This document shows, piece by piece, positions 1 through 64,000 of a stretch of DNA of 64,000 nt. Each line of letters starts with the position of its first letter. Positions within the stretch are counted from its first letter, which is position 1. The stretch spans positions 1 to 64,000 of the forward strand of contig NZ_QLAE01000026.1 of NCBI RefSeq assembly GCF_005876855.1, written 5' to 3'. A program made the position numbers and the translations under genes. The notes under the pieces were generated by a model. It ran no database searches. It was given only the letters and a program-made list of their open reading frames with translations, and was not told where the DNA came from. The stretch is from Stutzerimonas nosocomialis (GTDB lineage Bacteria; Pseudomonadota; Gammaproteobacteria; Pseudomonadales; Pseudomonadaceae).

Positions 1-92
1 TCAGTCTTACCTCACAAGCACCCACACGAATTGCTTGATTCAGTTGTTAAAGAGCGTTTCGATCAAGTCTTTCGTCTCAACCGAGGCCGCGC
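1..92 (-). other. 5' leader of a ribosomal RNA operon (16S gene lies off the left edge)
   Basis: Read on the minus strand, this stretch matches the leader that precedes 16S rRNA in Pseudomonas: a boxA antiterminator, then sequence containing AAGCAATTCGTGTGGGTGC and running to the window edge. Two strong promoters sit directly upstream and point the same way, which argues for the operon leader and not the 16S-23S spacer. The mature 16S gene is not in the window. The identification of the leader rests on memory of Pseudomonas rrn leaders; the promoters and boxA are seen directly. Confidence 0.8.
45..56 (-). promoter_or_regulatory. boxA antitermination element of the rRNA leader
   Basis: The minus strand reads CGCTCTTTAACA, a match to the boxA consensus GCTCTTTAACA bound by NusB/NusE in rRNA antitermination complexes. 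It lies about 40 bp downstream of the proximal promoter -10, as expected for an rrn leader. Confidence 0.85.
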
Positions 93-120
93 ATTCTACA
101 GCAGCCTTTCTTACTGTCAA
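93..120 (-). promoter_or_regulatory. rRNA promoter, proximal (P2-like)
   Basis: On the minus strand a perfect -35 TTGACA (115-120) and a -10 TAGAAT (93-98) are separated by 16 bp. A GC-rich discriminator (GCGCGGCC) follows the -10, typical of stringently controlled rRNA promoters, and A/T-rich sequence upstream of the -35 (about 121-145) resembles an UP element. Confidence 0.85.
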
Positions 121-198
121 GCTGTTTTTCGAAAATCTCTTTTCATTTCAACAGCTTACCGCTTTAGCGAGCCGGTGGCCGCTGCAGCGAGGAGGCGA

Positions 199-226
199 AT
201 AATACAGGCTTCAAAAATGGTGTCAA
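199..226 (-). promoter_or_regulatory. rRNA promoter, distal (P1-like)
   Basis: A second minus-strand promoter with -35 TTGACA (221-226), 16-bp spacer and -10 TATTAT (199-204) lies about 105 bp upstream of the first. A GC-rich stretch follows the -10. The two promoters are tandem and point into the same leader. Confidence 0.75.
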
Positions 227-261
227 CGCCCTTTTGGAAAAAAGACGCGTGCCGTTTCGCC

Positions 262-293
262 GGCCTGTCTAGGTGGCGCCAGCCAGACAGGCC
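262..293. repeat. 32-bp palindrome between the rRNA promoters and the glyoxalase gene
   Basis: Arms GGCCTGTCT (262-270) and AGACAGGCC (285-293) are perfect inverted repeats, and the spacer itself contains the palindrome TGGCGCCA (274-281). There is no T-tract, so it is not an obvious terminator. It sits between divergent transcription units and could be an operator or an insulating hairpin. Confidence 0.6.
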
Positions 294-373
294 TTCCGTT
301 CCTCTACTATAGGGAGGACGCAACCGCGGCCCCGCCGCGGCCCGCCCCAATCGAAGGACCAGGCAGACGAACC

Positions 374-760
374 ATGCCGTGCCTCAACGCTCTCCATCAC
401 GTGGCGCTGATCTGTTCGGACTACCCACGCTCCAGGCACTTCTATACCGAGTTGCTGGGTCTTGAGGTCATCGCCGAAACCTACCGTGCCGAGCGCGACT
501 CCTGGAAGCTGGACCTGAAGGTGGGCGACGCCCAGCTCGAGTTGTTCAGCTTCCCCGGTGCGCCACCGCGGCCTTCCCGGCCCGAGGCTCAGGGGCTGCG
601 GCATCTGGCCTTTGCCGTGGACGATCTCGACGCGACCCTGGCGCTGCTCGATGCCCGCGGGATAGAAACCGAAGCGGTGCGCCTCGATCCGCTCACGGGG
701 CGGCGCTTCACCTTCTTCGCCGATCCGGACGGCTTGCCGCTGGAACTCTACGAGCGCTGA
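374..760 (+). CDS. gloA2: Glyoxalase I-like VOC-fold metalloprotein (YaeR/GloA2 type)
   Basis: A 128-residue single-module vicinal-oxygen-chelate protein. The start HHVALICSD and the motifs LELFSFP, LRHLAFAVDD and LPLELYE carry the His/Glu metal ligands of the fold, and DPDG precedes the last strand. It is closest to the YaeR family of glyoxalase-like metalloproteins of E. coli. The family resembles lactoylglutathione lyase, but the true substrate is not settled, so methylglyoxal detoxification is only a suggestion. It is the first gene right of the rRNA promoters and reads away from them. The PhzF-family gene follows 45 bp downstream on the same strand. Confidence 0.85.
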   Translation: MPCLNALHHVALICSDYPRSRHFYTELLGLEVIAETYRAERDSWKLDLKVGDAQLELFSFPGAPPRPSRPEAQGLRHLAFAVDDLDATLALLDARGIETEAVRLDPLTGRRFTFFADPDGLPLELYER

Positions 761-805
761 CGCGCCATGCCCGATCACAACCGCCCACCACACGCAGGAG
801 AGCCC

Positions 806-1681
806 ATGCGAAAGCGCCGCTTCAGACAGGTCGACGTGTTCACCCGCCAACCCTACCTGGGCAATCCCCTGGCGGTGATCCTCGACGCCGAGGGGCTCGA
901 TGGCGAACAGATGCAGGCCATCGCCCGCTGGACGAACCTGGCGGAAACCACTTTCGTGCTTCCTCCGAGCGACCCGCAGGCCGATTACCGGGTGCGCATC
1001 TTTTCGCCGGACACCGAATTTCCCTTCGCCGGGCACCCCACGCTCGGAACCTGCCATGCGCTGCTCGAAGCGGGCGTACTGCCCAAGACGACGGACCGGT
1101 GGGTGCAGGAATGCGGCGTCGGGCTGGTCGAGGTGGCGCGCATGCCCGACGATTCGCTGTCCTTCGCCGCGCCACAGGCAGCGTTGCTGCCGCTCGACGA
1201 AGCCATTCGCGGCGAGCTTGCCCTGGCTCTCGGTACGGATCAGCTGAGCGCCCGGCTCCCCAGCATGGTGGTGGACATGGGCATCCGCTGGCTGGTGGTG
1301 CGGATCGACTCGGCCGACGCCTGCCTGGCTGTGCGGGCCGATCCCGCCCGGCTGAGCGAGCTGACCGCGCGCTGCAACGTCGCGGGCGTCGCGCTCTACG
1401 GACCCAGCGCGCAGGGCGAATCCAGCACCTATGAATTGAGGGCGCTGCTCGCCGAGCAGGGCAGGCTGTCCGAGGACCCGGTCACCGGGAGCGCCAACGC
1501 CTGCCTCGCCCGGGTCCTGCAAAGCCAGGGCTTTCCCGACCCGGGTACCCAGGAGGGCTACCGCGTACGACAGGGCACGGCGCTCAGGCGCAACGGCCAG
1601 GTGTCCGTACGCTATGTCGAACAGACGCCCTGGATCGGCGGCCACAGCCTGACGCTGGTCCAGGGTACGCTCATCGCGTGA
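806..1681 (+). CDS. PhzF family epimerase/isomerase
   Basis: A 291-residue protein with the diaminopimelate-epimerase-like double fold of the PhzF family. It starts RQVDVFTRQPYLGNP, carries the catalytic Glu in NLAETTF (about residue 48), the GHPTLGT turn, and SEDPVTGSANACLA in the second half, all family hallmarks. No phenazine genes are nearby, so this is a stand-alone PhzF-like isomerase of unknown substrate. The start at 806 is preferred over an in-frame ATG at 767 because AGGAG (796-800) lies 5 nt upstream. It may be co-transcribed with the glyoxalase-like gene. Confidence 0.85.
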   Translation: MRKRRFRQVDVFTRQPYLGNPLAVILDAEGLDGEQMQAIARWTNLAETTFVLPPSDPQADYRVRIFSPDTEFPFAGHPTLGTCHALLEAGVLPKTTDRWVQECGVGLVEVARMPDDSLSFAAPQAALLPLDEAIRGELALALGTDQLSARLPSMVVDMGIRWLVVRIDSADACLAVRADPARLSELTARCNVAGVALYGPSAQGESSTYELRALLAEQGRLSEDPVTGSANACLARVLQSQGFPDPGTQEGYRVRQGTALRRNGQVSVRYVEQTPWIGGHSLTLVQGTLIA

Positions 1682-1758
1682 CACCCCATCGCCTCTGCCG
1701 CGGTAACGCAACGGGAGGAACAAAGGGCTCGACGAGTTAACAGTTCGCAGCCTCAACT

Positions 1759-1790
1759 GGCGCTTGGCGATGACAGGATCACCAAGCGCC
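1759..1790. repeat. Inverted repeat upstream of the phosphatase gene
   Basis: GGCGCTTGG (1759-1767) and CCAAGCGCC (1782-1790) can form a 9-bp stem with a 14-nt loop between the PhzF gene and the phosphatase gene. No U-run follows, so it is only a possible weak terminator for the upstream pair. Confidence 0.4.
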
Positions 1791-1851
1791 CGCATGATTG
1801 GCTTTTAGCCCGCATGCCGACGGACGGCGCTCGAAGAAGGAACTGACCCGC

Positions 1852-2622
1852 ATGCTCCGTACCCCAGTCCACACGATGCTCGACTGCGCAGCACTGAGCT
1901 CGCCTGGCCGTGTCCGCGACCACAACGAAGACGCCCTGCTCGATTGCCCGGAGCTGGGGCTGTGGGCGATCGCGGACGGCATGGGCGGGCACCAGCGCGG
2001 CGAGGTCGCCAGCGCCCTGGCGTTGCAGACCCTGCAGGAGGAAGTGGCGCAGGGGGAAGGGCTCGAGGAAGCGATCCACACCGCCAATCAGGCCATCCTG
2101 CAGGCCGCCGATGGCGAAGGCATGGGCACCACGCTGGTGGCGGCCCAGTTCGACGGCGCCCTGTACCGGATCGCCTGGGTCGGCGACAGCCGCGCCTACC
2201 GGGTAAGCGCAGACGCCATCGAGCCGCTCAGCCGTGACCACAGCTGGGTGCAGGCGATGATCGATGCCGGCCAGCTCGACGCCGACGCCGCCCGCCATCA
2301 TCCCCGGCGCAACGTCATCTTCCAGTGCCTGGGGCGCGAGGAATCCCTGGAGGTCGGCGAAATCAGCGGCACGCTGCAGCCGGACGAGGTGCTGTTGCTG
2401 TGCAGCGACGGGCTGAGCGGGGAGCTCACCGACGCCCAGATCCACGAGCAATGTCTCGCCGCCGCCAGCCTGGAGGACATGGTGGTGCAGCTGGTTCGCA
2501 GCGCCAACGACGCCGGCGGGCGGGACAACATTTCCTGCATCGTGCTCGCCATGCCGTCGCCGCCGAGCGAGTCCCGCCCCATGCGCTTGCTCGACAAGCT
2601 GCTCAAACCCCTCAAGCCGTAA
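1852..2622 (+). CDS. PP2C-family serine/threonine phosphatase (Stp1/PppA-like)
   Basis: A 256-residue PPM/PP2C phosphatase. All metal-site motifs are present: VRDHNEDALL (first Asp), ADGMGGHQRGE, GMGTTLVAA, VGDSRAYR, LLLCSDGLSGEL and GRDNISCIV. There is no membrane segment, so it acts in the cytoplasm. It is the first gene of a tight three-gene set with a Ser/Thr kinase and an FHA protein, and by family knowledge it would dephosphorylate the kinase or its targets. The ATG at 1852 begins MLRTPV as in related phosphatases; a TTG at 1798 in the same frame is possible but would add a tail with no family counterpart. Confidence 0.9.
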   Translation: MLRTPVHTMLDCAALSSPGRVRDHNEDALLDCPELGLWAIADGMGGHQRGEVASALALQTLQEEVAQGEGLEEAIHTANQAILQAADGEGMGTTLVAAQFDGALYRIAWVGDSRAYRVSADAIEPLSRDHSWVQAMIDAGQLDADAARHHPRRNVIFQCLGREESLEVGEISGTLQPDEVLLLCSDGLSGELTDAQIHEQCLAAASLEDMVVQLVRSANDAGGRDNISCIVLAMPSPPSESRPMRLLDKLLKPLKP

Positions 2623-2638
2623 CGGACCGAGTTCAGTC

Positions 2639-4174
2639 ATGACCGAACGGATGCTAGAAATCACCGGCTACCGCGTACACGGCAGGCTCGGCAAGGGCGG
2701 GATGGCCGAGGTCTATCTCGCCACCCAGCTTTCGCTGCACCGCGAGGTCGCGGTCAAGGTGCTGCTCGACGCGCAGGACCAGGCCTTCGCGCAGCGCTTC
2801 ATTCGCGAAGGGCACATCGTCGCCTCGCTGCGCCATCCGGCGATCATCACCATCCATGACATCGGCCAGCTCGACGATGGCCGCCATTACCTGGCGATGG
2901 AATACGTCGCCGGTGGTGACCTGGCTCGACACAAGGGCGAGGTGTTCGCGCCGCAACAGGCGCTCGAGATCATTCGCCAGGTGGCCGCGGGCCTTGCGGT
3001 CGTGCACGAAAAGGGCCTGGTGCACCGGGACATCAAGCCGGCCAACATCCTCTTCCGCGAAGACGGCAGCGTGGTGATCACCGATTTCGGCGTGGCCAAG
3101 GACCTGGAACTGGACAACGAGCTGACCCAGTACGGCATCGCCGTCGGCAGCCCGGCCTACAGCAGCCCGGAGCAGGCCCGTTGCGAACCGCTCGACGCCC
3201 GCAGTGACATCTACAGCCTCGGGGTGATCCTGCTGGAGATGCTCACCGGCAACAATCCCTACCGCGGCAACAGCTACACCCAGACCGTGCTCAACCATGT
3301 GCAGATGCCCGCCCCGACGCTGCCCGCCGCGCTCGCCAGCCTGCAGCCGCTGCTGCAGCGCATGCTGGCCAAGGCGCCAGAGGCGCGCTTCGCCGATTGC
3401 CGCGAGTTGCTGGCCGCGATCGAGGCGCTGAGCGATGCGGACCAGGACCTGACCCGCATCGCCCCCGCCGTGAAAGTTCCCCCGACGGCGCCGGTGCGGC
3501 GCTCCGCTGCCCGGCGCCTGTCCGTCGTCGCGCTCGGCCTGGTGCTCGCGACCCTCGCAGGGCTCGGCGGCTACCAGTGGCACAAGCACGCCCGCATCGC
3601 CGAGCTGCTGGGCCATGGCGAGACCAGGCTGGCCGAAGGCCGGCTGCTGTCCCCGCCGCAGGACAATGCCGACCATTATTTCCGCCAGGCGCTGCTGCTC
3701 GATGCGGACAATGCCCAGGCGCAGCAGGGCCTGGCCCGGGTGCTCGAAGCGCGCATCGAGCAGGACCTGGCGCTGGCTGCCCAGCGCCTGTCCGAGGAGC
3801 GCCTGCTGCTGCCCGAGGACGACAGCGCCGTCCATTACTACCGCAAGGTGCTGGGCTGGTCGCCCGACAACCCCATCGCACTGGCCGGGCTGGCCGAGGT
3901 GGTGCGGCGTTACATCGGTCTGGCCGAGGGCGCCTACGCACGGCGCGAACATGCGCTGGCCAACGAGTACATCCTGCAGGGCCTGGAGACCGCACCGGAC
4001 GATCCCCGCCTGCTGGCGCTGCGAGACCGCCACCTGCAGCGCGTCGCCGAGACCCGCACGCCAGCCGCCGCGCCGCGCTCCGCCTCCCGGCCGAATGCGC
4101 CACGCACCGCGACCCGCGCCGCCGAGCCCGCGCCGAATCCGGTGAAGCGCCTGTGGAACAACCTTTTCAACTGA
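2639..4174 (+). CDS. Membrane-anchored Hanks-type Ser/Thr protein kinase with C-terminal repeat domain (PpkA/Stk1-like)
   Basis: A 511-residue protein. The kinase domain (about 10-265) has every key residue: glycine loop GKGGMAEVY, catalytic Lys40 in AVKVL, HRDIKPAN with Asp131, DFG at 149-151, and SPEQ in the activation segment. An Ala/Pro/Arg linker leads to one membrane segment (about 294-313). The C-terminal part (about 320-460), presumably periplasmic, holds two TPR-like repeats, each pairing an LL-P motif with a YYR/YFR helix. It begins 16 nt after the phosphatase stop. Kinase, phosphatase and FHA reader form one phospho-signalling unit. In other pseudomonads such trios are often tied to type VI secretion, but no secretion genes are nearby here. 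Confidence 0.9.
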   Translation: MTERMLEITGYRVHGRLGKGGMAEVYLATQLSLHREVAVKVLLDAQDQAFAQRFIREGHIVASLRHPAIITIHDIGQLDDGRHYLAMEYVAGGDLARHKGEVFAPQQALEIIRQVAAGLAVVHEKGLVHRDIKPANILFREDGSVVITDFGVAKDLELDNELTQYGIAVGSPAYSSPEQARCEPLDARSDIYSLGVILLEMLTGNNPYRGNSYTQTVLNHVQMPAPTLPAALASLQPLLQRMLAKAPEARFADCRELLAAIEALSDADQDLTRIAPAVKVPPTAPVRRSAARRLSVVALGLVLATLAGLGGYQWHKHARIAELLGHGETRLAEGRLLSPPQDNADHYFRQALLLDADNAQAQQGLARVLEARIEQDLALAAQRLSEERLLLPEDDSAVHYYRKVLGWSPDNPIALAGLAEVVRRYIGLAEGAYARREHALANEYILQGLETAPDDPRLLALRDRHLQRVAETRTPAAAPRSASRPNAPRTATRAAEPAPNPVKRLWNNLFN

Positions 4175-4213
4175 ACCCTTTTTGCAGCGATACCGCCGAG
4201 GTAGACGTCAGTC

Positions 4214-5074
4214 ATGCTCAAGATTCATTTCGTGGACAACCGTCAGGGCCCCGTCTGGCTCGCCGACGAACGCTTCACCATCGGCCAGGACAGCCGCAAC
4301 GACCTGGTGATCGACGACCCTGAGGTCGGCCCGTTCCACGCCGAGATACGCCAGGAACACGGCTTCTATTACCTCACCGACATCGGTTCGCAGAGCGGCA
4401 CCTACGTCAACGACGAAAAGATCGGCGCCCGCTTCCAGATCCGCTCCGGTGACCGCGTGCGCCTGGGCGGTGTGGCACTGGACTTCATCGATCCGGCCAA
4501 GGCCGCCTCGAAGACCGGCCCGGCGCCGCGCTGGCTGCTGCAGGTGATCCAGGGCGAGAACCAGGGCCACAAGTATCACGTGATCGGCTCGATGACCTTC
4601 GGCCGCTCGGTGAAGTGCGAGCTCTGCTTCAGCGACCCGGAGCTGTCGCGGCGACACGCCGAGTTCTACCTCAAGGGCGACGTGCTGGAGGTCAAGGACC
4701 TGGCATCGGCCAACGGCATATTGGTCAACCAGCAGAAGGTGACCACCGCGGTGCTGCAACCGGGCGACCAGATCCAGCTCGGCTCGGTCACCCTGCTGGT
4801 GATCGGGCCCAAGGTGCAGGTGCCGCAGGCGATCGACGAAGACGCGACGGTCTTCGTGCAGGCGGTCGAGCTGCCCAAACCCGAGCAAGCGGAAAAACCC
4901 GAGAAACCGAAGGCGCCGCGGCGCCCACACACGCCCAATCCGCTACGGGCGGCCACGCCGAGAAACGCCGAGCCCAGCGTGGCGACCCGCTCGGTCAGCC
5001 GGCGCTGGCCCGCGGTGCTGGCAGGTGCCGTGGTGCTGATCGCCGCTGCGCTGGCGCTGCCGCAGCTGCTGTAA
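4214..5074 (+). CDS. Tandem FHA-domain protein with C-terminal membrane anchor
   Basis: A 286-residue protein with two forkhead-associated domains (about 3-95 and 112-200), a charged Pro/Lys-rich linker and a C-terminal hydrophobic anchor (about 265-284). The second domain is canonical: GRS, SRRH and SANGILVN supply the phosphothreonine-binding Arg, Ser, His and Asn. The first has GQD in place of GR, GPFH in place of SRxH, and SQSGTYVN in place of SxNGT, so its phosphopeptide pocket looks degenerate. It follows the kinase by 39 nt and is the natural reader of that kinase. The tail anchor would hold it at the membrane beside the kinase. Confidence 0.9.
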   Translation: MLKIHFVDNRQGPVWLADERFTIGQDSRNDLVIDDPEVGPFHAEIRQEHGFYYLTDIGSQSGTYVNDEKIGARFQIRSGDRVRLGGVALDFIDPAKAASKTGPAPRWLLQVIQGENQGHKYHVIGSMTFGRSVKCELCFSDPELSRRHAEFYLKGDVLEVKDLASANGILVNQQKVTTAVLQPGDQIQLGSVTLLVIGPKVQVPQAIDEDATVFVQAVELPKPEQAEKPEKPKAPRRPHTPNPLRAATPRNAEPSVATRSVSRRWPAVLAGAVVLIAAALALPQLL

Positions 5075-5080
5075 GCGAGG

Positions 5081-5293
5081 CTAGCGTCCCAGCCAGTCGA
5101 TGACTTCGACGACCAACAGGACGCCGCCGCCGAGGGTCAGCAGTACGCCCAGCGCGCAACGAACGAGCCGCGCCGGGCGCAGCCGAGGGCGTCGGCCGGC
5201 GTCCGGCGGGTCGGTGCCTATCCGTGGCAGGATGAAGACGCCTGCGTCATTCAGGCCATCGCCGCCTGGTAACGGCGTTGTACCTCGGGCCAA
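5081..5293 (-). CDS. Possible small membrane protein downstream of sodA
   Basis: An open frame of up to 70 codons on the minus strand. It ends in a plausible membrane helix ([20 protein letters not shown]) after an Arg/Pro-rich N-terminal part. There is no ATG. The best start is a TTG at 5293, with AAGG 7 nt upstream, and it would overlap the 3' end of sodA by 43 nt. No homologue is recognised. The hydrophobic segment and the position in an otherwise empty 175-bp gap are the only arguments for it. Confidence 0.3.
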
Positions 5294-5862
5294 TTGATCA
5301 CCTTGTAGAAGGCGCCGATGTATTCCGGACGCCGGTTCTGATAGCGCAGATAGTAGGCGTGCTCCCAGACGTCCAGCCCGAGGATCGGCGTATTGCCGTG
5401 CATCAGCGGGCTGTCCTGGTTGCCGGTGCTCTCCACCACCAGCGTCTTTTCCGGCGTCACGCTCAGCCACGCCCAGCCGCTGCCGAAACGCGACACCGCC
5501 GCCTTGGTGAAGGCTTCCTTGAACGCTTCGAAACCGCCGAGCTGCCGATCGATCGCCTCGGCCAGCTCGCCCTCGGGCGCCGCAGGCGGGTTGACCGCCA
5601 TGACGGTCCAGAACAACGAATGGTTGGCATGGCCGCCACCCTGGTTGATCACCGCCGTGTGCAACGACTCGGGCAGCCGATCGAGCATCGTCAGCAGCTG
5701 CTCGATGGGCACGTCGACCCACTCGCTGCCCTCCAGGGCGGCGTTGAGGTTGTTGATGTAGGTCTGGTGGTGCTTGGTGTGGTGGATCTCCATGGTCTGC
5801 GCGTCGATGTGCGGCTCCAGCGCATCGTAGGCATAGGGCAAAGCAGGCAAGGTATGGGGCAT
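5251..5862 (-). CDS. sodA: Manganese superoxide dismutase
   Basis: A 203-residue Fe/Mn superoxide dismutase that converts superoxide to oxygen and hydrogen peroxide in the cytoplasm. The metal ligands sit in [15 protein letters not shown] and DVWEHAYY. The GGGHANHS stretch and the second-sphere Gln in GNQDSPL mark the manganese type, close to SodM of P. aeruginosa. The ATG begins one base after the stop of the upstream orfX, so the two are translated from one message. In P. aeruginosa the corresponding operon (fagA-fumC-orfX-sodM) is Fur-repressed. Here fagA and fumC are absent, but a Fur-like site precedes orfX. Confidence 0.95.
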
Positions 5863-5863
5863 G

Positions 5864-6325
5864 TCAGTGGACTCCGTGAAAGGGACCGTTCTGCATCAGC
5901 GCCTGGCGTTGCAGCAGTTGCGCCAGCGGGTGGCGGCTGCCCTTGAGCAGACGCAGGGTCCGTGGGTAATGACCGTGGCGCGCGACGAAACCCAGCAGCT
6001 CGCGGTAGCTGTGCCCGCTGTGGCGAAGCACGGCCTGACGCAGCGCCGGTGACAGGCGCTCGTCGACGAGGCTCTCGAGCAGTCGCTCATGGATGGCGCA
6101 CAGGTACTCGGCGCTTTCCTCGGGCTGCTCCAGGCGCAGGTGGACGTCAGCCAGGTTGTGGTGGGAGATCACATAGGCGGCCACCGCCTCGTCCGGATCG
6201 GGCCAGCGATCGAACAGCACCTGGGCCAGGGCCAGCGCCTGCAGGTAATGCTCGCGGGCGTCGACGTAGTCGCCCTGGGCGAAATAGTGGTTGGCCAGCT
6301 CGATGGTGCGTTTCCAGTGCTGCAT
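5864..6325 (-). CDS. OrfX-type tetratricopeptide-like protein of the iron-regulated sodA operon
   Basis: A 153-residue soluble, helix-rich protein that starts [15 protein letters not shown] and has TPR-like helices such as [14 protein letters not shown]. It matches the uncharacterised OrfX (PA4469-like) protein between fumC and sodM in P. aeruginosa. The start at 6325 has AGGAG about 8 nt upstream; longer in-frame extensions would run into the Fur-like site. It is translationally coupled to sodA. Its biochemical role is unknown; the linkage suggests a part in the Mn-SOD response to iron limitation. Confidence 0.8.
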
Positions 6326-6399
6326 GATCGATCTCCTGGACGCATGGCGCGCAGTGGATGGATGCGTTACCTGTGCAGAGCCTGCACCGACAAGCTCAT

Positions 6400-6418
6400 G
6401 CGAATGAGATTGATTATT
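6400..6418 (-). promoter_or_regulatory. Candidate Fur box upstream of orfX-sodA
   Basis: The minus-strand 19-mer AATAATCAATCTCATTCGC matches about 12-13 of 19 positions of the Fur consensus GATAATGATAATCATTATC, with both ATAAT and TCATT half-sites kept. It lies 75-93 bp upstream of the orfX start. Position and operon identity agree with the known Fur repression of sodM in P. aeruginosa. Confidence 0.6.
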
Positions 6419-6555
6419 AAATCCATGGATCAGCGAATACAAGCGTTATCGGCGCTGCCCGACGAGATGTCGCCGCGCCGGGGAATCATCCCCGCGCGAA
6501 GCATCCAATGCTGAACAGGCGCCCCGACGTGGCGCCCCCCGGCACAGGAGACCCC

Positions 6556-7128
6556 ATGAGCACGGCATTCATCGGCCTGGACTACATCGTCGAAATCACC
6601 CACCCGGACGGCAAGATGGCAGCGGCCGCCGAGCAGGTGCGAGAGCGGAACGTCATCGACAACGCCAACCGAGCCCTGGCGATGGCCCGACGCAAAGGCT
6701 GGCTTAGCGTATTGGTGAAGGTCGGTTTCGAACGGGGTTATCCCAACCACCCCGCCCATTCCCGGCTGTTCGGCAAGGCCCGTGAGGCGGGCCTGCTCGA
6801 GGCGGGCAGCGCCGGCATGGCCTTCCATCCCGAACTCGATGCGGACCTGGCCGACATGGTCATCGTCAAGCCGAGGGTCAACGCCTTCTACGGCACCGGG
6901 CTGGACCCGGCCTTGCGCGCGCGGCGGATCGAGCGGGTGGTGCTGGCCGGTGTCAGCACGGCGATGGCGATCCAGAGCGCGGCCCGCGATGCCCATGACC
7001 GCGACTACGAGGTGCTGATCCTGGAGCAGGCCTGCGCCGCCGCCAGCGAGGCCGACCACCGCGACTCGATCCGCCTGCTCGACACCGTGGCCCGGGTGGT
7101 GACGCTCGAGGAACTCGAGGCACTGTGA
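6556..7128 (+). CDS. Isochorismatase-fold protein lacking the catalytic cysteine
   Basis: A 190-residue protein of the isochorismatase/nicotinamidase fold. The first catalytic Asp (FIGLDYIVEI, residue 9) and the Lys (VIVKPRVNAF) are present. The motif GVxTxxC reads GVSTAMA, so the nucleophilic Cys of the cysteine hydrolases is Ala. Loss of this Cys is also seen in true isochorismatases such as EntB and PhzD, so the protein may act on a vinyl ether or be a non-catalytic relative. No siderophore or phenazine synthesis genes adjoin it. The start has AGGAG 6 nt upstream (6545-6549). It is convergent with opgH across a repeat-rich gap. Confidence 0.8.
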   Translation: MSTAFIGLDYIVEITHPDGKMAAAAEQVRERNVIDNANRALAMARRKGWLSVLVKVGFERGYPNHPAHSRLFGKAREAGLLEAGSAGMAFHPELDADLADMVIVKPRVNAFYGTGLDPALRARRIERVVLAGVSTAMAIQSAARDAHDRDYEVLILEQACAAASEADHRDSIRLLDTVARVVTLEELEAL

Positions 7129-7165
7129 CCGCGTCGTTCCGCGTAGCGCATGCGCATCCTTTGCG

Positions 7166-7335
7166 CTGCCGCGGGATCGCAGACAAGACCGCTCCCTCTG
7201 GGGATATGTCTTTTCCCGCCATGACGATCGGGGCGGTACTCCGTGGGGCGGTCGGGGACCGCCCAGTCTTGACCGCGAAGCTGTTGGAACACCGCTCGCG
7301 GCGACGAATGCATCGCCGCGCGGCCCGCTCCCCCA
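7166..7335. repeat. REP-like palindromic repeats between two convergent genes
   Basis: Two GC-rich REP-like units in the same orientation occupy 7166-7199 and 7291-7335. Each ends on the plus strand in CCGCTCCC; read in reverse they begin GGGAGCGG, the usual head of Pseudomonas REP sequences. Between them 7246-7264 is a perfect hairpin (GGGCGGTC, loop GGG, GACCGCCC). The position, between convergent gene ends, is typical for REPs and may help end transcription from both sides. Confidence 0.55.
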
Positions 7336-7363
7336 AAGGCGCTCGGCCGCGCTCGATGCTGGA

Positions 7364-9967
7364 TCAACCCGGCGGGTTGGCCAGGCCTAGGGGCATGGCG
7401 CCGACCTGATCCTCGACGTGCGCCCGCGGCGTCCGGGCCAGGGCGAAATAGGCGTCGCGCCAGGGCCGGTGGCGGTCGTCGCTCCAGACCAGATAATGCA
7501 GCCGCGCCAGGCCCTGGGGATCGTCGAGCAGCTTCCAGCGTGCCTCGTCGGCGCCGTTCGGCCCTGCCGCCAGCACCCTGTCCAGACGCTGCACACGCAG
7601 CGCTTCGGCCGCCGCGACCGACTTGCCATGGCGTCCGCGCGCCATCGCGCTGGCCAGGGCGTTGATCCGTGGCTCGACCGCCGCACGCAGGAAGCCATGG
7701 CTCAGCGCGTTGCGGTTGTTCAGCTGCAGGTAACGATCGGTCGCCTCGAGCTCGCGTGGCGGTGCGTATTCCTCCGGAATCAGGAACAGCTTGGCGCGCC
7801 GGCTGGAAAGCCCGGGTCGGGTACGGCTGGAGAACACCGAGACCGGCGCCGAGAGCAGCAGCGACACCACGATGGGCGCCAGCCACCAGAGGAACAGCGG
7901 GTCGAGCCAGGCGACGCCGGCCGTCCAGACCACGCCCAGCAGCATCTGCCAGCCGTGACGGGCCAGCGCCTCGCTCCAGGGCGTCGCATCGTCGTCGCGC
8001 TTGGGCGAATTCCACTGCACCGACCAGCCCAGGAAGGCCGCGGTGACGAAGACCGTGTGGAAGAGCATCCGTACCGGCGCGAGCAGCACCGAGAACAGGG
8101 TTTCGAGCAGCATCGAGAGCAGCAGGCGGATTCCGCCGCCGTATTCCCGCGCGCCCTTGGCCCAGATCAGCACCACGCTGAGCAGCTTGGGAAGGAACAG
8201 CAGCGTCAGGGTGGTGGAGAACAGCGCGATGGCCTGTTGCGGATTCCAGCGCGGCCACACCGGGAACAGCTGACCCGGCTGGAAGAAATACTGCGGCTCC
8301 ATCAGCGTGTGGATCGCCAGCAGCGCGGTGGAGAGGATCAGGAAGAGGAACCACAGCGGCGCCGACAGGTAGGACATCACCCCGGTGAGAAACACCGCGC
8401 GGTGCACCGGATGCATGCCCTTGACCAGGAACAGGCGGAAGTTCATCAGGTTGCCGTGGCACCAGCGGCGATCGCGCTTGAGCTCGTCGAGCAGGTTCGG
8501 CGGCAGTTCCTCGTAGCTGCCCGGCAGGTCGTAGGCGATCCACACGCCCCAGCCGGCACGGCGCATCAGCGCGGCTTCGACGAAGTCGTGGGAGAGGATC
8601 GCGCCGGCGAAGGAACCTGTGCCAGGCAGCGGCGCCAGGGCGCAGTGCTCGATGAAGGGTTTGACCCGGATGATCGCGTTGTGGCCCCAGTAATGGGACT
8701 CGCCGAGTTGCCAGTAATGCAGGCCCGCGGTGAACAGCGGACCGTAGACCCGGGTGGCGAACTGCTGCATGCGTGCATAGAGCGTGTCCATGCCCGAAGC
8801 CTTGGGGGCGGTCTGGATGATCCCGGCGTTCGGGTTGGCCTCCATCAGCTGCACCAGGCGGGTCAGGCATTCGCCGCTCATCACGCTGTCGGCGTCGAGC
8901 ACCACCATGTAGCGGTAGTCGGCGCCCCAGCGGCGGCAGAAGTCGTCGATGTTGCCGCTCTTGCGCTTGACCCGGCGGCGGCGGCGCCGATAGAAGATGT
9001 GCCCGAACCCTTTTACCTCGCGGCACAGGTCCAGCCAGGCCTTCTGCTCGGCGACGCACTTGTCCGGATCGTTGCTGTCGCTGAGCACGAACACGTCGAA
9101 ATGCTCGAGCTGGCCGGTGGCCGCCAGCGACTCGTAGGTCGCCCGCAGACCGGCGAACACCCGCGCCACGTCTTCGTTGGCGATGGGCATCACCAGCGCG
9201 GTGCGCGCCCGGGGGTCGATGGGCTCGTCGCCGACGGTATTGGCCGAGATGCTGTATCGATCGCGCCCGCGCAGCAGCTGCAGAAAGCCCATCAGCGCGG
9301 TCCAGAAGCCCACCGATACCCAGCAGAACAGCAGCGCGAAGAGCAGCAGGATGCTGGTCTGCACCGCATAGGGCAGCACCTGGGTGATGGTCGCCAGGAC
9401 ACCCTGCTGGCGGATCTCGTCCAGGTTCAGGTCCATCAGCGCCCAGCCCTGGTAGGGCAGCACGGCCTTCATGTACCAGGTCGCGACACCGGTCTGGGTG
9501 AGCATCAGCGCCACCAGGACGAAACGCCGGAACGCCGCGACGGTGCGCCAATGCGCCTTCGCGTCGGCTTCGCCTGCGGGTTTTTCCTCGGGCCGCTGGC
9601 GGCCGAACAGCTTGCGCCAGCCGCGCACCAGCGGGTTGGTCTGCCAGGGATCGGGCACCATCGGCGAACGCACGATGGGGGGCGTGCTCCTGATGCAGAC
9701 GCGTCCCTGGTGGTCGGTCATCAGCAGCTGGCCCTGATCCAGCGCCTCGCCCCAGTCGGCCTGCAGACGCGCGGCGGTCGAGCCGAGCACGGCGTCGTCG
9801 GCGCTGCCGCCGGAAGGCGTCCCGGCGCCCGCCAGCGCACGGTGCAGCGCCTGCAGGTCGCCGCCCTCGGCGGCGACCCGGTTGGCCAGCGCCTGGCGCT
9901 CATCGTCCTCCAGGGCGATCTGGTCGAGGTAGAGACGCGCCTTATCCGGCTCGACAGGACTAGTCAT
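7364..9967 (-). CDS. opgH: Glucans biosynthesis glucosyltransferase H
   Basis: An 867-residue inner-membrane family 2 glycosyltransferase that polymerises UDP-glucose into the beta-1,2 backbone of osmoregulated periplasmic glucans and moves it across the membrane. The catalytic signature is clear: an N-terminal helix pair, then [16 protein letters not shown] (DxD), a TAP/QTAP stretch, [14 protein letters not shown] and the [10 protein letters not shown] (QxxRW-like) motif, followed by several C-terminal membrane segments. The start codon lies inside the end of opgG (8-nt overlap), so the two are co-translated. Length is as expected for Pseudomonas OpgH. Confidence 0.97.
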
Positions 9968-11513
9968 GGACGGGTATCTGGTAGCTCCAGGTTTCCGACA
10001 GCGGCTTGTCGTCCTGCACCAGCGCGGCGCGGAGTTCGACCGGCTGTGCCGGGTCCTTGATCCTCAAGCGCAGGGTCAGGCGCCAGCCCTCGGTCACCGG
10101 GTTGTAGCGGACGCTGTTTTCCACCAGCTCGCCGTTGGGGTTGACGCTGACCTGCGCGGTCACCGGCGTGTCGGCGGGCAGGTTCGCCAGCACCGGGCCT
10201 TCGAAATCGACGATGTAGGCCGTGGTGCCGTCGGGCTGGCGGATCAGGTTCGGCTGCTTGATGTCGCCCACCGACAGGCGCGTCTGCTTGACCCAGGCGA
10301 GCTGCGGATCGTGCAGCGCCGGTTCGTCCATGGTGAAGTGCAGCCGATAGCCCAGCTCCAGCGGCTGACCCCGCTCGGGCAGCTCATCGGGCGTCCAGAA
10401 GGCGACGATGTTGTCGTTGGTCTCGTCCGGCGTCGGGATCTCCACCAGCTCGACCCGGCCCTTGCCCCAGTCGCCGCGGGTTTCCACCCAGCCGCTCGGG
10501 CGCAGGTCGTAACGGTCGTCGAGGTCTTCGTACTGGCTGAATTCGTGGCCGCGCTGCATCAGGCCGAACCCGCGCGGGTTCTCGACCGCGAAGGTGCTCA
10601 CCGCCAGGCGCCTGGGGTTGTTCAGCGGGCGCCAGATGCGCTCGTCGTTGCCGGCGTGAATGGCCAGGCCGTTGGAATCGTGGATCGCCGGGCGGAAGTT
10701 CGGCTGGGCGCTCGGCTGGTTCGGGCCGAACAGGTACATGCTGGTCAGCGGGGCGATACCGAGCTTGGCGACGTTCTCGCGCAGGAAGACCTTGGCCTGG
10801 ACATCGAGGGTGCTGTCCTTGCCGGGCGTGACCACCATGCGATAGGCGCCAGTGGCGCGCGGCGAATCGAGCAGGGCGTAGATCACCAGGTTGCGGCGAT
10901 CCGGCGCCGGATGCTCGACCCAGAACTCGCTGAAGCGCGGAAATTCCTCGCCCGACGGCAGCGCGGTGTCGATCGCGAGCCCCCGTGCCGACAGGCCATA
11001 GACCTGTCCCTTGCCGATCACGCGGAAGTAGCTGGCGCCCAGCAGGGTCATCAGCTCGTCGTCGCGCTTGTCGGGCTCGTTGAGCGGATACATGACCTTG
11101 AAGCCTGCAAAGCCCAGGTGCTCGAGCGAAGCGGGATCGAGCTGCAGGCTGCCGAAATCGAAGTAGTCCGGCGAGTAGTCGATCTCCTTGACGCCCGTGG
11201 CGGTGATCTCGTGGATCTTCACCGGCACGTCGAAGTGCATGCCCTGGTGATAGAAGAACAGCTGGAAGGGATTTTTCTCGTCGGCCCAGCGGCCTTTCTC
11301 GGTGCGGAAGCGGATCTGCTGATAATCGGCAAATTTCATTTCGCGGAACACGGCGGGCAAATTGCTTTGCGGCGCCACGTAGGGGCGGCCGGCCAGTTCC
11401 TTCGCCTTGACCGCGACGTCGTCCAGGCTGAACGCCCAGGCGCTGGTCGCCACACTGGCCAACAGGCAGGACAACAGCCAGACGGCCATCCTGTTGCGCG
11501 GTTTTGCTGACAT
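9960..11513 (-). CDS. opgG: Periplasmic glucans biosynthesis protein G
   Basis: A 517-residue periplasmic protein with an N-terminal signal peptide (basic start, hydrophobic core, cleavage near AWA-FSLDD). The mature part begins as other OpgG proteins do ([15 protein letters not shown]) and keeps the family motifs [11 protein letters not shown] and GRGFGLMQR-like [12 protein letters not shown]. It works with OpgH in making osmoregulated periplasmic glucans, probably in branching or processing. The ATG at 11513 has AAGGG 5 nt upstream; a longer frame to 11654 would bury the signal peptide and is rejected. Confidence 0.95.
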
Positions 11514-11968
11514 CGACACCCTTTTCACTAACACATCTTGCCCCTTAGGTTCGCGCGGGAATCCGACGCTCGACCGGACCCCGGATTGAAGCCAGGTTGG
11601 CCAGACAGCATCGATACGAAGAAAACGATTTGTTCTTGTTGCCGCCAGGCTCACTGCATCCGGCGGATCGACCGAGTAGCGGGTCTCGAGACCGGCCCTG
11701 GTCCTTAGTCAGCGGGGCGTATCTTATCCAGTCGGATGACCGCTGACAGCGGGGGTAACCCCCCGTTCGATGAAAATTTTTACCATAAGTTCGGTCCCCT
11801 GCCCGACAAGGCTCCAGACGTTGCCAGCCGGGCCTTCCAGACGCCGGCAAACCGGCATGCGACAGGCCCGCCGACAAGCCGCCGGCACCGACGGCGACCG
11901 TTCCGGACAGGCGTGTCGCGACCATTCGCAGTAGGCTGGTGACCGACACAGCAGCGGCCAGCGCACCG
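11514..11968. other. Divergent intergenic region between opgG and the LysR gene
   Basis: No gene is supported here. It separates the leftward opgGH operon from the rightward LysR gene and must hold both promoters. One short hairpin is seen near 11752-11766 (GGGGG-TAA-CCCCC type), next to an A/T-rich patch at 11771-11785. No convincing -35/-10 pair was found by eye. Confidence 0.5.
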
Positions 11969-12865
11969 ATGGACATCAAGCAACTGCGGTTCCTCATCGC
12001 CCTCGACGAAACCCGCCACTTCCGCGAGGCGGCCCAGCGCTGCCACGTGACCCAGCCGACCCTGTCGATGCGGCTGCGCAGCCTGGAAGAAGAGCTGGGC
12101 CTGCAGCTGGTACGGCGCGGACAACGCTTCGAGGGGTTCACCGCCGAGGGCGAGCGCATCCTGGCCTGGGCGCGCACGCTACTCGCGGCACAAGAGGGGC
12201 TGCTCGCCGAAGCGGCGGCCTGCCGTGGACAACTGGTGGGCACCTTGCGCCTGGGGGTGGTGCCGCTGGCCGGCTTCGATCCGCTGCGCCTGGTGCAGCA
12301 GTTCGCCGAGGCGCACCCGGAGCTGCGCTTCCAGCTCGTGGCGCTGAGCAGCGAGGAGATCCTCGAACGCCTGGCGCGCAACGCGCTGGACCTCGGGCTT
12401 TCCTACCTGGACCGCCTCGATCCCGCGCATTTCAGTGCGCTGCCGCTGGGCCATGCGCGCATGGGGCTGCTGCACGACCGTCGCCACTTCGCCTTCGCCG
12501 ACGCGTCGCTGACCTGGGAACAGCTCGCCGGCCTGCCGCTCGGCCTGCTCACCAGCGGCATGCACTTTCGCCAGTCCATCGACCATGCGCTGCGCAGCCG
12601 CGGGCTGGCGCTGCAGCCGCGTGTACAGACCGACGCGGTCCACCATCTTCTGCAGGCGGTCAGCCTCGGGCTCTGCTGTTCGATCATGCCGCTCGACAGC
12701 GGCCTCGACGCGCTGGCCGAACACCTGACCCTGACGCCCATCGCCGAGGCCCGCACGCTGGCACCCCTGGGGCTGATCCTGCGCCGCGCGGCGCCCCGCT
12801 CGGCACTGGCCGAAGCCTGCTTCGCCGAGGCCGGCGCGCTGCTGCAGACCCAGGCCCTCGGCTGA
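11969..12865 (+). CDS. LysR-family transcriptional regulator
   Basis: A 298-residue LysR regulator. The winged helix-turn-helix is at the N-terminus (DIKQLRFLIALDETRHFREAAQRCHVTQPTLS), followed by an effector domain beginning GTLRLGVVPLAGFDP. The ATG at 11969 matches family N-termini; an in-frame GTG at 11939 is the alternative. The FdhF/YdeP oxidoreductase gene lies 146 bp downstream on the same strand, and a perfect LysR-type operator sits in that gap, so the oxidoreductase is the likely target. The effector is unknown. Confidence 0.9.
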   Translation: MDIKQLRFLIALDETRHFREAAQRCHVTQPTLSMRLRSLEEELGLQLVRRGQRFEGFTAEGERILAWARTLLAAQEGLLAEAAACRGQLVGTLRLGVVPLAGFDPLRLVQQFAEAHPELRFQLVALSSEEILERLARNALDLGLSYLDRLDPAHFSALPLGHARMGLLHDRRHFAFADASLTWEQLAGLPLGLLTSGMHFRQSIDHALRSRGLALQPRVQTDAVHHLLQAVSLGLCCSIMPLDSGLDALAEHLTLTPIAEARTLAPLGLILRRAAPRSALAEACFAEAGALLQTQALG

Positions 12866-12877
12866 TCAAGCGGCACT

Positions 12878-12902
12878 CGTTGATCGACAGGGTCGATCAA
12901 CG
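12878..12902. promoter_or_regulatory. LysR-type operator upstream of the molybdoenzyme gene
   Basis: A perfect 11-bp inverted repeat, CGTTGATCGAC and GTCGATCAACG, separated by AGG. Its core is ATC-N9-GAT, which contains T-N11-A, the classic recognition pattern of LysR-type regulators. It lies 12 bp after the LysR gene and 110 bp before the oxidoreductase start. No U-run follows, so a terminator is unlikely. Confidence 0.65.
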
Positions 12903-13011
12903 CATCGGTACGGGCGATTGGACGCGCGCCGCAGCGGCGCCCTAGGCTGAGGACATAGAGGTCGCCTCGACGCCAGCGCGACCCGCCCTGCGTGCAGCCG
13001 AGGTCGTCATC

Positions 13012-15345
13012 ATGCCCCTCCCTCCCCGATCAGAAGCCCGCTACCGTCCCTATACCGGCGCCGCCGGCGGCTGGGGCGCCCTGCGCAGCGTCACCCGCGC
13101 CTGGCTCGGCAGCGACAACGCGCTGAAGAACATCCGCACCCTGCTCAAGACCAACCAGCATGGCGGCTTCGACTGCCCGGGCTGCGCCTGGGGCGAGTCG
13201 CCCGAGGGGCAGAGGGTGAAATTCTGCGAGAACGGCGCCAAGGCGGTGAACTGGGAAGCCACCCGACGCCGGGTCGACGCCGCCTTCTTCGCGCGCTACA
13301 GCGTCAGCCAGCTCGCCGCGCAGAGCGACTACTGGCTCGAATACCAGGGGCGCCTGACCGAACCGATGCGCTACGACCGCGCCAGCGACCGTTACCTGCC
13401 GATCGGCTGGGACGAGGCCTTCGCCCTGGTCGCGCGCCACCTCAAGGCCCTCGAACGTCCGGACCAGGCCGAGTTCTATACCTCCGGCCGCGCGAGCAAC
13501 GAGGCGGCCTTCCTCTATCAGCTGTTCGGCCGCGCCTTCGGTACCAACAATTTCCCCGACTGCTCGAACATGTGCCACGAAGCCAGCGGCGTCGCCCTCG
13601 GCCAGAGCATCGGGGTCGGCAAGGGCACGGTGACCTTCGGGGATTTCGAGCACGCCGATGCGATCTTCGTGCTCGGGCAGAATCCCGGCACCAACCACCC
13701 GCGGATGCTCGAACCGCTGCGCGAGGCGGTAGCCCGCGGCGCCCAGGTCGTCTGCTTCAATCCGCTGCGCGAACGCGGCCTGGAACGCTTCCAGCACCCG
13801 CAGAAGCCGCTGGAGATGCTTGGCAACCGGGACGCGCCGATCACCAGCGCCTATTTCCGGCCCCGCCTGGGCGGCGACATGGCGGCGCTGCGCGGCATGG
13901 CCAAGCTCCTTCTTCAGTGGGAGCGCGAAGCCCCCGGGACGGTGTTCGACCAGGCCTTCATCGCCGAGCACACCGAAGGGCTGCTGGCCTATCTCGTCGA
14001 AGTGGACGCCACGCCCTGGGCGCAGATCGAGGCGCAATCGGGGCTCGCCCTGGGCGAGATCGAGCAGGCGGCGCGGCATTACCGCCACGCCGAGCGCAGC
14101 ATCATCTGCTGGGCGATGGGCATCACCCAGCACCGCCACTCGGTGGCGACCATACGCGAGATCGCCAACCTCCTGCTGCTGCGCGGCAACATCGGCAAGC
14201 CGGGCGCCGGCGCCTGCCCGGTACGCGGCCACAGCAACGTGCAGGGCGACCGGACCATGGGCATCAACGAGCGCCCGCCGGCGGCGCTGCTCGACGCGCT
14301 GGAGCGCCAGTTCGGCTTCGCCGTACCGCGCGGGCAGGGCCACAACACCGTCGAGGCCATCGCCGCGATGCACCGGGGCGATGCCCGCGTGTTCATCGGC
14401 CTGGGTGGCAACTTCGCCCAGGCGACGCCGGATTCGCAGCTGACCCACCAGGCGCTCACGCGCTGCGAACTCACGGTGCAGATCAGCACCAAGCTCAACC
14501 GCAGCCACCTGCTCTGCGGCCGGGAAGCGCTGATCCTGCCGTGCCTGGGGCGCACCGACATCGACCGCCAGGCCTGCGGGCCGCAGGCGGTCACGGTCGA
14601 GGACTCGTTCAGCATGGTGCATGCCTCCTTCGGCCAGCTCGAACCGCTGTCGCCGCAGATGCGCTCGGAGCCGGCCATCGTCGCCGGGATCGCCGCGGCA
14701 ACCCTCGGTGCGCACCCCGTCGATTGGCTGCACCTGGTCGAGGACTACGGACGCATCCGCAGCCTGATCGCCGCGACCCTCCCCGGCTTCGCCGACTTCA
14801 ACGAACGCCTGGGCCAGCCCGGCGGGTTCTACCTGGGCAACAGCGCCGCCGAGCGCCGCTGGGCCACCCCGAGCGGGCGCGCGTGCTTTTCGGCCTGCGC
14901 CCTGCCGCAGGACCTGTTGCCCGCGCAGGTTCGCGCCAGCGGCCGCGCACCGGACCTCACGCTGCAGACGCTGCGCTCCCACGATCAGTACAACACCACG
15001 CTCTATGGGCTCGACGACCGCTACCGCGGCGTGCGCGGCATGCGCCGGGTGGTCTTCGTCAATCCGCAGGACATCGCCCGACTGGGTCTGGCGGCCGGGC
15101 AACAGGTCGACCTGGTCTCGCTGTGGGACGACGGCCGCGAGCGCCGCGTGGAGGGATTCACCCTGCTGGCCTACGACACGCCGCCCGGCCAGGCCGCCGC
15201 CTACTACCCGGAAACCAACCCGCTGGTGCCGCTGCAAAGCGTCGGGGAAGACAGCCATACGCCGACCTCCAAGGCCATCGCCATCGTACTGGAGCCGAGC
15301 CGCCAGCCAGCGCAGATCCAGCTGCAGCGCTCGCCCGCCGCCTGA
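13012..15345 (+). CDS. ydeP: FdhF/YdeP-family molybdopterin oxidoreductase
   Basis: A 777-residue homologue of the formate dehydrogenase alpha subunit, YdeP type. The N-terminal Cys motif is shortened to FDCPGCAWG with a later FCENGAK. The molybdopterin domains follow (SGRASNEAAF, NMCHEASG, FVLGQNPGTNHPR, RGNIGKPGAG, CPVRGHSNVQGDRTMGI), and the C-terminal cofactor-binding domain contains LRSHDQYNTT. E. coli YdeP is linked to acid resistance; the substrate is unknown and formate should not be assumed. No fdhD or electron-transfer subunit adjoins it. The LysR operator upstream suggests single-gene control. Confidence 0.88.
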   Translation: MPLPPRSEARYRPYTGAAGGWGALRSVTRAWLGSDNALKNIRTLLKTNQHGGFDCPGCAWGESPEGQRVKFCENGAKAVNWEATRRRVDAAFFARYSVSQLAAQSDYWLEYQGRLTEPMRYDRASDRYLPIGWDEAFALVARHLKALERPDQAEFYTSGRASNEAAFLYQLFGRAFGTNNFPDCSNMCHEASGVALGQSIGVGKGTVTFGDFEHADAIFVLGQNPGTNHPRMLEPLREAVARGAQVVCFNPLRERGLERFQHPQKPLEMLGNRDAPITSAYFRPRLGGDMAALRGMAKLLLQWEREAPGTVFDQAFIAEHTEGLLAYLVEVDATPWAQIEAQSGLALGEIEQAARHYRHAERSIICWAMGITQHRHSVATIREIANLLLLRGNIGKPGAGACPVRGHSNVQGDRTMGINERPPAALLDALERQFGFAVPRGQGHNTVEAIAAMHRGDARVFIGLGGNFAQATPDSQLTHQALTRCELTVQISTKLNRSHLLCGREALILPCLGRTDIDRQACGPQAVTVEDSFSMVHASFGQLEPLSPQMRSEPAIVAGIAAATLGAHPVDWLHLVEDYGRIRSLIAATLPGFADFNERLGQPGGFYLGNSAAERRWATPSGRACFSACALPQDLLPAQVRASGRAPDLTLQTLRSHDQYNTTLYGLDDRYRGVRGMRRVVFVNPQDIARLGLAAGQQVDLVSLWDDGRERRVEGFTLLAYDTPPGQAAAYYPETNPLVPLQSVGEDSHTPTSKAIAIVLEPSRQPAQIQLQRSPAA

Positions 15346-15410
15346 AGGCGCAGCGCAGGCGGGCGCCCTGGATGTTCTAGAATGCAGGACCGCCCTCCGG
15401 AACCCCGACG

Positions 15411-15854
15411 ATGATCAACGCCAAACTGCTGCAACTGGTGATCGATGCCTCCAACGACGGCATCGTCGTCGCCGAACAAGAGGGCGACGACAACATCCTG
15501 ATCTACGCCAACCCGGCCTTCGAACGGCTCACCGGCTATGGCGTCGAGGACATCCTCTATCAGGATTGCCGCTTTCTGCAGGCGGGGGACCGCGCCCAGG
15601 TCGGTCTGGCGGCGATCCGCGAGGCGTTGCGCAACCGCCAGCCGTGCCGGCAGGTCCTGCGCAACTACCGCAAGGACGGCTCCTTCTTCTGGAACGAGCT
15701 GTCGATCACCCCGGCATTCAACGAAGCCGATCAGCTGACCTACTTCATCGGCATCCAGAAGGACGTCAGTGCGCACATGGACGCGCTCGAACGGGTGCGT
15801 GAGCTCGAAGCGGAAGTGGCGCGACTCAAGGAAGCGCTCGCCGCCAAAGGCTGA
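15411..15854 (+). CDS. Short LOV-domain blue-light photoreceptor (PpSB1-LOV-like)
   Basis: A 147-residue protein made of one PAS/LOV core (about 15-118) and a C-terminal coiled-coil helix, with no effector domain. The photoactive cysteine is Cys53 in DCRFLQ, and the flavin-contacting motifs NYRKDGSFFWNELSITP and YFIGIQKDVS are intact. Asp replaces the usual Asn before the Cys, as in P. putida PpSB1-LOV, which it resembles closely over its length. FMN binding and light-driven cysteinyl adduct formation follow from the family. It converges on the LitR-like regulator gene with 2 bp between the stops. In P. putida a short LOV protein acts with a LitR-type repressor to sense light. Confidence 0.93.
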   Translation: MINAKLLQLVIDASNDGIVVAEQEGDDNILIYANPAFERLTGYGVEDILYQDCRFLQAGDRAQVGLAAIREALRNRQPCRQVLRNYRKDGSFFWNELSITPAFNEADQLTYFIGIQKDVSAHMDALERVRELEAEVARLKEALAAKG

Positions 15855-15856
15855 CC

Positions 15857-16813
15857 TCAAGTATCCAGGTGGCCGCCGAGGAACTGCTGCAGACGCCGCT
15901 GCATCAACCGGCCGGACTGGCCCAGACGGGCGATCGGACTGCCGCCGAGCTCCTGTTCGGCGAGCTCCGCGGCTTCGCCGGCGATCGCCAGCGGGCAGCT
16001 GAGGCCCAGCGCCAGCCGGTTCAGCTGGCGCAGCGACTCGTTGCCCAGCAGGTGGTTGGAGAACAGCACCAGCGCCTGGGGCTGCATCTTTTCACAGACC
16101 AGGGTCAGCTCTTCGAGCGGCTGCCCGAGCGCCAGCACGCTGACCGCCACCTCCCCCGCTGAAAGAAGCAGGCCGGCGACCAGCAGTTCCAGCTCACGGC
16201 ACTGGCCGGGAATCGCCGCCAGCAGCACCCGCTGCGGTGCCTGGCTGCGCGCCAGCTGCAACCGTTGCAGCACCCGCGCGCGCAGGAAGGCGTCGAGGAA
16301 CAGCCATTCGCTGGTGCGCCCGAAGTCATCCGGGCGCTGCACAAGACCCTGCCAGACCGGCATCAGGATCTGCTCGAAGGCCACCGACGCGGGATAGGTC
16401 GAGAACACCTGGCCGTAGACCTGCTCGAGCCGCATCTCGTCGAAACCGGCCACGGCGCGCGCCAGCTGCGCCTGCCATTCGGCCCACTCGCCGCTGGCGA
16501 CCTCCTCCGGGCGTGCCTGGCGCTGCGCCGACGGGACGCCCTGTCCGCGCGCCAGGATCTTGCCGACCTTGCTCACCGAGACGCCACGCTCGATCCAGGC
16601 GAGGACGCTCTGCACCGTCTCGATATCGGCCTGGGAATAGAGCCGGTGACCGCTCTCGGTGCGCGTCGGCTGGATCAGCCCATAGCGCCGTTCCCAGGCG
16701 CGCAGGGTGACCGGATTGACCCCGGTGACCCGCGATACTTCGCGGATGGGGAACAGTTCTTCCTGTCCGAGCCCTGCCGAAGCGGGTGAAGGATTACCGG
16801 CGAATTCGGTCAT
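15857..16813 (-). CDS. MerR-family LitR/PplR-like light-response regulator without B12-binding histidine
   Basis: A 318-residue regulator. The MerR helix-turn-helix (about 20-90: FPIREVSRVTGVNPVTLRAW, RRYGL, SGHRLYS) is followed by a cobalamin-binding-like helical and Rossmann region. The place of the B12-ligand motif (DxHxxG) reads PGQCRELE, with no His, so adenosylcobalamin is probably not bound. This matches the P. putida PplR type, which relies on a LOV partner. It is the last gene of a leftward unit (epimerase, hemH, regulator) and lies back to back with the LOV gene. TGTACA boxes upstream of the epimerase are its likely operators. Confidence 0.85.
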   Translation of the reverse strand: MTEFAGNPSPASAGLGQEELFPIREVSRVTGVNPVTLRAWERRYGLIQPTRTESGHRLYSQADIETVQSVLAWIERGVSVSKVGKILARGQGVPSAQRQARPEEVASGEWAEWQAQLARAVAGFDEMRLEQVYGQVFSTYPASVAFEQILMPVWQGLVQRPDDFGRTSEWLFLDAFLRARVLQRLQLARSQAPQRVLLAAIPGQCRELELLVAGLLLSAGEVAVSVLALGQPLEELTLVCEKMQPQALVLFSNHLLGNESLRQLNRLALGLSCPLAIAGEAAELAEQELGGSPIARLGQSGRLMQRRLQQFLGGHLDT

Positions 16814-16929
16814 GGCAGCTCAAGCCCACGCATTCGAAAGCGGCCGATTGTAACGCAAGGTTACCGAGGGCCGTTCGCACCCGGACAGGCAGAACGACCG
16901 CCCGTCCACCGGCCGGGAGCGTCGGCCGC

Positions 16930-17955
16930 TCACAGCTGCACGGGCGCGCGGCGGCACAGCGTCACCAGCGCCCGGACCCAGTCGGGATGGCCGTTCAGGC
17001 AGGGCACCAGCTGCAGGTCTTCCCCGCCGGCGGCGATGAACTGTTCCCTGCCGCGTTCACCGATCTCCTCCAGCGTCTCGATGCAATCGGCGACGAACGC
17101 AGGGCACATCACCAGCAGCTTGCGCACGCCCTGCTGGGCCAGCGCGTCCAGCCGCGCCTCGGTGTAGGGCTCGATCCATTTGGCGCGGCCCAGGCGTGAC
17201 TGGAATGCCATCGACCATTGCTCCGGCCTGAGTCCCGCCCGTTCGGCGAACCCCTCGGCGGACCGGAAGCACTGCGCACGGTAGCAGCTGGCGAGCACGT
17301 CGCCTTCGGCCCGCTGGCAGCAGTCGGCACCCTTGAGGCAGTGGTCGCCGCGCGGGTCGCGCTTGTGCAGATGGCGCTCGGGCAAGCCGTGGAAGCTCAG
17401 CAGCAGGTGATCGAAGCCCTCCTCCAGGTAGGGCCTGGCGCTCTCGACCAGGGCCTCGAGGTATTCGGGCTCGTCGTAGAACGGCTGCAGGACCGACAGC
17501 TGCAGCTCAAGCCGATGCGCGGCGATGACCCGCCGGGCCTCCTCGATCGCCGTCGTGGTGGTGCTGTCGGCGAACTGCGGATACAGCGGGGCGAAGGTCA
17601 CCCGGGTGATGCCCTGCCCGGCCAGGCGCAGCAGGGCGCGCTCGATCGACGGCTCGCCATAGCGCATCGCCAGCTCCACCGGCCCTTGGGTCCAGTGAGG
17701 CGCCACCGCCTCCTGCAGCTGCCGGCTCAGCGCGATCAGCGGCGAACCTTCGGGCCACCAGATCGAGGCGTAGGCATGGGCCGACTGGGCCGGGCGCCTG
17801 ACCAGGATCAGCGAGACCAGCAGCCGGCGCAGCGGCCAGGGCAGGTCGACCACGTGAGGGTCCATCAGAAACTGGTTCAGGTAGCGCCGCACATCGGCCA
17901 CCTCGGTGGACGCCGGAGACCCGAGGTTGACCAGCAATAACGCCTGCGTTGCCAT
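16930..17955 (-). CDS. hemH: Ferrochelatase
   Basis: A 341-residue ferrochelatase, the last enzyme of haem synthesis, inserting Fe2+ into protoporphyrin IX. Recognisable features are LLLVNLGSP at the start, [10 protein letters not shown], the active-site His in [11 protein letters not shown], and the C-terminal [15 protein letters not shown] with its conserved Glu. The ATG at 17955 starts MATQALL; an upstream ATG at 17988 would add an unrelated tail. It follows the epimerase gene by 48 bp and precedes the LitR-like gene by 116 bp. Placement in a light-controlled unit makes sense because protoporphyrin is a photosensitiser. Confidence 0.95.
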
Positions 17956-18003
17956 GAATGGAAAGATCCTTGTCGTCGAAAAAAACACCGGGCGCCGGTT
18001 ACC

Positions 18004-18900
18004 TCACCGCAGCAGATCCGCCAGCGCCTGGTCCAGCGTCTCGAAGCGAAAGCCGAACCCCTCGGCCTGCAGGCGCGCCGGCACCGCCCGCTGCCCGCCG
18101 AGCAGCAACCCGGACAGCTCGCCCAGCGCCAGCTTGAGGGCAAACGCCGGAACCGCGAAGACGGCGGGACGTCGCAGCTGCGTCGCCAGGCTGCGGGTGA
18201 AGGTCTGGTTGCGCACCGGCTGTGGCGCGCAGGCGTTGAACGGGCCGCGGGCCTGCGGGTGGTGCAGCAAAAAATCGATCAGCGCGACCTGGTCATGCAG
18301 GTGAATCCAGGGCATCCATTGCTGCCCGTTGCCCAGCCGACCGCCAAGGCCCAGGCGAAAGGGCGGCAGCAAGCGCTGCAGGAAACCGCCCTCGCGGGCC
18401 AGGACGAGGCCGGTGCGCACCCGAACCACCCGTATCCCGAAGGCCTCGGCACGGCTCGCCGAGTCTTCCCAGGCCCGGCACAGGCGGCTGGCGAAGTCGT
18501 CGGTCAGCGGCTGGGCCTGCTCGGTCAGCTGCAGATCGCCGCCATCGCCATACCAGCCCACCGCCGAGCCCGAGATCAGCACCGCGGGGCGCTGCTCGCG
18601 CGTGGCGAGCCAGTCCACCAGCGTATCGCTGAGCGTGACGCGACTCTGCCAGAGCAGCTGGCGTCGCTTTTCGGTCCAGGGCCGGTCGGCAATCGGAGCG
18701 CCGGCCAGGTTGACCACGGCGTCGAGCGGCTCGCTGTCGAGCGCCTGCAGCTGGCCAATGCCCCGTACCTGGGTCCCGCAGCGCCGAGCAACCTCTTCGG
18801 GGCGGCGACTCCAGACGGTCAGGCGATGCCCCTGGGCCTGCCAGTGCGCGCAAAGCGCCCGGCCAATGAGCCCGGTACCTCCAGTCAGCAATAGGTGCAT
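18004..18900 (-). CDS. TIGR01777-family NAD(P)-dependent epimerase (YfcH-like)
   Basis: A 298-residue extended short-chain dehydrogenase/reductase. The nucleotide-binding start LLLTGGTGLIGRAL, the conserved NLAGAPIADRPW and the SGSAVGWYG motif define the TIGR01777/YfcH group, and the C-terminal tail carries the DUF1731-like end (GFRFETLDQALADLL). Substrate unknown. The start at 18900 has AGGAGG 7 nt upstream. It is the first gene of the leftward unit and is preceded by TGTACA-type boxes. Orthologues accompany photolyase genes in other pseudomonads, which supports a light or UV-response link. Confidence 0.88.
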   Translation of the reverse strand: MHLLLTGGTGLIGRALCAHWQAQGHRLTVWSRRPEEVARRCGTQVRGIGQLQALDSEPLDAVVNLAGAPIADRPWTEKRRQLLWQSRVTLSDTLVDWLATREQRPAVLISGSAVGWYGDGGDLQLTEQAQPLTDDFASRLCRAWEDSASRAEAFGIRVVRVRTGLVLAREGGFLQRLLPPFRLGLGGRLGNGQQWMPWIHLHDQVALIDFLLHHPQARGPFNACAPQPVRNQTFTRSLATQLRRPAVFAVPAFALKLALGELSGLLLGGQRAVPARLQAEGFGFRFETLDQALADLLR

Positions 18901-18946
18901 GGCGACCTCCTCGTCAGGCGGAACGCGCCCATCGGCGCCACGTCTC

Positions 18947-18972
18947 TGTACGGATAGCACGACACTGTACAA
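18947..18972 (-). promoter_or_regulatory. TGTAC boxes upstream of the epimerase-hemH-regulator unit
   Basis: Two copies of the TGTAC core lie 19 bp apart (18947-18951 and 18966-18972, the second TGTACAA). They sit 47-72 bp upstream of the epimerase start, in the promoter zone of the leftward unit. The same core is repeated in the divergent promoter region, so both units probably share one regulator, most likely the LitR-like protein. Confidence 0.6.
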
Positions 18973-19102
18973 CTTCCAGCGACTCACCGGGGCTGCCGGC
19001 TTCTCGTTCCTGCTGCGCAGGCCATGCGCCGTACCGCTTCAGGAACGCTGCGCCGTTGGGTTAGGAAGGTGATCGGTCATACAGGGCTCGCCCGGCGCCT
19101 CC

Positions 19103-19186
19103 TGTACAGCCGCTTTGACTTGTACAAGATCCGTTCTATGATTGTCTAAGTTGTACAGTTTTTATTTGATGTACAGATTTATGTAC
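19103..19186 (+). promoter_or_regulatory. Array of TGTACA operators upstream of the TudS/DUF1722 gene
   Basis: Five boxes are present: TGTACA at 19103-19108, 19121-19126, 19152-19157 and 19170-19175, plus TGTACG at 19182-19187. Two pairs have the same 18-bp periodicity (19103/19121 and 19152/19170). The second box lies immediately after a -35 element, so occupancy would block RNA polymerase. CarH/LitR-family regulators bind repeated TGTACA-type motifs over promoters, which fits the LitR-like gene in this cluster. Confidence 0.75.
19115..19142 (+). promoter_or_regulatory. Sigma-70 type promoter embedded in the TGTACA array
   Basis: A -35 TTGACT (19115-19120) and a -10 TATGAT (19137-19142) with a 16-bp spacer point toward the TudS/DUF1722 and photolyase genes. 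One TGTACA box fills the first six bases of the spacer and others flank the promoter, an arrangement expected for a repressed, light-released promoter. Confidence 0.7.
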
Positions 19187-19198
19187 GAGAGGTCCGCC

Positions 19199-20161
19199 AT
19201 GCCCATCCCCGACGCGCGCAGGATCCGCATCGGCATCAGCGCCTGCCTGCTGGGCAATCCGGTGCGCTACAACGGCGGGCACAAGGAGTCGCGCCTGTGC
19301 AGCCAGACACTGGCCGAGCACTTCGACTTCGTTCCGGTGTGCCCGGAAGTCGCGATCGGCCTGGGCACGCCGCGCGAGCCGATCCGTCTGGTCGGAGACC
19401 CGGCCGATCCACGCGCGGTCGGCACGGTGGACCGCGCGCGGGACGTCACCGATGCCCTTGCCGCCCATGGCCGGCGCATGGCGCGCGAACTGGGCGACAT
19501 CTGCGGCTACATCCTGATGCAGAAATCCCCGTCCTGCGGCATGGAGCGGGTCAAGGTCTACCGCCACGAGGGCCACCCCAGCGGGCGCGGCGGCACCGGC
19601 ATCTTCGCCCGTGAACTGCTCGAAGCCCGCCCGGATCTGCCAGTGGAAGAAGAGGGCAGGCTCAATGACCCGGTGCTGCGGGAAAACTTCCTGACCCGGG
19701 TATTCGCCTATGCCGAATGGCAGCGCCTGCTGGCCGGCGAGCTGACGGCCAAGGCGCTCATGGATTACCACGCGCGCTACAAGTACCAGCTGATGGCCCA
19801 CGATCCGCAGCAGTACCGCGCGCTCGGCCAGCGCCTGTCGAACCTCGGCGGGCAACCCCTGCGCGAGGTCGGCGCGCACTACTTCAGCCAGCTGATGGCG
19901 GCCCTGAAGAAGACCGCCACCCGCGGCACCCACAGCAACGTGCTGCAGCACATGGCCGGCTATCTCAAGCGCGCCCTGAGCGCGGACGAAAAACAGGAAA
20001 TGCAGCACCTGATCAGCCAGTACCGCGAAGGCATCGTGCCGCTGGTGGTGCCGTTGACGCTGCTCAAGCACCACCTGCGCCGGCACCCGGACGGCTACCT
20101 CGCACGTCAGGCCTACCTGCAACCGCACCCGGAACGACTCAGCCTGCGTAACGCCATCTGA
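19199..20161 (+). CDS. TudS-like DUF523 domain fused to DUF1722 (YbgA) domain
   Basis: A 320-residue two-domain protein. The N-terminal DUF523 half (about 8-155) has the three Cys that hold a [4Fe-4S] cluster in the thiouracil desulfidase TudS: Cys16 (SACLLG), Cys48 (VCPEVAIGLGTPREPIRL) and Cys113 (KSPSCG). The C-terminal DUF1722 half (about 195-310: YHARYKYQLMAH, THSNVLQHMAGYLK) matches E. coli YbgA, whose gene adjoins phrB. The start at 19199 follows GAGAGG. It is the first gene after the TGTACA promoter and precedes the photolyase remnant by 57 bp. A role in clearing thiolated or damaged bases after light stress is inference only. Confidence 0.85.
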   Translation: MPIPDARRIRIGISACLLGNPVRYNGGHKESRLCSQTLAEHFDFVPVCPEVAIGLGTPREPIRLVGDPADPRAVGTVDRARDVTDALAAHGRRMARELGDICGYILMQKSPSCGMERVKVYRHEGHPSGRGGTGIFARELLEARPDLPVEEEGRLNDPVLRENFLTRVFAYAEWQRLLAGELTAKALMDYHARYKYQLMAHDPQQYRALGQRLSNLGGQPLREVGAHYFSQLMAALKKTATRGTHSNVLQHMAGYLKRALSADEKQEMQHLISQYREGIVPLVVPLTLLKHHLRRHPDGYLARQAYLQPHPERLSLRNAI

Positions 20162-20218
20162 CATGACCTTCCCGATATCCCCGGCGGCGACGTCCGGGCA
20201 GCGGCCGAGCGCGCCAAC

Positions 20219-20839
20219 ATGACCCAGCTCTACTGGCTGCGCACCGACCTGCGCGTGAGCGACAACACCGCGCTCAGCGCGGCCATGGCCGCCGGCCCCA
20301 CCGTGGCGCTCTACCTGATCACGCCGGGCCAGTGGCGAAGCCATGACGACGCCCCCTGCAAGGTCGACTTCTGGCTGCGCAACCTGAGCGCCGTGAAGCG
20401 CGAGCTGGAACGGCTCAACGTGCCCTTGCTGGTGCGCACGCTGGATCGTTGGGACGAGGTGCCGGCGCTGCTGGCAGCGCTGTGCCGCCGGCATGCGCTG
20501 CGCGCCATCCATGTCAACGAGGAATACGGCGTCAACGAACAGCGCCGCGACCAGGCCGTGGCCGCCGCGTTGCAACCCTCGGACGTGCCGCTGCGCCGGC
20601 ACCTGGATCAGCTGTTCGCGCCCGGCTTCGACCCGCAGGGGCGCTTTCTGCGTCATTGGCTGCCGGAGCTGGCGGGCCTCGATGACCGCGCCATCCACGA
20701 CCCCGTCGCCCGCGCGGGCCTCTTCAAGACGCCTTACCTACCGCCCATCGTCGACCTGGCCCAAAGCCGAGAAAGAGTCCTGTCGGCCTTCAAGAACCTG
20801 TCGCGAACGGCCGATACGCTGAATGTCCCGGGCGCTTAG
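20219..20839 (+). pseudogene. phrB: Internally deleted deoxyribodipyrimidine photolyase
   Basis: A 206-codon open frame with both ends of a photolyase but no middle. Residues 1 to about 137 are the antenna-binding Rossmann domain (YWLRTDLRVSDNTAL, HVNEEYGVNEQRRD, LDQLFAPG). From about residue 138 the frame jumps to the last 70 residues ([35 protein letters not shown]). Family members have about 470-480 residues, so roughly 265 residues of the helical FAD- and DNA-binding domain are missing. The join near 20629 is in frame and the start and stop are intact, which points to a recent clean deletion. The product cannot bind FAD or repair pyrimidine dimers. Confidence 0.85.
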
Positions 20840-20847
20840 GCGAAGGG

Positions 20848-20936
20848 GCCGTCGCAACCGCATGGCGACGGCACCGTCAGGCATCCGGGGCCACCTTCGG
20901 GGGAGGGGCCGACCGGGGATCCAGGGGGATCCCCGG
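20848..20936. repeat. Two hairpins after the photolyase remnant
   Basis: GCCGTCGC (20848-20855) pairs with GCGACGGC (20865-20872) across a 9-nt loop. Further on, CCGGGGATCC (20913-20922) pairs perfectly with GGATCCCCGG (20927-20936) across the loop AGGG. Neither is followed by a T-run. They lie between the light cluster and the chemoreceptor gene and may mark the end of the light-regulated transcript. Confidence 0.5.
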
Positions 20937-21015
20937 CCGTGCAGGCATACCAGGTAACAACGCACGAACCTACCTATGGCCAGGGATGCGCCGCTCCTAC
21001 ACTGCGAGACACACC

Positions 21016-22512
21016 ATGAGCAGTACCGAACTCACGCTGCAAAGCCACTACCGCCAAGCCGACCGCATCATGATCGGCGTCCTCTGGCTGCTCTTCGCCT
21101 GCTCCCTCGGACTGGGCGCCTTCCATGGCCACTGGGTCCAGGCCGTGGTCATCGGCGGCGGCACCGCCGTCTCGATGACCGTCCTCTACCAGCTCATCCC
21201 GGGCCAGCGCCTGCTGCGCTGCATGATCGGCGCCGCCTTCATGGTCATGTCGGCGCTGCACATCAATCAGGCCCACGGCCTGCTGGAAGTCCACTTCGGC
21301 ATCTTCGCCCTGCTCGCCTTCCTGGTCTATTACCGTGACTGGCTGCCGATCGTGGTGGCGGCAGCGACCATCGCGGTCCATCACCTGACCTTCTTCGCCC
21401 TGCAGCAGCAGGGCGCGCAGGTGTTCATGGTGGAGCACGGCAGCTGGGGCACGGTGTTCCTGCACGGGCTCTACGTGGTGCTGGAAACGACGATCCTGAT
21501 CTACCTGGCGCTGCGCGGCCATGCCGAGGCCCGCGAAGGCGAGGCGCTGGTGAGCGCCGTGGTGGGCCTGACCGCGAGCGGCGAGCGGGTCGACCTGCGC
21601 CACCGCAGCCAGGTCAGCGGCCCGGTGGCCAGCCGCTTCAACCGTTTCCTCGACCAGCTCGGTGAGCTGGTCGGCGCGGTGCTGCACGACACGCGGGGCC
21701 TGGACGGCACCGCCAGCAACCTGGGCGAGGCGACCCGCCAGCTGCGTGAAGGATCGTCCCGCCAGCTGCACGAGACCGCCTACATGGCCGGCGCGATGCA
21801 GCAGATGAGCGAAGCGATAGACGAGGTGGCCGGCAACGCCGAACGCGCCTCCCAGGCCGCCCGGGATGCCACCCTCAAGGCCGAGGAAGGACGCCGCGCG
21901 GTCGGCGAAACCCGTACCGTGATCGCCCATCTCGCCGAGCGGATCGACGGCACCGATGCGCTGGTGCAGGACCTGGCCGGGCAGTCCGAAGAGATCGGGC
22001 GGGTCCTGGAGGTGATCCGATCCATCGCCGACCAGACCAACCTGCTGGCACTCAATGCGGCGATCGAGGCCGCCCGTGCCGGCGACCAGGGCCGAGGCTT
22101 CGCGGTGGTCGCCGACGAGGTGCGCAACCTGGCGCAGAAGACGGCCGCCTCGACGCTGGAGATCCAGGACATCATCGGCCGCCTGCAGCAAGGCAGCCGC
22201 CGCGCCGCCAGCGCCATGCAGGACAGCCGCCAGGGCGTCGCCCGTTGCGTCGAGGACAGCCAGCGGACCACGGCGCTGCTGGAGGCGATGGCCACGCAGA
22301 TCGCCTCGATCAGCCAGATGAACGACCTGATCGCCGCGGCGACCCATCAGCAGGCCAGCGTCTCCGTCGAGGTCAGCCAGCACCTGCTCAGCGTGCAGCA
22401 GGTCGCCGAGCGCAACTCCACCGATGCCCGCTCCCTCGACCATGACAGCCAGAGCCTGCGTACCCTGGCCAACCGGCTGGGCGAGGTGACCGGGCGCTTC
22501 GCGATCGACTGA
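21016..22512 (+). CDS. Methyl-accepting chemotaxis protein with a multi-pass membrane sensor
   Basis: A 498-residue chemoreceptor. The N-terminal third (about 15-175) is hydrophobic, with five or six membrane helices and no large periplasmic loop. His residues are concentrated in and near the helices ([25 protein letters not shown]-like AVHHLTFF). A short HAMP-like linker leads to a classic signalling domain whose hairpin tip contains [18 protein letters not shown] and [18 protein letters not shown]. Such a layout suits sensing within or at the membrane, such as redox, light or a lipophilic ligand, but the cue is unknown. Start at 21016 is tentative; an in-frame ATG at 20986 is possible. Confidence 0.88.
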
Positions 22513-22529
22513 GCGCGCCGGCCCGCCGC

Positions 22530-23456
22530 TCAGCCGAGGGCCATGTCGAGGAACATCATCACGCCGAAGCCCACCATCAGGCCGACGGTCGCCGGTGTCT
22601 GGTGGCCGTTGCGGTGGGTTTCGGGGATCACCTCGTGGGACACCACGAAGATCATCGCCCCCGCCGCCAGCCCCATGCTCATCGGGTAGGCCACGGCGAA
22701 CCCGCTCGACAGGCCCAGCCCGACCAGCGCCCCGAGCGGCTCCATCAGCCCCGACGCCATGGCCACCAGCGCCGACTTCCAGGCCGACAGCCCGGTCGTG
22801 CGCAACGCCAGCGCCACCGCCAGCCCCTCGGGAATGTCCTGGATGGAAATCGCCGTGGTCAGCGGCAGGCCGACCTTCAGGTCGCCGCTGGCGAAGCTGA
22901 CGCCGATCGCCATGCCCTCGGGCAGGTTGTGCAGCGTGATCGCCAGGACGAACAGCCATACCCGGCTGATGCGGGCGGCGTTCGGACCGCAGCGGCCGAC
23001 GCTCTCGTGCTCGTGGGGGGTGAAGTAATCCAGGCCCAGCATCAGCAAGGCGCCCAGGCCGAGCCCGACCACCACGGTCAGCGCCGCGGCCGGCCCGTTG
23101 CCGAAGATCGCCTCGGCGGCCTCCATGCCCGGCAGGATCAACGAAAACGAGCTGGCCGCCAGCATCATGCCGGCGGCGAAACCGAGCATGCTGTCCTGGG
23201 TGCGTCCGGAAATCTCGCGAAAGCCCACCGCCAGCAGGGCGCCGACGGCCGTCGCGGCAAACCCGGCACTGCCGCCGAGCAGGGCGTAGCCCAGGTGCGA
23301 CTGGTTGTCCCCCTGGAAGGCGTTGTAGAGGCTCGCTGCGAGCAGCCCGAGGACGATCAGCCCGACGCCGCCAAAGCCCAGCGCGAGTCGCGGGCGGGCC
23401 TGGGCTTGCGCCCGCCAGGCGGCGCGGAAGGTGGTGTAGTCCGAAAGGTTTGCCAT
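22530..23456 (-). CDS. ZIP-family divalent metal transporter
   Basis: A 308-residue inner-membrane protein with about eight helices. The ZIP signature is clear: the metal-site helices contain HNLPEGMAIGVSF and QDIPEGLAVALAL, and the loop before them carries a His-rich stretch (FTPHEHESVG). By family it moves Zn2+ or a related divalent metal into the cytoplasm. The start at 23456 (MANLSDYTTFRAAW) is the first that gives a sensible N-terminus. It converges on the chemoreceptor gene with 17 bp between stops and is divergent from the aldo/keto reductase gene. No Zur-like site was recognised. Confidence 0.88.
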   Translation of the reverse strand: MANLSDYTTFRAAWRAQAQARPRLALGFGGVGLIVLGLLAASLYNAFQGDNQSHLGYALLGGSAGFAATAVGALLAVGFREISGRTQDSMLGFAAGMMLAASSFSLILPGMEAAEAIFGNGPAAALTVVVGLGLGALLMLGLDYFTPHEHESVGRCGPNAARISRVWLFVLAITLHNLPEGMAIGVSFASGDLKVGLPLTTAISIQDIPEGLAVALALRTTGLSAWKSALVAMASGLMEPLGALVGLGLSSGFAVAYPMSMGLAAGAMIFVVSHEVIPETHRNGHQTPATVGLMVGFGVMMFLDMALG

Positions 23457-23762
23457 GGAAGTCCTAGCGCAGTCGGAGAAGGGAAAAACGCAGGGCCGGC
23501 GGCGGCCGATCGCATAGCCATGAGACCCGTGCCGGGTCGATTCTGCTCTGCATGGCTTGCGGCAGGACGCCGAGGCATCCGCCGCGAAGATGGCACCACG
23601 AACGAACGCAAAAGGCACGCTCCGGTTTTCGATCGCCTCGATCGACGAGTGCGCTGCCAACGCTGGCGCGACCCGACCACCGCCCGGAACGATCGGCCAG
23701 GGTGCCTGTTCGGATGAAGAACGCCGCGCAGGCGGCACCACCCAGACGAATCAGGAGGACCT
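23457..23762. other. Divergent intergenic region between the ZIP gene and the aldo/keto reductase
   Basis: A 306-bp gap with no supported gene. It must contain two divergent promoters. By eye I see no clear -35/-10 pair, no Zur-like palindrome and no terminator. Confidence 0.4.
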
Positions 23763-24740
23763 ATGCGTATCTCGCTTCCACGCCTCGGTTTCGGCGGCGC
23801 GCCGCTGGGCAACATGTTCAAGCCCCTCGACGAAGCCACCGCGGACGCCACGCTGGCGGCCGCCTGGGAGGCCGGTATCCGCTACTACGACACCTCGCCG
23901 CACTATGGCGCGGGCCTCTCCGAACAGCGCTTCGGCCGACTGCTGGCCGACAAGCGCCGCGACGACTACGTGCTCAGCACCAAGGTCGGCCGTCTGCTGC
24001 AGCCCGCCGACAAGCCCGACAACGCACCGCCATTCGTCGACGAGCTGCCCAATCACCGCGTCCTCGACTACTCCGCCGACGGCGCGCGCCGCTCCCTCGA
24101 AGCGAGCCTGGAGCGGCTCGGCGTCGATCGCATCGATGTGGTCTACATCCACGACGTGTCCGAAGACCAGCATGGCCCGCAGTGGACCGAGTATTTCGAC
24201 CAGGCCATGAAGGGGGCGGCCAAGGCGCTGACCCGGATGCGCGAGGAGGGCATGATCCGCGGCTGGGGCCTTGGCGTGAACCTGGTCGAGCCCTGCCGCA
24301 TGGCCCTGGAGCAATCCGACCCGGACGTCTTCCTGCTGGCCGGCCGCTATTCCCTGCTGGACCATCGCGAGGCGCTCGATACGCTGTTTCCACGGTGCGT
24401 CGAACGCGGTGTCGGCATCGTCGTCGGCGGGCCGTTCAACTCCGGCGTGCTGGCCGGCGGGCAGAACTACGACTACGCCGAGGCGCCGGAGGAGATCCGC
24501 CGCAGGACGGCCGAGATCGAAGCCGTCTGCCAGCGCTTCGACGTCGACCTGCGGGCCGCGGCCCTGCAGTTCTGCCTGGCGCATCCGGCGGTGCTGGCCG
24601 CGATCCCCGGCACCAGCAACCCGAAGCGTCCGGCGCAGTACGTGCAGCAGTTCGAGGCAACGATTCCGGCCGAGTTCTGGCAGGCGTTGAAGGCGCAAAA
24701 GCTGCTGCCCGACGACGTGCCGGTCCCCGAAGGCCGCTAG
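23763..24740 (+). CDS. Aldo/keto reductase (D-threo-aldose 1-dehydrogenase/pyridoxal dehydrogenase type)
   Basis: A 325-residue TIM-barrel NAD(P)-dependent oxidoreductase. The catalytic tetrad is visible: Asp and Tyr in RYYDTSPHYGAG, Lys in VLSTKVGR, and His in VYIHDVSED. The cofactor end IPGTSNPKRPAQ is present. It resembles aldose and pyridoxal 4-dehydrogenases such as the D-threo-aldose 1-dehydrogenase group, but substrate cannot be told from sequence. The start has a strong AGGAGG 4 nt upstream. It stands alone, with the ABC importer genes converging from the right. Confidence 0.88.
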   Translation: MRISLPRLGFGGAPLGNMFKPLDEATADATLAAAWEAGIRYYDTSPHYGAGLSEQRFGRLLADKRRDDYVLSTKVGRLLQPADKPDNAPPFVDELPNHRVLDYSADGARRSLEASLERLGVDRIDVVYIHDVSEDQHGPQWTEYFDQAMKGAAKALTRMREEGMIRGWGLGVNLVEPCRMALEQSDPDVFLLAGRYSLLDHREALDTLFPRCVERGVGIVVGGPFNSGVLAGGQNYDYAEAPEEIRRRTAEIEAVCQRFDVDLRAAALQFCLAHPAVLAAIPGTSNPKRPAQYVQQFEATIPAEFWQALKAQKLLPDDVPVPEGR

Positions 24741-24772
24741 GCCCGGCGCAGGGAATGGTCAGTCGGCGTCGG

Positions 24773-25594
24773 TCAGCACTTGCTCACGCCGGCGATCAGC
24801 GGGGTGCCGGTGAGCGGGTCTTCGAGCAGCACGCAGCGCACGCCGTAGAGCTGCTCCACCAGCGCGGGCGTGACGATGTCCCGCGGCGGGCCTTCGGCGA
24901 TGATGCGCCCCTCGTTCATCGCCACCAGGTAGTCGGCGTAACGGCAGGCGCTGGACAGGTCGTGGACCACCATCACCACCGTCTTGCCGGCCGCCGAGAG
25001 TTCGCGTATCAGCTCGAACACCTCGATCTGGTGGCCCAGGTCGAGCGCCGAGGTGGGTTCGTCGAGCAGCAGCAGCGGCGTCGCCTGGGCGATCGCCATG
25101 GCGATCCAGGCCCGCTGGCGCTGGCCGCCGGACATCGATTCCAGCGGCCGGTGGGCCAGTTCGCTGAGGTCGGCGGCCGCCATCGCCGCCTCGACGATGG
25201 CATGGTCCTGGGCCGACCACTGGCGCAGCAGCCCCTGGTGCGGCTGGCGACCGAACTGGATCAGCTCGTAGACGGTGAGGCCTTCGGGCGCGGTGGCCTG
25301 CTGCGGCAGCAGGGCGAGCTGGCGGGCGACGTCACGGGAGCGCTGCGTGTCGATCGGCTGGCCGTTGAGCAGCACCGCGCCCTGGGTCGGCGCATGCAGG
25401 CGCGACAGGCCGGCCAGCAGGGTCGACTTGCCGCAGCCGTTGGGACCGACGATGGCCGTCACCTGCCCTTCGGGGATGCGCAGCGAGAGATCCCGGACGA
25501 TCTGCCGGTCGCCATAGGCGAGCCCCAATCCCTGGGCTTCCAGGGTGGCCCGGGTGCCCGCCGCCGTGAGCAGGGGTGAAGCTGAACGACTCAT
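24773..25594 (-). CDS. Ferric-siderophore ABC transporter, ATP-binding protein
   Basis: A 273-residue ABC ATPase of the FecE/FhuC class that powers import of ferric chelates. Walker A is GPNGCGKST, the Q-loop lies in LPQQATAPEG, the signature is MSGGQRQRAW, and Walker B is LLLLDEPTSALD, with the switch His in VVHDLSSA. The start at 25594 overlaps the stop of the permease gene (ATGA), so the operon is translationally coupled. It is the last of four genes: binding protein, two permeases and ATPase. Confidence 0.92.
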   Translation of the reverse strand: MSRSASPLLTAAGTRATLEAQGLGLAYGDRQIVRDLSLRIPEGQVTAIVGPNGCGKSTLLAGLSRLHAPTQGAVLLNGQPIDTQRSRDVARQLALLPQQATAPEGLTVYELIQFGRQPHQGLLRQWSAQDHAIVEAAMAAADLSELAHRPLESMSGGQRQRAWIAMAIAQATPLLLLDEPTSALDLGHQIEVFELIRELSAAGKTVVMVVHDLSSACRYADYLVAMNEGRIIAEGPPRDIVTPALVEQLYGVRCVLLEDPLTGTPLIAGVSKC

Positions 25595-26640
25595 AGTCCT
25601 CTCCCGCGCGACTGGCGCAGCAAAATCCACAACAGGTAGGGGCCGCCGATGATCGCCGTCACCACCCCCACCGGCACTTCGATCGGTGACAGCACGGTGC
25701 GGCCGACCAGATCGGCCAGCACCATCATCAGCGCGCCGGCCAGCGCGGCGCCCCAGGTCGGTACGCCCTGGTGGCCGGCCAGGTAGCGCGCCATTTCCGG
25801 CGCCGCCAGGGCCACCAGACCGACCGGCCCGACGACCGCAACCGCCAGCGCCGTGAGCACCACGGTGATGACCAGGGTGTAGACCCGCATCCGCTGCAGG
25901 CGAACGCCCAGACCCAGGGCGACCGCGTCGGCAAAGCGCATCAGGCTGAGCTGGCCGCCGAGGTACTTGGCCAGCGGCAGGCAGAGCAGCAGTCCGCCCA
26001 CCAGCAGCCAGACGCTCTGGGCCGGGCGCGCGGACAGGCTGCCGACGGTCCAGGCGAAGGCCAGGTTGGCGCTGTCCATGTCGGCGCGGGCGAGCATCAG
26101 GTTGGTCAGCGCGCCGAACAGCGCGCCCACGGCGATACCGATCACGATGAACCGGTAGCCCCGGGCGCCGGCCCCGGCACTCAGGCCGAAGGCCAGGGCC
26201 GCGGCGGTGCTCGCCCCCACCAGCGCCAGCGCCGAGGGGGCCAGCGTCGTCGAGACGGCGACGATGGACGCCACGGCGAATGCGGTCGCGCCATCGTCGA
26301 TGCCGATGATGCCGGGCGTCGCGAGGCGGTTGCGCGCCAGCGTCTGCAACAGGCAGCCGCCGACGCCGAGCGCCGCGCCCGTCGCCAGGGCGGCCACCAG
26401 CCGCTGCAGGCGCAGCTCGCGCACCAGGAACACATCCATGGGGTCGCCAAGGCCGAACGCCGCGGCAAGGGCGTCCGCCGGAGCCAGGTCGGCGCTGCCG
26501 GAGGCCAGGAACAGCGCGCTGGCGATCAGCAGGGCCACGCTGGTCGACAGCGCGGCCAGCAGGCCCCGCCGGTGCACCAGAAGCGCCATCCGCCCCGCCT
26601 CGATCAACCAGTAGCCTGGCGGCACATGCGATGCGCTCAT
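25591..26640 (-). CDS. Ferric-siderophore ABC transporter, permease (FecD-like)
   Basis: A 349-residue FecCD-family inner-membrane permease with about ten helices. Family marks include LRLQRLVAALATGAALGVGG, LATPGIIGIDDGA and VAVVGPVGLVALAAPEMAR near the ATPase-coupling loop. The ATG at 26640 lies 2 nt past the stop of the upstream permease; a GTG at 26646 is an alternative. Together with its partner permease it forms a heterodimeric channel. Confidence 0.9.
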   Translation of the reverse strand: MSASHVPPGYWLIEAGRMALLVHRRGLLAALSTSVALLIASALFLASGSADLAPADALAAAFGLGDPMDVFLVRELRLQRLVAALATGAALGVGGCLLQTLARNRLATPGIIGIDDGATAFAVASIVAVSTTLAPSALALVGASTAAALAFGLSAGAGARGYRFIVIGIAVGALFGALTNLMLARADMDSANLAFAWTVGSLSARPAQSVWLLVGGLLLCLPLAKYLGGQLSLMRFADAVALGLGVRLQRMRVYTLVITVVLTALAVAVVGPVGLVALAAPEMARYLAGHQGVPTWGAALAGALMMVLADLVGRTVLSPIEVPVGVVTAIIGGPYLLWILLRQSRGRGL

Positions 26641-26642
26641 CC

Positions 26643-27644
26643 TCACAGCCTCGGGATTCGGTGGTTACGCACGACCGCGATCAGCACCGGCGCACCGATG
26701 AACGCCGTTACCACGCCGATCGGCAGTTCGTACGGCTTGACCAGCAGGCGGGAAAAGATATCGGCCATGATCAGGATCGACGGGCCGATGAGCAGCGCCA
26801 GCAGGAGCGCACGACGCACGTCGGGGCCGGCCAGGCGCCGCGCGATGAACGGCACCACCAGACCGACGAAACTGATCGGACCGGCGGCCGAGACCGCGGT
26901 GCCGACGAGTATCGCCACGCTGAACAGGGCCACGATACGGGTCACCCGGGGGTGATGGCCCAGGCCGCTGGCCATGGTCTCGCCCAGCGCCAGGGCGGCC
27001 AGCGGGCGGATGATCGGCACCAGCACCAGCAACCCCAGCAGCAGGCCCGGCAGCGTCCAGACCAGCACCTCGTTGGAGCGCCCTGCCAGCGCGCCGATGA
27101 TCCAGAAGCGGATGTCGTCGGCGGTGCGTTGGTCGTGCAGCATGATCAGGGTGCTGGCGGCGAAGAGGATGCTGCTGAAGGCGGCACCGGCCAGGACCAG
27201 CCGGACCGGGTCGTCGCCCACGCCGCGCACGCGGGTGACCAGCAGCACCAGCGCGCAACCGATCAGCGCGCCGCTGATGGCCACCGCGAGGTTGGCGCTG
27301 CTGGAGCTGGTGCCCAGGCTGACGGCCAGCACCACCGCGAACGAGGCGCCGGCGCTGACGCCCAGCAGCCCGGGCTCGGCCAGGGGATTGCGGGTGGCGG
27401 ACTGCAGCACGGTGCCGGCCGCCCCCAGGGCGACACCCACCAGGATACCCAGCAGGGTACGCGGCAGGCGCAGTTCGGTGATCACGAAGCGCGCATCGGG
27501 ATCGGCGACGCCACCCAGCGCCATCAGGCTGCGCCAGGGGCTGACCTGACCTGCGCCGAACAGCAGGCTCGCCAGAATCAGGAGCAGTAACGCCGCAACG
27601 GCCAGCAGAAGCATCCTGCCGAGCGACCGGTGCGTGGAACTCAT
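26643..27644 (-). CDS. Ferric-siderophore ABC transporter, permease (FecC-like)
   Basis: A 333-residue FecCD-family permease. It shows the typical LRLPRTLLGILVGVALGAAG, LAEPGLLGVSAGASFA and AAGPISFVGLVVPFIARR motifs and about nine to ten membrane helices. It overlaps the end of the binding-protein gene by an ATGA and is followed at once by the second permease gene. The pair of distinct permeases is the Fec/Fep arrangement. Confidence 0.9.
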   Translation of the reverse strand: MSSTHRSLGRMLLLAVAALLLLILASLLFGAGQVSPWRSLMALGGVADPDARFVITELRLPRTLLGILVGVALGAAGTVLQSATRNPLAEPGLLGVSAGASFAVVLAVSLGTSSSSANLAVAISGALIGCALVLLVTRVRGVGDDPVRLVLAGAAFSSILFAASTLIMLHDQRTADDIRFWIIGALAGRSNEVLVWTLPGLLLGLLVLVPIIRPLAALALGETMASGLGHHPRVTRIVALFSVAILVGTAVSAAGPISFVGLVVPFIARRLAGPDVRRALLLALLIGPSILIMADIFSRLLVKPYELPIGVVTAFIGAPVLIAVVRNHRIPRL

Positions 27645-28579
27645 TGGGTCAACAGGATCCGCTCCACGTCGTCGAGCAGCCGCTCGGCGGCGATCACGCC
27701 CGAACCGCTGGACCAGAGCTGGCCGTCGACTGTCGCCATCTGCCCGTTCTTGACCGCCTCGAGGCGGGTGAACGCGGGTTGCCGGGAAGCCTGCTGCAGG
27801 GTTTCCTCCCCTTGCGGGTTGAGGGTCGCGACCAGCAGCCAGTCGGCATCGGCGCGGCTGAGGTTTTCCAGGCTCAGCGTATCGCTGTGCGGCTTGTTGC
27901 CCAGCTGGCCGGCCAGTTCGGGGGTTTCCAGGCCGAGCTGGCGCAGGATCTGCCCGGCGAACACCTTGTTCGACATCAGGATCGGTCCCTGGGGGTTCCA
28001 GCGCAGCAGGGACACGCTGAGCGCCTCGGGCAGTCGCTGCGCGAGGGAGGCGGCGCGCTCGTCGAAGCGGGCGATCAGCTGGTCGGCCTGTTCGGCCTTG
28101 TCCATCGCGCTGGCGTACTCACGCGCACGCTCGCGCCAGTCGCTCATCGAGCTGGTGCGGGGGATCACCGTCGGTGCGACGCGGCTGAGCAGCGCGTAGG
28201 TCTGGTCGCTGATGAATTCCGAAGCGAGGATCAGGTCCGGCTTGGTTCGCAGGATGGCTTCGAGGTTCGGCTCCCGGGTCGAGCCGACGATGGTGACGGC
28301 GCCCGCCTTGTCCTTGAGGTATTCGCTCACGCCTTCGGCGCCGCGCGTCGCGACGGTGCCGACCGGCTGGATGCCGAGCGCCAGGACCAGATCGAGTGCG
28401 CCTTCGTCCAGGGTCACGACGCGCTGGGGGGTCGACTCGATCTTCACCGGACCTTTGGCGGTGTCCAGGGTCCGCGTCTGCGCGTGGGACAGCCCTGTGC
28501 ACAGGCTTGCAAGAAGTACCGCGGCGATTGAAAACGTCCGCAGCACGCCGGAGCGACGCTGGGTAGAGGTGATGGACAT
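27641..28579 (-). CDS. Periplasmic ferric-siderophore binding protein
   Basis: A 312-residue class III (FecB/FepB-type) solute-binding protein. A signal peptide covers about 1-33 (cleavage near LSHA-QT) and there is no lipobox. The mature part begins with the family phrases PQRVVTLDEGALDLVLALG and KPDLILASEFIS. The start at 28579 is the first Met with a proper signal sequence. A Fur-like site lies about 40 bp upstream, so the four-gene operon is probably iron-repressed. No outer-membrane receptor adjoins the operon. Confidence 0.9.
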   Translation of the reverse strand: MSITSTQRRSGVLRTFSIAAVLLASLCTGLSHAQTRTLDTAKGPVKIESTPQRVVTLDEGALDLVLALGIQPVGTVATRGAEGVSEYLKDKAGAVTIVGSTREPNLEAILRTKPDLILASEFISDQTYALLSRVAPTVIPRTSSMSDWRERAREYASAMDKAEQADQLIARFDERAASLAQRLPEALSVSLLRWNPQGPILMSNKVFAGQILRQLGLETPELAGQLGNKPHSDTLSLENLSRADADWLLVATLNPQGEETLQQASRQPAFTRLEAVKNGQMATVDGQLWSSGSGVIAAERLLDDVERILLTQ

Positions 28580-28617
28580 ACCGATCCTCGTCGTAGGGAC
28601 AATGGCGCCCTCGCCAT

Positions 28618-28636
28618 TGGAATGATTCTCATCAAC
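28618..28636 (-). promoter_or_regulatory. Candidate Fur box upstream of the siderophore ABC operon
   Basis: The minus-strand 19-mer GTTGATGAGAATCATTCCA retains the ATGA-AATCATT core of the Fur consensus, with the central 12 bases differing at a single position. It lies 39-57 bp upstream of the binding-protein start. Confidence 0.65.
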
Positions 28637-29035
28637 GGGAAACTCTACCAAATCGCCGCCGCTCAAGCATAGGTTGCTAACTATTCAGGGTTCGGAATAC
28701 GTAACAGAAGCTGTTGGTGCCGGTATCAAGGGGCTCGAATAGGCGGATTTCCGCCGATCCTTGAAGACGATGAGCGGAACTATGCCGTCGATGCGGGATC
28801 GTGGCGGCGCTTCGCCCCGGAGCGCCGCCGATTGCCGGACTGGCACGGCGCATGCTATGTGTTCGGTGTTCGATGCGACGACCAATGACAAGAATGCATG
28901 CCGCCATCGCCCCAGCCTTCCATGAAGCGCTCCTCGATAACGCCCACGTGTTCTTGCTCATTCGCCCCAGGGCGAAGCCGTATCGTTTTGTCGTGAAAAT
29001 CAGCGTTACTAATAACAATGAAACGGAGATCTTCC
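28637..29035. other. Divergent intergenic region between the siderophore ABC operon and the TAXI-TRAP genes
   Basis: No gene is supported in about 400 bp. Two short perfect hairpins are seen: GGCGGA-TT-TCCGCC at 28742-28755 and TTCGCCC-CA-GGGCGAA at 28961-28976, the latter 60 bp before the TRAP binding-protein gene. No T-run follows either. Confidence 0.4.
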
Positions 29036-29989
29036 ATGAAACTGAGCAAGCGCTTTACCCTGCTCGCCGCCGCTGCGGCCTTCAGCGCCAGCACTGCGGC
29101 CGTCGCCGCACCCACCTTCATCAACATCCTCACCGGCGGTACCAGCGGTGTGTACTACCCGATCGGCGTCGCCCTGTCGCAGCAGTACAACAAGATCGAC
29201 GGTGCCAAGACCTCGGTCCAGGCCACCAAGGCCTCGGTGGAAAACCTGACGCTGCTGCAAGCCGGACGTGGGGAGCTGGCTTTCGCACTGGGTGATTCGG
29301 TCGCCGACGCCTGGAACGGTGTCGAAGACGCCGGCTTCAAGGTGCCGCTGAAGAAGCTGCGTGCTGTCGCCGGGACCTACCCGAACTACATCCAGATCGT
29401 CGCCAGCCGCGATTCGGGCATCAAGACCCTGGAAGACCTCAAGGGCAAGCGCATCTCCGTCGGCGCGCCAAAGTCCGGTACCGAGCTCAACGCCCGTGCG
29501 ATCTTCAAGGCCGCCGGCCTGACCTACAAGGACATGGGCACCGTTGAATTCCTGCCCTACGCCGAGTCGGTCGAACTGATCAAGAACCGTCAGCTCGATG
29601 CCACCCTGCAGTCCTCCGGCCTGGGCATGGCGGCGATTCGCGACCTGGCCTCGACCATGCCGATCACCTTCGTCTCGATTCCCGAAGACGTGGTCGCCAA
29701 GATCGACAACGCCGCCTACCTGTCCGCCAACATCCCGGCCGACACCTATGACGGCCAGTCTGCCGACGTTCCCACCGTGGCCATCAACAACATCCTGGTG
29801 ACCCACGAAGGCGTGTCCGACGAAGTGGTCTACCAGATGACCAAGCTGATGTTCGACAACCTCGAACGCCTGGGCACCGCGCATTCCGCCGCCAAGGACA
29901 TCAAGCTGGACCAAGCCGCCGAGAACCTGCCGATCCCGCTGCACCCGGGCGCCGAGCGGTTCTACAAGGAAGTTGGCGTCATCAAGTAA
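29036..29989 (+). CDS. TAXI-family TRAP transporter solute-binding protein
   Basis: A 317-residue periplasmic protein of the TAXI (TRAP-associated extracytoplasmic immunogenic) family. A signal peptide spans about 1-25 (AAVAA-PTF), and the family start INILTGGTSGVYYPIGVALSQ follows. Later motifs include ELAFALGDSVADAW and LKGKRISVGAPKSGTE. The start at 29036 follows GGAG. It captures a small carboxylate, amino acid or similar solute and delivers it to the fused permease encoded 105 bp downstream. The ligand cannot be told from sequence. Confidence 0.93.
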   Translation: MKLSKRFTLLAAAAAFSASTAAVAAPTFINILTGGTSGVYYPIGVALSQQYNKIDGAKTSVQATKASVENLTLLQAGRGELAFALGDSVADAWNGVEDAGFKVPLKKLRAVAGTYPNYIQIVASRDSGIKTLEDLKGKRISVGAPKSGTELNARAIFKAAGLTYKDMGTVEFLPYAESVELIKNRQLDATLQSSGLGMAAIRDLASTMPITFVSIPEDVVAKIDNAAYLSANIPADTYDGQSADVPTVAINNILVTHEGVSDEVVYQMTKLMFDNLERLGTAHSAAKDIKLDQAAENLPIPLHPGAERFYKEVGVIK

Positions 29990-30094
29990 CGCCCCCGGTG
30001 CCGGATCGCATCCGGCACCTCTTCCTTCGGGCGCCGGGCCCAGACCGGCCCGGCGCACCTTCGCACCTGCACGTTGTACTGAGGCATTGCTTCC

Positions 30095-32122
30095 ATGAGC
30101 GAGCAAAACCAGGGTCTGGCGGCCACGCCCGCAGATTGGCCGAAAGCGCTGTTTTATGTGGCGCTGCTGTTCTCCACCTTTCAGATCATTACCGCAGCCT
30201 TCCATCCGTTCTCGTCCCAGGTGCTGCGCGCCGGGCACGTGGGCTTCCTGCTGCTGCTGGTCTATCTGAGTTTCCCCGCAGTCGGCAAGGATCGCCCCTG
30301 GCAACCGCTGGCCTGGGTACTGGGTCTGGCCGGCGCGGCGACGGCGCTGTACCAATGGTATTTCGAGGCCGACCTCATCCAGCGCTCCGGTGACCTGACC
30401 ACCGCCGACTTCGCCATCGGCGTGATCCTCACCGTGCTGATCTTCGAAGCGGCGCGCCGGGTCATGGGCATCGCCCTGCCGATCATCTGCGGCCTGTTCC
30501 TGGCCTACGGGCTGCTCGGCGAATACCTGCCGGGCGATCTGGCGCACCGTGGCTACGGTCTGGACCAGATCATCAATCAGCTGGCCTTCGGGACCGAGGG
30601 CTTCTACGGTACGCCGACCTACGTCTCGGCGACCTACATCTTCCTGTTCATCCTGTTCGGTGCCTTCCTCGAGCAAGCCGGGATGATCAAGCTGTTCACC
30701 GACTTCGCCATGGGCCTGTTCGGTCACAAGATCGGCGGCCCGGCCAAGGTGTCGGTGGTGTCCTCGGCGCTGATGGGCACCATCACCGGATCGGGCGTGG
30801 CCAACGTGGTCACCACCGGGCAGTTCACCATCCCGCTGATGAAACGCTTCGGCTACCGCCCGGCCTTTGCCGGGGGCGTCGAGTCCACCGCCAGTATGGG
30901 TAGCCAGCTGATGCCTCCGGTGATGGGCGCCGTCGCGTTCATCATGGCCGAGACCATCAACGTGCCCTTCATCGAAGTCGCCAAGGCCGCCCTGGTGCCC
31001 GCCCTGCTCTACTTCGGTTCGATCTTCCTGATGGTGCACCTGGAAGCCAAGCGGGCCGACCTCAAGGGCCTGCCGAAAGAGGAATGCCCCAGCGCCTGGA
31101 AGGCGGTCAAGGAACGCTGGTTCCTGCTGATTCCGCTGGGCGTGCTGATCTACCTGCTGTTCTCCGGCCGCACGCCGTTGTTCTCCGGCATGGTCGGCCT
31201 GGCCCTGACCGCCATCGTGATCCTCGGGTCGGCGGTGATTCTGCGGGTCTCCGCGCTGGGCTTGCGCATCGCCTTCTGGGTCGCGCTGGGGATACTCTGC
31301 GCCGGCTTCTTCCAGCTCGGCATCGGGGTCATCTTCGGGGTCATCGCGGCGCTGGTCGCCGTCTGCTGGTTCATCAAGGGCGGCCGCGAGACACTGGTGC
31401 TGTGCCTGCATGCACTGGTCGAAGGCGCCCGTCATGCGGTCCCGGTGGGCATCGCCTGCACCCTGGTCGGGGTGATCATCGGCGTGGTCTCGCTGACCGG
31501 CGTGGCCTCCACCTTCGCCGGCTACATCCTCGCGATCGGCCAGGACAACCTGTTCCTCTCGCTGATACTGACGATGGTGACCTGTCTGGTGCTGGGCATG
31601 GGCATCCCGACCATTCCCAACTACATCATCACCAGCTCGATCGCCGCGCCTGCCCTGCTGGAACTGGGCGTGCCGCTGATCGTCTCGCACATGTTCGTGT
31701 TCTATTTCGGCATCCTCGCCGACCTGACGCCCCCGGTGGCGCTGGCCTGCTTCGCCGCGGCGCCTATCGCCAAGGAGCGTGGCCTGAAGATCAGCTTCTG
31801 GGCGGTACGCATCGCGCTGGCCGGCTTCGTAGTGCCGTTCATCGCCGTCTACTCGCCAGCGCTGATGCTCCAGGGCGACAGCTGGGGCGCGACGATCTAC
31901 GTGATCGCCAAGGCGGGCCTGGCCATCTTCCTCTGGGCGATCGCCTCAATCGGCTACCTGCGTGTCCGGCTGGCCTGGTGGGAACGCCTGGTGGCGGCGG
32001 CCGGCGGTGCGACGCTGATCATCGCGCTGCCGATCACCGACGAGATCGGCTTCGCCCTCGGTGCCCTGGTACTCGCTGCGCACTACTGGCGTAGCCGCGC
32101 CAGCAAGGCGGTCGCTGCGTGA
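30095..32122 (+). CDS. TAXI-TRAP transporter fused permease (DctQM type)
   Basis: A 675-residue inner-membrane permease that joins the small (DctQ) and large (DctM) TRAP subunits in one chain, as usual for TAXI systems. The first four helices (about 15-130) form the Q part. The M part carries the family motifs GTITGSGVANVVTTGQFTIPLMKR, split across helix ends, and ESTASMGSQLMPPVMGAVAF and GMGIPTIPNYIITSS. TRAP systems use ion gradients, typically Na+, in place of ATP. Its stop overlaps the GTG of the DUF1850 gene. Confidence 0.92.
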   Translation: MSEQNQGLAATPADWPKALFYVALLFSTFQIITAAFHPFSSQVLRAGHVGFLLLLVYLSFPAVGKDRPWQPLAWVLGLAGAATALYQWYFEADLIQRSGDLTTADFAIGVILTVLIFEAARRVMGIALPIICGLFLAYGLLGEYLPGDLAHRGYGLDQIINQLAFGTEGFYGTPTYVSATYIFLFILFGAFLEQAGMIKLFTDFAMGLFGHKIGGPAKVSVVSSALMGTITGSGVANVVTTGQFTIPLMKRFGYRPAFAGGVESTASMGSQLMPPVMGAVAFIMAETINVPFIEVAKAALVPALLYFGSIFLMVHLEAKRADLKGLPKEECPSAWKAVKERWFLLIPLGVLIYLLFSGRTPLFSGMVGLALTAIVILGSAVILRVSALGLRIAFWVALGILCAGFFQLGIGVIFGVIAALVAVCWFIKGGRETLVLCLHALVEGARHAVPVGIACTLVGVIIGVVSLTGVASTFAGYILAIGQDNLFLSLILTMVTCLVLGMGIPTIPNYIITSSIAAPALLELGVPLIVSHMFVFYFGILADLTPPVALACFAAAPIAKERGLKISFWAVRIALAGFVVPFIAVYSPALMLQGDSWGATIYVIAKAGLAIFLWAIASIGYLRVRLAWWERLVAAAGGATLIIALPITDEIGFALGALVLAAHYWRSRASKAVAA

Positions 32123-32520
32123 TAGGCCTGTGCCTGGGTCTGGCGGGCAGCGTCTGGATGACGCTGCCCGTGCCGGAATTCACCCTGGCCTGGAATCACA
32201 CCATCGAGAAGATTCGCTGGGAAGAGGATTACCGCGTGACGCCGCAGGGGCTGCTGCTCGGCGAAGCGCGGGTCAAGGGTTCAGGTGCCGGCATGGAGAT
32301 CCCGGACGGCGCCGAACTGCGCAATGGCAGCTGGCACTACCAACGCTCGCTACCGCCGTTGCAACCGCTGCGAGTCGGGCGTACGCCCGAAGCCGGTGAC
32401 TACCAACTGTGTTTCGACCAGCGCTGCCATGCACTGAGTGAATGGCTCGGTCCGCCACGAGCGGATCGTCCGGCGCTGGAACTCTGGAGCTGCGACGCTT
32501 CCCCAGCCGAGCAGCCCTGA
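32119..32520 (+). CDS. DUF1850 domain protein partnered with the TAXI-TRAP transporter
   Basis: A 133-residue protein with a short N-terminal hydrophobic segment (IGLCLGLAGSVWMTLPV) and the DUF1850 pattern WNHTIEKIRWEEDYRV, GARVKGSGAGMEIPDGA-like KGSGAGMEIPDG, and a closing CFDQRCHALSEWL with two Cys. It starts with GTG overlapping the permease stop (GTGA), so it is translationally coupled. DUF1850 genes recur next to TAXI-TRAP permeases, which implies an accessory role at the outer face of the membrane. The function is unknown. Confidence 0.85.
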   Translation: MIGLCLGLAGSVWMTLPVPEFTLAWNHTIEKIRWEEDYRVTPQGLLLGEARVKGSGAGMEIPDGAELRNGSWHYQRSLPPLQPLRVGRTPEAGDYQLCFDQRCHALSEWLGPPRADRPALELWSCDASPAEQP

Positions 32521-32545
32521 GCCCCTGGCGGCGTCCTGCGGCGTC

Positions 32546-32561
32546 CGTTCCACGTGAAACC
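32546..32561. promoter_or_regulatory. parS-like centromere site
   Basis: CGTTCCACGTGAAACC matches the ParB target TGTTTCACGTGAAACA at 13 of 16 positions and keeps the central CACGTG. One arm is the GTTCCAC form and the other the GTTTCAC form (read in reverse), both known in Pseudomonas parS sites. It is intergenic, between convergent gene ends, about 22 kb from parAB and 31 kb from dnaA, within the zone where Pseudomonas parS sites cluster. Confidence 0.7.
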
Positions 32562-32596
32562 CCCATGGATACCAGGCTTGAAGCCCGAGGCAGCGC

Positions 32597-32953
32597 TCAG
32601 TCCTGTGGCGCCAGCCAGGTGCCCTGGCTGTTCTGCTCACAGGCCGGCTTGAGGAAGCGCGCGTCGGTATCCACGCCGTAGTAGTGGATGTCCTGCCGAT
32701 AGGCGATGTTGGACACCTGGGCGTTCTCGCAGATGCCAAAGGCACCGGTCGGACACTGCTCGACGAACTCGACCTCCACCTCCTGGCCCGGTATCTGCGG
32801 CTGGCAGAAACCGGTACGGAACAGCTCGGCCGGAATGCTGCGATTTTCCTGGCAGAGCTTCACGTCCACCCGCTCGCCCTGGCTGTGAATGATGCAGGCC
32901 TCGGCCCAGACCTGGCTGCTCGCCAGCAGCAGGGGTAACAGCAATAGACGCAT
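32597..32953 (-). CDS. Small exported cysteine-rich protein
   Basis: A 118-residue protein with a signal peptide (MRLLLLPLLLASSQVWA-EA) and seven Cys in the mature part, enough for up to three disulfides. Similar short proteins in pseudomonads are sometimes named NADH:ubiquinone oxidoreductase, a name that nothing in this sequence supports. It is divergent from the CobW-type GTPase gene with 91 bp between starts. Probably periplasmic; function unknown. Confidence 0.75.
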   Translation of the reverse strand: MRLLLLPLLLASSQVWAEACIIHSQGERVDVKLCQENRSIPAELFRTGFCQPQIPGQEVEVEFVEQCPTGAFGICENAQVSNIAYRQDIHYYGVDTDARFLKPACEQNSQGTWLAPQD

Positions 32954-33044
32954 GACACTTCTCTCCGTCGAAACGCGGCGACTCTAGCATGAGCCCTGCG
33001 GCAAAGGGCTTCCTGTGCGCCCGAGAAGTGCGCACCATAGCGCC

Positions 33045-34013
33045 ATGCTGAAGAATATCCCCACCCACCTGATCGCCGGCCCCCTCGGTGCCGGCAAGAC
33101 CAGCCTGATCCGCGCCCTGCTGGCTCAGAAGCCGGACGATGAACGCTGGGCGGTGCTGATCAACGAGTTCGGGCTGATCGGCCTCGACGCCGCCCTGCTG
33201 CATCAGGATGCCGCCGGGGTGAGCCTCGCGGAGGTGGCCGGCGGCTGCCTGTGCTGCGTCAACGGCCTGCCCTTCCAGATCGGCCTGACCCGCCTGCTGC
33301 GCAAAGCCCGGCCGGATCGCCTGCTGATCGAGCCATCCGGGCTCGGGCATCCCCTCGAACTGCTGCGTCAGTTGCGCGAGCCGCCCTGGCGTGGCGTGCT
33401 GCAGGTCCAGCCGGCACTGGTGGTCCTCGACGCCGCCGCGCTGGCGCTGGGCGCGCCCCTGCCGGCCGAACAGAGCCAGGCGGCCGAAACGGCGGGATTA
33501 CTGGTCTTGAACAAGAGCGCGACGCTGAACGAACACGAGCGCGCACGCGTGCTCGAACGCCTGCCGGTTCGACCGTTTCACTGGAGCGAACAGGGCGCGC
33601 TCCTGTTGTCGCAGCTGCCGACCCGGGTCGAGGCGGATACGCTGGAGACAGACGGCGAGCTGCCGGCCGTGTCCGCCGCCGCCCCGGGCACGCTGTGGAC
33701 GGCGCCCGAGGTGCCGATCTGCCAGGTTCAGGAGCAGCCGGAAGGCTGGAGCATCGGCTGGCGCTGGCATCCGAGCCAGCGGTTCGATCGGTTGCGCCTG
33801 CAGCACTGGCTGGCTGGGCTCGACTGGCGCCGGGCGAAACTGATCGTGCACGCCGACCAGGATTGGTGCGCCGCCAATGCGCTCGCCGGCCAGCCGCTGT
33901 CCTTCAGCCCCAGCGCCTGGCGCCGCGACTCGCGGATCGAGCTGATCTTCGATACGCCCCAGGCGCAGGCGCCCCTGATGCAGGCGCTCGCCGCCTGCCG
34001 GCTGGCAGGTTGA
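33045..34013 (+). CDS. CobW/COG0523-family G3E GTPase
   Basis: A 322-residue metal-chaperone-type GTPase. Walker A is GPLGAGKTS (12-20), the family CxCC metal motif is CLCC (68-71), Walker B is LLIEPSGLGHP, and a CobW C-terminal domain follows (W-RWHPSQRFD). The guanine-specificity motif NKxD reads NKSA, so the Asp is missing. The family delivers zinc or other metals to client proteins. The start at 33045 avoids an upstream extension to 33015 with no family match. It converges with the DUF3301 gene, the usual Pseudomonas neighbour. Confidence 0.9.
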   Translation: MLKNIPTHLIAGPLGAGKTSLIRALLAQKPDDERWAVLINEFGLIGLDAALLHQDAAGVSLAEVAGGCLCCVNGLPFQIGLTRLLRKARPDRLLIEPSGLGHPLELLRQLREPPWRGVLQVQPALVVLDAAALALGAPLPAEQSQAAETAGLLVLNKSATLNEHERARVLERLPVRPFHWSEQGALLLSQLPTRVEADTLETDGELPAVSAAAPGTLWTAPEVPICQVQEQPEGWSIGWRWHPSQRFDRLRLQHWLAGLDWRRAKLIVHADQDWCAANALAGQPLSFSPSAWRRDSRIELIFDTPQAQAPLMQALAACRLAG

Positions 34014-34022
34014 CGCGCCGAC

Positions 34023-34400
34023 TCAGTCGCGGCTGCGCCGCCATTCATCGAGCTGGATCACCTGCCCGCCCGACTCGGCCCGGGCTTCGAACGGATGCGC
34101 CGCCATCTCGATCGGGCCGGCGCGCATGCCGAACATCAGGATGCTGCCCTGGTGGCGCTGCTCGCCCGTCACGGTGAATTCGAAACCGTAGCGGCGCGCC
34201 AACCGGCGGCGACCGTTGCGGTCGCGCACCCAGGCCAGTCGCCGGAACGCGACATTGCCGTCGAGCAGTTCGACATCCATCTTCTCGCAATGCCGCCGAA
34301 CCGCCTGCAGGGCCCGCTCGCGGATGCCGTGGCCGTGCCACAGCCAGGCCAGGCCGCCGAGCAGCAGCAAAAACAGCGTCAGGTTGCCCAGCGTCAGCAT
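34023..34400 (-). CDS. DUF3301 membrane-anchored protein
   Basis: A 125-residue protein with one N-terminal membrane helix (MLTLGNLTLFLLLLGGLAWLW) and a soluble domain of DUF3301: QAVRRHCEKMDVELLDGNVA, RRYGFEFTVTGEQRH and a C-terminal QLDEWRR. The start at 34400 is chosen for a GAGAG just upstream; a Met 4 codons earlier is possible. It lies 9 bp from the CobW gene end, in convergent orientation. Function unknown. Confidence 0.8.
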   Translation of the reverse strand: MLTLGNLTLFLLLLGGLAWLWHGHGIRERALQAVRRHCEKMDVELLDGNVAFRRLAWVRDRNGRRRLARRYGFEFTVTGEQRHQGSILMFGMRAGPIEMAAHPFEARAESGGQVIQLDEWRRSRD

Positions 34401-34483
34401 CTCTCGTCCCACCGGTGAAAGGCGTGCAGCTTAACGGGTTTGTGCCCCGACGAATAACCACCGGGCGGGGATGTTTGCCTTTA

Positions 34484-34518
34484 GTTGCCATATCAACTAA
34501 AAATGTAGATATGGCAAC
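34484..34518. promoter_or_regulatory. Operator palindrome of the toxin-antitoxin operon
   Basis: GTTGCCATATC (34484-34494) and GATATGGCAAC (34508-34518) are perfect 11-bp inverted repeats around a 13-nt A/T-rich spacer. A second smaller pair, TTAGTT and AACTAA (34481-34486 and 34495-34500), overlaps the left arm. They end 16 bp before the antitoxin start. Placement and symmetry suit autoregulation by the antitoxin or toxin-antitoxin complex. Confidence 0.7.
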
Positions 34519-34534
34519 AAAGAGAGGTGCCTCC

Positions 34535-34945
34535 ATGTTATCCACCGCCCTGCCTCGGCATGACGACGAACTGGCCAGCGAAGAAGGCCGCCGCGACCTG
34601 GCGCGGGTGATCGGCGCCCTCTTCGATCGCTGGCAGCTCGACACCGAGGTGCAGATGCAACTGCTCGGCATGAGTCCGAAGAGCCGCAAGCAACTGCCCC
34701 GCTATCGCGCCGGCGAGCAGCCCTTGCCCGGCAGCCGCGACGTGCTCGACCGCGCCGGCTACCTGCTGGGCATTCACAAGGGGCTGCGCCTGCTGTTTCC
34801 CGAAGACGAAACGCTGCGCTTCAGCTGGGTACACCGGCGCAACGGCGCCCTGGAGGGCGCCACGCCCCTGGAGGTGATGGTCCGCGACGGCCTGCTCGGC
34901 ATCGCCCGGGTGGCCCGGCTGGTCGACTTCCAGCGGGGTCGTTGA
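34535..34945 (+). CDS. Xre/MbcA/ParS-type antitoxin
   Basis: A 136-residue antitoxin. The N-terminal helix-turn-helix region (LARVIGALFDRWQLDTEVQMQLLGMS) is followed by the DUF2384 toxin-binding domain, seen in RAGYLLGIHKGLRLLFPED, WVHRRN and GATPLEVMV. It would bind and neutralise the RES toxin and repress its own operon at the palindrome just upstream. GAGAGG (34522-34527) selects the ATG at 34535; an in-frame ATG at 34511 lies within the operator. The stop shares one base with the toxin start (TGATG). Confidence 0.9.
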   Translation: MLSTALPRHDDELASEEGRRDLARVIGALFDRWQLDTEVQMQLLGMSPKSRKQLPRYRAGEQPLPGSRDVLDRAGYLLGIHKGLRLLFPEDETLRFSWVHRRNGALEGATPLEVMVRDGLLGIARVARLVDFQRGR

Positions 34946-35649
34946 TGAACCTGCTCGACACCACCTGCGACTTCACCGGATCGGTCTATCGCAACATCGT
35001 CTCGCTGCGCGTCTCGGCAAACCTGTTCGACGACCTGGTCAGCGACGAGCGCGCCCAGGACGTGGCCAACGCGGCGGAGATGCGGGTACGTACGGTGGGG
35101 CCCGGCGTGATCGAGCGTGGCCTGGCCTACAGCGAGGCGATCGGCTATCCCTTCGAAGCCGACCGCAGCGTCGCCAGCCGTTTCGGCGACGGCACCAACC
35201 GGGTCTGGTATGGCGCGCTGGACGAGGACACCGCGCTGGCCGAGACCTGCTACCACCAGATCCAGATGCTGCGCCAGGTCGAAGGCATCGACCGGGTGGT
35301 GACACACTATCGCAAGGTCTGGCAGGTCCAGGCGGCCGGCCTGTTCATGGATCTGCGCGAAAAGCTGACGCTGTGCCCCGCGCTGGTCGGCGACGACTAC
35401 GCGCTGCCGCAGTCCATTGGCAAGCGCCTGGCCCACGAGGGGCTTCCGGGCGTGCTCTATCCCTCGGCGCGCTGGCAGGGAGACTGCCTGGCCACCTTTC
35501 GCGCCTCGCCGCTGAGCCAGCCGGTGCAGCTCTACGACCTGACCTACCACATCGACCCACGGGCCGGCTGCGTCGATGTCGAGCGTGAACCGGGACGACT
35601 GCTGCGCCGGCTCTGCCTGGGCGATCTCAGGCGGGCAGCCGACGGTTGA
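34945..35649 (+). CDS. RES-domain toxin
   Basis: A 234-residue RES toxin. The family residues appear as SVYRNIVSLR (Arg), an early Tyr in VWYGALDEDTALAE with the Glu, and a late Ser in YPSARWQG. RES toxins of the MbcT/ParT group consume NAD+ or ADP-ribosylate a target such as PRPP synthetase and stop growth. The gene overlaps the antitoxin stop by one base, so the pair is tightly coupled. The SUKH-fold gene converges from the right with 7 bp between. Confidence 0.9.
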   Translation: MNLLDTTCDFTGSVYRNIVSLRVSANLFDDLVSDERAQDVANAAEMRVRTVGPGVIERGLAYSEAIGYPFEADRSVASRFGDGTNRVWYGALDEDTALAETCYHQIQMLRQVEGIDRVVTHYRKVWQVQAAGLFMDLREKLTLCPALVGDDYALPQSIGKRLAHEGLPGVLYPSARWQGDCLATFRASPLSQPVQLYDLTYHIDPRAGCVDVEREPGRLLRRLCLGDLRRAADG

Positions 35650-35656
35650 GCCGTTC

Positions 35657-36064
35657 TCAGCTTTCCAGCCAGACGTCGCGCGCCCAATGCCAGACCGAAT
35701 CCCAGGTTTCGTCGGTCAGCGTCAGCTCGTCACCGTCCCACAGCGTCACCTGCCCTTCGATGTCGACCACGTAGTAGTCGCGTCCGTCCTGGCAGATCGG
35801 CACCAGATCGCGAGGCACGCCGTCGTCCCAGGCGTTGGCGGCGACTTCCGGCAGATAGGTGTGGGATTGGGGGTCGGTCGCGGTGACAGGCTCCAGGCGG
35901 CCGTACACCACGTCGCTGACCTTGAGCAGGAACTCGCGCAGCTCGAAGGGCAGGTTGATCAGCAGCTGCTCCTCGATTTCCACCAGCACATCGTCGTCAG
36001 GCAGCTCCAGCGGAACCGGAACCGGCTCGTTCAGCTCCCGCAGCTGTTCGATTACTTCTTCCAC
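35657..36064 (-). CDS. SMI1/KNR4 (SUKH) fold protein
   Basis: A 135-residue acidic protein of the SMI1/KNR4 superfamily: PDDDVLVEIEEQLLINLPFELREFLLKVSDV at the start is the family entry helix (LP..-.-FL), followed by DLVPICQDGRDYYVVDIEGQVTLWD and a C-terminal WHWARDVWLES. A GTG start at 36064 with GAGGAG 6 nt upstream fits best. SUKH proteins are often immunity proteins for nuclease toxins, but single copies in core genomes also exist. No toxin other than the RES protein is near. Confidence 0.8.
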   Translation of the reverse strand: MEEVIEQLRELNEPVPVPLELPDDDVLVEIEEQLLINLPFELREFLLKVSDVVYGRLEPVTATDPQSHTYLPEVAANAWDDGVPRDLVPICQDGRDYYVVDIEGQVTLWDGDELTLTDETWDSVWHWARDVWLES

Positions 36065-36516
36065 AGTGGTCTCCTCGATAAGGTCGTGCAAGCGCCACGG
36101 CGCGCTGGCGCCGGCGGCTCGCCCAGTGTCACCGATCCCCCTGCCGCCGTGCCCGTGCGGCACGCCGAACGCGCGAATAGGCGGACCGTACGGTGCTGAT
36201 ATCGGCCAGCCCCGCTCGGACTGAAGCACCCCGAATGTGATGTCGCTCGAACGGTTCGGATAACGTTGCCAACGGGACACCCGCTCGATTCGCCCGCCGC
36301 GGCAGCAGCCCACGCTCGCCCCTGAAGGGAGCGCCAGCGCCACTGCTGACCCCTGTGCACGCGACAGGTGCACGACCGCTCATCAGCTGCCGCCACGCCG
36401 GCCGAACAGAAGGCAGGCCTGCCGCTCTCAATTCTGGGCTCCGGGTAGTCATCGGTCCGAGCGCCTGGCTGTGGCCTCTCGCCACCCGATCACAACAACA
36501 AGAAGGTAAAGCCATC
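36065..36516. other. Gene-free region before the tannase-family gene
   Basis: About 450 bp with no supported gene. Open frames here have the composition of antisense or random GC-rich DNA and match nothing recognisable. It must contain the leftward promoter of the SUKH-fold gene and the rightward promoter of the esterase gene. No repeats, hairpins or transcription factor sites stood out. Confidence 0.4.
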
Positions 36517-38232
36517 ATGAACTGCCGTGACTCCCGCTCACGCGGCGCCGCGTTCGTGCGCCCGTGGTTGCTCGTCCCGCTCGTCCTGGCCGCCGAGCCC
36601 GCCCTCGCCGCCTCCTGCGCGAGCTTCGTCGGCCTGTCGATACCCGCCGAGGCCATCGGCCTGCCCACCCGCGGCGCCCGCGTCACCGCCGCGGTCCCGA
36701 TGCCGGCCGGCGGAACCGCGCCGCAGACCTATGGCGCCTACTGCGAGCTGTCGGCCGACATCCTGCCGGTCGATCCCACCGCGCCGCCCATCCGCATGCG
36801 CCTGGCGCTGCCCGAGCAATGGAACCGCCGCGCGCTGATGCTCGGCGGGGGCGGCTACAACGGCACCATCCCCAATGTGGCCGGCAACATTCCCGCCGGC
36901 CCGGTGGATCGTCCCCTGCCGCTCGGCCGTGGTTATGCGGTGTTCGGCAGCGATTCGGGCCACACCGCCAACCCGCTGAGCCCCGGCGACTTCGCCTGGA
37001 ACGAGGAGGCGCTGGCCAACTATGCCCACGATGCGTTGAAGAAGACCCGCGATACCGCTATCTACCTGATCCAGCGGCGCTACGGCCAGGCGCCCGAGCG
37101 CAGCTATTTCGCCGGCGGTTCGACCGGCGGGCGCGAAGCCTTCGCCGTGGTGCAGAAGTGGCCGACCGACTTCCAGGGCGCGATCGCTCTCTACCCGGCC
37201 TACAACGCCGCGGCGCTGGACCTGCAGATCGGCCGCATCAGCCGTGCGCTGGCCCGGCCGGATGCCTATCCGAGCCTCACGCAGCGTGCCGCCCTGCTGG
37301 AAGCGGCGATGCAGGCCTGCGACGGGCTGGACGGCGTGCAGGACCGCATCATCAGCCACCAGGCCGCCTGCAATGCTCGCTTCGACCCGGCCAGGGCCAC
37401 CCTGAACGGCCGCCCGCTGCGCTGCCCGGGTGGGGCCAACAGCGGCAGTGACTGCCTGTCCGATGCGCAGATCGCGTCGTTCCGGGTGCTCGACACCCCG
37501 ATACGCTTCAACTTCCGGCTGGCCAGCGGCGAACGCGGCTACCCGGGTTTCAACACCTGGGGCACCGACTGGGGCCGGCCGGGCGGCGACGTGCAGGCGC
37601 TGGTCAACCGCCTGGGCCTGAACACCCTGCAGCCGACCTACCCGATGCCGGTGCACGGCACCGGCTTCGCCGAGGGCGCACCCTACCATTCGGGCTTCTG
37701 GGACGAGTGGGTGCGCCACTTCGTGACGCGCAACCCGACCTTCAACTCGCTCACCCTCGACCCGGCCAACCCCGGCCCCTGGGCCGCGCGCATCAGCCAG
37801 TTGTCGCTGCGCCAGGACGTGGTCCAGACCGACCTCAGCGCCTTCGCCCGCAACGGCGGCAAGTTGCTAATGGCGCACGGCACCTCCGACCAGCTGGTCA
37901 GTACCCGTGCCTCCGCCGACTACTACGAGCGGCTGCAGCGCGACATGGGCCGTGGGCGCACCTGGCAGTTCGTCCGCTATTACGAGATCCCGGGCTACGC
38001 GCACGCGGCGAGCACCGTGTTCAACGCCGCCTGGGATTCGCTCGGCGCGCTGGAGGCCTGGGTCGAACAGGGCCGCCCACCGCGCCGCCAGGTGGTCACC
38101 GACACCGTCGCCGTCCCCGGCCGCACCCGCCCGCTGTGCGACTACCCGGCCTGGCCGAAGTACCGCGGCAAGGGCGACGTGAATGCGGCCGAGAGCTTCG
38201 TGTGCGTCAAGGACGGCGGGCACGGGCGGTAG
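36517..38232 (+). CDS. Secreted tannase/feruloyl esterase family protein
   Basis: A 571-residue secreted serine hydrolase. A signal peptide (about 1-32, ending ALAAS) precedes an alpha/beta hydrolase of the tannase family. The nucleophile is in GGSTGGREAF, LMLGGGGYNG forms the oxyanion region, and a late Asp/His pair lies in GTSDQLVSTRA and YAHAAS. Paired Cys, including CDGLDGVQDRI with a downstream Cys, fit the family disulfide that bridges Ser and His loops. Family members cleave galloyl or feruloyl esters. The stand-alone setting gives no substrate clue. The ATG at 36517 is the only one that yields a signal peptide. Confidence 0.85.
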   Translation: MNCRDSRSRGAAFVRPWLLVPLVLAAEPALAASCASFVGLSIPAEAIGLPTRGARVTAAVPMPAGGTAPQTYGAYCELSADILPVDPTAPPIRMRLALPEQWNRRALMLGGGGYNGTIPNVAGNIPAGPVDRPLPLGRGYAVFGSDSGHTANPLSPGDFAWNEEALANYAHDALKKTRDTAIYLIQRRYGQAPERSYFAGGSTGGREAFAVVQKWPTDFQGAIALYPAYNAAALDLQIGRISRALARPDAYPSLTQRAALLEAAMQACDGLDGVQDRIISHQAACNARFDPARATLNGRPLRCPGGANSGSDCLSDAQIASFRVLDTPIRFNFRLASGERGYPGFNTWGTDWGRPGGDVQALVNRLGLNTLQPTYPMPVHGTGFAEGAPYHSGFWDEWVRHFVTRNPTFNSLTLDPANPGPWAARISQLSLRQDVVQTDLSAFARNGGKLLMAHGTSDQLVSTRASADYYERLQRDMGRGRTWQFVRYYEIPGYAHAASTVFNAAWDSLGALEAWVEQGRPPRRQVVTDTVAVPGRTRPLCDYPAWPKYRGKGDVNAAESFVCVKDGGHGR

Positions 38233-38320
38233 GATCAAGCGGTAGCGCCACGGTTTCTCCCGCCGGGGAAGACGATCATGACGGCCGACGGACTATTCGC
38301 CTCAATCGCCAGGGACGGCG

Positions 38321-39295
38321 TCAGACCCTCGCACGTACCTGGCGCGGGCTGATGCCGAACTGGCGCTTGAAGGCGGTGGCGAAGTTGGCGGCGCTGGTGT
38401 AGCCGGCCCGCCAGGCGGCCTCGGCGACGCTGGCGCCTTCGCGCTCCAGCACCTCGCGCGCCTGCAGCAGCTTGCGCCGGCGCTGGTATTCGAACAGCGT
38501 CATGCCCTTGAGTGCGCGGAACTGCCGCTGCAGGGTGTTGGCGTTGCTGCCGACCTCACGGGCGATGCGGTCGAGCGCCCAGTCGTCCGCCTCGCCGCTG
38601 TCGAGCAACGCCAGCAGCCGCTGTAGGCGCCTATGCTCGTGCGGGCGCAGGCCCTGCGGGCTCGGCTCGCTGCCGGCCAGCGCAGCCAGCGCCTCGCCGG
38701 CGATGTCCAGGGCACGGCTTTCCAGGTACAGGCGCTGCAGCAATGGGTCGTAGCCCGGCGGATGGAGCAGCTGTTCGGCCAGGGTCAGCAGGCGCGCCGA
38801 GGGCGTCCATTGCCGGGGCTGCAGGTGGCTGCGGGAGAAGGCCTGGAGCACGCCGCGGTCCTGCAGGGCATCCAGTCCGCCGGCGTCGAACCAGTCCGGC
38901 GTCAGGCTCACCACCAGCTTGCGAATGTGGCTGCCGCGACGTGCCTGGCGGCGGAACAGCACCGGCTCGGCCATCGCCACCGCCATCCCCTGGGGCGCCT
39001 TCTGCGGCCCTTCCGCGCCCAGGCTGAACGAGCGCTCGCCGTAGCGGACGCTGCTGCGCCCCTCGAGGAAGAGCGCGAAGCTCATCCGCGGGCCGACCTC
39101 GTTCTCGGTGACGAAATCCTGCAGTTCGTGGCAATCCGAGCAGTGCAGCGACAAGCCATCGCGCAGCCGCAGCCATTGCAGCCGGCCCTCGAACAGACGG
39201 TCGTCACAGCAATTGCCCTGGGTGAGCAGCCGCAGCCCGGGCGGGCTCAGCTCGGGCAGGTCGTCGCGGTGAATGACCTGATCCGACTCGCACAT
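38321..39295 (-). CDS. AraC-family regulator next to a TonB receptor (PchR-like)
   Basis: A 324-residue AraC regulator. The C-terminal DNA-binding half holds two helix-turn-helix units: DDWALDRIAREVGSNANTLQRQF and GASVAEAAWRAGYTSAANFATAFKRQFGISP. The N-terminal half resembles PchR-type sensors of ferric siderophores. The gene is divergent from a siderophore-type TonB receptor, with a Fur-like site between them, the standard layout for a regulator that induces the receptor when its siderophore is present. The start at 39295 follows AAAGGA. Confidence 0.88.
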   Translation of the reverse strand: MCESDQVIHRDDLPELSPPGLRLLTQGNCCDDRLFEGRLQWLRLRDGLSLHCSDCHELQDFVTENEVGPRMSFALFLEGRSSVRYGERSFSLGAEGPQKAPQGMAVAMAEPVLFRRQARRGSHIRKLVVSLTPDWFDAGGLDALQDRGVLQAFSRSHLQPRQWTPSARLLTLAEQLLHPPGYDPLLQRLYLESRALDIAGEALAALAGSEPSPQGLRPHEHRRLQRLLALLDSGEADDWALDRIAREVGSNANTLQRQFRALKGMTLFEYQRRRKLLQAREVLEREGASVAEAAWRAGYTSAANFATAFKRQFGISPRQVRARV

Positions 39296-39404
39296 GTCCT
39301 TTCCCCCGTCTCGCACTCGAGAAGCGGCTGCGCAAAGCAATTGTTCGCTCGGACAAAGGTTTCGCCGCAGCCGCGATGGCAGACTACGCGCCGACCGTAA
39401 TTGT

Positions 39405-39423
39405 TGCAAATCATTATCATTTG
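39405..39423. promoter_or_regulatory. Candidate Fur box between the AraC and TonB receptor genes
   Basis: TGCAAATCATTATCATTTG is close to palindromic and matches about 14 of 19 positions of the Fur consensus when read on the minus strand. It lies 49 bp before the receptor start and 110 bp before the divergent AraC start, so it could repress both in iron-rich conditions. Confidence 0.7.
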
Positions 39424-39471
39424 ATAGGCGCTGGCACCGGCCCGATCCGCCTGCTGCACAGGAGCTCCCGC

Positions 39472-41631
39472 ATGGACAGAACGCACCGCACCCGCCCCCT
39501 GAGCCTCGGCCGCCTCATGCTGCTCGGCCTGCTGGCGCCCTTCCCGCTGAGCGCGCTGGCACAGGGCGTCGCTGCCCAGGATGCACCGCTCGAACTGGAG
39601 GCCATCACCGTCGAGGGCAACCGCCTGTACGACATGCCGCCCTCAGAGCAGACCGGTGGCTACACCGTGGACGCCGCCACCGTCGGCACCAAGACGCCCG
39701 CCGCGCTGCGCGACATCCCGCAGTCGATCACCGTGTACACCGACCGCTACATCAAGGATCGCAACTTCGTGAACCTCGACGACCTGGCCAAGTACACCGC
39801 CGGGCTGCGCACCCTGACCAACGACAGCGGGCGCTCGTCGATCTATGCGCGCGGCTACGAGTACGACGAATTCAACATCAACGGCCTGCCGGCGCCGATG
39901 GCCAGCATCCTCGGCACCGTGCCGATGCTGGCGCCCTTCGACCGGGTCGAGATCATGCGCGGGCCCTCGGGGCTGTTCAACAGCACCAGCGAGATGGGCG
40001 GCATCGTCAACATGGTGCTCAAGCGCCCGACCGAGGAATTCCAGGGCAGCGTCACCGGCCGCTACGGCAGCTTCGACACCAGCTACCTGGAGACCGACCT
40101 GTCCGGCCCGCTGACCGAATCCGGCAACGTGCGCGGACGCACCGTGATCGCCCAGGCCGACACCAACGGCGAGGTGGACTACAACGAGAACACCGCGCAG
40201 AACGTCTACGGCACCCTCGAGTTCGACCTCACCGACCGCACCACGCTGGGGCTCTCGCTGCTGCACCAGAAGAAGGACATCACCCCGCACAACGGCTACC
40301 CCACCGACACCGCCGGCAACCTGCTGGACTGGGACAGCGACACCTTCCTCGGCGCCGACTGGAACGCCTTCGACGGCCGCACCACCGACCTGATCGGCGA
40401 GCTGACCCACCGCTTCGACAACGGTGGCTACGGGCGCATCGCGGTACGCAGCTCCCGGCGTGACACCGAGTACTACTACGCCTACACCGGCGGCCCCGGC
40501 GTGAATGCCCTGGGCAACGTCGCCCTGACCAGCACCGCCCGCGATGCCGAGCAGGATGCCCTGTCGCTGGATGCCAGCTACAGCCAGCCGTTCGAGGCCT
40601 TCGGTCAGGTCAGCGAGTTCGTGGTCGGCACCGACTACAAGCGCTACGACCTGGACTACCGCAACGGGGCCGCCTCGTCCCCGCTCGGCAGCACCAACAT
40701 CCATACCCATGATCCGTCCAGCGTGATCAAGCCGGCGGTCGCCTACAGCCAGCGGGTGAAGAGCGAGGAGAAGGAGTTCGGCCTGTACTCCAAGCTCACT
40801 TTCCGCCCGGTCGAGCGCCTGGCGCTGATCGGCGGCGTGCGGGTCAGCTGGTTCGACGGCGATACCAGCACCACCACCCTCGCCAGCGGCGCGCGCGTCA
40901 CCAGCGACATGCAGCAGAACGCCGAAGTCACCCCCTACGCCGGCGCGGTGTTCGACCTGGACCCCTGGCATTCGCTGTACGTCAGCTACTCCAAGGTGTT
41001 CAAGCCGCAGACCAATGCCGACATCGACGGTCGCATCATCGATCCGCGCGAGGGCGAGCAGTACGAGGCGGGCATCAAGGGCAGCTACTTCGGCGGCGCG
41101 CTCAACACGCGGCTGTCGGTGTTCGAGCTGACCGACCAGAACCGCGCGGCGCGCGACCAGAACAACCTGTCCGGAACCTACTACCTGGCGATCGGCGAGG
41201 CGCGCATCCGCGGCGGCGAGATCGAGGTCAGCGGCACCCCCTTGCCGGGCTGGGACCTCATCGGCGGCTACACCTACCTGGACACCGACATCATCAAGGG
41301 CGACGCCAACGCCGTGTTCGAGCTGATGCCGCAGAACCAGGTCTCGCTGTGGAGCAACTACGCGTTGCAGGGTGGGCCCCTGGCCGGGCTGGGCCTTGGC
41401 GCCGGCGTCACCGCCGTCAGCCACTTCCAGACCGCGACCGGCATCGAGGCCCCGGGCTATGCCGTGGTGGACGCCAAGCTGTCCTACCCGCTCACCCCCA
41501 AGCTGACGGCGACCCTCGACGTGAACAACGTCCTCGATCGGGAGTACTACTCGCGGGTCGGCTCGACGGGCACCTTCAACTTCTACGGGCCCTCGCGTAC
41601 CGTCCTGGTCGGCGCCCGCTACGAATTCTGA
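39472..41631 (+). CDS. TonB-dependent siderophore receptor
   Basis: A 719-residue outer-membrane receptor. After a signal peptide (about 1-31) come the TonB box region (LELEAITVEG), the plug domain (DIPQSITVYTDRYIKD, FDRVEIMRGPSGLF) and a 22-strand barrel ending in YEF with a terminal Phe. The conserved GPSGLF, NMVLKRP and late YDV-like repeats fit FhuE/FpvA-type siderophore receptors without an N-terminal signalling extension. AGGAG precedes the start. With the divergent AraC regulator and the downstream periplasmic esterase it makes a siderophore-uptake locus; the siderophore is not identifiable, though an ester-linked one such as a catecholate trilactone would suit the esterase. Confidence 0.93.
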   Translation: MDRTHRTRPLSLGRLMLLGLLAPFPLSALAQGVAAQDAPLELEAITVEGNRLYDMPPSEQTGGYTVDAATVGTKTPAALRDIPQSITVYTDRYIKDRNFVNLDDLAKYTAGLRTLTNDSGRSSIYARGYEYDEFNINGLPAPMASILGTVPMLAPFDRVEIMRGPSGLFNSTSEMGGIVNMVLKRPTEEFQGSVTGRYGSFDTSYLETDLSGPLTESGNVRGRTVIAQADTNGEVDYNENTAQNVYGTLEFDLTDRTTLGLSLLHQKKDITPHNGYPTDTAGNLLDWDSDTFLGADWNAFDGRTTDLIGELTHRFDNGGYGRIAVRSSRRDTEYYYAYTGGPGVNALGNVALTSTARDAEQDALSLDASYSQPFEAFGQVSEFVVGTDYKRYDLDYRNGAASSPLGSTNIHTHDPSSVIKPAVAYSQRVKSEEKEFGLYSKLTFRPVERLALIGGVRVSWFDGDTSTTTLASGARVTSDMQQNAEVTPYAGAVFDLDPWHSLYVSYSKVFKPQTNADIDGRIIDPREGEQYEAGIKGSYFGGALNTRLSVFELTDQNRAARDQNNLSGTYYLAIGEARIRGGEIEVSGTPLPGWDLIGGYTYLDTDIIKGDANAVFELMPQNQVSLWSNYALQGGPLAGLGLGAGVTAVSHFQTATGIEAPGYAVVDAKLSYPLTPKLTATLDVNNVLDREYYSRVGSTGTFNFYGPSRTVLVGARYEF

Positions 41632-41683
41632 TCCCAGACGCCGCCGGGCCCGGAACCGGCGGCCGCTTCGAGAGAAACGCCCG

Positions 41684-41989
41684 ATGCCTCAATTCCACGC
41701 CCAGGTTCCCACGCCCCGCGCTTCGCGCAACATGACCCGCCTGTGCAAGCACTTGCGCCACAAGGTCGCGGTCGAGGCCGACGAGCGCCAGGCGCACATC
41801 GACTTCCCCTTCGGCCTGTGCCGGATGCACGCCGAGCCCGAGCGGTTGCTGATCGACTGCCAGGCCGAGCTCGGCGAGGCGACCGAGCGCCTGCGCTTGG
41901 TGATCGCCGCCCACCTGCAGCGCTTCTCCGGCGAGGAAGCCCTGGCGGTCGACTGGCGGGACGGCCCGCTGCCGGGCGCGCCGGCATGA
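41684..41989 (+). CDS. DUF2218 domain protein
   Basis: A 101-residue cytoplasmic protein of family DUF2218: RASRNMTRLCKHLRHKVAVE at the start and CRMHAEPERLLIDCQAE in the middle, with three Cys. Members often sit beside TonB receptors and iron genes, but the function is unknown. It lies 52 bp after the receptor and its stop overlaps the esterase start (ATGA), so it belongs to the same transcript. Confidence 0.85.
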   Translation: MPQFHAQVPTPRASRNMTRLCKHLRHKVAVEADERQAHIDFPFGLCRMHAEPERLLIDCQAELGEATERLRLVIAAHLQRFSGEEALAVDWRDGPLPGAPA

Positions 41990-42909
41990 AGCGCGCGCTA
42001 CTGACCCTGCTGGCCACGCTGCCGGCCTGCCTGGCGGCGGCGCATGCCGCGGAGCCGACCTGGCGCCCGGTGACCCTGCCGCAGGCCGAGCAGAAGGACA
42101 TCCACTCGCGCCAGACCGGCCGCGACTACCGCATCTTTCTTTCGCAGCCGCGCGGCGAAGCGCCGCCGGGCGGCTATCCGGTGCTCTACGTGCTCGACGG
42201 CAACGCGCTGTTCCCGGGGCTCGCGGTGCAGGCCGCTGCGCTGGCAGGCCGCCCCGACGCCGGCCTGCGCGATTCGGTGCTGGTGGTCGGCATCGGCTAC
42301 CCGGGCGATGCCCTCTACGACCTGGACGCACGGGCGTACGACTACACCCCGGCGGTGCCGGAGGCACAGGACGAGCGCCACGGCGGCGCCGAACGCTTCC
42401 TGGCCTTCCTCGAAACCGAACTCAAACCGCTGGTGGCCGCACGCTATCCGATCGACCCGCAGCGGCAGACGCTGTTCGGCCATTCCTATGGCGGGCTGTT
42501 CGCCCTCTACACGCTGTTCCGCCACCCGGACGCCTTCCAGGGCTACGTCTCGGCCAGCCCGTCGATCTGGTGGGGCGACGGCTACCTGCTCGATGCGCGC
42601 GACCGCTTTCTCGCCGCAGCCGGCGAACAGGCGCCCTCGGCCCGGTTGCTGCTCACCGTCGGCGGTGCCGAGGAACCGACCGGCGTCGCGCCGGACGACC
42701 CGCGCGGGCGCCGCCTGGCCGAACGCCGGATGGTCGGCAATGCCCGCGAACTGGCGCAGAGCCTGGCGCCGCTGCAGGCGCACGGACTTGCCAGCGAGCT
42801 GCGCGTGCATCCGGAGGCGGACCACGGCACCAACGGCTGGCTGACCGCCATCGAGGCCCTGACCTTCGCCGCCCGGCCAGTGGCGCAGCGCCCGCCGTCG
42901 CGCCCCTGA
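41986..42909 (+). CDS. Periplasmic siderophore esterase-like alpha/beta hydrolase (IroE/PfeE type)
   Basis: A 307-residue esterase with a signal peptide (about 1-22, AAAHA-AEP). The serine nucleophile is in GHSYGG (Ser167) and the catalytic His in PEADHGTNGW. Length, periplasmic location and VLYVLDGNALFPG and SASPSIWWGD motifs match the IroE/PfeE/BesA group, which opens ferric catecholate siderophores to release iron. It is translationally coupled to the DUF2218 gene behind the TonB receptor. It converges on glmS with 28 bp between stops. Confidence 0.87.
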   Translation: MKRALLTLLATLPACLAAAHAAEPTWRPVTLPQAEQKDIHSRQTGRDYRIFLSQPRGEAPPGGYPVLYVLDGNALFPGLAVQAAALAGRPDAGLRDSVLVVGIGYPGDALYDLDARAYDYTPAVPEAQDERHGGAERFLAFLETELKPLVAARYPIDPQRQTLFGHSYGGLFALYTLFRHPDAFQGYVSASPSIWWGDGYLLDARDRFLAAAGEQAPSARLLLTVGGAEEPTGVAPDDPRGRRLAERRMVGNARELAQSLAPLQAHGLASELRVHPEADHGTNGWLTAIEALTFAARPVAQRPPSRP

Positions 42910-42937
42910 CGCCGGCGCGCGACGGGCTGCGGGCGGC
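42910..42937. other. Predicted Tn7 attachment region (attTn7), unoccupied
   Basis: Tn7 and relatives recognise the 3' end of glmS and insert about 25 bp beyond its stop. That point falls near 42913 in this 28-bp gap between glmS and the esterase gene. No transposon ends are visible, so the site is empty. Confidence 0.5.
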
Positions 42938-44788
42938 CTATTCCACCGTCACCGACTTGGCGAGGTTGCGCGGCTGATCCACATCGGTGCCGCGCAGCAC
43001 CGCCACGTGGTAGGACAGCAGTTGCAGCGGCAGCGTGTAGAGGATCGGCGCCAGCGCATCGTGGATGTGCGGCATCTCCACGATGTAGGTGCCCTCGCCG
43101 TTTTCGATGCCCACCTCGCGATCGGAGAACACGATGAGTTCGCCGCCACGGGCCCGCACCTCCTGCAGATTGGACTTGAGCTTTTCCACCAGCTCGTTGT
43201 TCGGCGCCACGGTCACCACCGGCATGTCTGCGTCGACCAGGGCCAGCGGGCCATGCTTGAGTTCGCCGGCCGGATAGGCCTCGGCGTGGATGTAGGAAAT
43301 CTCCTTGAGCTTGAGCGCCCCTTCCATCGCCACCGGGTACTGCGCGCCGCGGCCCAGGAACAAGGTGTGGTGTTTCTCGGCGAAGTGCTCGGAGATCGCC
43401 TGCACGCTCGGGTCCATCGCCAGGGCCTCGCCCAGGCGGGTCGGCAGGCGCCGCAGCTCGGCCACCAGCTCCGCCTCGATCCCCGGTGCCAGGGTGTCAC
43501 GGCTGCGCCCGAGCGAGAGCGTCAGCAGCATCAGGGCCACCAGCTGGGTGGTGAACGCCTTGGTGGAGGCGACGCCGATTTCGGGCCCGGCCTGGGTCAG
43601 CAGGGTCAGGTCCGACTCGCGCACCAGCGAGCTGATGCCCACGTTGCAGATCGCCAGGCTCGCCAGGTAGCGCCCGTCCTTCTCGCTGCGCGCCTTGGCG
43701 TTGCGCAAGGCGGCCAGGGTATCGGCGGTTTCGCCGGACTGGGAAATGGTCACGAACAGCGTATCGGGCTGCACCACCACGCGGCGGTAGCGGAACTCGC
43801 TGGCCACCTCGACCTGGCAGGGAATCCCGGCCAGCTCCTCGAGCCAGTACCGCGCGACCATGCCGGCGTGGTAGCTGGTGCCGCAGGCGACGATCTGCAC
43901 GTTGCGCACCCGGGCGAACAGTTCCGCGGCCTGCGGGCCGAATGCGTCGACCAGCACCTGGGCGTCGCCCAGACGCCCTTCCAGGGTGCGCTGGACCACG
44001 CTGGGCTGCTCGTGGATCTCCTTGAGCATGAAATGCCGGTAGACCCCCTTGTCGGCGGCTTCGGCACCGTCGTGATACTGCACCGTCTCGCGCTCCACAG
44101 GCTGCCCGGCGGCGTCCCAGATCTGCACACTGTCACGGCGGATCTCGGCGATGTCGCCCTCCTCCAGGTACATGAAGCGGTCGGTCACCTGGCGCAGCGC
44201 GAGCTGGTCGGAGGCCAGGAAGTTCTCACCCAGCCCCAGCCCGATCACCAGCGGGCTGCCGCTGCGCGCGGCCAGCAGGCGGTCCGGCTGGGCGGCGCTG
44301 ATCACCGACAGGCCGTAGGCCCCGTGCAGCTCCTTGACCGCGGCCTTGAGCGCCTCGGCCAGGTCACCCAGCGCCTTGAGCTTGCGGTCGAGCAGATGGA
44401 CGATGACCTCGGTGTCGGTCTCGGAGGTGAACAGGTAGCCCTGGCTCTTGAGTTCGTTTCGCAGCGCCTCGTGGTTTTCGATGATGCCGTTGTGCACCAC
44501 CGCCAGGTTGCTGCCGGAAAAATGCGGATGGGCGTTGCGCTCGCTCGGTGCGCCGTGGGTGGCCCAGCGGGTATGGGCGATGCCTATCCGGCCGGCCAGC
44601 GGCTCCTGCTGCTGGGCCTGTTCCAGTTCGGCCACCTTGCCCACGCGACGCAGGCGCTGCAGCTGGCCTCCGGCGTCGATGACGGCCAGACCCGCGCTGT
44701 CGTAGCCCCGGTACTCGAGGCGCTTGAGGCCTTCGAGGAGGATGGCGGTGATGTTGCGTTCGGCGATGGCGCCCACGATGCCACACAT
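42938..44788 (-). CDS. glmS: Glutamine-fructose-6-phosphate aminotransferase
   Basis: A 616-residue enzyme that makes glucosamine-6-phosphate from fructose-6-phosphate and glutamine, the first step to UDP-GlcNAc for wall and LPS. The N-terminal glutaminase has the catalytic Cys as residue 2 (MCGIVGA), with HTRWATHG and HNGIIENH. Two SIS isomerase domains follow ([27 protein letters not shown]), and the end NLAKSVTVE is typical. It follows glmR by 11 bp. Confidence 0.98.
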
Positions 44789-44799
44789 ACGTAGCTCTC

Positions 44800-45573
44800 C
44801 TAGGAATGGTCGGAGCGGGCGCAGATGATTCGCACGCCCCGCTCCTGAATGGCGACGCGAGCCTGTTCGTCGAGGCGCTCGTCGGTGATGAGGGTATGGA
44901 TGCTGCTCCAGGGCAGCTCCAGGTTCGGAATCCTGCGACCGATCTTGTCGGCCTCGGCCAGCACGATGACCTCCCGCGCGACCTCGGCCATCACGCGCGA
45001 CAGCCCGAGCAGCTCGTTGAAGGTGGTGGTACCGCGCTGCAGGTCGATGCCGTCAGCCCCGATGAACAGCTGGTCGAAGTCGTAGCTGCGCAGGACCTGT
45101 TCGGCGACCTGCCCCTGGAAGGATTCGGAATGCGGGTCCCAGGTTCCGCCGGTCATCAGCAGCACCGGCTCGTGTTCCAGGTCGCGCAGCGCATTGGCGA
45201 CGTTCAGGGAATTGGTCATGACCACCAGGCCGGGCTTGCGTCCCAGCTCGCCGATCATCGCCGCCGTGGTGCTGCCGCTGTCGACGATGATGCGCGCGTG
45301 CTCGCGAATGCAGCCCACGGCGGTACGGGCGATCGCCGCTTTCCATGGCGACAGTGGCTGGCTGCTTTCACCGATCAGCTCCTGGGGGAGCGGCACCGCG
45401 CCACCGTAGCGGCGCAGCAGCAAGCCGTTCTTCTCCAGGGCCGCGAGGTCCTTGCGGATCGTCACCTCGGATGTTTCGAACCGCTTGGACAAGGCTTCCA
45501 CGCTGACCTCGCCCTGCTCGGCGAGCAGGGCGAGGATGGCGTGGCGGCGCTGTGGCGTATTGCGTTTCGACAT
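44800..45573 (-). CDS. glmR: DeoR-family regulator of glmS
   Basis: A 257-residue DeoR regulator. The N-terminal winged helix is [35 protein letters not shown], cut here to its pattern, and the sugar-phosphate-sensing domain shows [19 protein letters not shown] and [10 protein letters not shown]. It matches GlmR of P. aeruginosa, encoded between glmU and glmS and involved in cell-envelope amino-sugar control. It is followed 11 bp later by glmS. An operator-like repeat region lies just upstream. Confidence 0.9.
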
Positions 45574-45579
45574 TTAAAG

Positions 45580-45615
45580 TTTCGATTCGAAAGTTAAACG
45601 AAATCGAATCAAAAC
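45580..45615. promoter_or_regulatory. Repeated TTTCG motifs upstream of glmR-glmS (likely DeoR-type operator)
   Basis: A perfect 13-bp palindrome TTTCGATTCGAAA (45580-45592) lies 7 bp upstream of glmR. On the minus strand TTTCG recurs just before it, and GATTCGA-like repeats extend to about 45611. DeoR-family proteins bind direct repeats of TTTCG-type hexamers, so this is the probable GlmR operator. Confidence 0.6.
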
Positions 45616-45689
45616 ATAGTGCCGCGCCTGCCGCAAGCCGTCCGCTGAAAATCCGGAACGGCGCCACGGTTACGTCGAGCGACGTACGC

Positions 45690-47057
45690 TCAGTCCTTTT
45701 TCTGCTTCTGCGGCCGGCTCCAGCCTTCGATCAAGGCCTGGCGCGCCCGTCCGAGTGCCAGCGTATGGGCCGGGACGTCGCGGGTGATGGTCGAGCCGGC
45801 CCCGGTCGTGGCGCCGTCGCCCAGCTTCACCGGTGCCACCAGCGCGCTGTTGGAACCGATGAAGACGTCCTCGCCCAGCTCAGTGCGCCATTTGTTGGCG
45901 CCGTCGTAGTTGCAGGTGATGGTGCCGGCGCCGATGTTACTGCGCGCGCCGATGTCCGCATCGCCCAGGTAGCTCAGGTGCCCGGCCTTGGCACCTTCGC
46001 CGAGGCGCGCATTCTTCACCTCGACGAAATTGCCGACGTGGGCCCTGGCTTCCAGCACCGCCCCCGGACGCAGGCGTGCGAACGGACCGCAATCGGCGCC
46101 CTCGCCCACCTCGGCGCCTTCCAGGTGGCTGTTGGCCTTGACCACCGCGCCCTTGCGCAGCGTGCTGTCGCGGATCACGCAATTGGGGCCGATGCTGACG
46201 CCGTCCTCGATGACCACATGGCCTTCGAGGATGACGTTGATGTCGATGGTCACGTCGCGCCCGACCGTGGCATGGCCGCGCAGGTCGAACCGCGCCGGGT
46301 CCAGCAACGTCACGCCCTGGCTCATCAGTCGCTGCGCCGCGCGCTTCTGGAAATGCCGCTCGAGCTCGGCGAGCTGCGCACGGTCATTGGCGCCCTGCAC
46401 TTCCATTGCGTCCAGCGGCTGTTCGGTGGCCACACGCAGGCCGTCGGAGACCGCCATGGCGATCACGTCAGTCAAGTAGTACTCGCCCTGGGCGTTGCTG
46501 TTGGAGAGCCGCCCCAACCAATCGCCCAGGCGCTCGCCCGGCACCGCGAGAATGCCGGTGTTGCCTTCGCGAACGGCGCGCTGTTCGGGCGTCGCGTCCT
46601 TGTGCTCGACGATGGCGGTGACCTGCCCGTGCGCATCGCGCAGGATGCGTCCGTAGCCGGTGGGGTCGGCCAGTTCGACGGTGAGCAGGGCCAACTGCTC
46701 GGCCGTTACCTGCTGCAGCAGGCGCTGCAGGGTCTGCGCCTCGATGAGCGGCACGTCGCCATAGAGGATCAACACGCGCGAGGCGCTCAACGACGGCAAG
46801 GCCTGGGCGACGGCGTGGCCGGTCCCCAGCTGCTCGGCCTGAACCACGAAATTGAGGTCCTCGGCCTGCAACCGTTCGCGCACCTTTTCCGCCCCGTGGC
46901 CGATCACCACGTGGATGCCCTGCGGCTCGAGCTGGCGAGCGGTTTCGATGACATGACCGAGCATGGACGTGCCGGCGACGGGATGCAGCACCTTCGGCAG
47001 GGACGAACGCATGCGTGTGCCCTGGCCGGCGGCGAGGATGACGATATCGAGGGACAT
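45690..47057 (-). CDS. glmU: Bifunctional UDP-GlcNAc pyrophosphorylase/glucosamine-1-phosphate acetyltransferase
   Basis: A 455-residue enzyme that acetylates glucosamine-1-phosphate and joins it to UTP to form UDP-GlcNAc. The N-terminal nucleotidyltransferase shows [29 protein letters not shown] and YGDVPL. The C-terminal left-handed beta helix carries hexapeptide repeats and the acetyl-CoA site ([24 protein letters not shown]). It lies downstream of atpC, separated by a strong terminator, and upstream of glmR. Confidence 0.98.
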
Positions 47058-47150
47058 GGGACGAGATCCTGGAACAGACGTGAAAGCAGCCTAGGCCCGC
47101 ATCGCCGATTGCTCAACGGCCGGGCAAAGACCTCTGGAGAGGAAAAGAAA

Positions 47151-47172
47151 AAGGGTAGCCGAGGCTACCCTT
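47151..47172 (-). terminator. Rho-independent terminator of the atp operon
   Basis: The arms AAGGGTAGCC (47151-47160) and GGCTACCCTT (47163-47172) pair perfectly. On the minus strand the hairpin is followed by TTTTTCTTTT, a good U-tract. It sits 28 bp beyond the atpC stop and before glmU. Confidence 0.9.
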
Positions 47173-47200
47173 TTCGTTCAACGCGATGCAGTGGCCGCTA

Positions 47201-47632
47201 TCAGCCACGGCCACCGAACTTCTTGCGCATCTGCTGCACGGTACGCAGCTGAGCCGCAGCTTCGGCCAGTTGCGCAGCAGCGGAGCCGTAGTCGAACTCG
47301 GCGCCCTTCTCGTGCAGTGCCTTCTCGGCCGCCTTGACGGCAGCCTGCGCAGCAACCTCGTCCAGATCCTTGGCGCGCGTCGCGGTATCGGCGAGAACCT
47401 TCACCATGTTCGGCTGCACTTCGATGAAGCCGCCGGAGATGTAGAAGACTTCCTCGTCGCCACCCTGCTTGATCACGCGAACCGGACCCGGCTTGAGGTC
47501 GGTCAGCAGCGGCGCGTGGCCCGGCAGGATACCGATGTCGCCCAGGTGACCATGGGCAACCACCATCTCCACCAGCCCCGAGAACAGCTCTTCTTCCGCG
47601 CTGACGATGTCGCAATGGACTGTCATAGCCAT
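47201..47632 (-). CDS. atpC: ATP synthase epsilon subunit
   Basis: A 143-residue F1 epsilon subunit, the rotor protein that couples gamma to the c-ring and inhibits ATP hydrolysis. The beta-sandwich domain ([43 protein letters not shown]) and the two-helix C-terminal part are intact. Last gene of the atp operon. Confidence 0.97.
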
Positions 47633-47712
47633 ACCTATGCCTCGGTGTGTTCAGCCTCCGCCAGGCATGCCTGGCAGAGGTCCGATCGGGCGCCCGTCGC
47701 CGGGCGCGCCAG

Positions 47713-49119
<1,407 letters not shown>

Positions 49120-49983
49120 TTAAACCGCGGCAGCGCCGCCGACGATTTCCGAAATTTCCTGAGTGATCGCAGCCTGACGGGCCTTGTTGTAGACCAGTTG
49201 CAGGTCGCCGATCAGCTCACCGGCGTTGTCGGTTGCGTTCTTCATGGCGATCATCCGCGCCGCCTGTTCGGCAGCACCGTTCTCGACCACCGCCTGGTAG
49301 ACCTGGGACTCGATGTAGCGAACCAGCAGCGCGTCCAGCAGTTGCTGGGCGTCGGGCTCGTACAGGTAATCCCACTGCCCCTTGGGCGCGGTCTCATCGT
49401 TCCCGGCGGCCAGCGGTAGCAATTGCTCGACGCTCGGCTGCTGGGTCATGGTGTTGATGAACTTGTTCGACACCAGGTACAGACGGTCCAGACGGCCTTC
49501 GTGGAAAGCGTCCAGCATGACCTTCACGCTACCGATCAGGTCGTTGATCGAGGGCTCTTCGCCGAGGTGGCCGATCGCTGCGATGACGTTGCCGCCGTAG
49601 CTGCGGAAGAAGCTCGCACCCTTGTTGCCGATCACACCGAGGTCGGCCTCGACATTGCTGTCGTGCCATTCCTTCATGTTCTTGATCAGCGCCTTGAACA
49701 GGTTGATGTTCAGGCCGCCGCACAGACCACGGTCGGTGGACACGACGATGTAGCCAACCCGCTTGACCGGGCGCTCCACCATGAACGGATGGCGGTATTC
49801 CGGGTTGGTGTTGGCCAGATGGCCAATCACCTGCCGGATCCGCTGCGCATAGGGACGGCTGGCAGCCATGCGCAGTTGTGCCTTGCGCATCTTGCTGACC
49901 GCCACCTTTTCCATGGCGCTGGTGATCTTCTGCGTGCTTTTGATGCTCGCAATCTTGCTGCGAATCTCTTTTGCGCCTGCCAT
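49120..49983 (-). CDS. atpG: ATP synthase gamma subunit
   Basis: A 287-residue central-stalk subunit of F1. The N-terminal helix [22 protein letters not shown] and the C-terminal helix [12 protein letters not shown] of the coiled coil are both present, with [10 protein letters not shown] between. It sits between atpA and atpD as in all proteobacterial operons. Confidence 0.98.
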
Positions 49984-50034
49984 TTGACACCTATCGCGTT
50001 AGCAGGCGGACGCCCTGAGGGCGCCCGCTGCGGC

Positions 50035-51579
50035 TTACCAGCTTTGCGAAGCCTTGAACGACTCGATACCGGCCTTGATGCCTGCGTCGATCTCGTCGTT
50101 GAAGTCGCCCTTCTCGTTGATCTTCGCCAGCAGCGCGGCATGCTCGCGCTGGAAGTAGGAGATCAACGCCTGTTCGAAGGCGCCGACTTTGGCCACTTCG
50201 ACGTCGGTGAGGAAACCGCGCTCGGCGGCATACAGCGAAACGGCCATCTCGCCAATCGACATCGGCGCGTACTGCTTCTGCTTCATCAGCTCGGTCACAC
50301 GCTGACCATGCTCGAGCTGCTTGCGGGTGGCTTCGTCCAGGTCCGAGGCGAACTGGGCGAAGGCCGCCAGTTCACGGTACTGGGCCAGCGCGGTACGGAT
50401 ACCGCCCGACAGCTTCTTGATGATCTTGGTCTGCGCGGCGCCACCGACGCGGGATACCGAGATACCGGCGTTGACGGCCGGACGGATGCCTGCGTTGAAC
50501 ATGGCGGACTCGAGGAAGATCTGACCGTCGGTAATCGAGATCACGTTGGTCGGAACGAACGCGGAAACGTCACCGGCCTGGGTTTCGATCAGCGGCAGTG
50601 CGGTCAGCGAGCCGGTCTTGCCGGTCACGGCGCCATTGGTGAACTTCTCGACGTATTCCTCGGAAACGCGCGAAGCACGCTCCAGCAGGCGGCTGTGGAG
50701 ATAGAACACGTCGCCCGGATAGGCTTCACGGCCCGGCGGACGGCGCAGCAGCAGGGAGATCTGGCGGTAGGCCACGGCCTGCTTGGAGAGGTCGTCGTAC
50801 ACGATCAGCGCGTCTTCGCCGCGGTCGCGGAAGTACTCGCCCATGGTGCAGCCGGAGTAAGGTGCCAGGTACTGCAGCGCAGCGGCTTCCGACGCGCTGG
50901 CAGCGACCACGATGGTGTTCGACAGCGCGCCGTGCTCTTCGAGCTTGCGTACCACGTTGGCGATGGTCGACTGCTTCTGACCGATGGCCACGTAGACGCA
51001 GCGGATGCCACTGTTGCGCTGGTTGATGATGGCGTCGACAGCCAGGGCGGTCTTGCCGATCTGACGGTCACCGATGATCAGCTCGCGCTGGCCACGGCCG
51101 ACCGGGATCATCGCATCGACCGACTTGTAACCGGTCTGCACCGGCTGGTCGACCGACTTACGCCAGATCACGCCAGGCGCGACCTTTTCGACGGCATCGG
51201 TCGCCGAAGCGTTGATCGGGCCCTTGCCATCGATCGGGTTGCCCAGGGCATCGACCACGCGGCCGAGCAGTTCAGGACCGACCGGCACTTCCAGTACGCG
51301 ACCGGTGCACTTGGCGCTCATGCCTTCGGTCAGGCCCAGGTAGTTGCCCAGGACCACGGCACCGACGGAGTCCTGCTCCAGGTTCAGCGCCATGCCGTAG
51401 ATGCCGCCAGGGAATTCGATCATCTCGCCGTACATGACGTCGGCCAGACCGTAGATACGCACGATGCCGTCGGAAACGCTGACGACGGTGCCTTCGTTAC
51501 GGGCCTGGGCAGCGACATCGGACTTCTCGATGCGCTGCTTGATGATTTCACTTATCTCAGAAGGATTCAGTTGCTGCAT
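50035..51579 (-). CDS. atpA: ATP synthase alpha subunit
   Basis: A 514-residue non-catalytic F1 subunit. It begins [18 protein letters not shown] and holds the nucleotide P-loop GDRQIGKTA, the catalytic-site Arg region [10 protein letters not shown], and the [22 protein letters not shown] stretch, given here only in part. Conserved length and no interruption. Confidence 0.98.
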
Positions 51580-51594
51580 GCCATGACCCTCAAA

Positions 51595-52131
51595 TCAGGA
51601 TTTCAACGATTCGGCCAACTGGCTCAGTTTGCCGCGGACCGAACCATCGACAACCACATCACCGGCGCGAATAACGACGCCGCCGATCAGCGCAGGGTTC
51701 ACGACCTGCTGGGGGTTGACGGTACGATCTAGCCGCTTCGACAGGGCGGCAGCCAAAGTTTGGAGTTGCGCGGTGCTCAGCTCGTAAGCGGTCTGCACCT
51801 CGACGTCGAGTGTCTTCTCGGCTTGCGCTTTGAGGTCCTCGAAGAGTTCGCGGATCGTCGGCAGCACCGCCAGGCGATCATGTTCGCCCAGGGTGGCGAC
51901 GAAGTTGCGAAACGCTTCGTCAACGTCGTTACCGAGCAGCTGCACAACCGTCTTGACCTTGCTTTCGCTGGTCGTGCGCGGGTTCTTCAACAGCTCGGCG
52001 ACTTCGGGGACTTCAACAGCGACGGCAGCCAGGTTCAACATGCCGGACCAAGCCTCGGTCTGGCCCGCTGCGCTGGCGTGCTCGAAAGCGGCCTTGGCGT
52101 AAGGCCGGGCAAGCGTCTGGTTATTGATCAT
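51595..52131 (-). CDS. atpH: ATP synthase delta subunit
   Basis: A 178-residue peripheral-stalk subunit joining F1 to the b dimer. The N-terminal helical bundle begins LARPYAKAAFEHA, and the C-terminal part contains the conserved VNPALIGGVVIRAGDVVVDGS, quoted in part. Located between atpF and atpA. Confidence 0.97.
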   Translation of the reverse strand: MINNQTLARPYAKAAFEHASAAGQTEAWSGMLNLAAVAVEVPEVAELLKNPRTTSESKVKTVVQLLGNDVDEAFRNFVATLGEHDRLAVLPTIRELFEDLKAQAEKTLDVEVQTAYELSTAQLQTLAAALSKRLDRTVNPQQVVNPALIGGVVIRAGDVVVDGSVRGKLSQLAESLKS

Positions 52132-52143
52132 CGCTTGCCTCGC

Positions 52144-52614
52144 TTAGAGTTGGGAGGCCAGTTTTTCGACCAGGTCGTTATGAACCTTGGCGTCCACCTG
52201 GGACTCCAGGATTTTCTCCGCGCCCAGCACGGCGAGGGCCGCTACCTGGCTGCGCAGTTGATCCTTGGCGCGATTCACTTCCTGCTCGATCTCGGCGCGG
52301 GCACCGGCGACCAGTCGCTCGCCTTCGGCGCGCGCCTGCTGCTTGGCTTCCTCAACGATGGCGTTGGCTTGCTTGTTGGCCTGCTCGAGGATCTGGGTAG
52401 CCTGCTCACGGGTCTCGCGAAGGGTATGGGACGCCTTCTCCTGAGCCAGTTTCAGGTCTTGTTGCGCACGGCCTGCGGCATCCAGACCTTCGGCGATTTT
52501 CTTCTGGCGTTCCTGCATGGCCTTGGTGATCGGCGGCCATACGAACTTCATGCAAAACCAGACGAAAATAGCGAAGGCGAACGTCTGACCGAACAGCGTC
52601 AAGTTAATGTTCAC
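52144..52614 (-). CDS. atpF: ATP synthase b subunit
   Basis: A 156-residue Fo subunit with one N-terminal membrane helix ([21 protein letters not shown]) and a long charged amphipathic helix that forms the peripheral stalk dimer. It starts [10 protein letters not shown] as in other gammaproteobacteria. Confidence 0.97.
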
Positions 52615-52707
52615 AGCGATTTACCTCGTGCTATCTCGTTCGACGCGTTTGTCATTCCTTGGCGGCAGAGCCCGTCAGCCGGACCCCGCCTGAAACCGGG
52701 AAAGGGC

Positions 52708-52956
<249 letters not shown>

Positions 52957-53005
52957 TTAAGGTTTTCTGTGTGGGAGATTAGCGTGTTGTCGAACCGGTC
53001 ATCCG

Positions 53006-54291
<1,286 letters not shown>

Positions 54292-54357
54292 TCACGACCC
54301 GTTTTGCCCTTGCATCCGAATCGACGCAATAGTTGCTCGCTATCAAAAAGCGCGGCG

Positions 54358-54386
54358 AGTATAGGAGCGCACCCGGTACGGTTCAA
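54358..54386 (-). promoter_or_regulatory. Promoter of the atp operon
   Basis: On the minus strand -35 TTGAAC (54381-54386) and -10 TATACT (54358-54363) are spaced by exactly 17 bp, a near-consensus sigma-70 promoter, about 65 bp upstream of atpI and just after the parB stop. Confidence 0.85.
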
Positions 54387-54430
54387 CCGTCGGGCAGCTG
54401 TTTCCGACTGCCGCTGCAAAACATTTTGTT

Positions 54431-55303
54431 TCAACGAATGTGTGCAAGCACACCCTGCAGCTCATCCAGCGAATTGTAACGGATCACCAGCTGCCCCTTG
54501 CCCTTCTGTCCATGCTTGATCTGCACGGGAGAGCCTAGACGCTCGGCCAGCCGCTGCTCCAGCCGTGCAATGTCCGGATCGCTCTTGGGCTCTGCCTTGG
54601 GCCTTTCCTTGCTGTTGAGCCACTGCCTGACCAGGGCTTCGGTCTGCCGAACCGTGAGGCCTCGTGCGACAACATGCCGCGCGCCTTCGACCTGCTGGTC
54701 GGCCGGCAAACCGAGCAGTGCCCGGGCGTGCCCCATTTCGAGGTCACCATGGGACAGCAGGGTCTTGATCTCTTCGGGCAGGGCGATCAGACGCAGCAGG
54801 TTGCTTACGGTGACCCGCGACTTGCCGACCGCATCGGCGACCTGCTGCTGGGTGAGCTGGAATTCCTGCTGCAGACGCTGCAGGGCGACGGCTTCCTCGA
54901 CCGGGTTGAGGTCTTCGCGCTGGATGTTCTCGATCAGCGCCATGGCGATCGCGGCTTCGTCCGGTACCTCGCGGACCATGGCCGGAATCCGCTCCAGACC
55001 GGCCAGCTGGCTCGCCCGCCAGCGCCGTTCGCCGGCAATGATCTCGAAGCGGTCCTTGCCGATCGCTCGTACCACGATCGGCTGCATGACGCCCTGGGCT
55101 TTGATCGATTGCGCCAGTTCCTCGAGCGCGGCCGGATCCATGTCACGCCGGGGCTGATACTTGCCCCGCTGGATCAGGTCCAGGGGCAGGTGCTGCAGTT
55201 CGCGGCTGTCGGCCTGCACCGCCTCTTCCTGCAGGGCGGTGACGGTGGCACCACCGAGCAGTGCATCCAGACCGCGCCCGAGACCACGTTTTTTGGTCGC
55301 CAT
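54431..55303 (-). CDS. parB: Chromosome-partitioning protein ParB
   Basis: A 290-residue CTP-dependent DNA clamp that loads at parS. It has the N-terminal LGRGLDALL motif that contacts ParA, the CTPase boxes (KYQPRRDMD, GERRWRAS), the helix-turn-helix (TQQQVADAVGKSRVTVSNLLRL) given here in short form, and the C-terminal dimer domain. Start is 8 bp after the parA stop. Confidence 0.97.
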   Translation of the reverse strand: MATKKRGLGRGLDALLGGATVTALQEEAVQADSRELQHLPLDLIQRGKYQPRRDMDPAALEELAQSIKAQGVMQPIVVRAIGKDRFEIIAGERRWRASQLAGLERIPAMVREVPDEAAIAMALIENIQREDLNPVEEAVALQRLQQEFQLTQQQVADAVGKSRVTVSNLLRLIALPEEIKTLLSHGDLEMGHARALLGLPADQQVEGARHVVARGLTVRQTEALVRQWLNSKERPKAEPKSDPDIARLEQRLAERLGSPVQIKHGQKGKGQLVIRYNSLDELQGVLAHIR

Positions 55304-55311
55304 AGAATTCC

Positions 55312-56115
55312 TTATGCGTTAGACGCAGGCACCGCGGCGTTGCGGGCACCCCGACGCTGACGCCGGGACAGTTCGCTGGCCAGTGCCAGGTACGCCAGCG
55401 CGCCGCGTGATTGTTTGTCGTAGACCAGTGCCGGCATGCCGTGGCTGGGCGCTTCGGCCAGGCGAACGTTGCGCGGGATCACCGTCTCGTAGAGGCGATC
55501 GCCGAAATGCGCCTGCAGCTGCTCGGACACGTCGTTGGTCAGGCTGCTGCGTGGGTCGTACATGGTCCGCAGCAGGCCTTCGATCTTCAGGCTCGGATTA
55601 AGTGCCTGACCGATGCGCTGGATCGAGTTGACCAGGTCGGTGAGGCCCTCGAGCGCGTAGTACTCGCACTGCATCGGGATGATCACCCCGTCGGACGCCA
55701 CCAGGGCGTTGATGGTGAGCATCGACAGCGAAGGCGGGCAATCGATCAGGATGTAGTCGTAGTTCTCGCGCACCGGCGCCAGCGCCTCGCGCAGGCGGTG
55801 CTCCTTGGCCGGCAGGTCGAGCAGCGCGACCTCGGCTGCGGTCAGGTCGCGGTTGGCGGGCAACAGCTGGTAGCCGCCGTGTTCGGAGAACTGCATGGCA
55901 TCGACGAGACTGCATTCGCCTATGAGCACGTCGTAGATCGAATGCTCCAGGTTCAACTTATCCACACCGCTGCCGGTGGTGGCGTTGCCCTGTGGATCGA
56001 GGTCGATCAACAGTACCCGCCGCCGCGTCGCGACGAGGGACGCCGCGAGGTTGATGCAGGTGGTGGTCTTGGCGACACCGCCCTTCTGGTTGGCGATGGC
56101 GAATACTTTAGCCAT
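55312..56115 (-). CDS. parA: Chromosome-partitioning ATPase ParA (Soj)
   Basis: A 267-residue deviant Walker ATPase that forms DNA-bound gradients to segregate ParB-parS complexes. The motif is KGGVAKTTTCINLA, with DLDPQGNATTG and LIDCPPSLS following. No N-terminal DNA-binding extension, as in chromosomal Soj proteins. Lies between rsmG and parB in a leftward operon. Confidence 0.97.
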   Translation of the reverse strand: MAKVFAIANQKGGVAKTTTCINLAASLVATRRRVLLIDLDPQGNATTGSGVDKLNLEHSIYDVLIGECSLVDAMQFSEHGGYQLLPANRDLTAAEVALLDLPAKEHRLREALAPVRENYDYILIDCPPSLSMLTINALVASDGVIIPMQCEYYALEGLTDLVNSIQRIGQALNPSLKIEGLLRTMYDPRSSLTNDVSEQLQAHFGDRLYETVIPRNVRLAEAPSHGMPALVYDKQSRGALAYLALASELSRRQRRGARNAAVPASNA

Positions 56116-56133
56116 GATCAGCGTCTGTCCGGG

Positions 56134-56780
56134 TCATGAAATGCGCCGCAGTATCAGCAGATGGCGCTGTCCTTGGCAACCGGGAACCCTCAGCAATTGG
56201 CAGTGTTCGAGCTTGAAGTCGGGCGGCAGCGCCTGGAGCTCGTCATCGGGCTGCACGCCCTTCATCGCCAGCCAGCAGGTGTTCCGGTCCCCCAGATGAC
56301 GGGTCCAGCTGGCGAAGTCCTGCAGCGAGCTGAACGCACGCGAGCAGATGCCGGCAAACGGCCGGGCCGGCGAATAGGCCTCGACGCGACTGTGGATAAC
56401 TTCGAGGTTATCGAGCCCGAGTTCGAGTTTCACCTGGGTGAGGAAGCGGGTCTTCTTGCCGTTGGAGTCGAGCAGGGTGAAACGCCGCTCCGGAAACAGG
56501 ATCGCCAGCGGGATGCCGGGCATGCCGCCGCCGCTGCCCACATCCAGCCAGCTGTCGCCGAGCGGAGCGACGTACGGGACGACGCTCAGGCTGTCGAGCA
56601 GGTGTCGCGACACCATTTCGTCCGGGTCGCGCACGGCGGTCAGGTTGTAGGCCTTGTTCCACTTGACCAGCAGCGCCAGGTAGCCGAGCAGCCGCTGCTG
56701 CTGCGCCTCGCTCAGCTCGATGCCCAGCTGGTCGGCGCCGGCGCGCAGCTCCTCGGCGTGTCGCTCGCCCACGACCGACA

Positions 56781-56781
<1 letters not shown>
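56134..56781 (-). CDS. rsmG: 16S rRNA (guanine-N7) methyltransferase
   Basis: A 215-residue SAM-dependent methyltransferase that forms m7G527 in 16S rRNA. SAM motif I is [17 protein letters not shown], with [20 protein letters not shown] preceding it, quoted in part, both diagnostic. The ATG shares one base with the mnmG stop (TGATG), so translation is coupled. Loss of rsmG gives low-level streptomycin resistance in other bacteria. Confidence 0.97.
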
Positions 56782-58673
<1,892 letters not shown>

Positions 58674-58789
58674 CACGCACCTCGTGCCTGTTCCAGATGG
58701 GTTTTGGGAAACGCGCAAGTATAGGGATTTCGTCGAAGTGAAAGAAGTCTTCTGGGTAAAAAATGATCAGCGGAAGGATTGACGGTCAA

Positions 58790-59044
58790 GCATAGAAAAA
58801 GAGAAGAGAAATATAAGAGCTTTATTTATGTGTTTATGTATGGAGCGACCGATTTCTGTGGATAACATCCGCCAGCCTTAGAGCAGCGCGCCTTTCCCTG
58901 TTGTATGAGTCTGTGCGTTGCCTGGGTTGCCGCTGTAGATTGGCTGGCGATCGCCTGTGGATGAAACCTCAAGTTGTGCACAGGCGTATTTATTCCTCGT
59001 TCAAGGCAAGGGTTATCCCACGAGCCCAGGCAGGATTGTCCACA
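58790..59044. other. Origin-like region between mnmG and mnmE
   Basis: The 453-bp gap between mnmG and mnmE holds no gene but has origin features. An A/T-rich purine-skewed tract (about 58790-58850) adjoins DnaA boxes: a perfect TGTGGATAA at 58857-58865, and one-mismatch boxes TGTGGATGA at 58956-58964 and TTGTCCACA at 59036-59044. Weaker boxes lie at 58974 and 59013. Pseudomonads are reported to have origin activity or DnaA-box clusters outside the dnaA-rpmH gap, so this may be an auxiliary origin or a DnaA-titration site. Confidence 0.6.
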
Positions 59045-59126
59045 GGGTTCAGTTGCGGTCGGGAAGGGCGCGACCACCCTTTTATGGGCAGTCGCGGACG
59101 TGCAGGGGGGAGGGGAAGGGCAGCGG

Positions 59127-60494
59127 CTATTTGCCGATGCAGAAGCTGGAGAAGATGCGACCCAGCAGGTCGTCGGAGCTGAAGGCGCCGGTGATCTCGC
59201 CCAGCGCCTGCTGCGCCATGCGCAGGTCTTCGGCCAGGAGTTCGCCAGCGCCGGCCTGCGTGAGTTGGGCATGGCCGTGATCCAGGTGCTGTTGCGCCTG
59301 GCGCAGCGCGTCCAGGTGCCGCCGACGGGCACTGAAGCCACCTTCGCCCGTCTGCTGGTAGCCCATGCAGGCCTTGAGGTGGTCGCGTAACAGTTCCAGC
59401 CCGGCGCAGGAACGCGCCGAAAGGCTGAGGGTCACGTGCCCGTCTTCACCCGTGGTGAGCTGGACCGGCTCGCCGGAAAGGTCGGCCTTGTTGCGAATCA
59501 GCGTCACCCGCGCCGGGTCCGGTCGCTGCAGGAGGAACTCCGGCCAGAGGGCGAAGGGATCGGTGGCCTCCGGGGCTGTCGCATCCACCACCAGCAGCAC
59601 CCGGTCCGCTTCGCCGATCGCCTTGAGCGCGCGTTCAACGCCGATTCGCTCGACCTGGTCCTCGGCCTCGCGCAGCCCGGCGGTATCGACCACGTGCAGC
59701 GGCATGCCGTCGATGTGGATGTGTTCGCGCAGCACGTCGCGGGTGGTGCCGGCGATGTCGGTGACGATGGCCGCCTCGCGTCCGGCCAGCGCGTTGAGCA
59801 GGCTCGACTTGCCGGCATTGGGCCGGCCGGCGATCACCACCGTCATGCCCTCGCGCAGCAGGGCACCCTGCCCGGCTTCGCGCTGTACCTCGGCCAGCGC
59901 CTGGCGTACCGCTTCGAGCAGCTGCAGGACCTTGCCGTCGGCGAGGAAGTCGATTTCCTCCTCGGGAAAATCGATGGCCGCCTCGACGTAGATGCGCAGC
60001 TGGATCAGCTGCTCGGTCAGTTGGTTCACCCGCCGTGAAAAGTCGCCCTGAAGCGATCGCAGCGCATTGCGCGCCGCCTGCTCGGAGCTGGCTTCGATCA
60101 GGTCGGCAATGCCTTCGGCCTGCGCGAGATCCAGTTTGTCGTTGAGAAAGGCCCGTTCGCTGAACTCACCGGGGCGGGCCAGCCGTACCCCGAGTTCCAC
60201 GCAGCGACGCAGCAGCAGGTCGAGGACCACCGGGCCGCCGTGCCCTTGCAGCTCCAGGACGTCTTCGCCGGTGAACGAATGGGGCCCTGGAAAGAACAGC
60301 ATCAGCCCTTCGTCGATCACTTCGCCGTCGTCGGCATGGAAGGGGCCGTAATGGGCGTGGCGGGGTGTCGGCTCGCGGCCGGTGAGGGTGATGGCCACGG
60401 CTTTGGCGCGGACGCCGGAGACGCGGACGATGCCGACGCCGCCCCGACCCGGAGCGGTGGCGATGGCCGCGATAGTGTCTTGAACAGGGGTCAT
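59127..60494 (-). CDS. mnmE: tRNA modification GTPase MnmE
   Basis: A 455-residue K+-activated GTPase, partner of MnmG. The formyl-THF-binding N-terminal domain starts [19 protein letters not shown], the G domain has [20 protein letters not shown] and DTAGLRE, and the protein ends in the obligatory FCIGK with its functional Cys. AGGAGG 6 nt upstream fixes the ATG at 60494; an in-frame upstream ATG at 60527 is rejected. Confidence 0.97.
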
Positions 60495-60516
60495 GGCGCC
60501 TCCTGGGCAAATAGCA

Positions 60517-60540
60517 AAACGCCCCAATCAAGGGGCGTTT
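60517..60540 (-). terminator. Terminator between yidC and mnmE
   Basis: AAACGCCCC (60517-60525) pairs with GGGGCGTTT (60532-60540) around a 6-nt loop. On the minus strand the stem runs into TTTTGCTATTT. It lies 20 bp beyond the yidC stop and should end or attenuate the rpmH-yidC transcript. Confidence 0.8.
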
Positions 60541-60559
60541 GCGTCGCGAGTCACTCGGG

Positions 60560-62230
60560 TCAGGCCGACTTGGCGGCCGCCTCGATCTGGCGGGTAATGT
60601 ACCACTGCTGTGCGATGGACAGGATGTTGTTGACCACCCAGTACAGCACCAGACCAGCCGGGAACCAGAGGAAGAAGAAGGTGAAGATGATCGGCATCAG
60701 CTTCATCACCCGGGCCTGCATCGGATCGGGCGGCGTCGGGTTCAGGTGCTGCTGGATGAACATGGTCGCGCCCATGATGATCGGCAGGATGAAGAAGGGG
60801 TCCTTGATCGACAGGTCGGTGATCCAGAACATCCAGGGCGCCTGGCGCATCTCGACGCTTTCCAGCAGTACCCAGTAGAGCGCGAGGAACACTGGCATCT
60901 GCACGAGGATCGGCAGGCAGCCGCCGAGCGGGTTGATCTTCTCCTTCTTGTACAGCTCCATCATCGCCTGGGACATCTTCTGGCGATCGTCACCGTACTG
61001 TTCCTTGAGTGCCTGCATCTTCGGCGACACCGCCCGCATGCGGGCCATCGAGCGATAGCTGGCCGCCGAAAGCGGGAAGAACGCGAGCTTGATGATGATG
61101 GTCAGGACGATGATCGACCAGCCCCAGTTGCCGAGCAGGGCGTGGATATTCTCCAGCAGCCAGAAGATCGGCTGGGCGAGGAACCAGAGGAAGCCGTAGT
61201 CGACGGTCAGGCGCAGGCCGGGGGAGAGTTCCTCGAGCTTGTCCTGCATCTTCGGACCGGCATACAGGCGGGCACTGGTTTCGCCCTGGGCACCCGGGGC
61301 CACGCTGATCGCCGGGCCGGTGAAGCCGATGATGTAGTTGCCCTGGCTGTCCTTGCGGGTCTGGACGACGTTGGTGCTTTCAGGCTCGGGCACCCAGGCG
61401 GTCACGAAATAGTGCTGCAGCCAGGCGATCCAGCCACCCTGCACGGTTTCCTTGAGGCGCTTGTCGTCCATGTTGCTGCGGGAAATCTTGCGGTAGGGCT
61501 CATCGGCCGTCCACATCGCCGCACCCAGGTAGGTGGCGGTACCGGTCGCGGTGCTCGAGGACGGGTCGCCACTGTTGTCGCGCTTGAGCTGGGCGAACAG
61601 ATGGCCGGTCCAGGGCTGCTCGCTCTGGTTGTCGATCAGGTAGCTCACGCCCAGGTCGTACTGACCGCGCGTGAAGCTGAAGCGCTTGACGTAGTTGACG
61701 CCGTTGGCGCTGTAGTTGAGGTCGACCACCAGTTCGTTCTGGCCTTCGCCGAGCTGGTATTCGCTGCGCTCGCTGCGGTACAGCGGACGGCCGCTGGCCT
61801 GGTCCGGACCGTCGCCGATCAGGCCACTCTGCGCTTCATAGGTACGCTCGGCGCTGCGCTCGAACAGCTGGAAGGGAACGTCCGGGCGATCCTGCCGGCG
61901 CGGATACTGCGGCAGCATCAGCTCGACGATGTCGCCGCCGCGTGGATCGATGGCCAGTTCCAGCACATCGGTGCGTACGCGGATCAGCTGGTTGCTGGGC
62001 TGTTCGGCAGGCAGCGCGCTGACGACCGGTTCGCCGGCGGTGACGCTTGGCACGTCGTCGTGGCTGCCATCGGCCACGGACGGGGTGTCCGGCAGCGCGG
62101 CGGCGGGTGCCTGGCGTTGAACGGTTTCAGCAGGCATCGGCGCCTGGCCGTAGTCCTGGTTCCACTGGAGTACCAGCAGGTAGGCGACGACTGCCAGGGC
62201 GACAAGCAGGATCGAGCGTTTGATATCCAT
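60560..62230 (-). CDS. yidC: Membrane protein insertase YidC
   Basis: A 556-residue Oxa1-family insertase. It has an N-terminal anchor helix (SILLVALAVVAYLLVLQW), a large periplasmic beta domain (about 55-330), and five C-terminal helices with the hydrophilic groove. The cytoplasmic loop QALKEQYGDDRQKMSQAMMELYKKEKINPLGGC, given in part, and IGFTGPA are family marks. It starts 2 bp after yidD. Confidence 0.97.
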   Translation of the reverse strand: MDIKRSILLVALAVVAYLLVLQWNQDYGQAPMPAETVQRQAPAAALPDTPSVADGSHDDVPSVTAGEPVVSALPAEQPSNQLIRVRTDVLELAIDPRGGDIVELMLPQYPRRQDRPDVPFQLFERSAERTYEAQSGLIGDGPDQASGRPLYRSERSEYQLGEGQNELVVDLNYSANGVNYVKRFSFTRGQYDLGVSYLIDNQSEQPWTGHLFAQLKRDNSGDPSSSTATGTATYLGAAMWTADEPYRKISRSNMDDKRLKETVQGGWIAWLQHYFVTAWVPEPESTNVVQTRKDSQGNYIIGFTGPAISVAPGAQGETSARLYAGPKMQDKLEELSPGLRLTVDYGFLWFLAQPIFWLLENIHALLGNWGWSIIVLTIIIKLAFFPLSAASYRSMARMRAVSPKMQALKEQYGDDRQKMSQAMMELYKKEKINPLGGCLPILVQMPVFLALYWVLLESVEMRQAPWMFWITDLSIKDPFFILPIIMGATMFIQQHLNPTPPDPMQARVMKLMPIIFTFFFLWFPAGLVLYWVVNNILSIAQQWYITRQIEAAAKSA

Positions 62231-62232
62231 GG

Positions 62233-62478
62233 TTACTCGGCCATCGAAGAAGAATTGGAAGAAGTGTTGGGGGGCACCGGGTCGTAACCGCCTGCATTCC
62301 AGGGATGGCAGCGACCGAGCCTACGCAGGCTCAACCAGCCGCCTCGCAAGAGGCCATGGTGTTCGATGGCTTCGTAGGCGTAGCAGGAGCAACTGGGATA
62401 GAAGCGACAGTGGCTGGCCATCAAGGGGCTGATGGCGTAGCGATAGACCTGGATCGAGGCGAGCGCCAGTCTACGCAT
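62233..62478 (-). CDS. yidD: Membrane protein insertion efficiency factor YidD
   Basis: An 81-residue protein of the YidD family, with the invariant core [16 protein letters not shown] and the YRYAISPL start. It aids YidC-dependent insertion. The ATG at 62478 overlaps the end of rnpA by 8 nt, the usual arrangement. Confidence 0.95.
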
Positions 62479-62866
62479 GGGGAAGCTTGGCCGCTTGCTG
62501 CGCGACCTCGGGGGAGGGCTTAAGACGTCCAAGCCTGTTCCAGGCCTTGCCCAGCTGACGTGCCAGCTCAGGGTTGTCCAAATCACCGAGTCCTTTGCGC
62601 GCCACGATCACGATGTCCCAGCCGGCGAGATCGTGTTGATGGTGTCTGAAGGATTCGCGCATCTGCCGTTTGGCGCGGTTGCGCTCGACCGATAGCTTGA
62701 CGCTTTTCTTGCCGATCACCAGACCGAGCCTGGGGTATTCCAGGGCGTTCTGGCGTGCCAGCACGAGGAATTGCCTGCCCGGCACCTTGCCGGACGGTGA
62801 GTCGAAGACTGCTTTGAACTGGCGGGGGGTCAGCAGACGCTTTTCCCGGCCGAAGCTCCGACTCAC
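62471..62866 (-). CDS. rnpA: Ribonuclease P protein component
   Basis: A 131-residue basic protein subunit of RNase P, which matures tRNA 5' ends with the M1 RNA. The RNR motif appears as [19 protein letters not shown], quoted in part, with RLGLVIGKK before it. A GTG at 62866 starting [18 protein letters not shown] fits family N-termini; no ATG is available in a sensible place. It lies 17 bp after rpmH. Confidence 0.93.
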
Positions 62867-62883
62867 TCCCTGTGCCGTATCAA

Positions 62884-63018
62884 TCAGACGGTCAGGCGCT
62901 TGCGGCCCTTGGCACGACGGCGCGACAGGACGGCACGGCCGTTCTTGGTGGCCATGCGGGCACGGAAACCGTGAGTACGAGCGCGCTTGATGGTGCTGGG
63001 TTGGAAAGTGCGTTTCAT
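62884..63018 (-). CDS. rpmH: 50S ribosomal protein L34
   Basis: A 44-residue, very basic protein that begins [19 protein letters not shown] and ends GRKRLTV, the complete and typical L34. It is the first gene of the rpmH-rnpA-yidD-yidC operon, read leftward from oriC. Confidence 0.98.
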
Positions 63019-63079
63019 GGTGCGTTACCTGGATGTTCTGTTGCGGGCCGGAATGGCCCCCGCTCAAAAGAGACCGGCG

Positions 63080-63108
63080 ATTGTAGAGAAGCACACGGGT
63101 CAGGTCAA
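63080..63108 (-). promoter_or_regulatory. Promoter of the rpmH operon
   Basis: A minus-strand -35 TTGACC (63103-63108) and -10 TACAAT (63080-63085) with a 17-bp spacer, about 65 bp upstream of rpmH, inside the left flank of oriC. Confidence 0.85.
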
Positions 63109-63129
63109 TTTCCAACCAGCAGGAAAAAC

Positions 63130-63452
63130 GCATTGAATGAATCAGAGAAGAAAGAATTTAAAGATCTTCTGAAGCAGTGTTTATAAATGCTCTGGACCGA
63201 TTCTGTGGATAACCCTCTGCAGGCCGTGGTTCGCTTGGCATACATGAATGTATAACCAGCGGGGTTTTCCGTGGGTCGAGGGAGGATAAGCCGCGTACAA
63301 GCTGTGGATCGAAAGCCTCTTTATCCACAGGTGAGGTTGTGCGCCGGAACCGCACAGGCTTTTCAAGAGCCTTGAGGCGAGGTTATCAACAGGGCTCAGG
63401 CAGAACGATCAGGCTCATTATCCCGGGCATCCGTCGCCTGACTTGTGGATAA
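63130..63452. other. Chromosomal replication origin (oriC)
   Basis: The rpmH-dnaA gap is the classic Pseudomonas origin. It has an A/T-rich unwinding-type tract (about 63130-63190, including GATC at 63163-63170 range) and a set of DnaA boxes: perfect TGTGGATAA at 63204-63212 and 63444-63452, perfect TTATCCACA at 63321-63329, and one- or two-mismatch boxes at 63303-63311 (TGTGGATCG) and 63383-63391 (TTATCAACA). Box orientation is mixed. No gene is present in this stretch. Confidence 0.92.
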
Positions 63453-63474
63453 CCGGACGGCCGCCCGCTACAAT
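63443..63474 (+). promoter_or_regulatory. dnaA promoter region overlapped by a DnaA box
   Basis: A -10 TACAAT (63469-63474) lies 35 bp before the dnaA start. The -35 zone overlaps the DnaA box at 63444-63452 (TTGTGG hexamer at 63443-63448, spacer a long 20 bp). Such overlap suits DnaA autoregulation. Confidence 0.55.
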
Positions 63475-63509
63475 GGGCGCTGTTTTTCTCGGCCCCGATA
63501 GGAGCTTCC

Positions 63510-64000
63510 GTGACGGTGGAACTATGGCAGCAGTGCGTAGACCTTTTGCGCGACGAACTGCCAGCGCAGCAATTCAACACCTGGATCCGGCCTCTTCAGG
63601 TCGAAGCTAACGGCGATGAGCTGCGTGTCTACGCACCCAATCGGTTCGTGCTCGATTGGGTCAACGAGAAGTACCTGTCCCGGTTGCTGGAGTTATTGAG
63701 CGAGCGCGCGACCGGCATCGTTCCGGCGCTCTCGTTGCTGATCGGTAGCAAGCGAACCTCTGCCGGGGCACTTCCGTCCGCGCAGGCGGCCCGTGCGCAG
63801 GCCGCGGCGGCAGCGCCCGAGCCGGCCAAGGTCGAAGCGCAGCGCCCAGTGCCTCTACAGCCCTCTGCGGGGGCGGAGATCGCCCTGCCGGTGCCCGATC
63901 TGCCCGCGGCCGAGGCCCCGCCGCCGGCACGCAGCGAGCGTACGGTTCAGGTCGAGGGGGCGCTCAAGCACACCAGTTACCTGAACCGCACCTTTACCTT
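63510..64000 (+). CDS. dnaA: Chromosomal replication initiator DnaA (partial, cut by the right edge)
   Basis: The first 163 codons of DnaA, the AAA+ initiator that melts oriC. Domain I (about 1-85) shows [20 protein letters not shown] and NTWIRPLQ, which bind helicase loader or DnaB and other DnaA molecules. An Ala/Pro-rich domain II linker follows, then [10 protein letters not shown] at the entry to domain III. It starts with GTG, preceded by AGGAG. The ATPase and DNA-binding domains lie beyond the window. Confidence 0.97.

Follow-up and report, generated by a model that had tools for sequence, protein, structure and literature searches.

A cluster of genes in Stutzerimonas nosocomialis very probably constitutes a blue-light switch of the PmSB-LOV/PmlR2 kind, in which a short LOV photoreceptor would relieve repression by a LitR-type regulator. 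The system itself is known, and the window analysed here, a stretch of 64,000 nucleotides, provides a further instance in this species. No description of two of its features, the loss of the photolyase and an operator on the side of a divergent epimerase gene, was found in the literature searched. The features of the locus are as follows.

15411..15854, plus strand: short LOV blue-light photoreceptor of the PmSB-LOV/PpSB-LOV kind (147 aa, Cys53; PAS_9, 4e-20)
15857..16813, minus strand: class II LitR repressor of the PmlR2 kind (318 aa; MerR_1, PF13411, 3e-16)
16847..16854, minus strand: GTTACAAT, probable -10 element of litR, kept upstream of litR in relatives
16930..17955, minus strand: hemH, ferrochelatase (ATG at 17955; PF00762, 3.8e-96)
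17980..17999, minus strand: terminator-like hairpin with a run of seven T after it, in the epimerase-hemH gap (weak, -6.4 kcal/mol)
18004..18900, minus strand: TIGR01777 (YfcH-type) epimerase (ATG at 18900; TIGR01777, 2.7e-105, above cut-off)
18947..18971, no strand: putative epimerase-side LitR operator, TGTACG-N13-TGTACA (one mismatch)
19103..19126, no strand: RudS-side operator 1, TGTACA-N12-TGTACA, including the -35 hexamer (perfect site, pattern search)
19115..19142, plus strand: sigma70 promoter TTGACT-N16-TATGAT (hexamers and spacing as reported for P6650 of P. mendocina, PMC9758184)
19152..19175, no strand: RudS-side operator 2, TGTACA-N12-TGTACA, between the -10 hexamer and the ATG (perfect site, pattern search)
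19199..20161, plus strand: RudS, a TudS-DUF1722 fusion of the tRNA s4U desulfidase family (PF04463, 2e-40; PF08349, 1.5e-44)
20219..20839, plus strand: class I photolyase from which about 275 internal residues are deleted in frame (junction 20626/20627)

From left to right, the genes encode LOV (+), LitR (-), HemH (-), the TIGR01777 epimerase (-), RudS (+) and the photolyase derivative (+). As the first-pass annotation had it, the LOV and litR frames lie tail to tail with 2 bp (15855-15856) between their stops, and profile matches bear out its naming of a ferrochelatase, a TIGR01777 epimerase (also matching PF01370, 6e-26, and PF08338, 6e-20) and a TudS-DUF1722 fusion nearby. The commonest order among the 46 genus loci with rudS is litR (-), LOV (+), hemH (-), epimerase (-), rudS (+), litR1 (+), phr (+), which occurs in 25 loci and, with an added chemoreceptor gene, in 5 more. 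Compared with this arrangement, litR in the window stands between LOV and hemH, litR1 is missing and phr carries the deletion. The tail-to-tail order, considered as a unique trait, was rejected since two loci of another genus (L263, L264) share it.

The genus set comprised 56 genomes including that of the window, and 46 of the 55 others gave loci; left out were G005, G010, G017, G018 and G028, where the cluster is present, and G001, G002, G021 and G034, which have no RudS or LitR match. Photolyase and DUF1722 matches were each found in 51 of the 56 genomes, LitR (E 1e-20) in 49 and LOV (E 1e-25) in 48, one of them G001, where the LOV matches are only stretches of large frames. One locus (L210, from G039), with LitR but no RudS, photolyase or LOV match in the genome, stands outside the operator counts. 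Loci of other genera came from 40 of 96 RudS-bearing genomes. The 80 named loci, the best 80 of 114, partly coincide with the genus loci, so that row counts include duplicates.

The first-pass annotation described a LOV protein with a photoactive Cys53 and no effector domain, and both points hold. The cysteine lies within YQDCRFLQ, and a Cys occupies the adduct position in all 119 aligned LOV rows (101 distinct); Pfam detects PAS families and no further domain. The protein aligns nearly end to end with solved PpSB-type LOV structures (residues 1-141 with 7a6p, 1-134 with 3sw1) and is 76-78% identical to the LitR-neighbouring LOV of two P. mendocina strains (other than the strain of PMC9758184). 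It is accordingly placed among the short LOV proteins of the PpSB/PmSB type and is predicted to bind a flavin (FMN).

The neighbouring regulator combines an N-terminal MerR-type helix-turn-helix with a CarH-like cobalamin domain; residues 15-281 align with CarH (5c8d, 2.8e-19), to which it is homologous over both parts. Because PGQCRELE of LitR stands opposite PGERHEIG of CarH, the ligand His corresponds to Arg, and the protein scores 88.6 bits against a CarH cut-off of 400; these features separate it from class I LitR/CarH and assign it to class II, the CarH homologues that lack the cobalamin ligand His. It had been presented as a LitR that has lost its B12 ligand motif: the PGQCRELE sequence and the change from His to Arg are indeed there, but a special loss is not, as 104 of 111 distinct relatives carry Arg in this column and the other 7 His. 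Arg is thus the rule in this branch, and the missing His motif is a family trait.

The LitR of the window is 55-71% identical to the LOV-side LitRs of the genus versus 36% to a LitR1 query, and 64-65% identical to the LOV-neighbouring LitR of two P. mendocina strains (again not that of PMC9758184). In a midpoint-rooted tree of rows chosen by identity, the 129 LitR rows more than 50% identical to it group as a single clade with support 0.93, and a LOV gene lies in the same genomic stretch for 119 of them; the LitR1 proteins of phr operons do not form one clade in that tree. This is the single LitR of its genome, LitR1 being absent. By homology, it would act as a B12-independent repressor released by LOV.

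TGTACA boxes, which the first-pass annotation had noted as numerous, number 9 in the window where 2.75 would be expected, a count reached in none of 100 shuffles, and 5 of the 9 start within 18966-19170. Their arrangement can be refined to two perfect operators and one imperfect one. Both perfect sites precede rudS and match the PplR/LitR operator consensus T(G/A)TACA-N12-TGTA(C/T)A. A search of the 4.76 Mb genome for strict TRTACA-N12-TGTAYA recovers only these sites, at 19103 and 19152 (1 for a reversed-pattern control). When one mismatch to TGTACA-N12-TGTACA is allowed, one extra site appears elsewhere in the genome, which is no evidence because the control then yields 3. The promoter TTGACT-N16-TATGAT is the sole promoter-like site in 15350-20980, where 0.4 were expected, and the composite TTGAC[TAC]TGTA[CT]A with a T-initial hexamer at -10 distance is present, in a locus-wide search, in 41 of the 46 genus rudS loci, the window's included.

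Operator and regulator occur together across the genus. RudS-side operators (at most one mismatch, N11-13) are present at all 43 RudS loci, including the window's, whose genome encodes LitR and at 0 of 3 whose genome does not, whereas about 0.5 matches would be expected by chance in 38 loci; among genomes, strict N12 sites occur in 39 of the 49 that encode LitR and in none of the 7 that lack it. The 10 genomes with LitR that have no strict site are to be seen alongside the frequent N11 and N13 variants. Fisher's test gives p of about 7e-5 for the RudS-side operators and 8e-5 for the strict sites with relatedness ignored; because the genomes are related, the counts are not independent events. 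Since operators are present with LitR and absent without it, the boxes are tied to LitR independently of the literature.

At this locus, LitR would in the dark occupy the TGTACA-N12-TGTACA operators over the RudS promoter and block transcription. Blue light would generate a Cys53-FMN adduct in a LOV dimer, and the lit dimer would bind LitR and take it off the DNA, so that RudS would be made and 4-thiouridine removed from tRNA. Because the photolyase next in the operon is defective, the remaining outputs would be RudS and possibly the divergent epimerase. The P. putida KT2440 work on PplR1-3, PpSB1-LOV and PpSB2-LOV is reportedly that of Sumi 2020. The model of a light-activated LOV relieving a LitR-like repressor, which had been proposed for the window from the P. 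putida system, fits and is better established than was stated: in the P. mendocina pair, as described in PMC9758184, lit LOV binds the helix-turn-helix part of LitR and abolishes DNA binding, although a gel shift in the same source indicates a ternary complex on DNA in the light, in conflict with BIAcore. Class II LitR is called B12-dependent in PMC11417400, which PMC9758184 contradicts.

The closest counterpart is PmSB-LOV/PmlR2 of P. mendocina NBRC 14162, for which PMC9758184 reports a short LOV with Cys53, a class II LitR without the B12 motif, footprinted TGTACA-N12-TGTACA pairs with the same letters as in the window and a TTGACT-N16-TATGAT promoter with site 1 on the -35 hexamer and site 2 before the ATG. 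That strain, according to the same source, additionally possesses a second LitR (PmlR1), phrB and light-induced genes at several loci, whereas the window's genome has one LitR, both strict genomic operators at one locus and a deleted phr. P. putida KT2440 shares the LOV-dependent light response and the operator consensus T(G/A)TACA-N12-TGTA(C/T)A but differs in having three repressors, two LOVs and 19 light-inducible genes, as given in PMC9758184 and PMC8508746.

RudS of the window consists of a TudS domain (2.2e-9 to TudS 6z92) fused to DUF1722, and its Cys16, Cys48 and Cys113 recur in every one of 87 RudS rows aligned (81 of them distinct); it is predicted to be an s4U desulfidase. PMC11417400 identifies RudS as a tRNA 4-thiouridine desulfidase located in LitR/phrB operons. 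The window agrees with that account in the domain fusion and the place in such an operon, with the three cysteines conserved, and differs in lacking litR1 between rudS and phr and in its defective phr. Operon order together with PMC11417400 suggests that PME6650 of P. mendocina is RudS. Pairing with hemH and the TudS fusion had been singled out as the less described part of the cluster; for RudS the pairing is already on record in PMC11417400.

Downstream of rudS, the first-pass annotation saw a photolyase remnant. A partial gene is present, but it results from an in-frame internal deletion, not from plain truncation: the 206-aa frame fuses the first 136 residues to the last 70 without stops. 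Of 49 sequences tried, 33 intact relatives allowed the motifs on both flanks to be located, and in each of these the two sides of the junction stand exactly 275 residues apart. What is lost equates to roughly residues 138-407 of the E. coli photolyase 1dnp and takes in most of the FAD core; the product, with its catalytic domain incomplete and a score of 123.6 bits far below the cut-off of 506, falls outside the class I photolyases. It is the only PF00875 match in a genome rated 100% complete, and a search of that genome for PF04244 gave no match. The N-terminal part is no more divergent (z -1.0) than HemH, RudS, the epimerase and LOV (-1.1 to -1.4; LitR, -0.5), and the C-terminal part ranks first in divergence among 44 (z -3.4), from which a fairly recent loss appears likely.

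Other accounts of this gene and its surroundings have to be weighed. That the deletion is an assembly error is very unlikely: the genome is a draft in 86 contigs, but the join is clean, in frame and inside a long contig. Less probable still, to the point of being scarcely credible, is that the 206-aa derivative serves as a functional small protein. The open frame and the unremarkable divergence of its N-terminal part would be compatible with such a role; against it stand the loss of most of the FAD core, an N-terminal domain match that ends at position 129 of the 164 in the model and the outlying C-terminal divergence described above, and no shortened photolyase frame was found in any other of the 56 genus genomes, the frames in the 50 others with a match over the cut-off all being at least 477 aa. 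A broader alternative holds that the light switch as a whole is decaying, with the photolyase dead, LitR1 absent, the rest to follow and the operators relics. The photolyase deletion and the single LitR fit this idea, as do G001, G002, G021 (71% complete) and G034, in which searches for RudS, photolyase and LitR gave no match. We nevertheless consider decay unlikely, given an intact promoter, two RudS operators without a mismatch, and LOV, LitR and RudS proteins that retain their key residues and diverge to an ordinary degree. RudS is here separated from photolyase, and a natural strain that has the light switch and RudS, with no intact photolyase found, would let the effect of light-induced s4U removal by itself be asked.

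The divergent arm carries the third, imperfect candidate operator, which deviates from the consensus by one mismatch and an N13 spacer, a length seen in 9 of 36 genus sites including this one. A separate operator before the divergent epimerase, more than 135 bp from rudS, is present in 36 of 38 genus loci, the window's included, a count for which epimerase starts were taken from an alignment that places them one codon too far out and makes epimerase offsets 3 bp short; under our first, upstream choice of start the count came to 34 of 38, where shuffles predict 0.125. The two misses are L204, without a site, and L206, where one site is shared with rudS in a 97-bp gap. Outside the 38 stand L175, L193 and L205 (opposite strand), L172 and L182 (no epimerase), and L181, L195 and L196 (hemH only). 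Across 25 distinct N12 epimerase-side sites, 7 of the 12 box positions never vary and spacer positions reach 68% at most; part of this invariance is built in, as the boxes, with no more than one mismatch, were the criterion of selection. Beyond the genus, 22 of 28 loci have a site no more than 210 bp from the epimerase.

Could this arm also be a light operon, with LitR on 18947-18971 controlling the epimerase and a co-transcribed ferrochelatase? Light would then pull protoporphyrin IX into haem and lower the photosensitiser. The recurrence of the operator inside and outside the genus and the conservation of boxes above spacers, partly by selection, speak for it, and according to the review PMC12627116 protoporphyrin IX builds up in hemH mutants of E. 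coli, which flee blue light. The epimerase-hemH gap in other genera is 2-26 bp in 4 of 7 loci (40, 53 and 120 bp in the other three; up to two initial hemH codons may be counted in these distances), making a light-haem link more plausible there. Within the genus, however, three loci that keep hemH and lack the epimerase, probably through one event, have operators only on the RudS side, at least 270 bp from hemH. The window's own site is imperfect and followed, before hemH, by the T7 hairpin, although such hairpin and T-run sites number 5 in the scanned region versus 3.1 expected, and only one of 45 folded epimerase-hemH gaps (L173) passed -7 kcal/mol. A GAAAAT[AG] element, perhaps hemH's own promoter, is found in 35 of 38 genus gaps and not in the window's. 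At the eight other-genus loci examined and at L170 of Stutzerimonas, a flavin amine-oxidase-like gene (named from one locus only) is divergent to the epimerase and faces the operator, so that in other genera the site may serve that gene. PP_0743 and PP_0744 of P. putida we take to be the epimerase and hemH. In a P. putida co-culture, not a light/dark comparison, PP_0738-PP_0742 rose together, and the relevant portion of PMC11014904 names neither PP_0743 nor hemH.

We regard such a light operon as rather improbable in the window's genome. The claim that hemH lies under the same boxes as its neighbours is weak in this genome: the divergent operator appears to go with the epimerase rather than with hemH, and the terminator-like hairpin separates the two genes. 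As a direct light target, hemH was downgraded for the lack of an operator beside it in the epimerase-less loci and for the hairpin. No report of light control of hemH through LitR was found in the literature searched. A tentative reading, less likely than not, is that a complete switch outlived the photolyase as one-locus light control of tRNA de-thiolation and the epimerase, and that, family-wide, LitR acts through a separate operator on the epimerase(-ferrochelatase) arm as well, which would connect light sensing with the neighbourhood of the haem gene. The conserved epimerase-side operator offers a testable LOV/LitR target and, in other genera, a possible light-haem link.

Upstream of litR itself, a GTAAC-N5-GTTAC palindrome was considered as an operator and rejected, because the relatives shown keep GTTACAAT and not the palindrome; for the same reason the 8-mer, carried by 64 of 114 distinct litR upstream stretches (75 of 124 rows), is read as a probable -10 element.

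In the LitR tree, the eight rows closest to the LitR of the window (15857-16813) are all loci from outside the compared genus set, and the clade that holds it together with its nearest rows comprises 64 members (support 0.82). Unlike these tree neighbours of LitR, the best matches of the window HemH and LOV proteins, among the loci compared, come from within their own genus. In the column of the cobalamin ligand, histidine is still present in 7 of the 111 distinct relatives of the window LitR.

In a genus subgroup (L168, L187, L212 and similar loci), both predicted LitR sites before rudS depart from the N12 spacing of the strict operator, one having an N13 and the other an N11 spacer, which suggests either that LitR tolerates a change of spacer or that LitR1 and LitR2 differ in preference. 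Two genus genomes, G009 (locus L172) and G024 (L182), contain a photolyase, and no LitR, short LOV protein or strict operator was found in either; their RudS matches cover only about half of the query, at 44-46% identity, in frames of 270-272 amino acids. In L174, near 9335-11636 (flipped), the rudS and epimerase matches are each split into several pieces, as if frameshifted.

Beyond the shortened photolyase gene, phr, a chemotaxis gene lies in the window:

20986-22512, methyl-accepting chemotaxis protein gene, next after phr

The same succession is found in 7 of the 46 genus loci (L181, L188, L196, L202, L203, L207 and L209), some of the compared stretches ending shortly past phr, and this proximity raises the possibility of a connection between light response and taxis.
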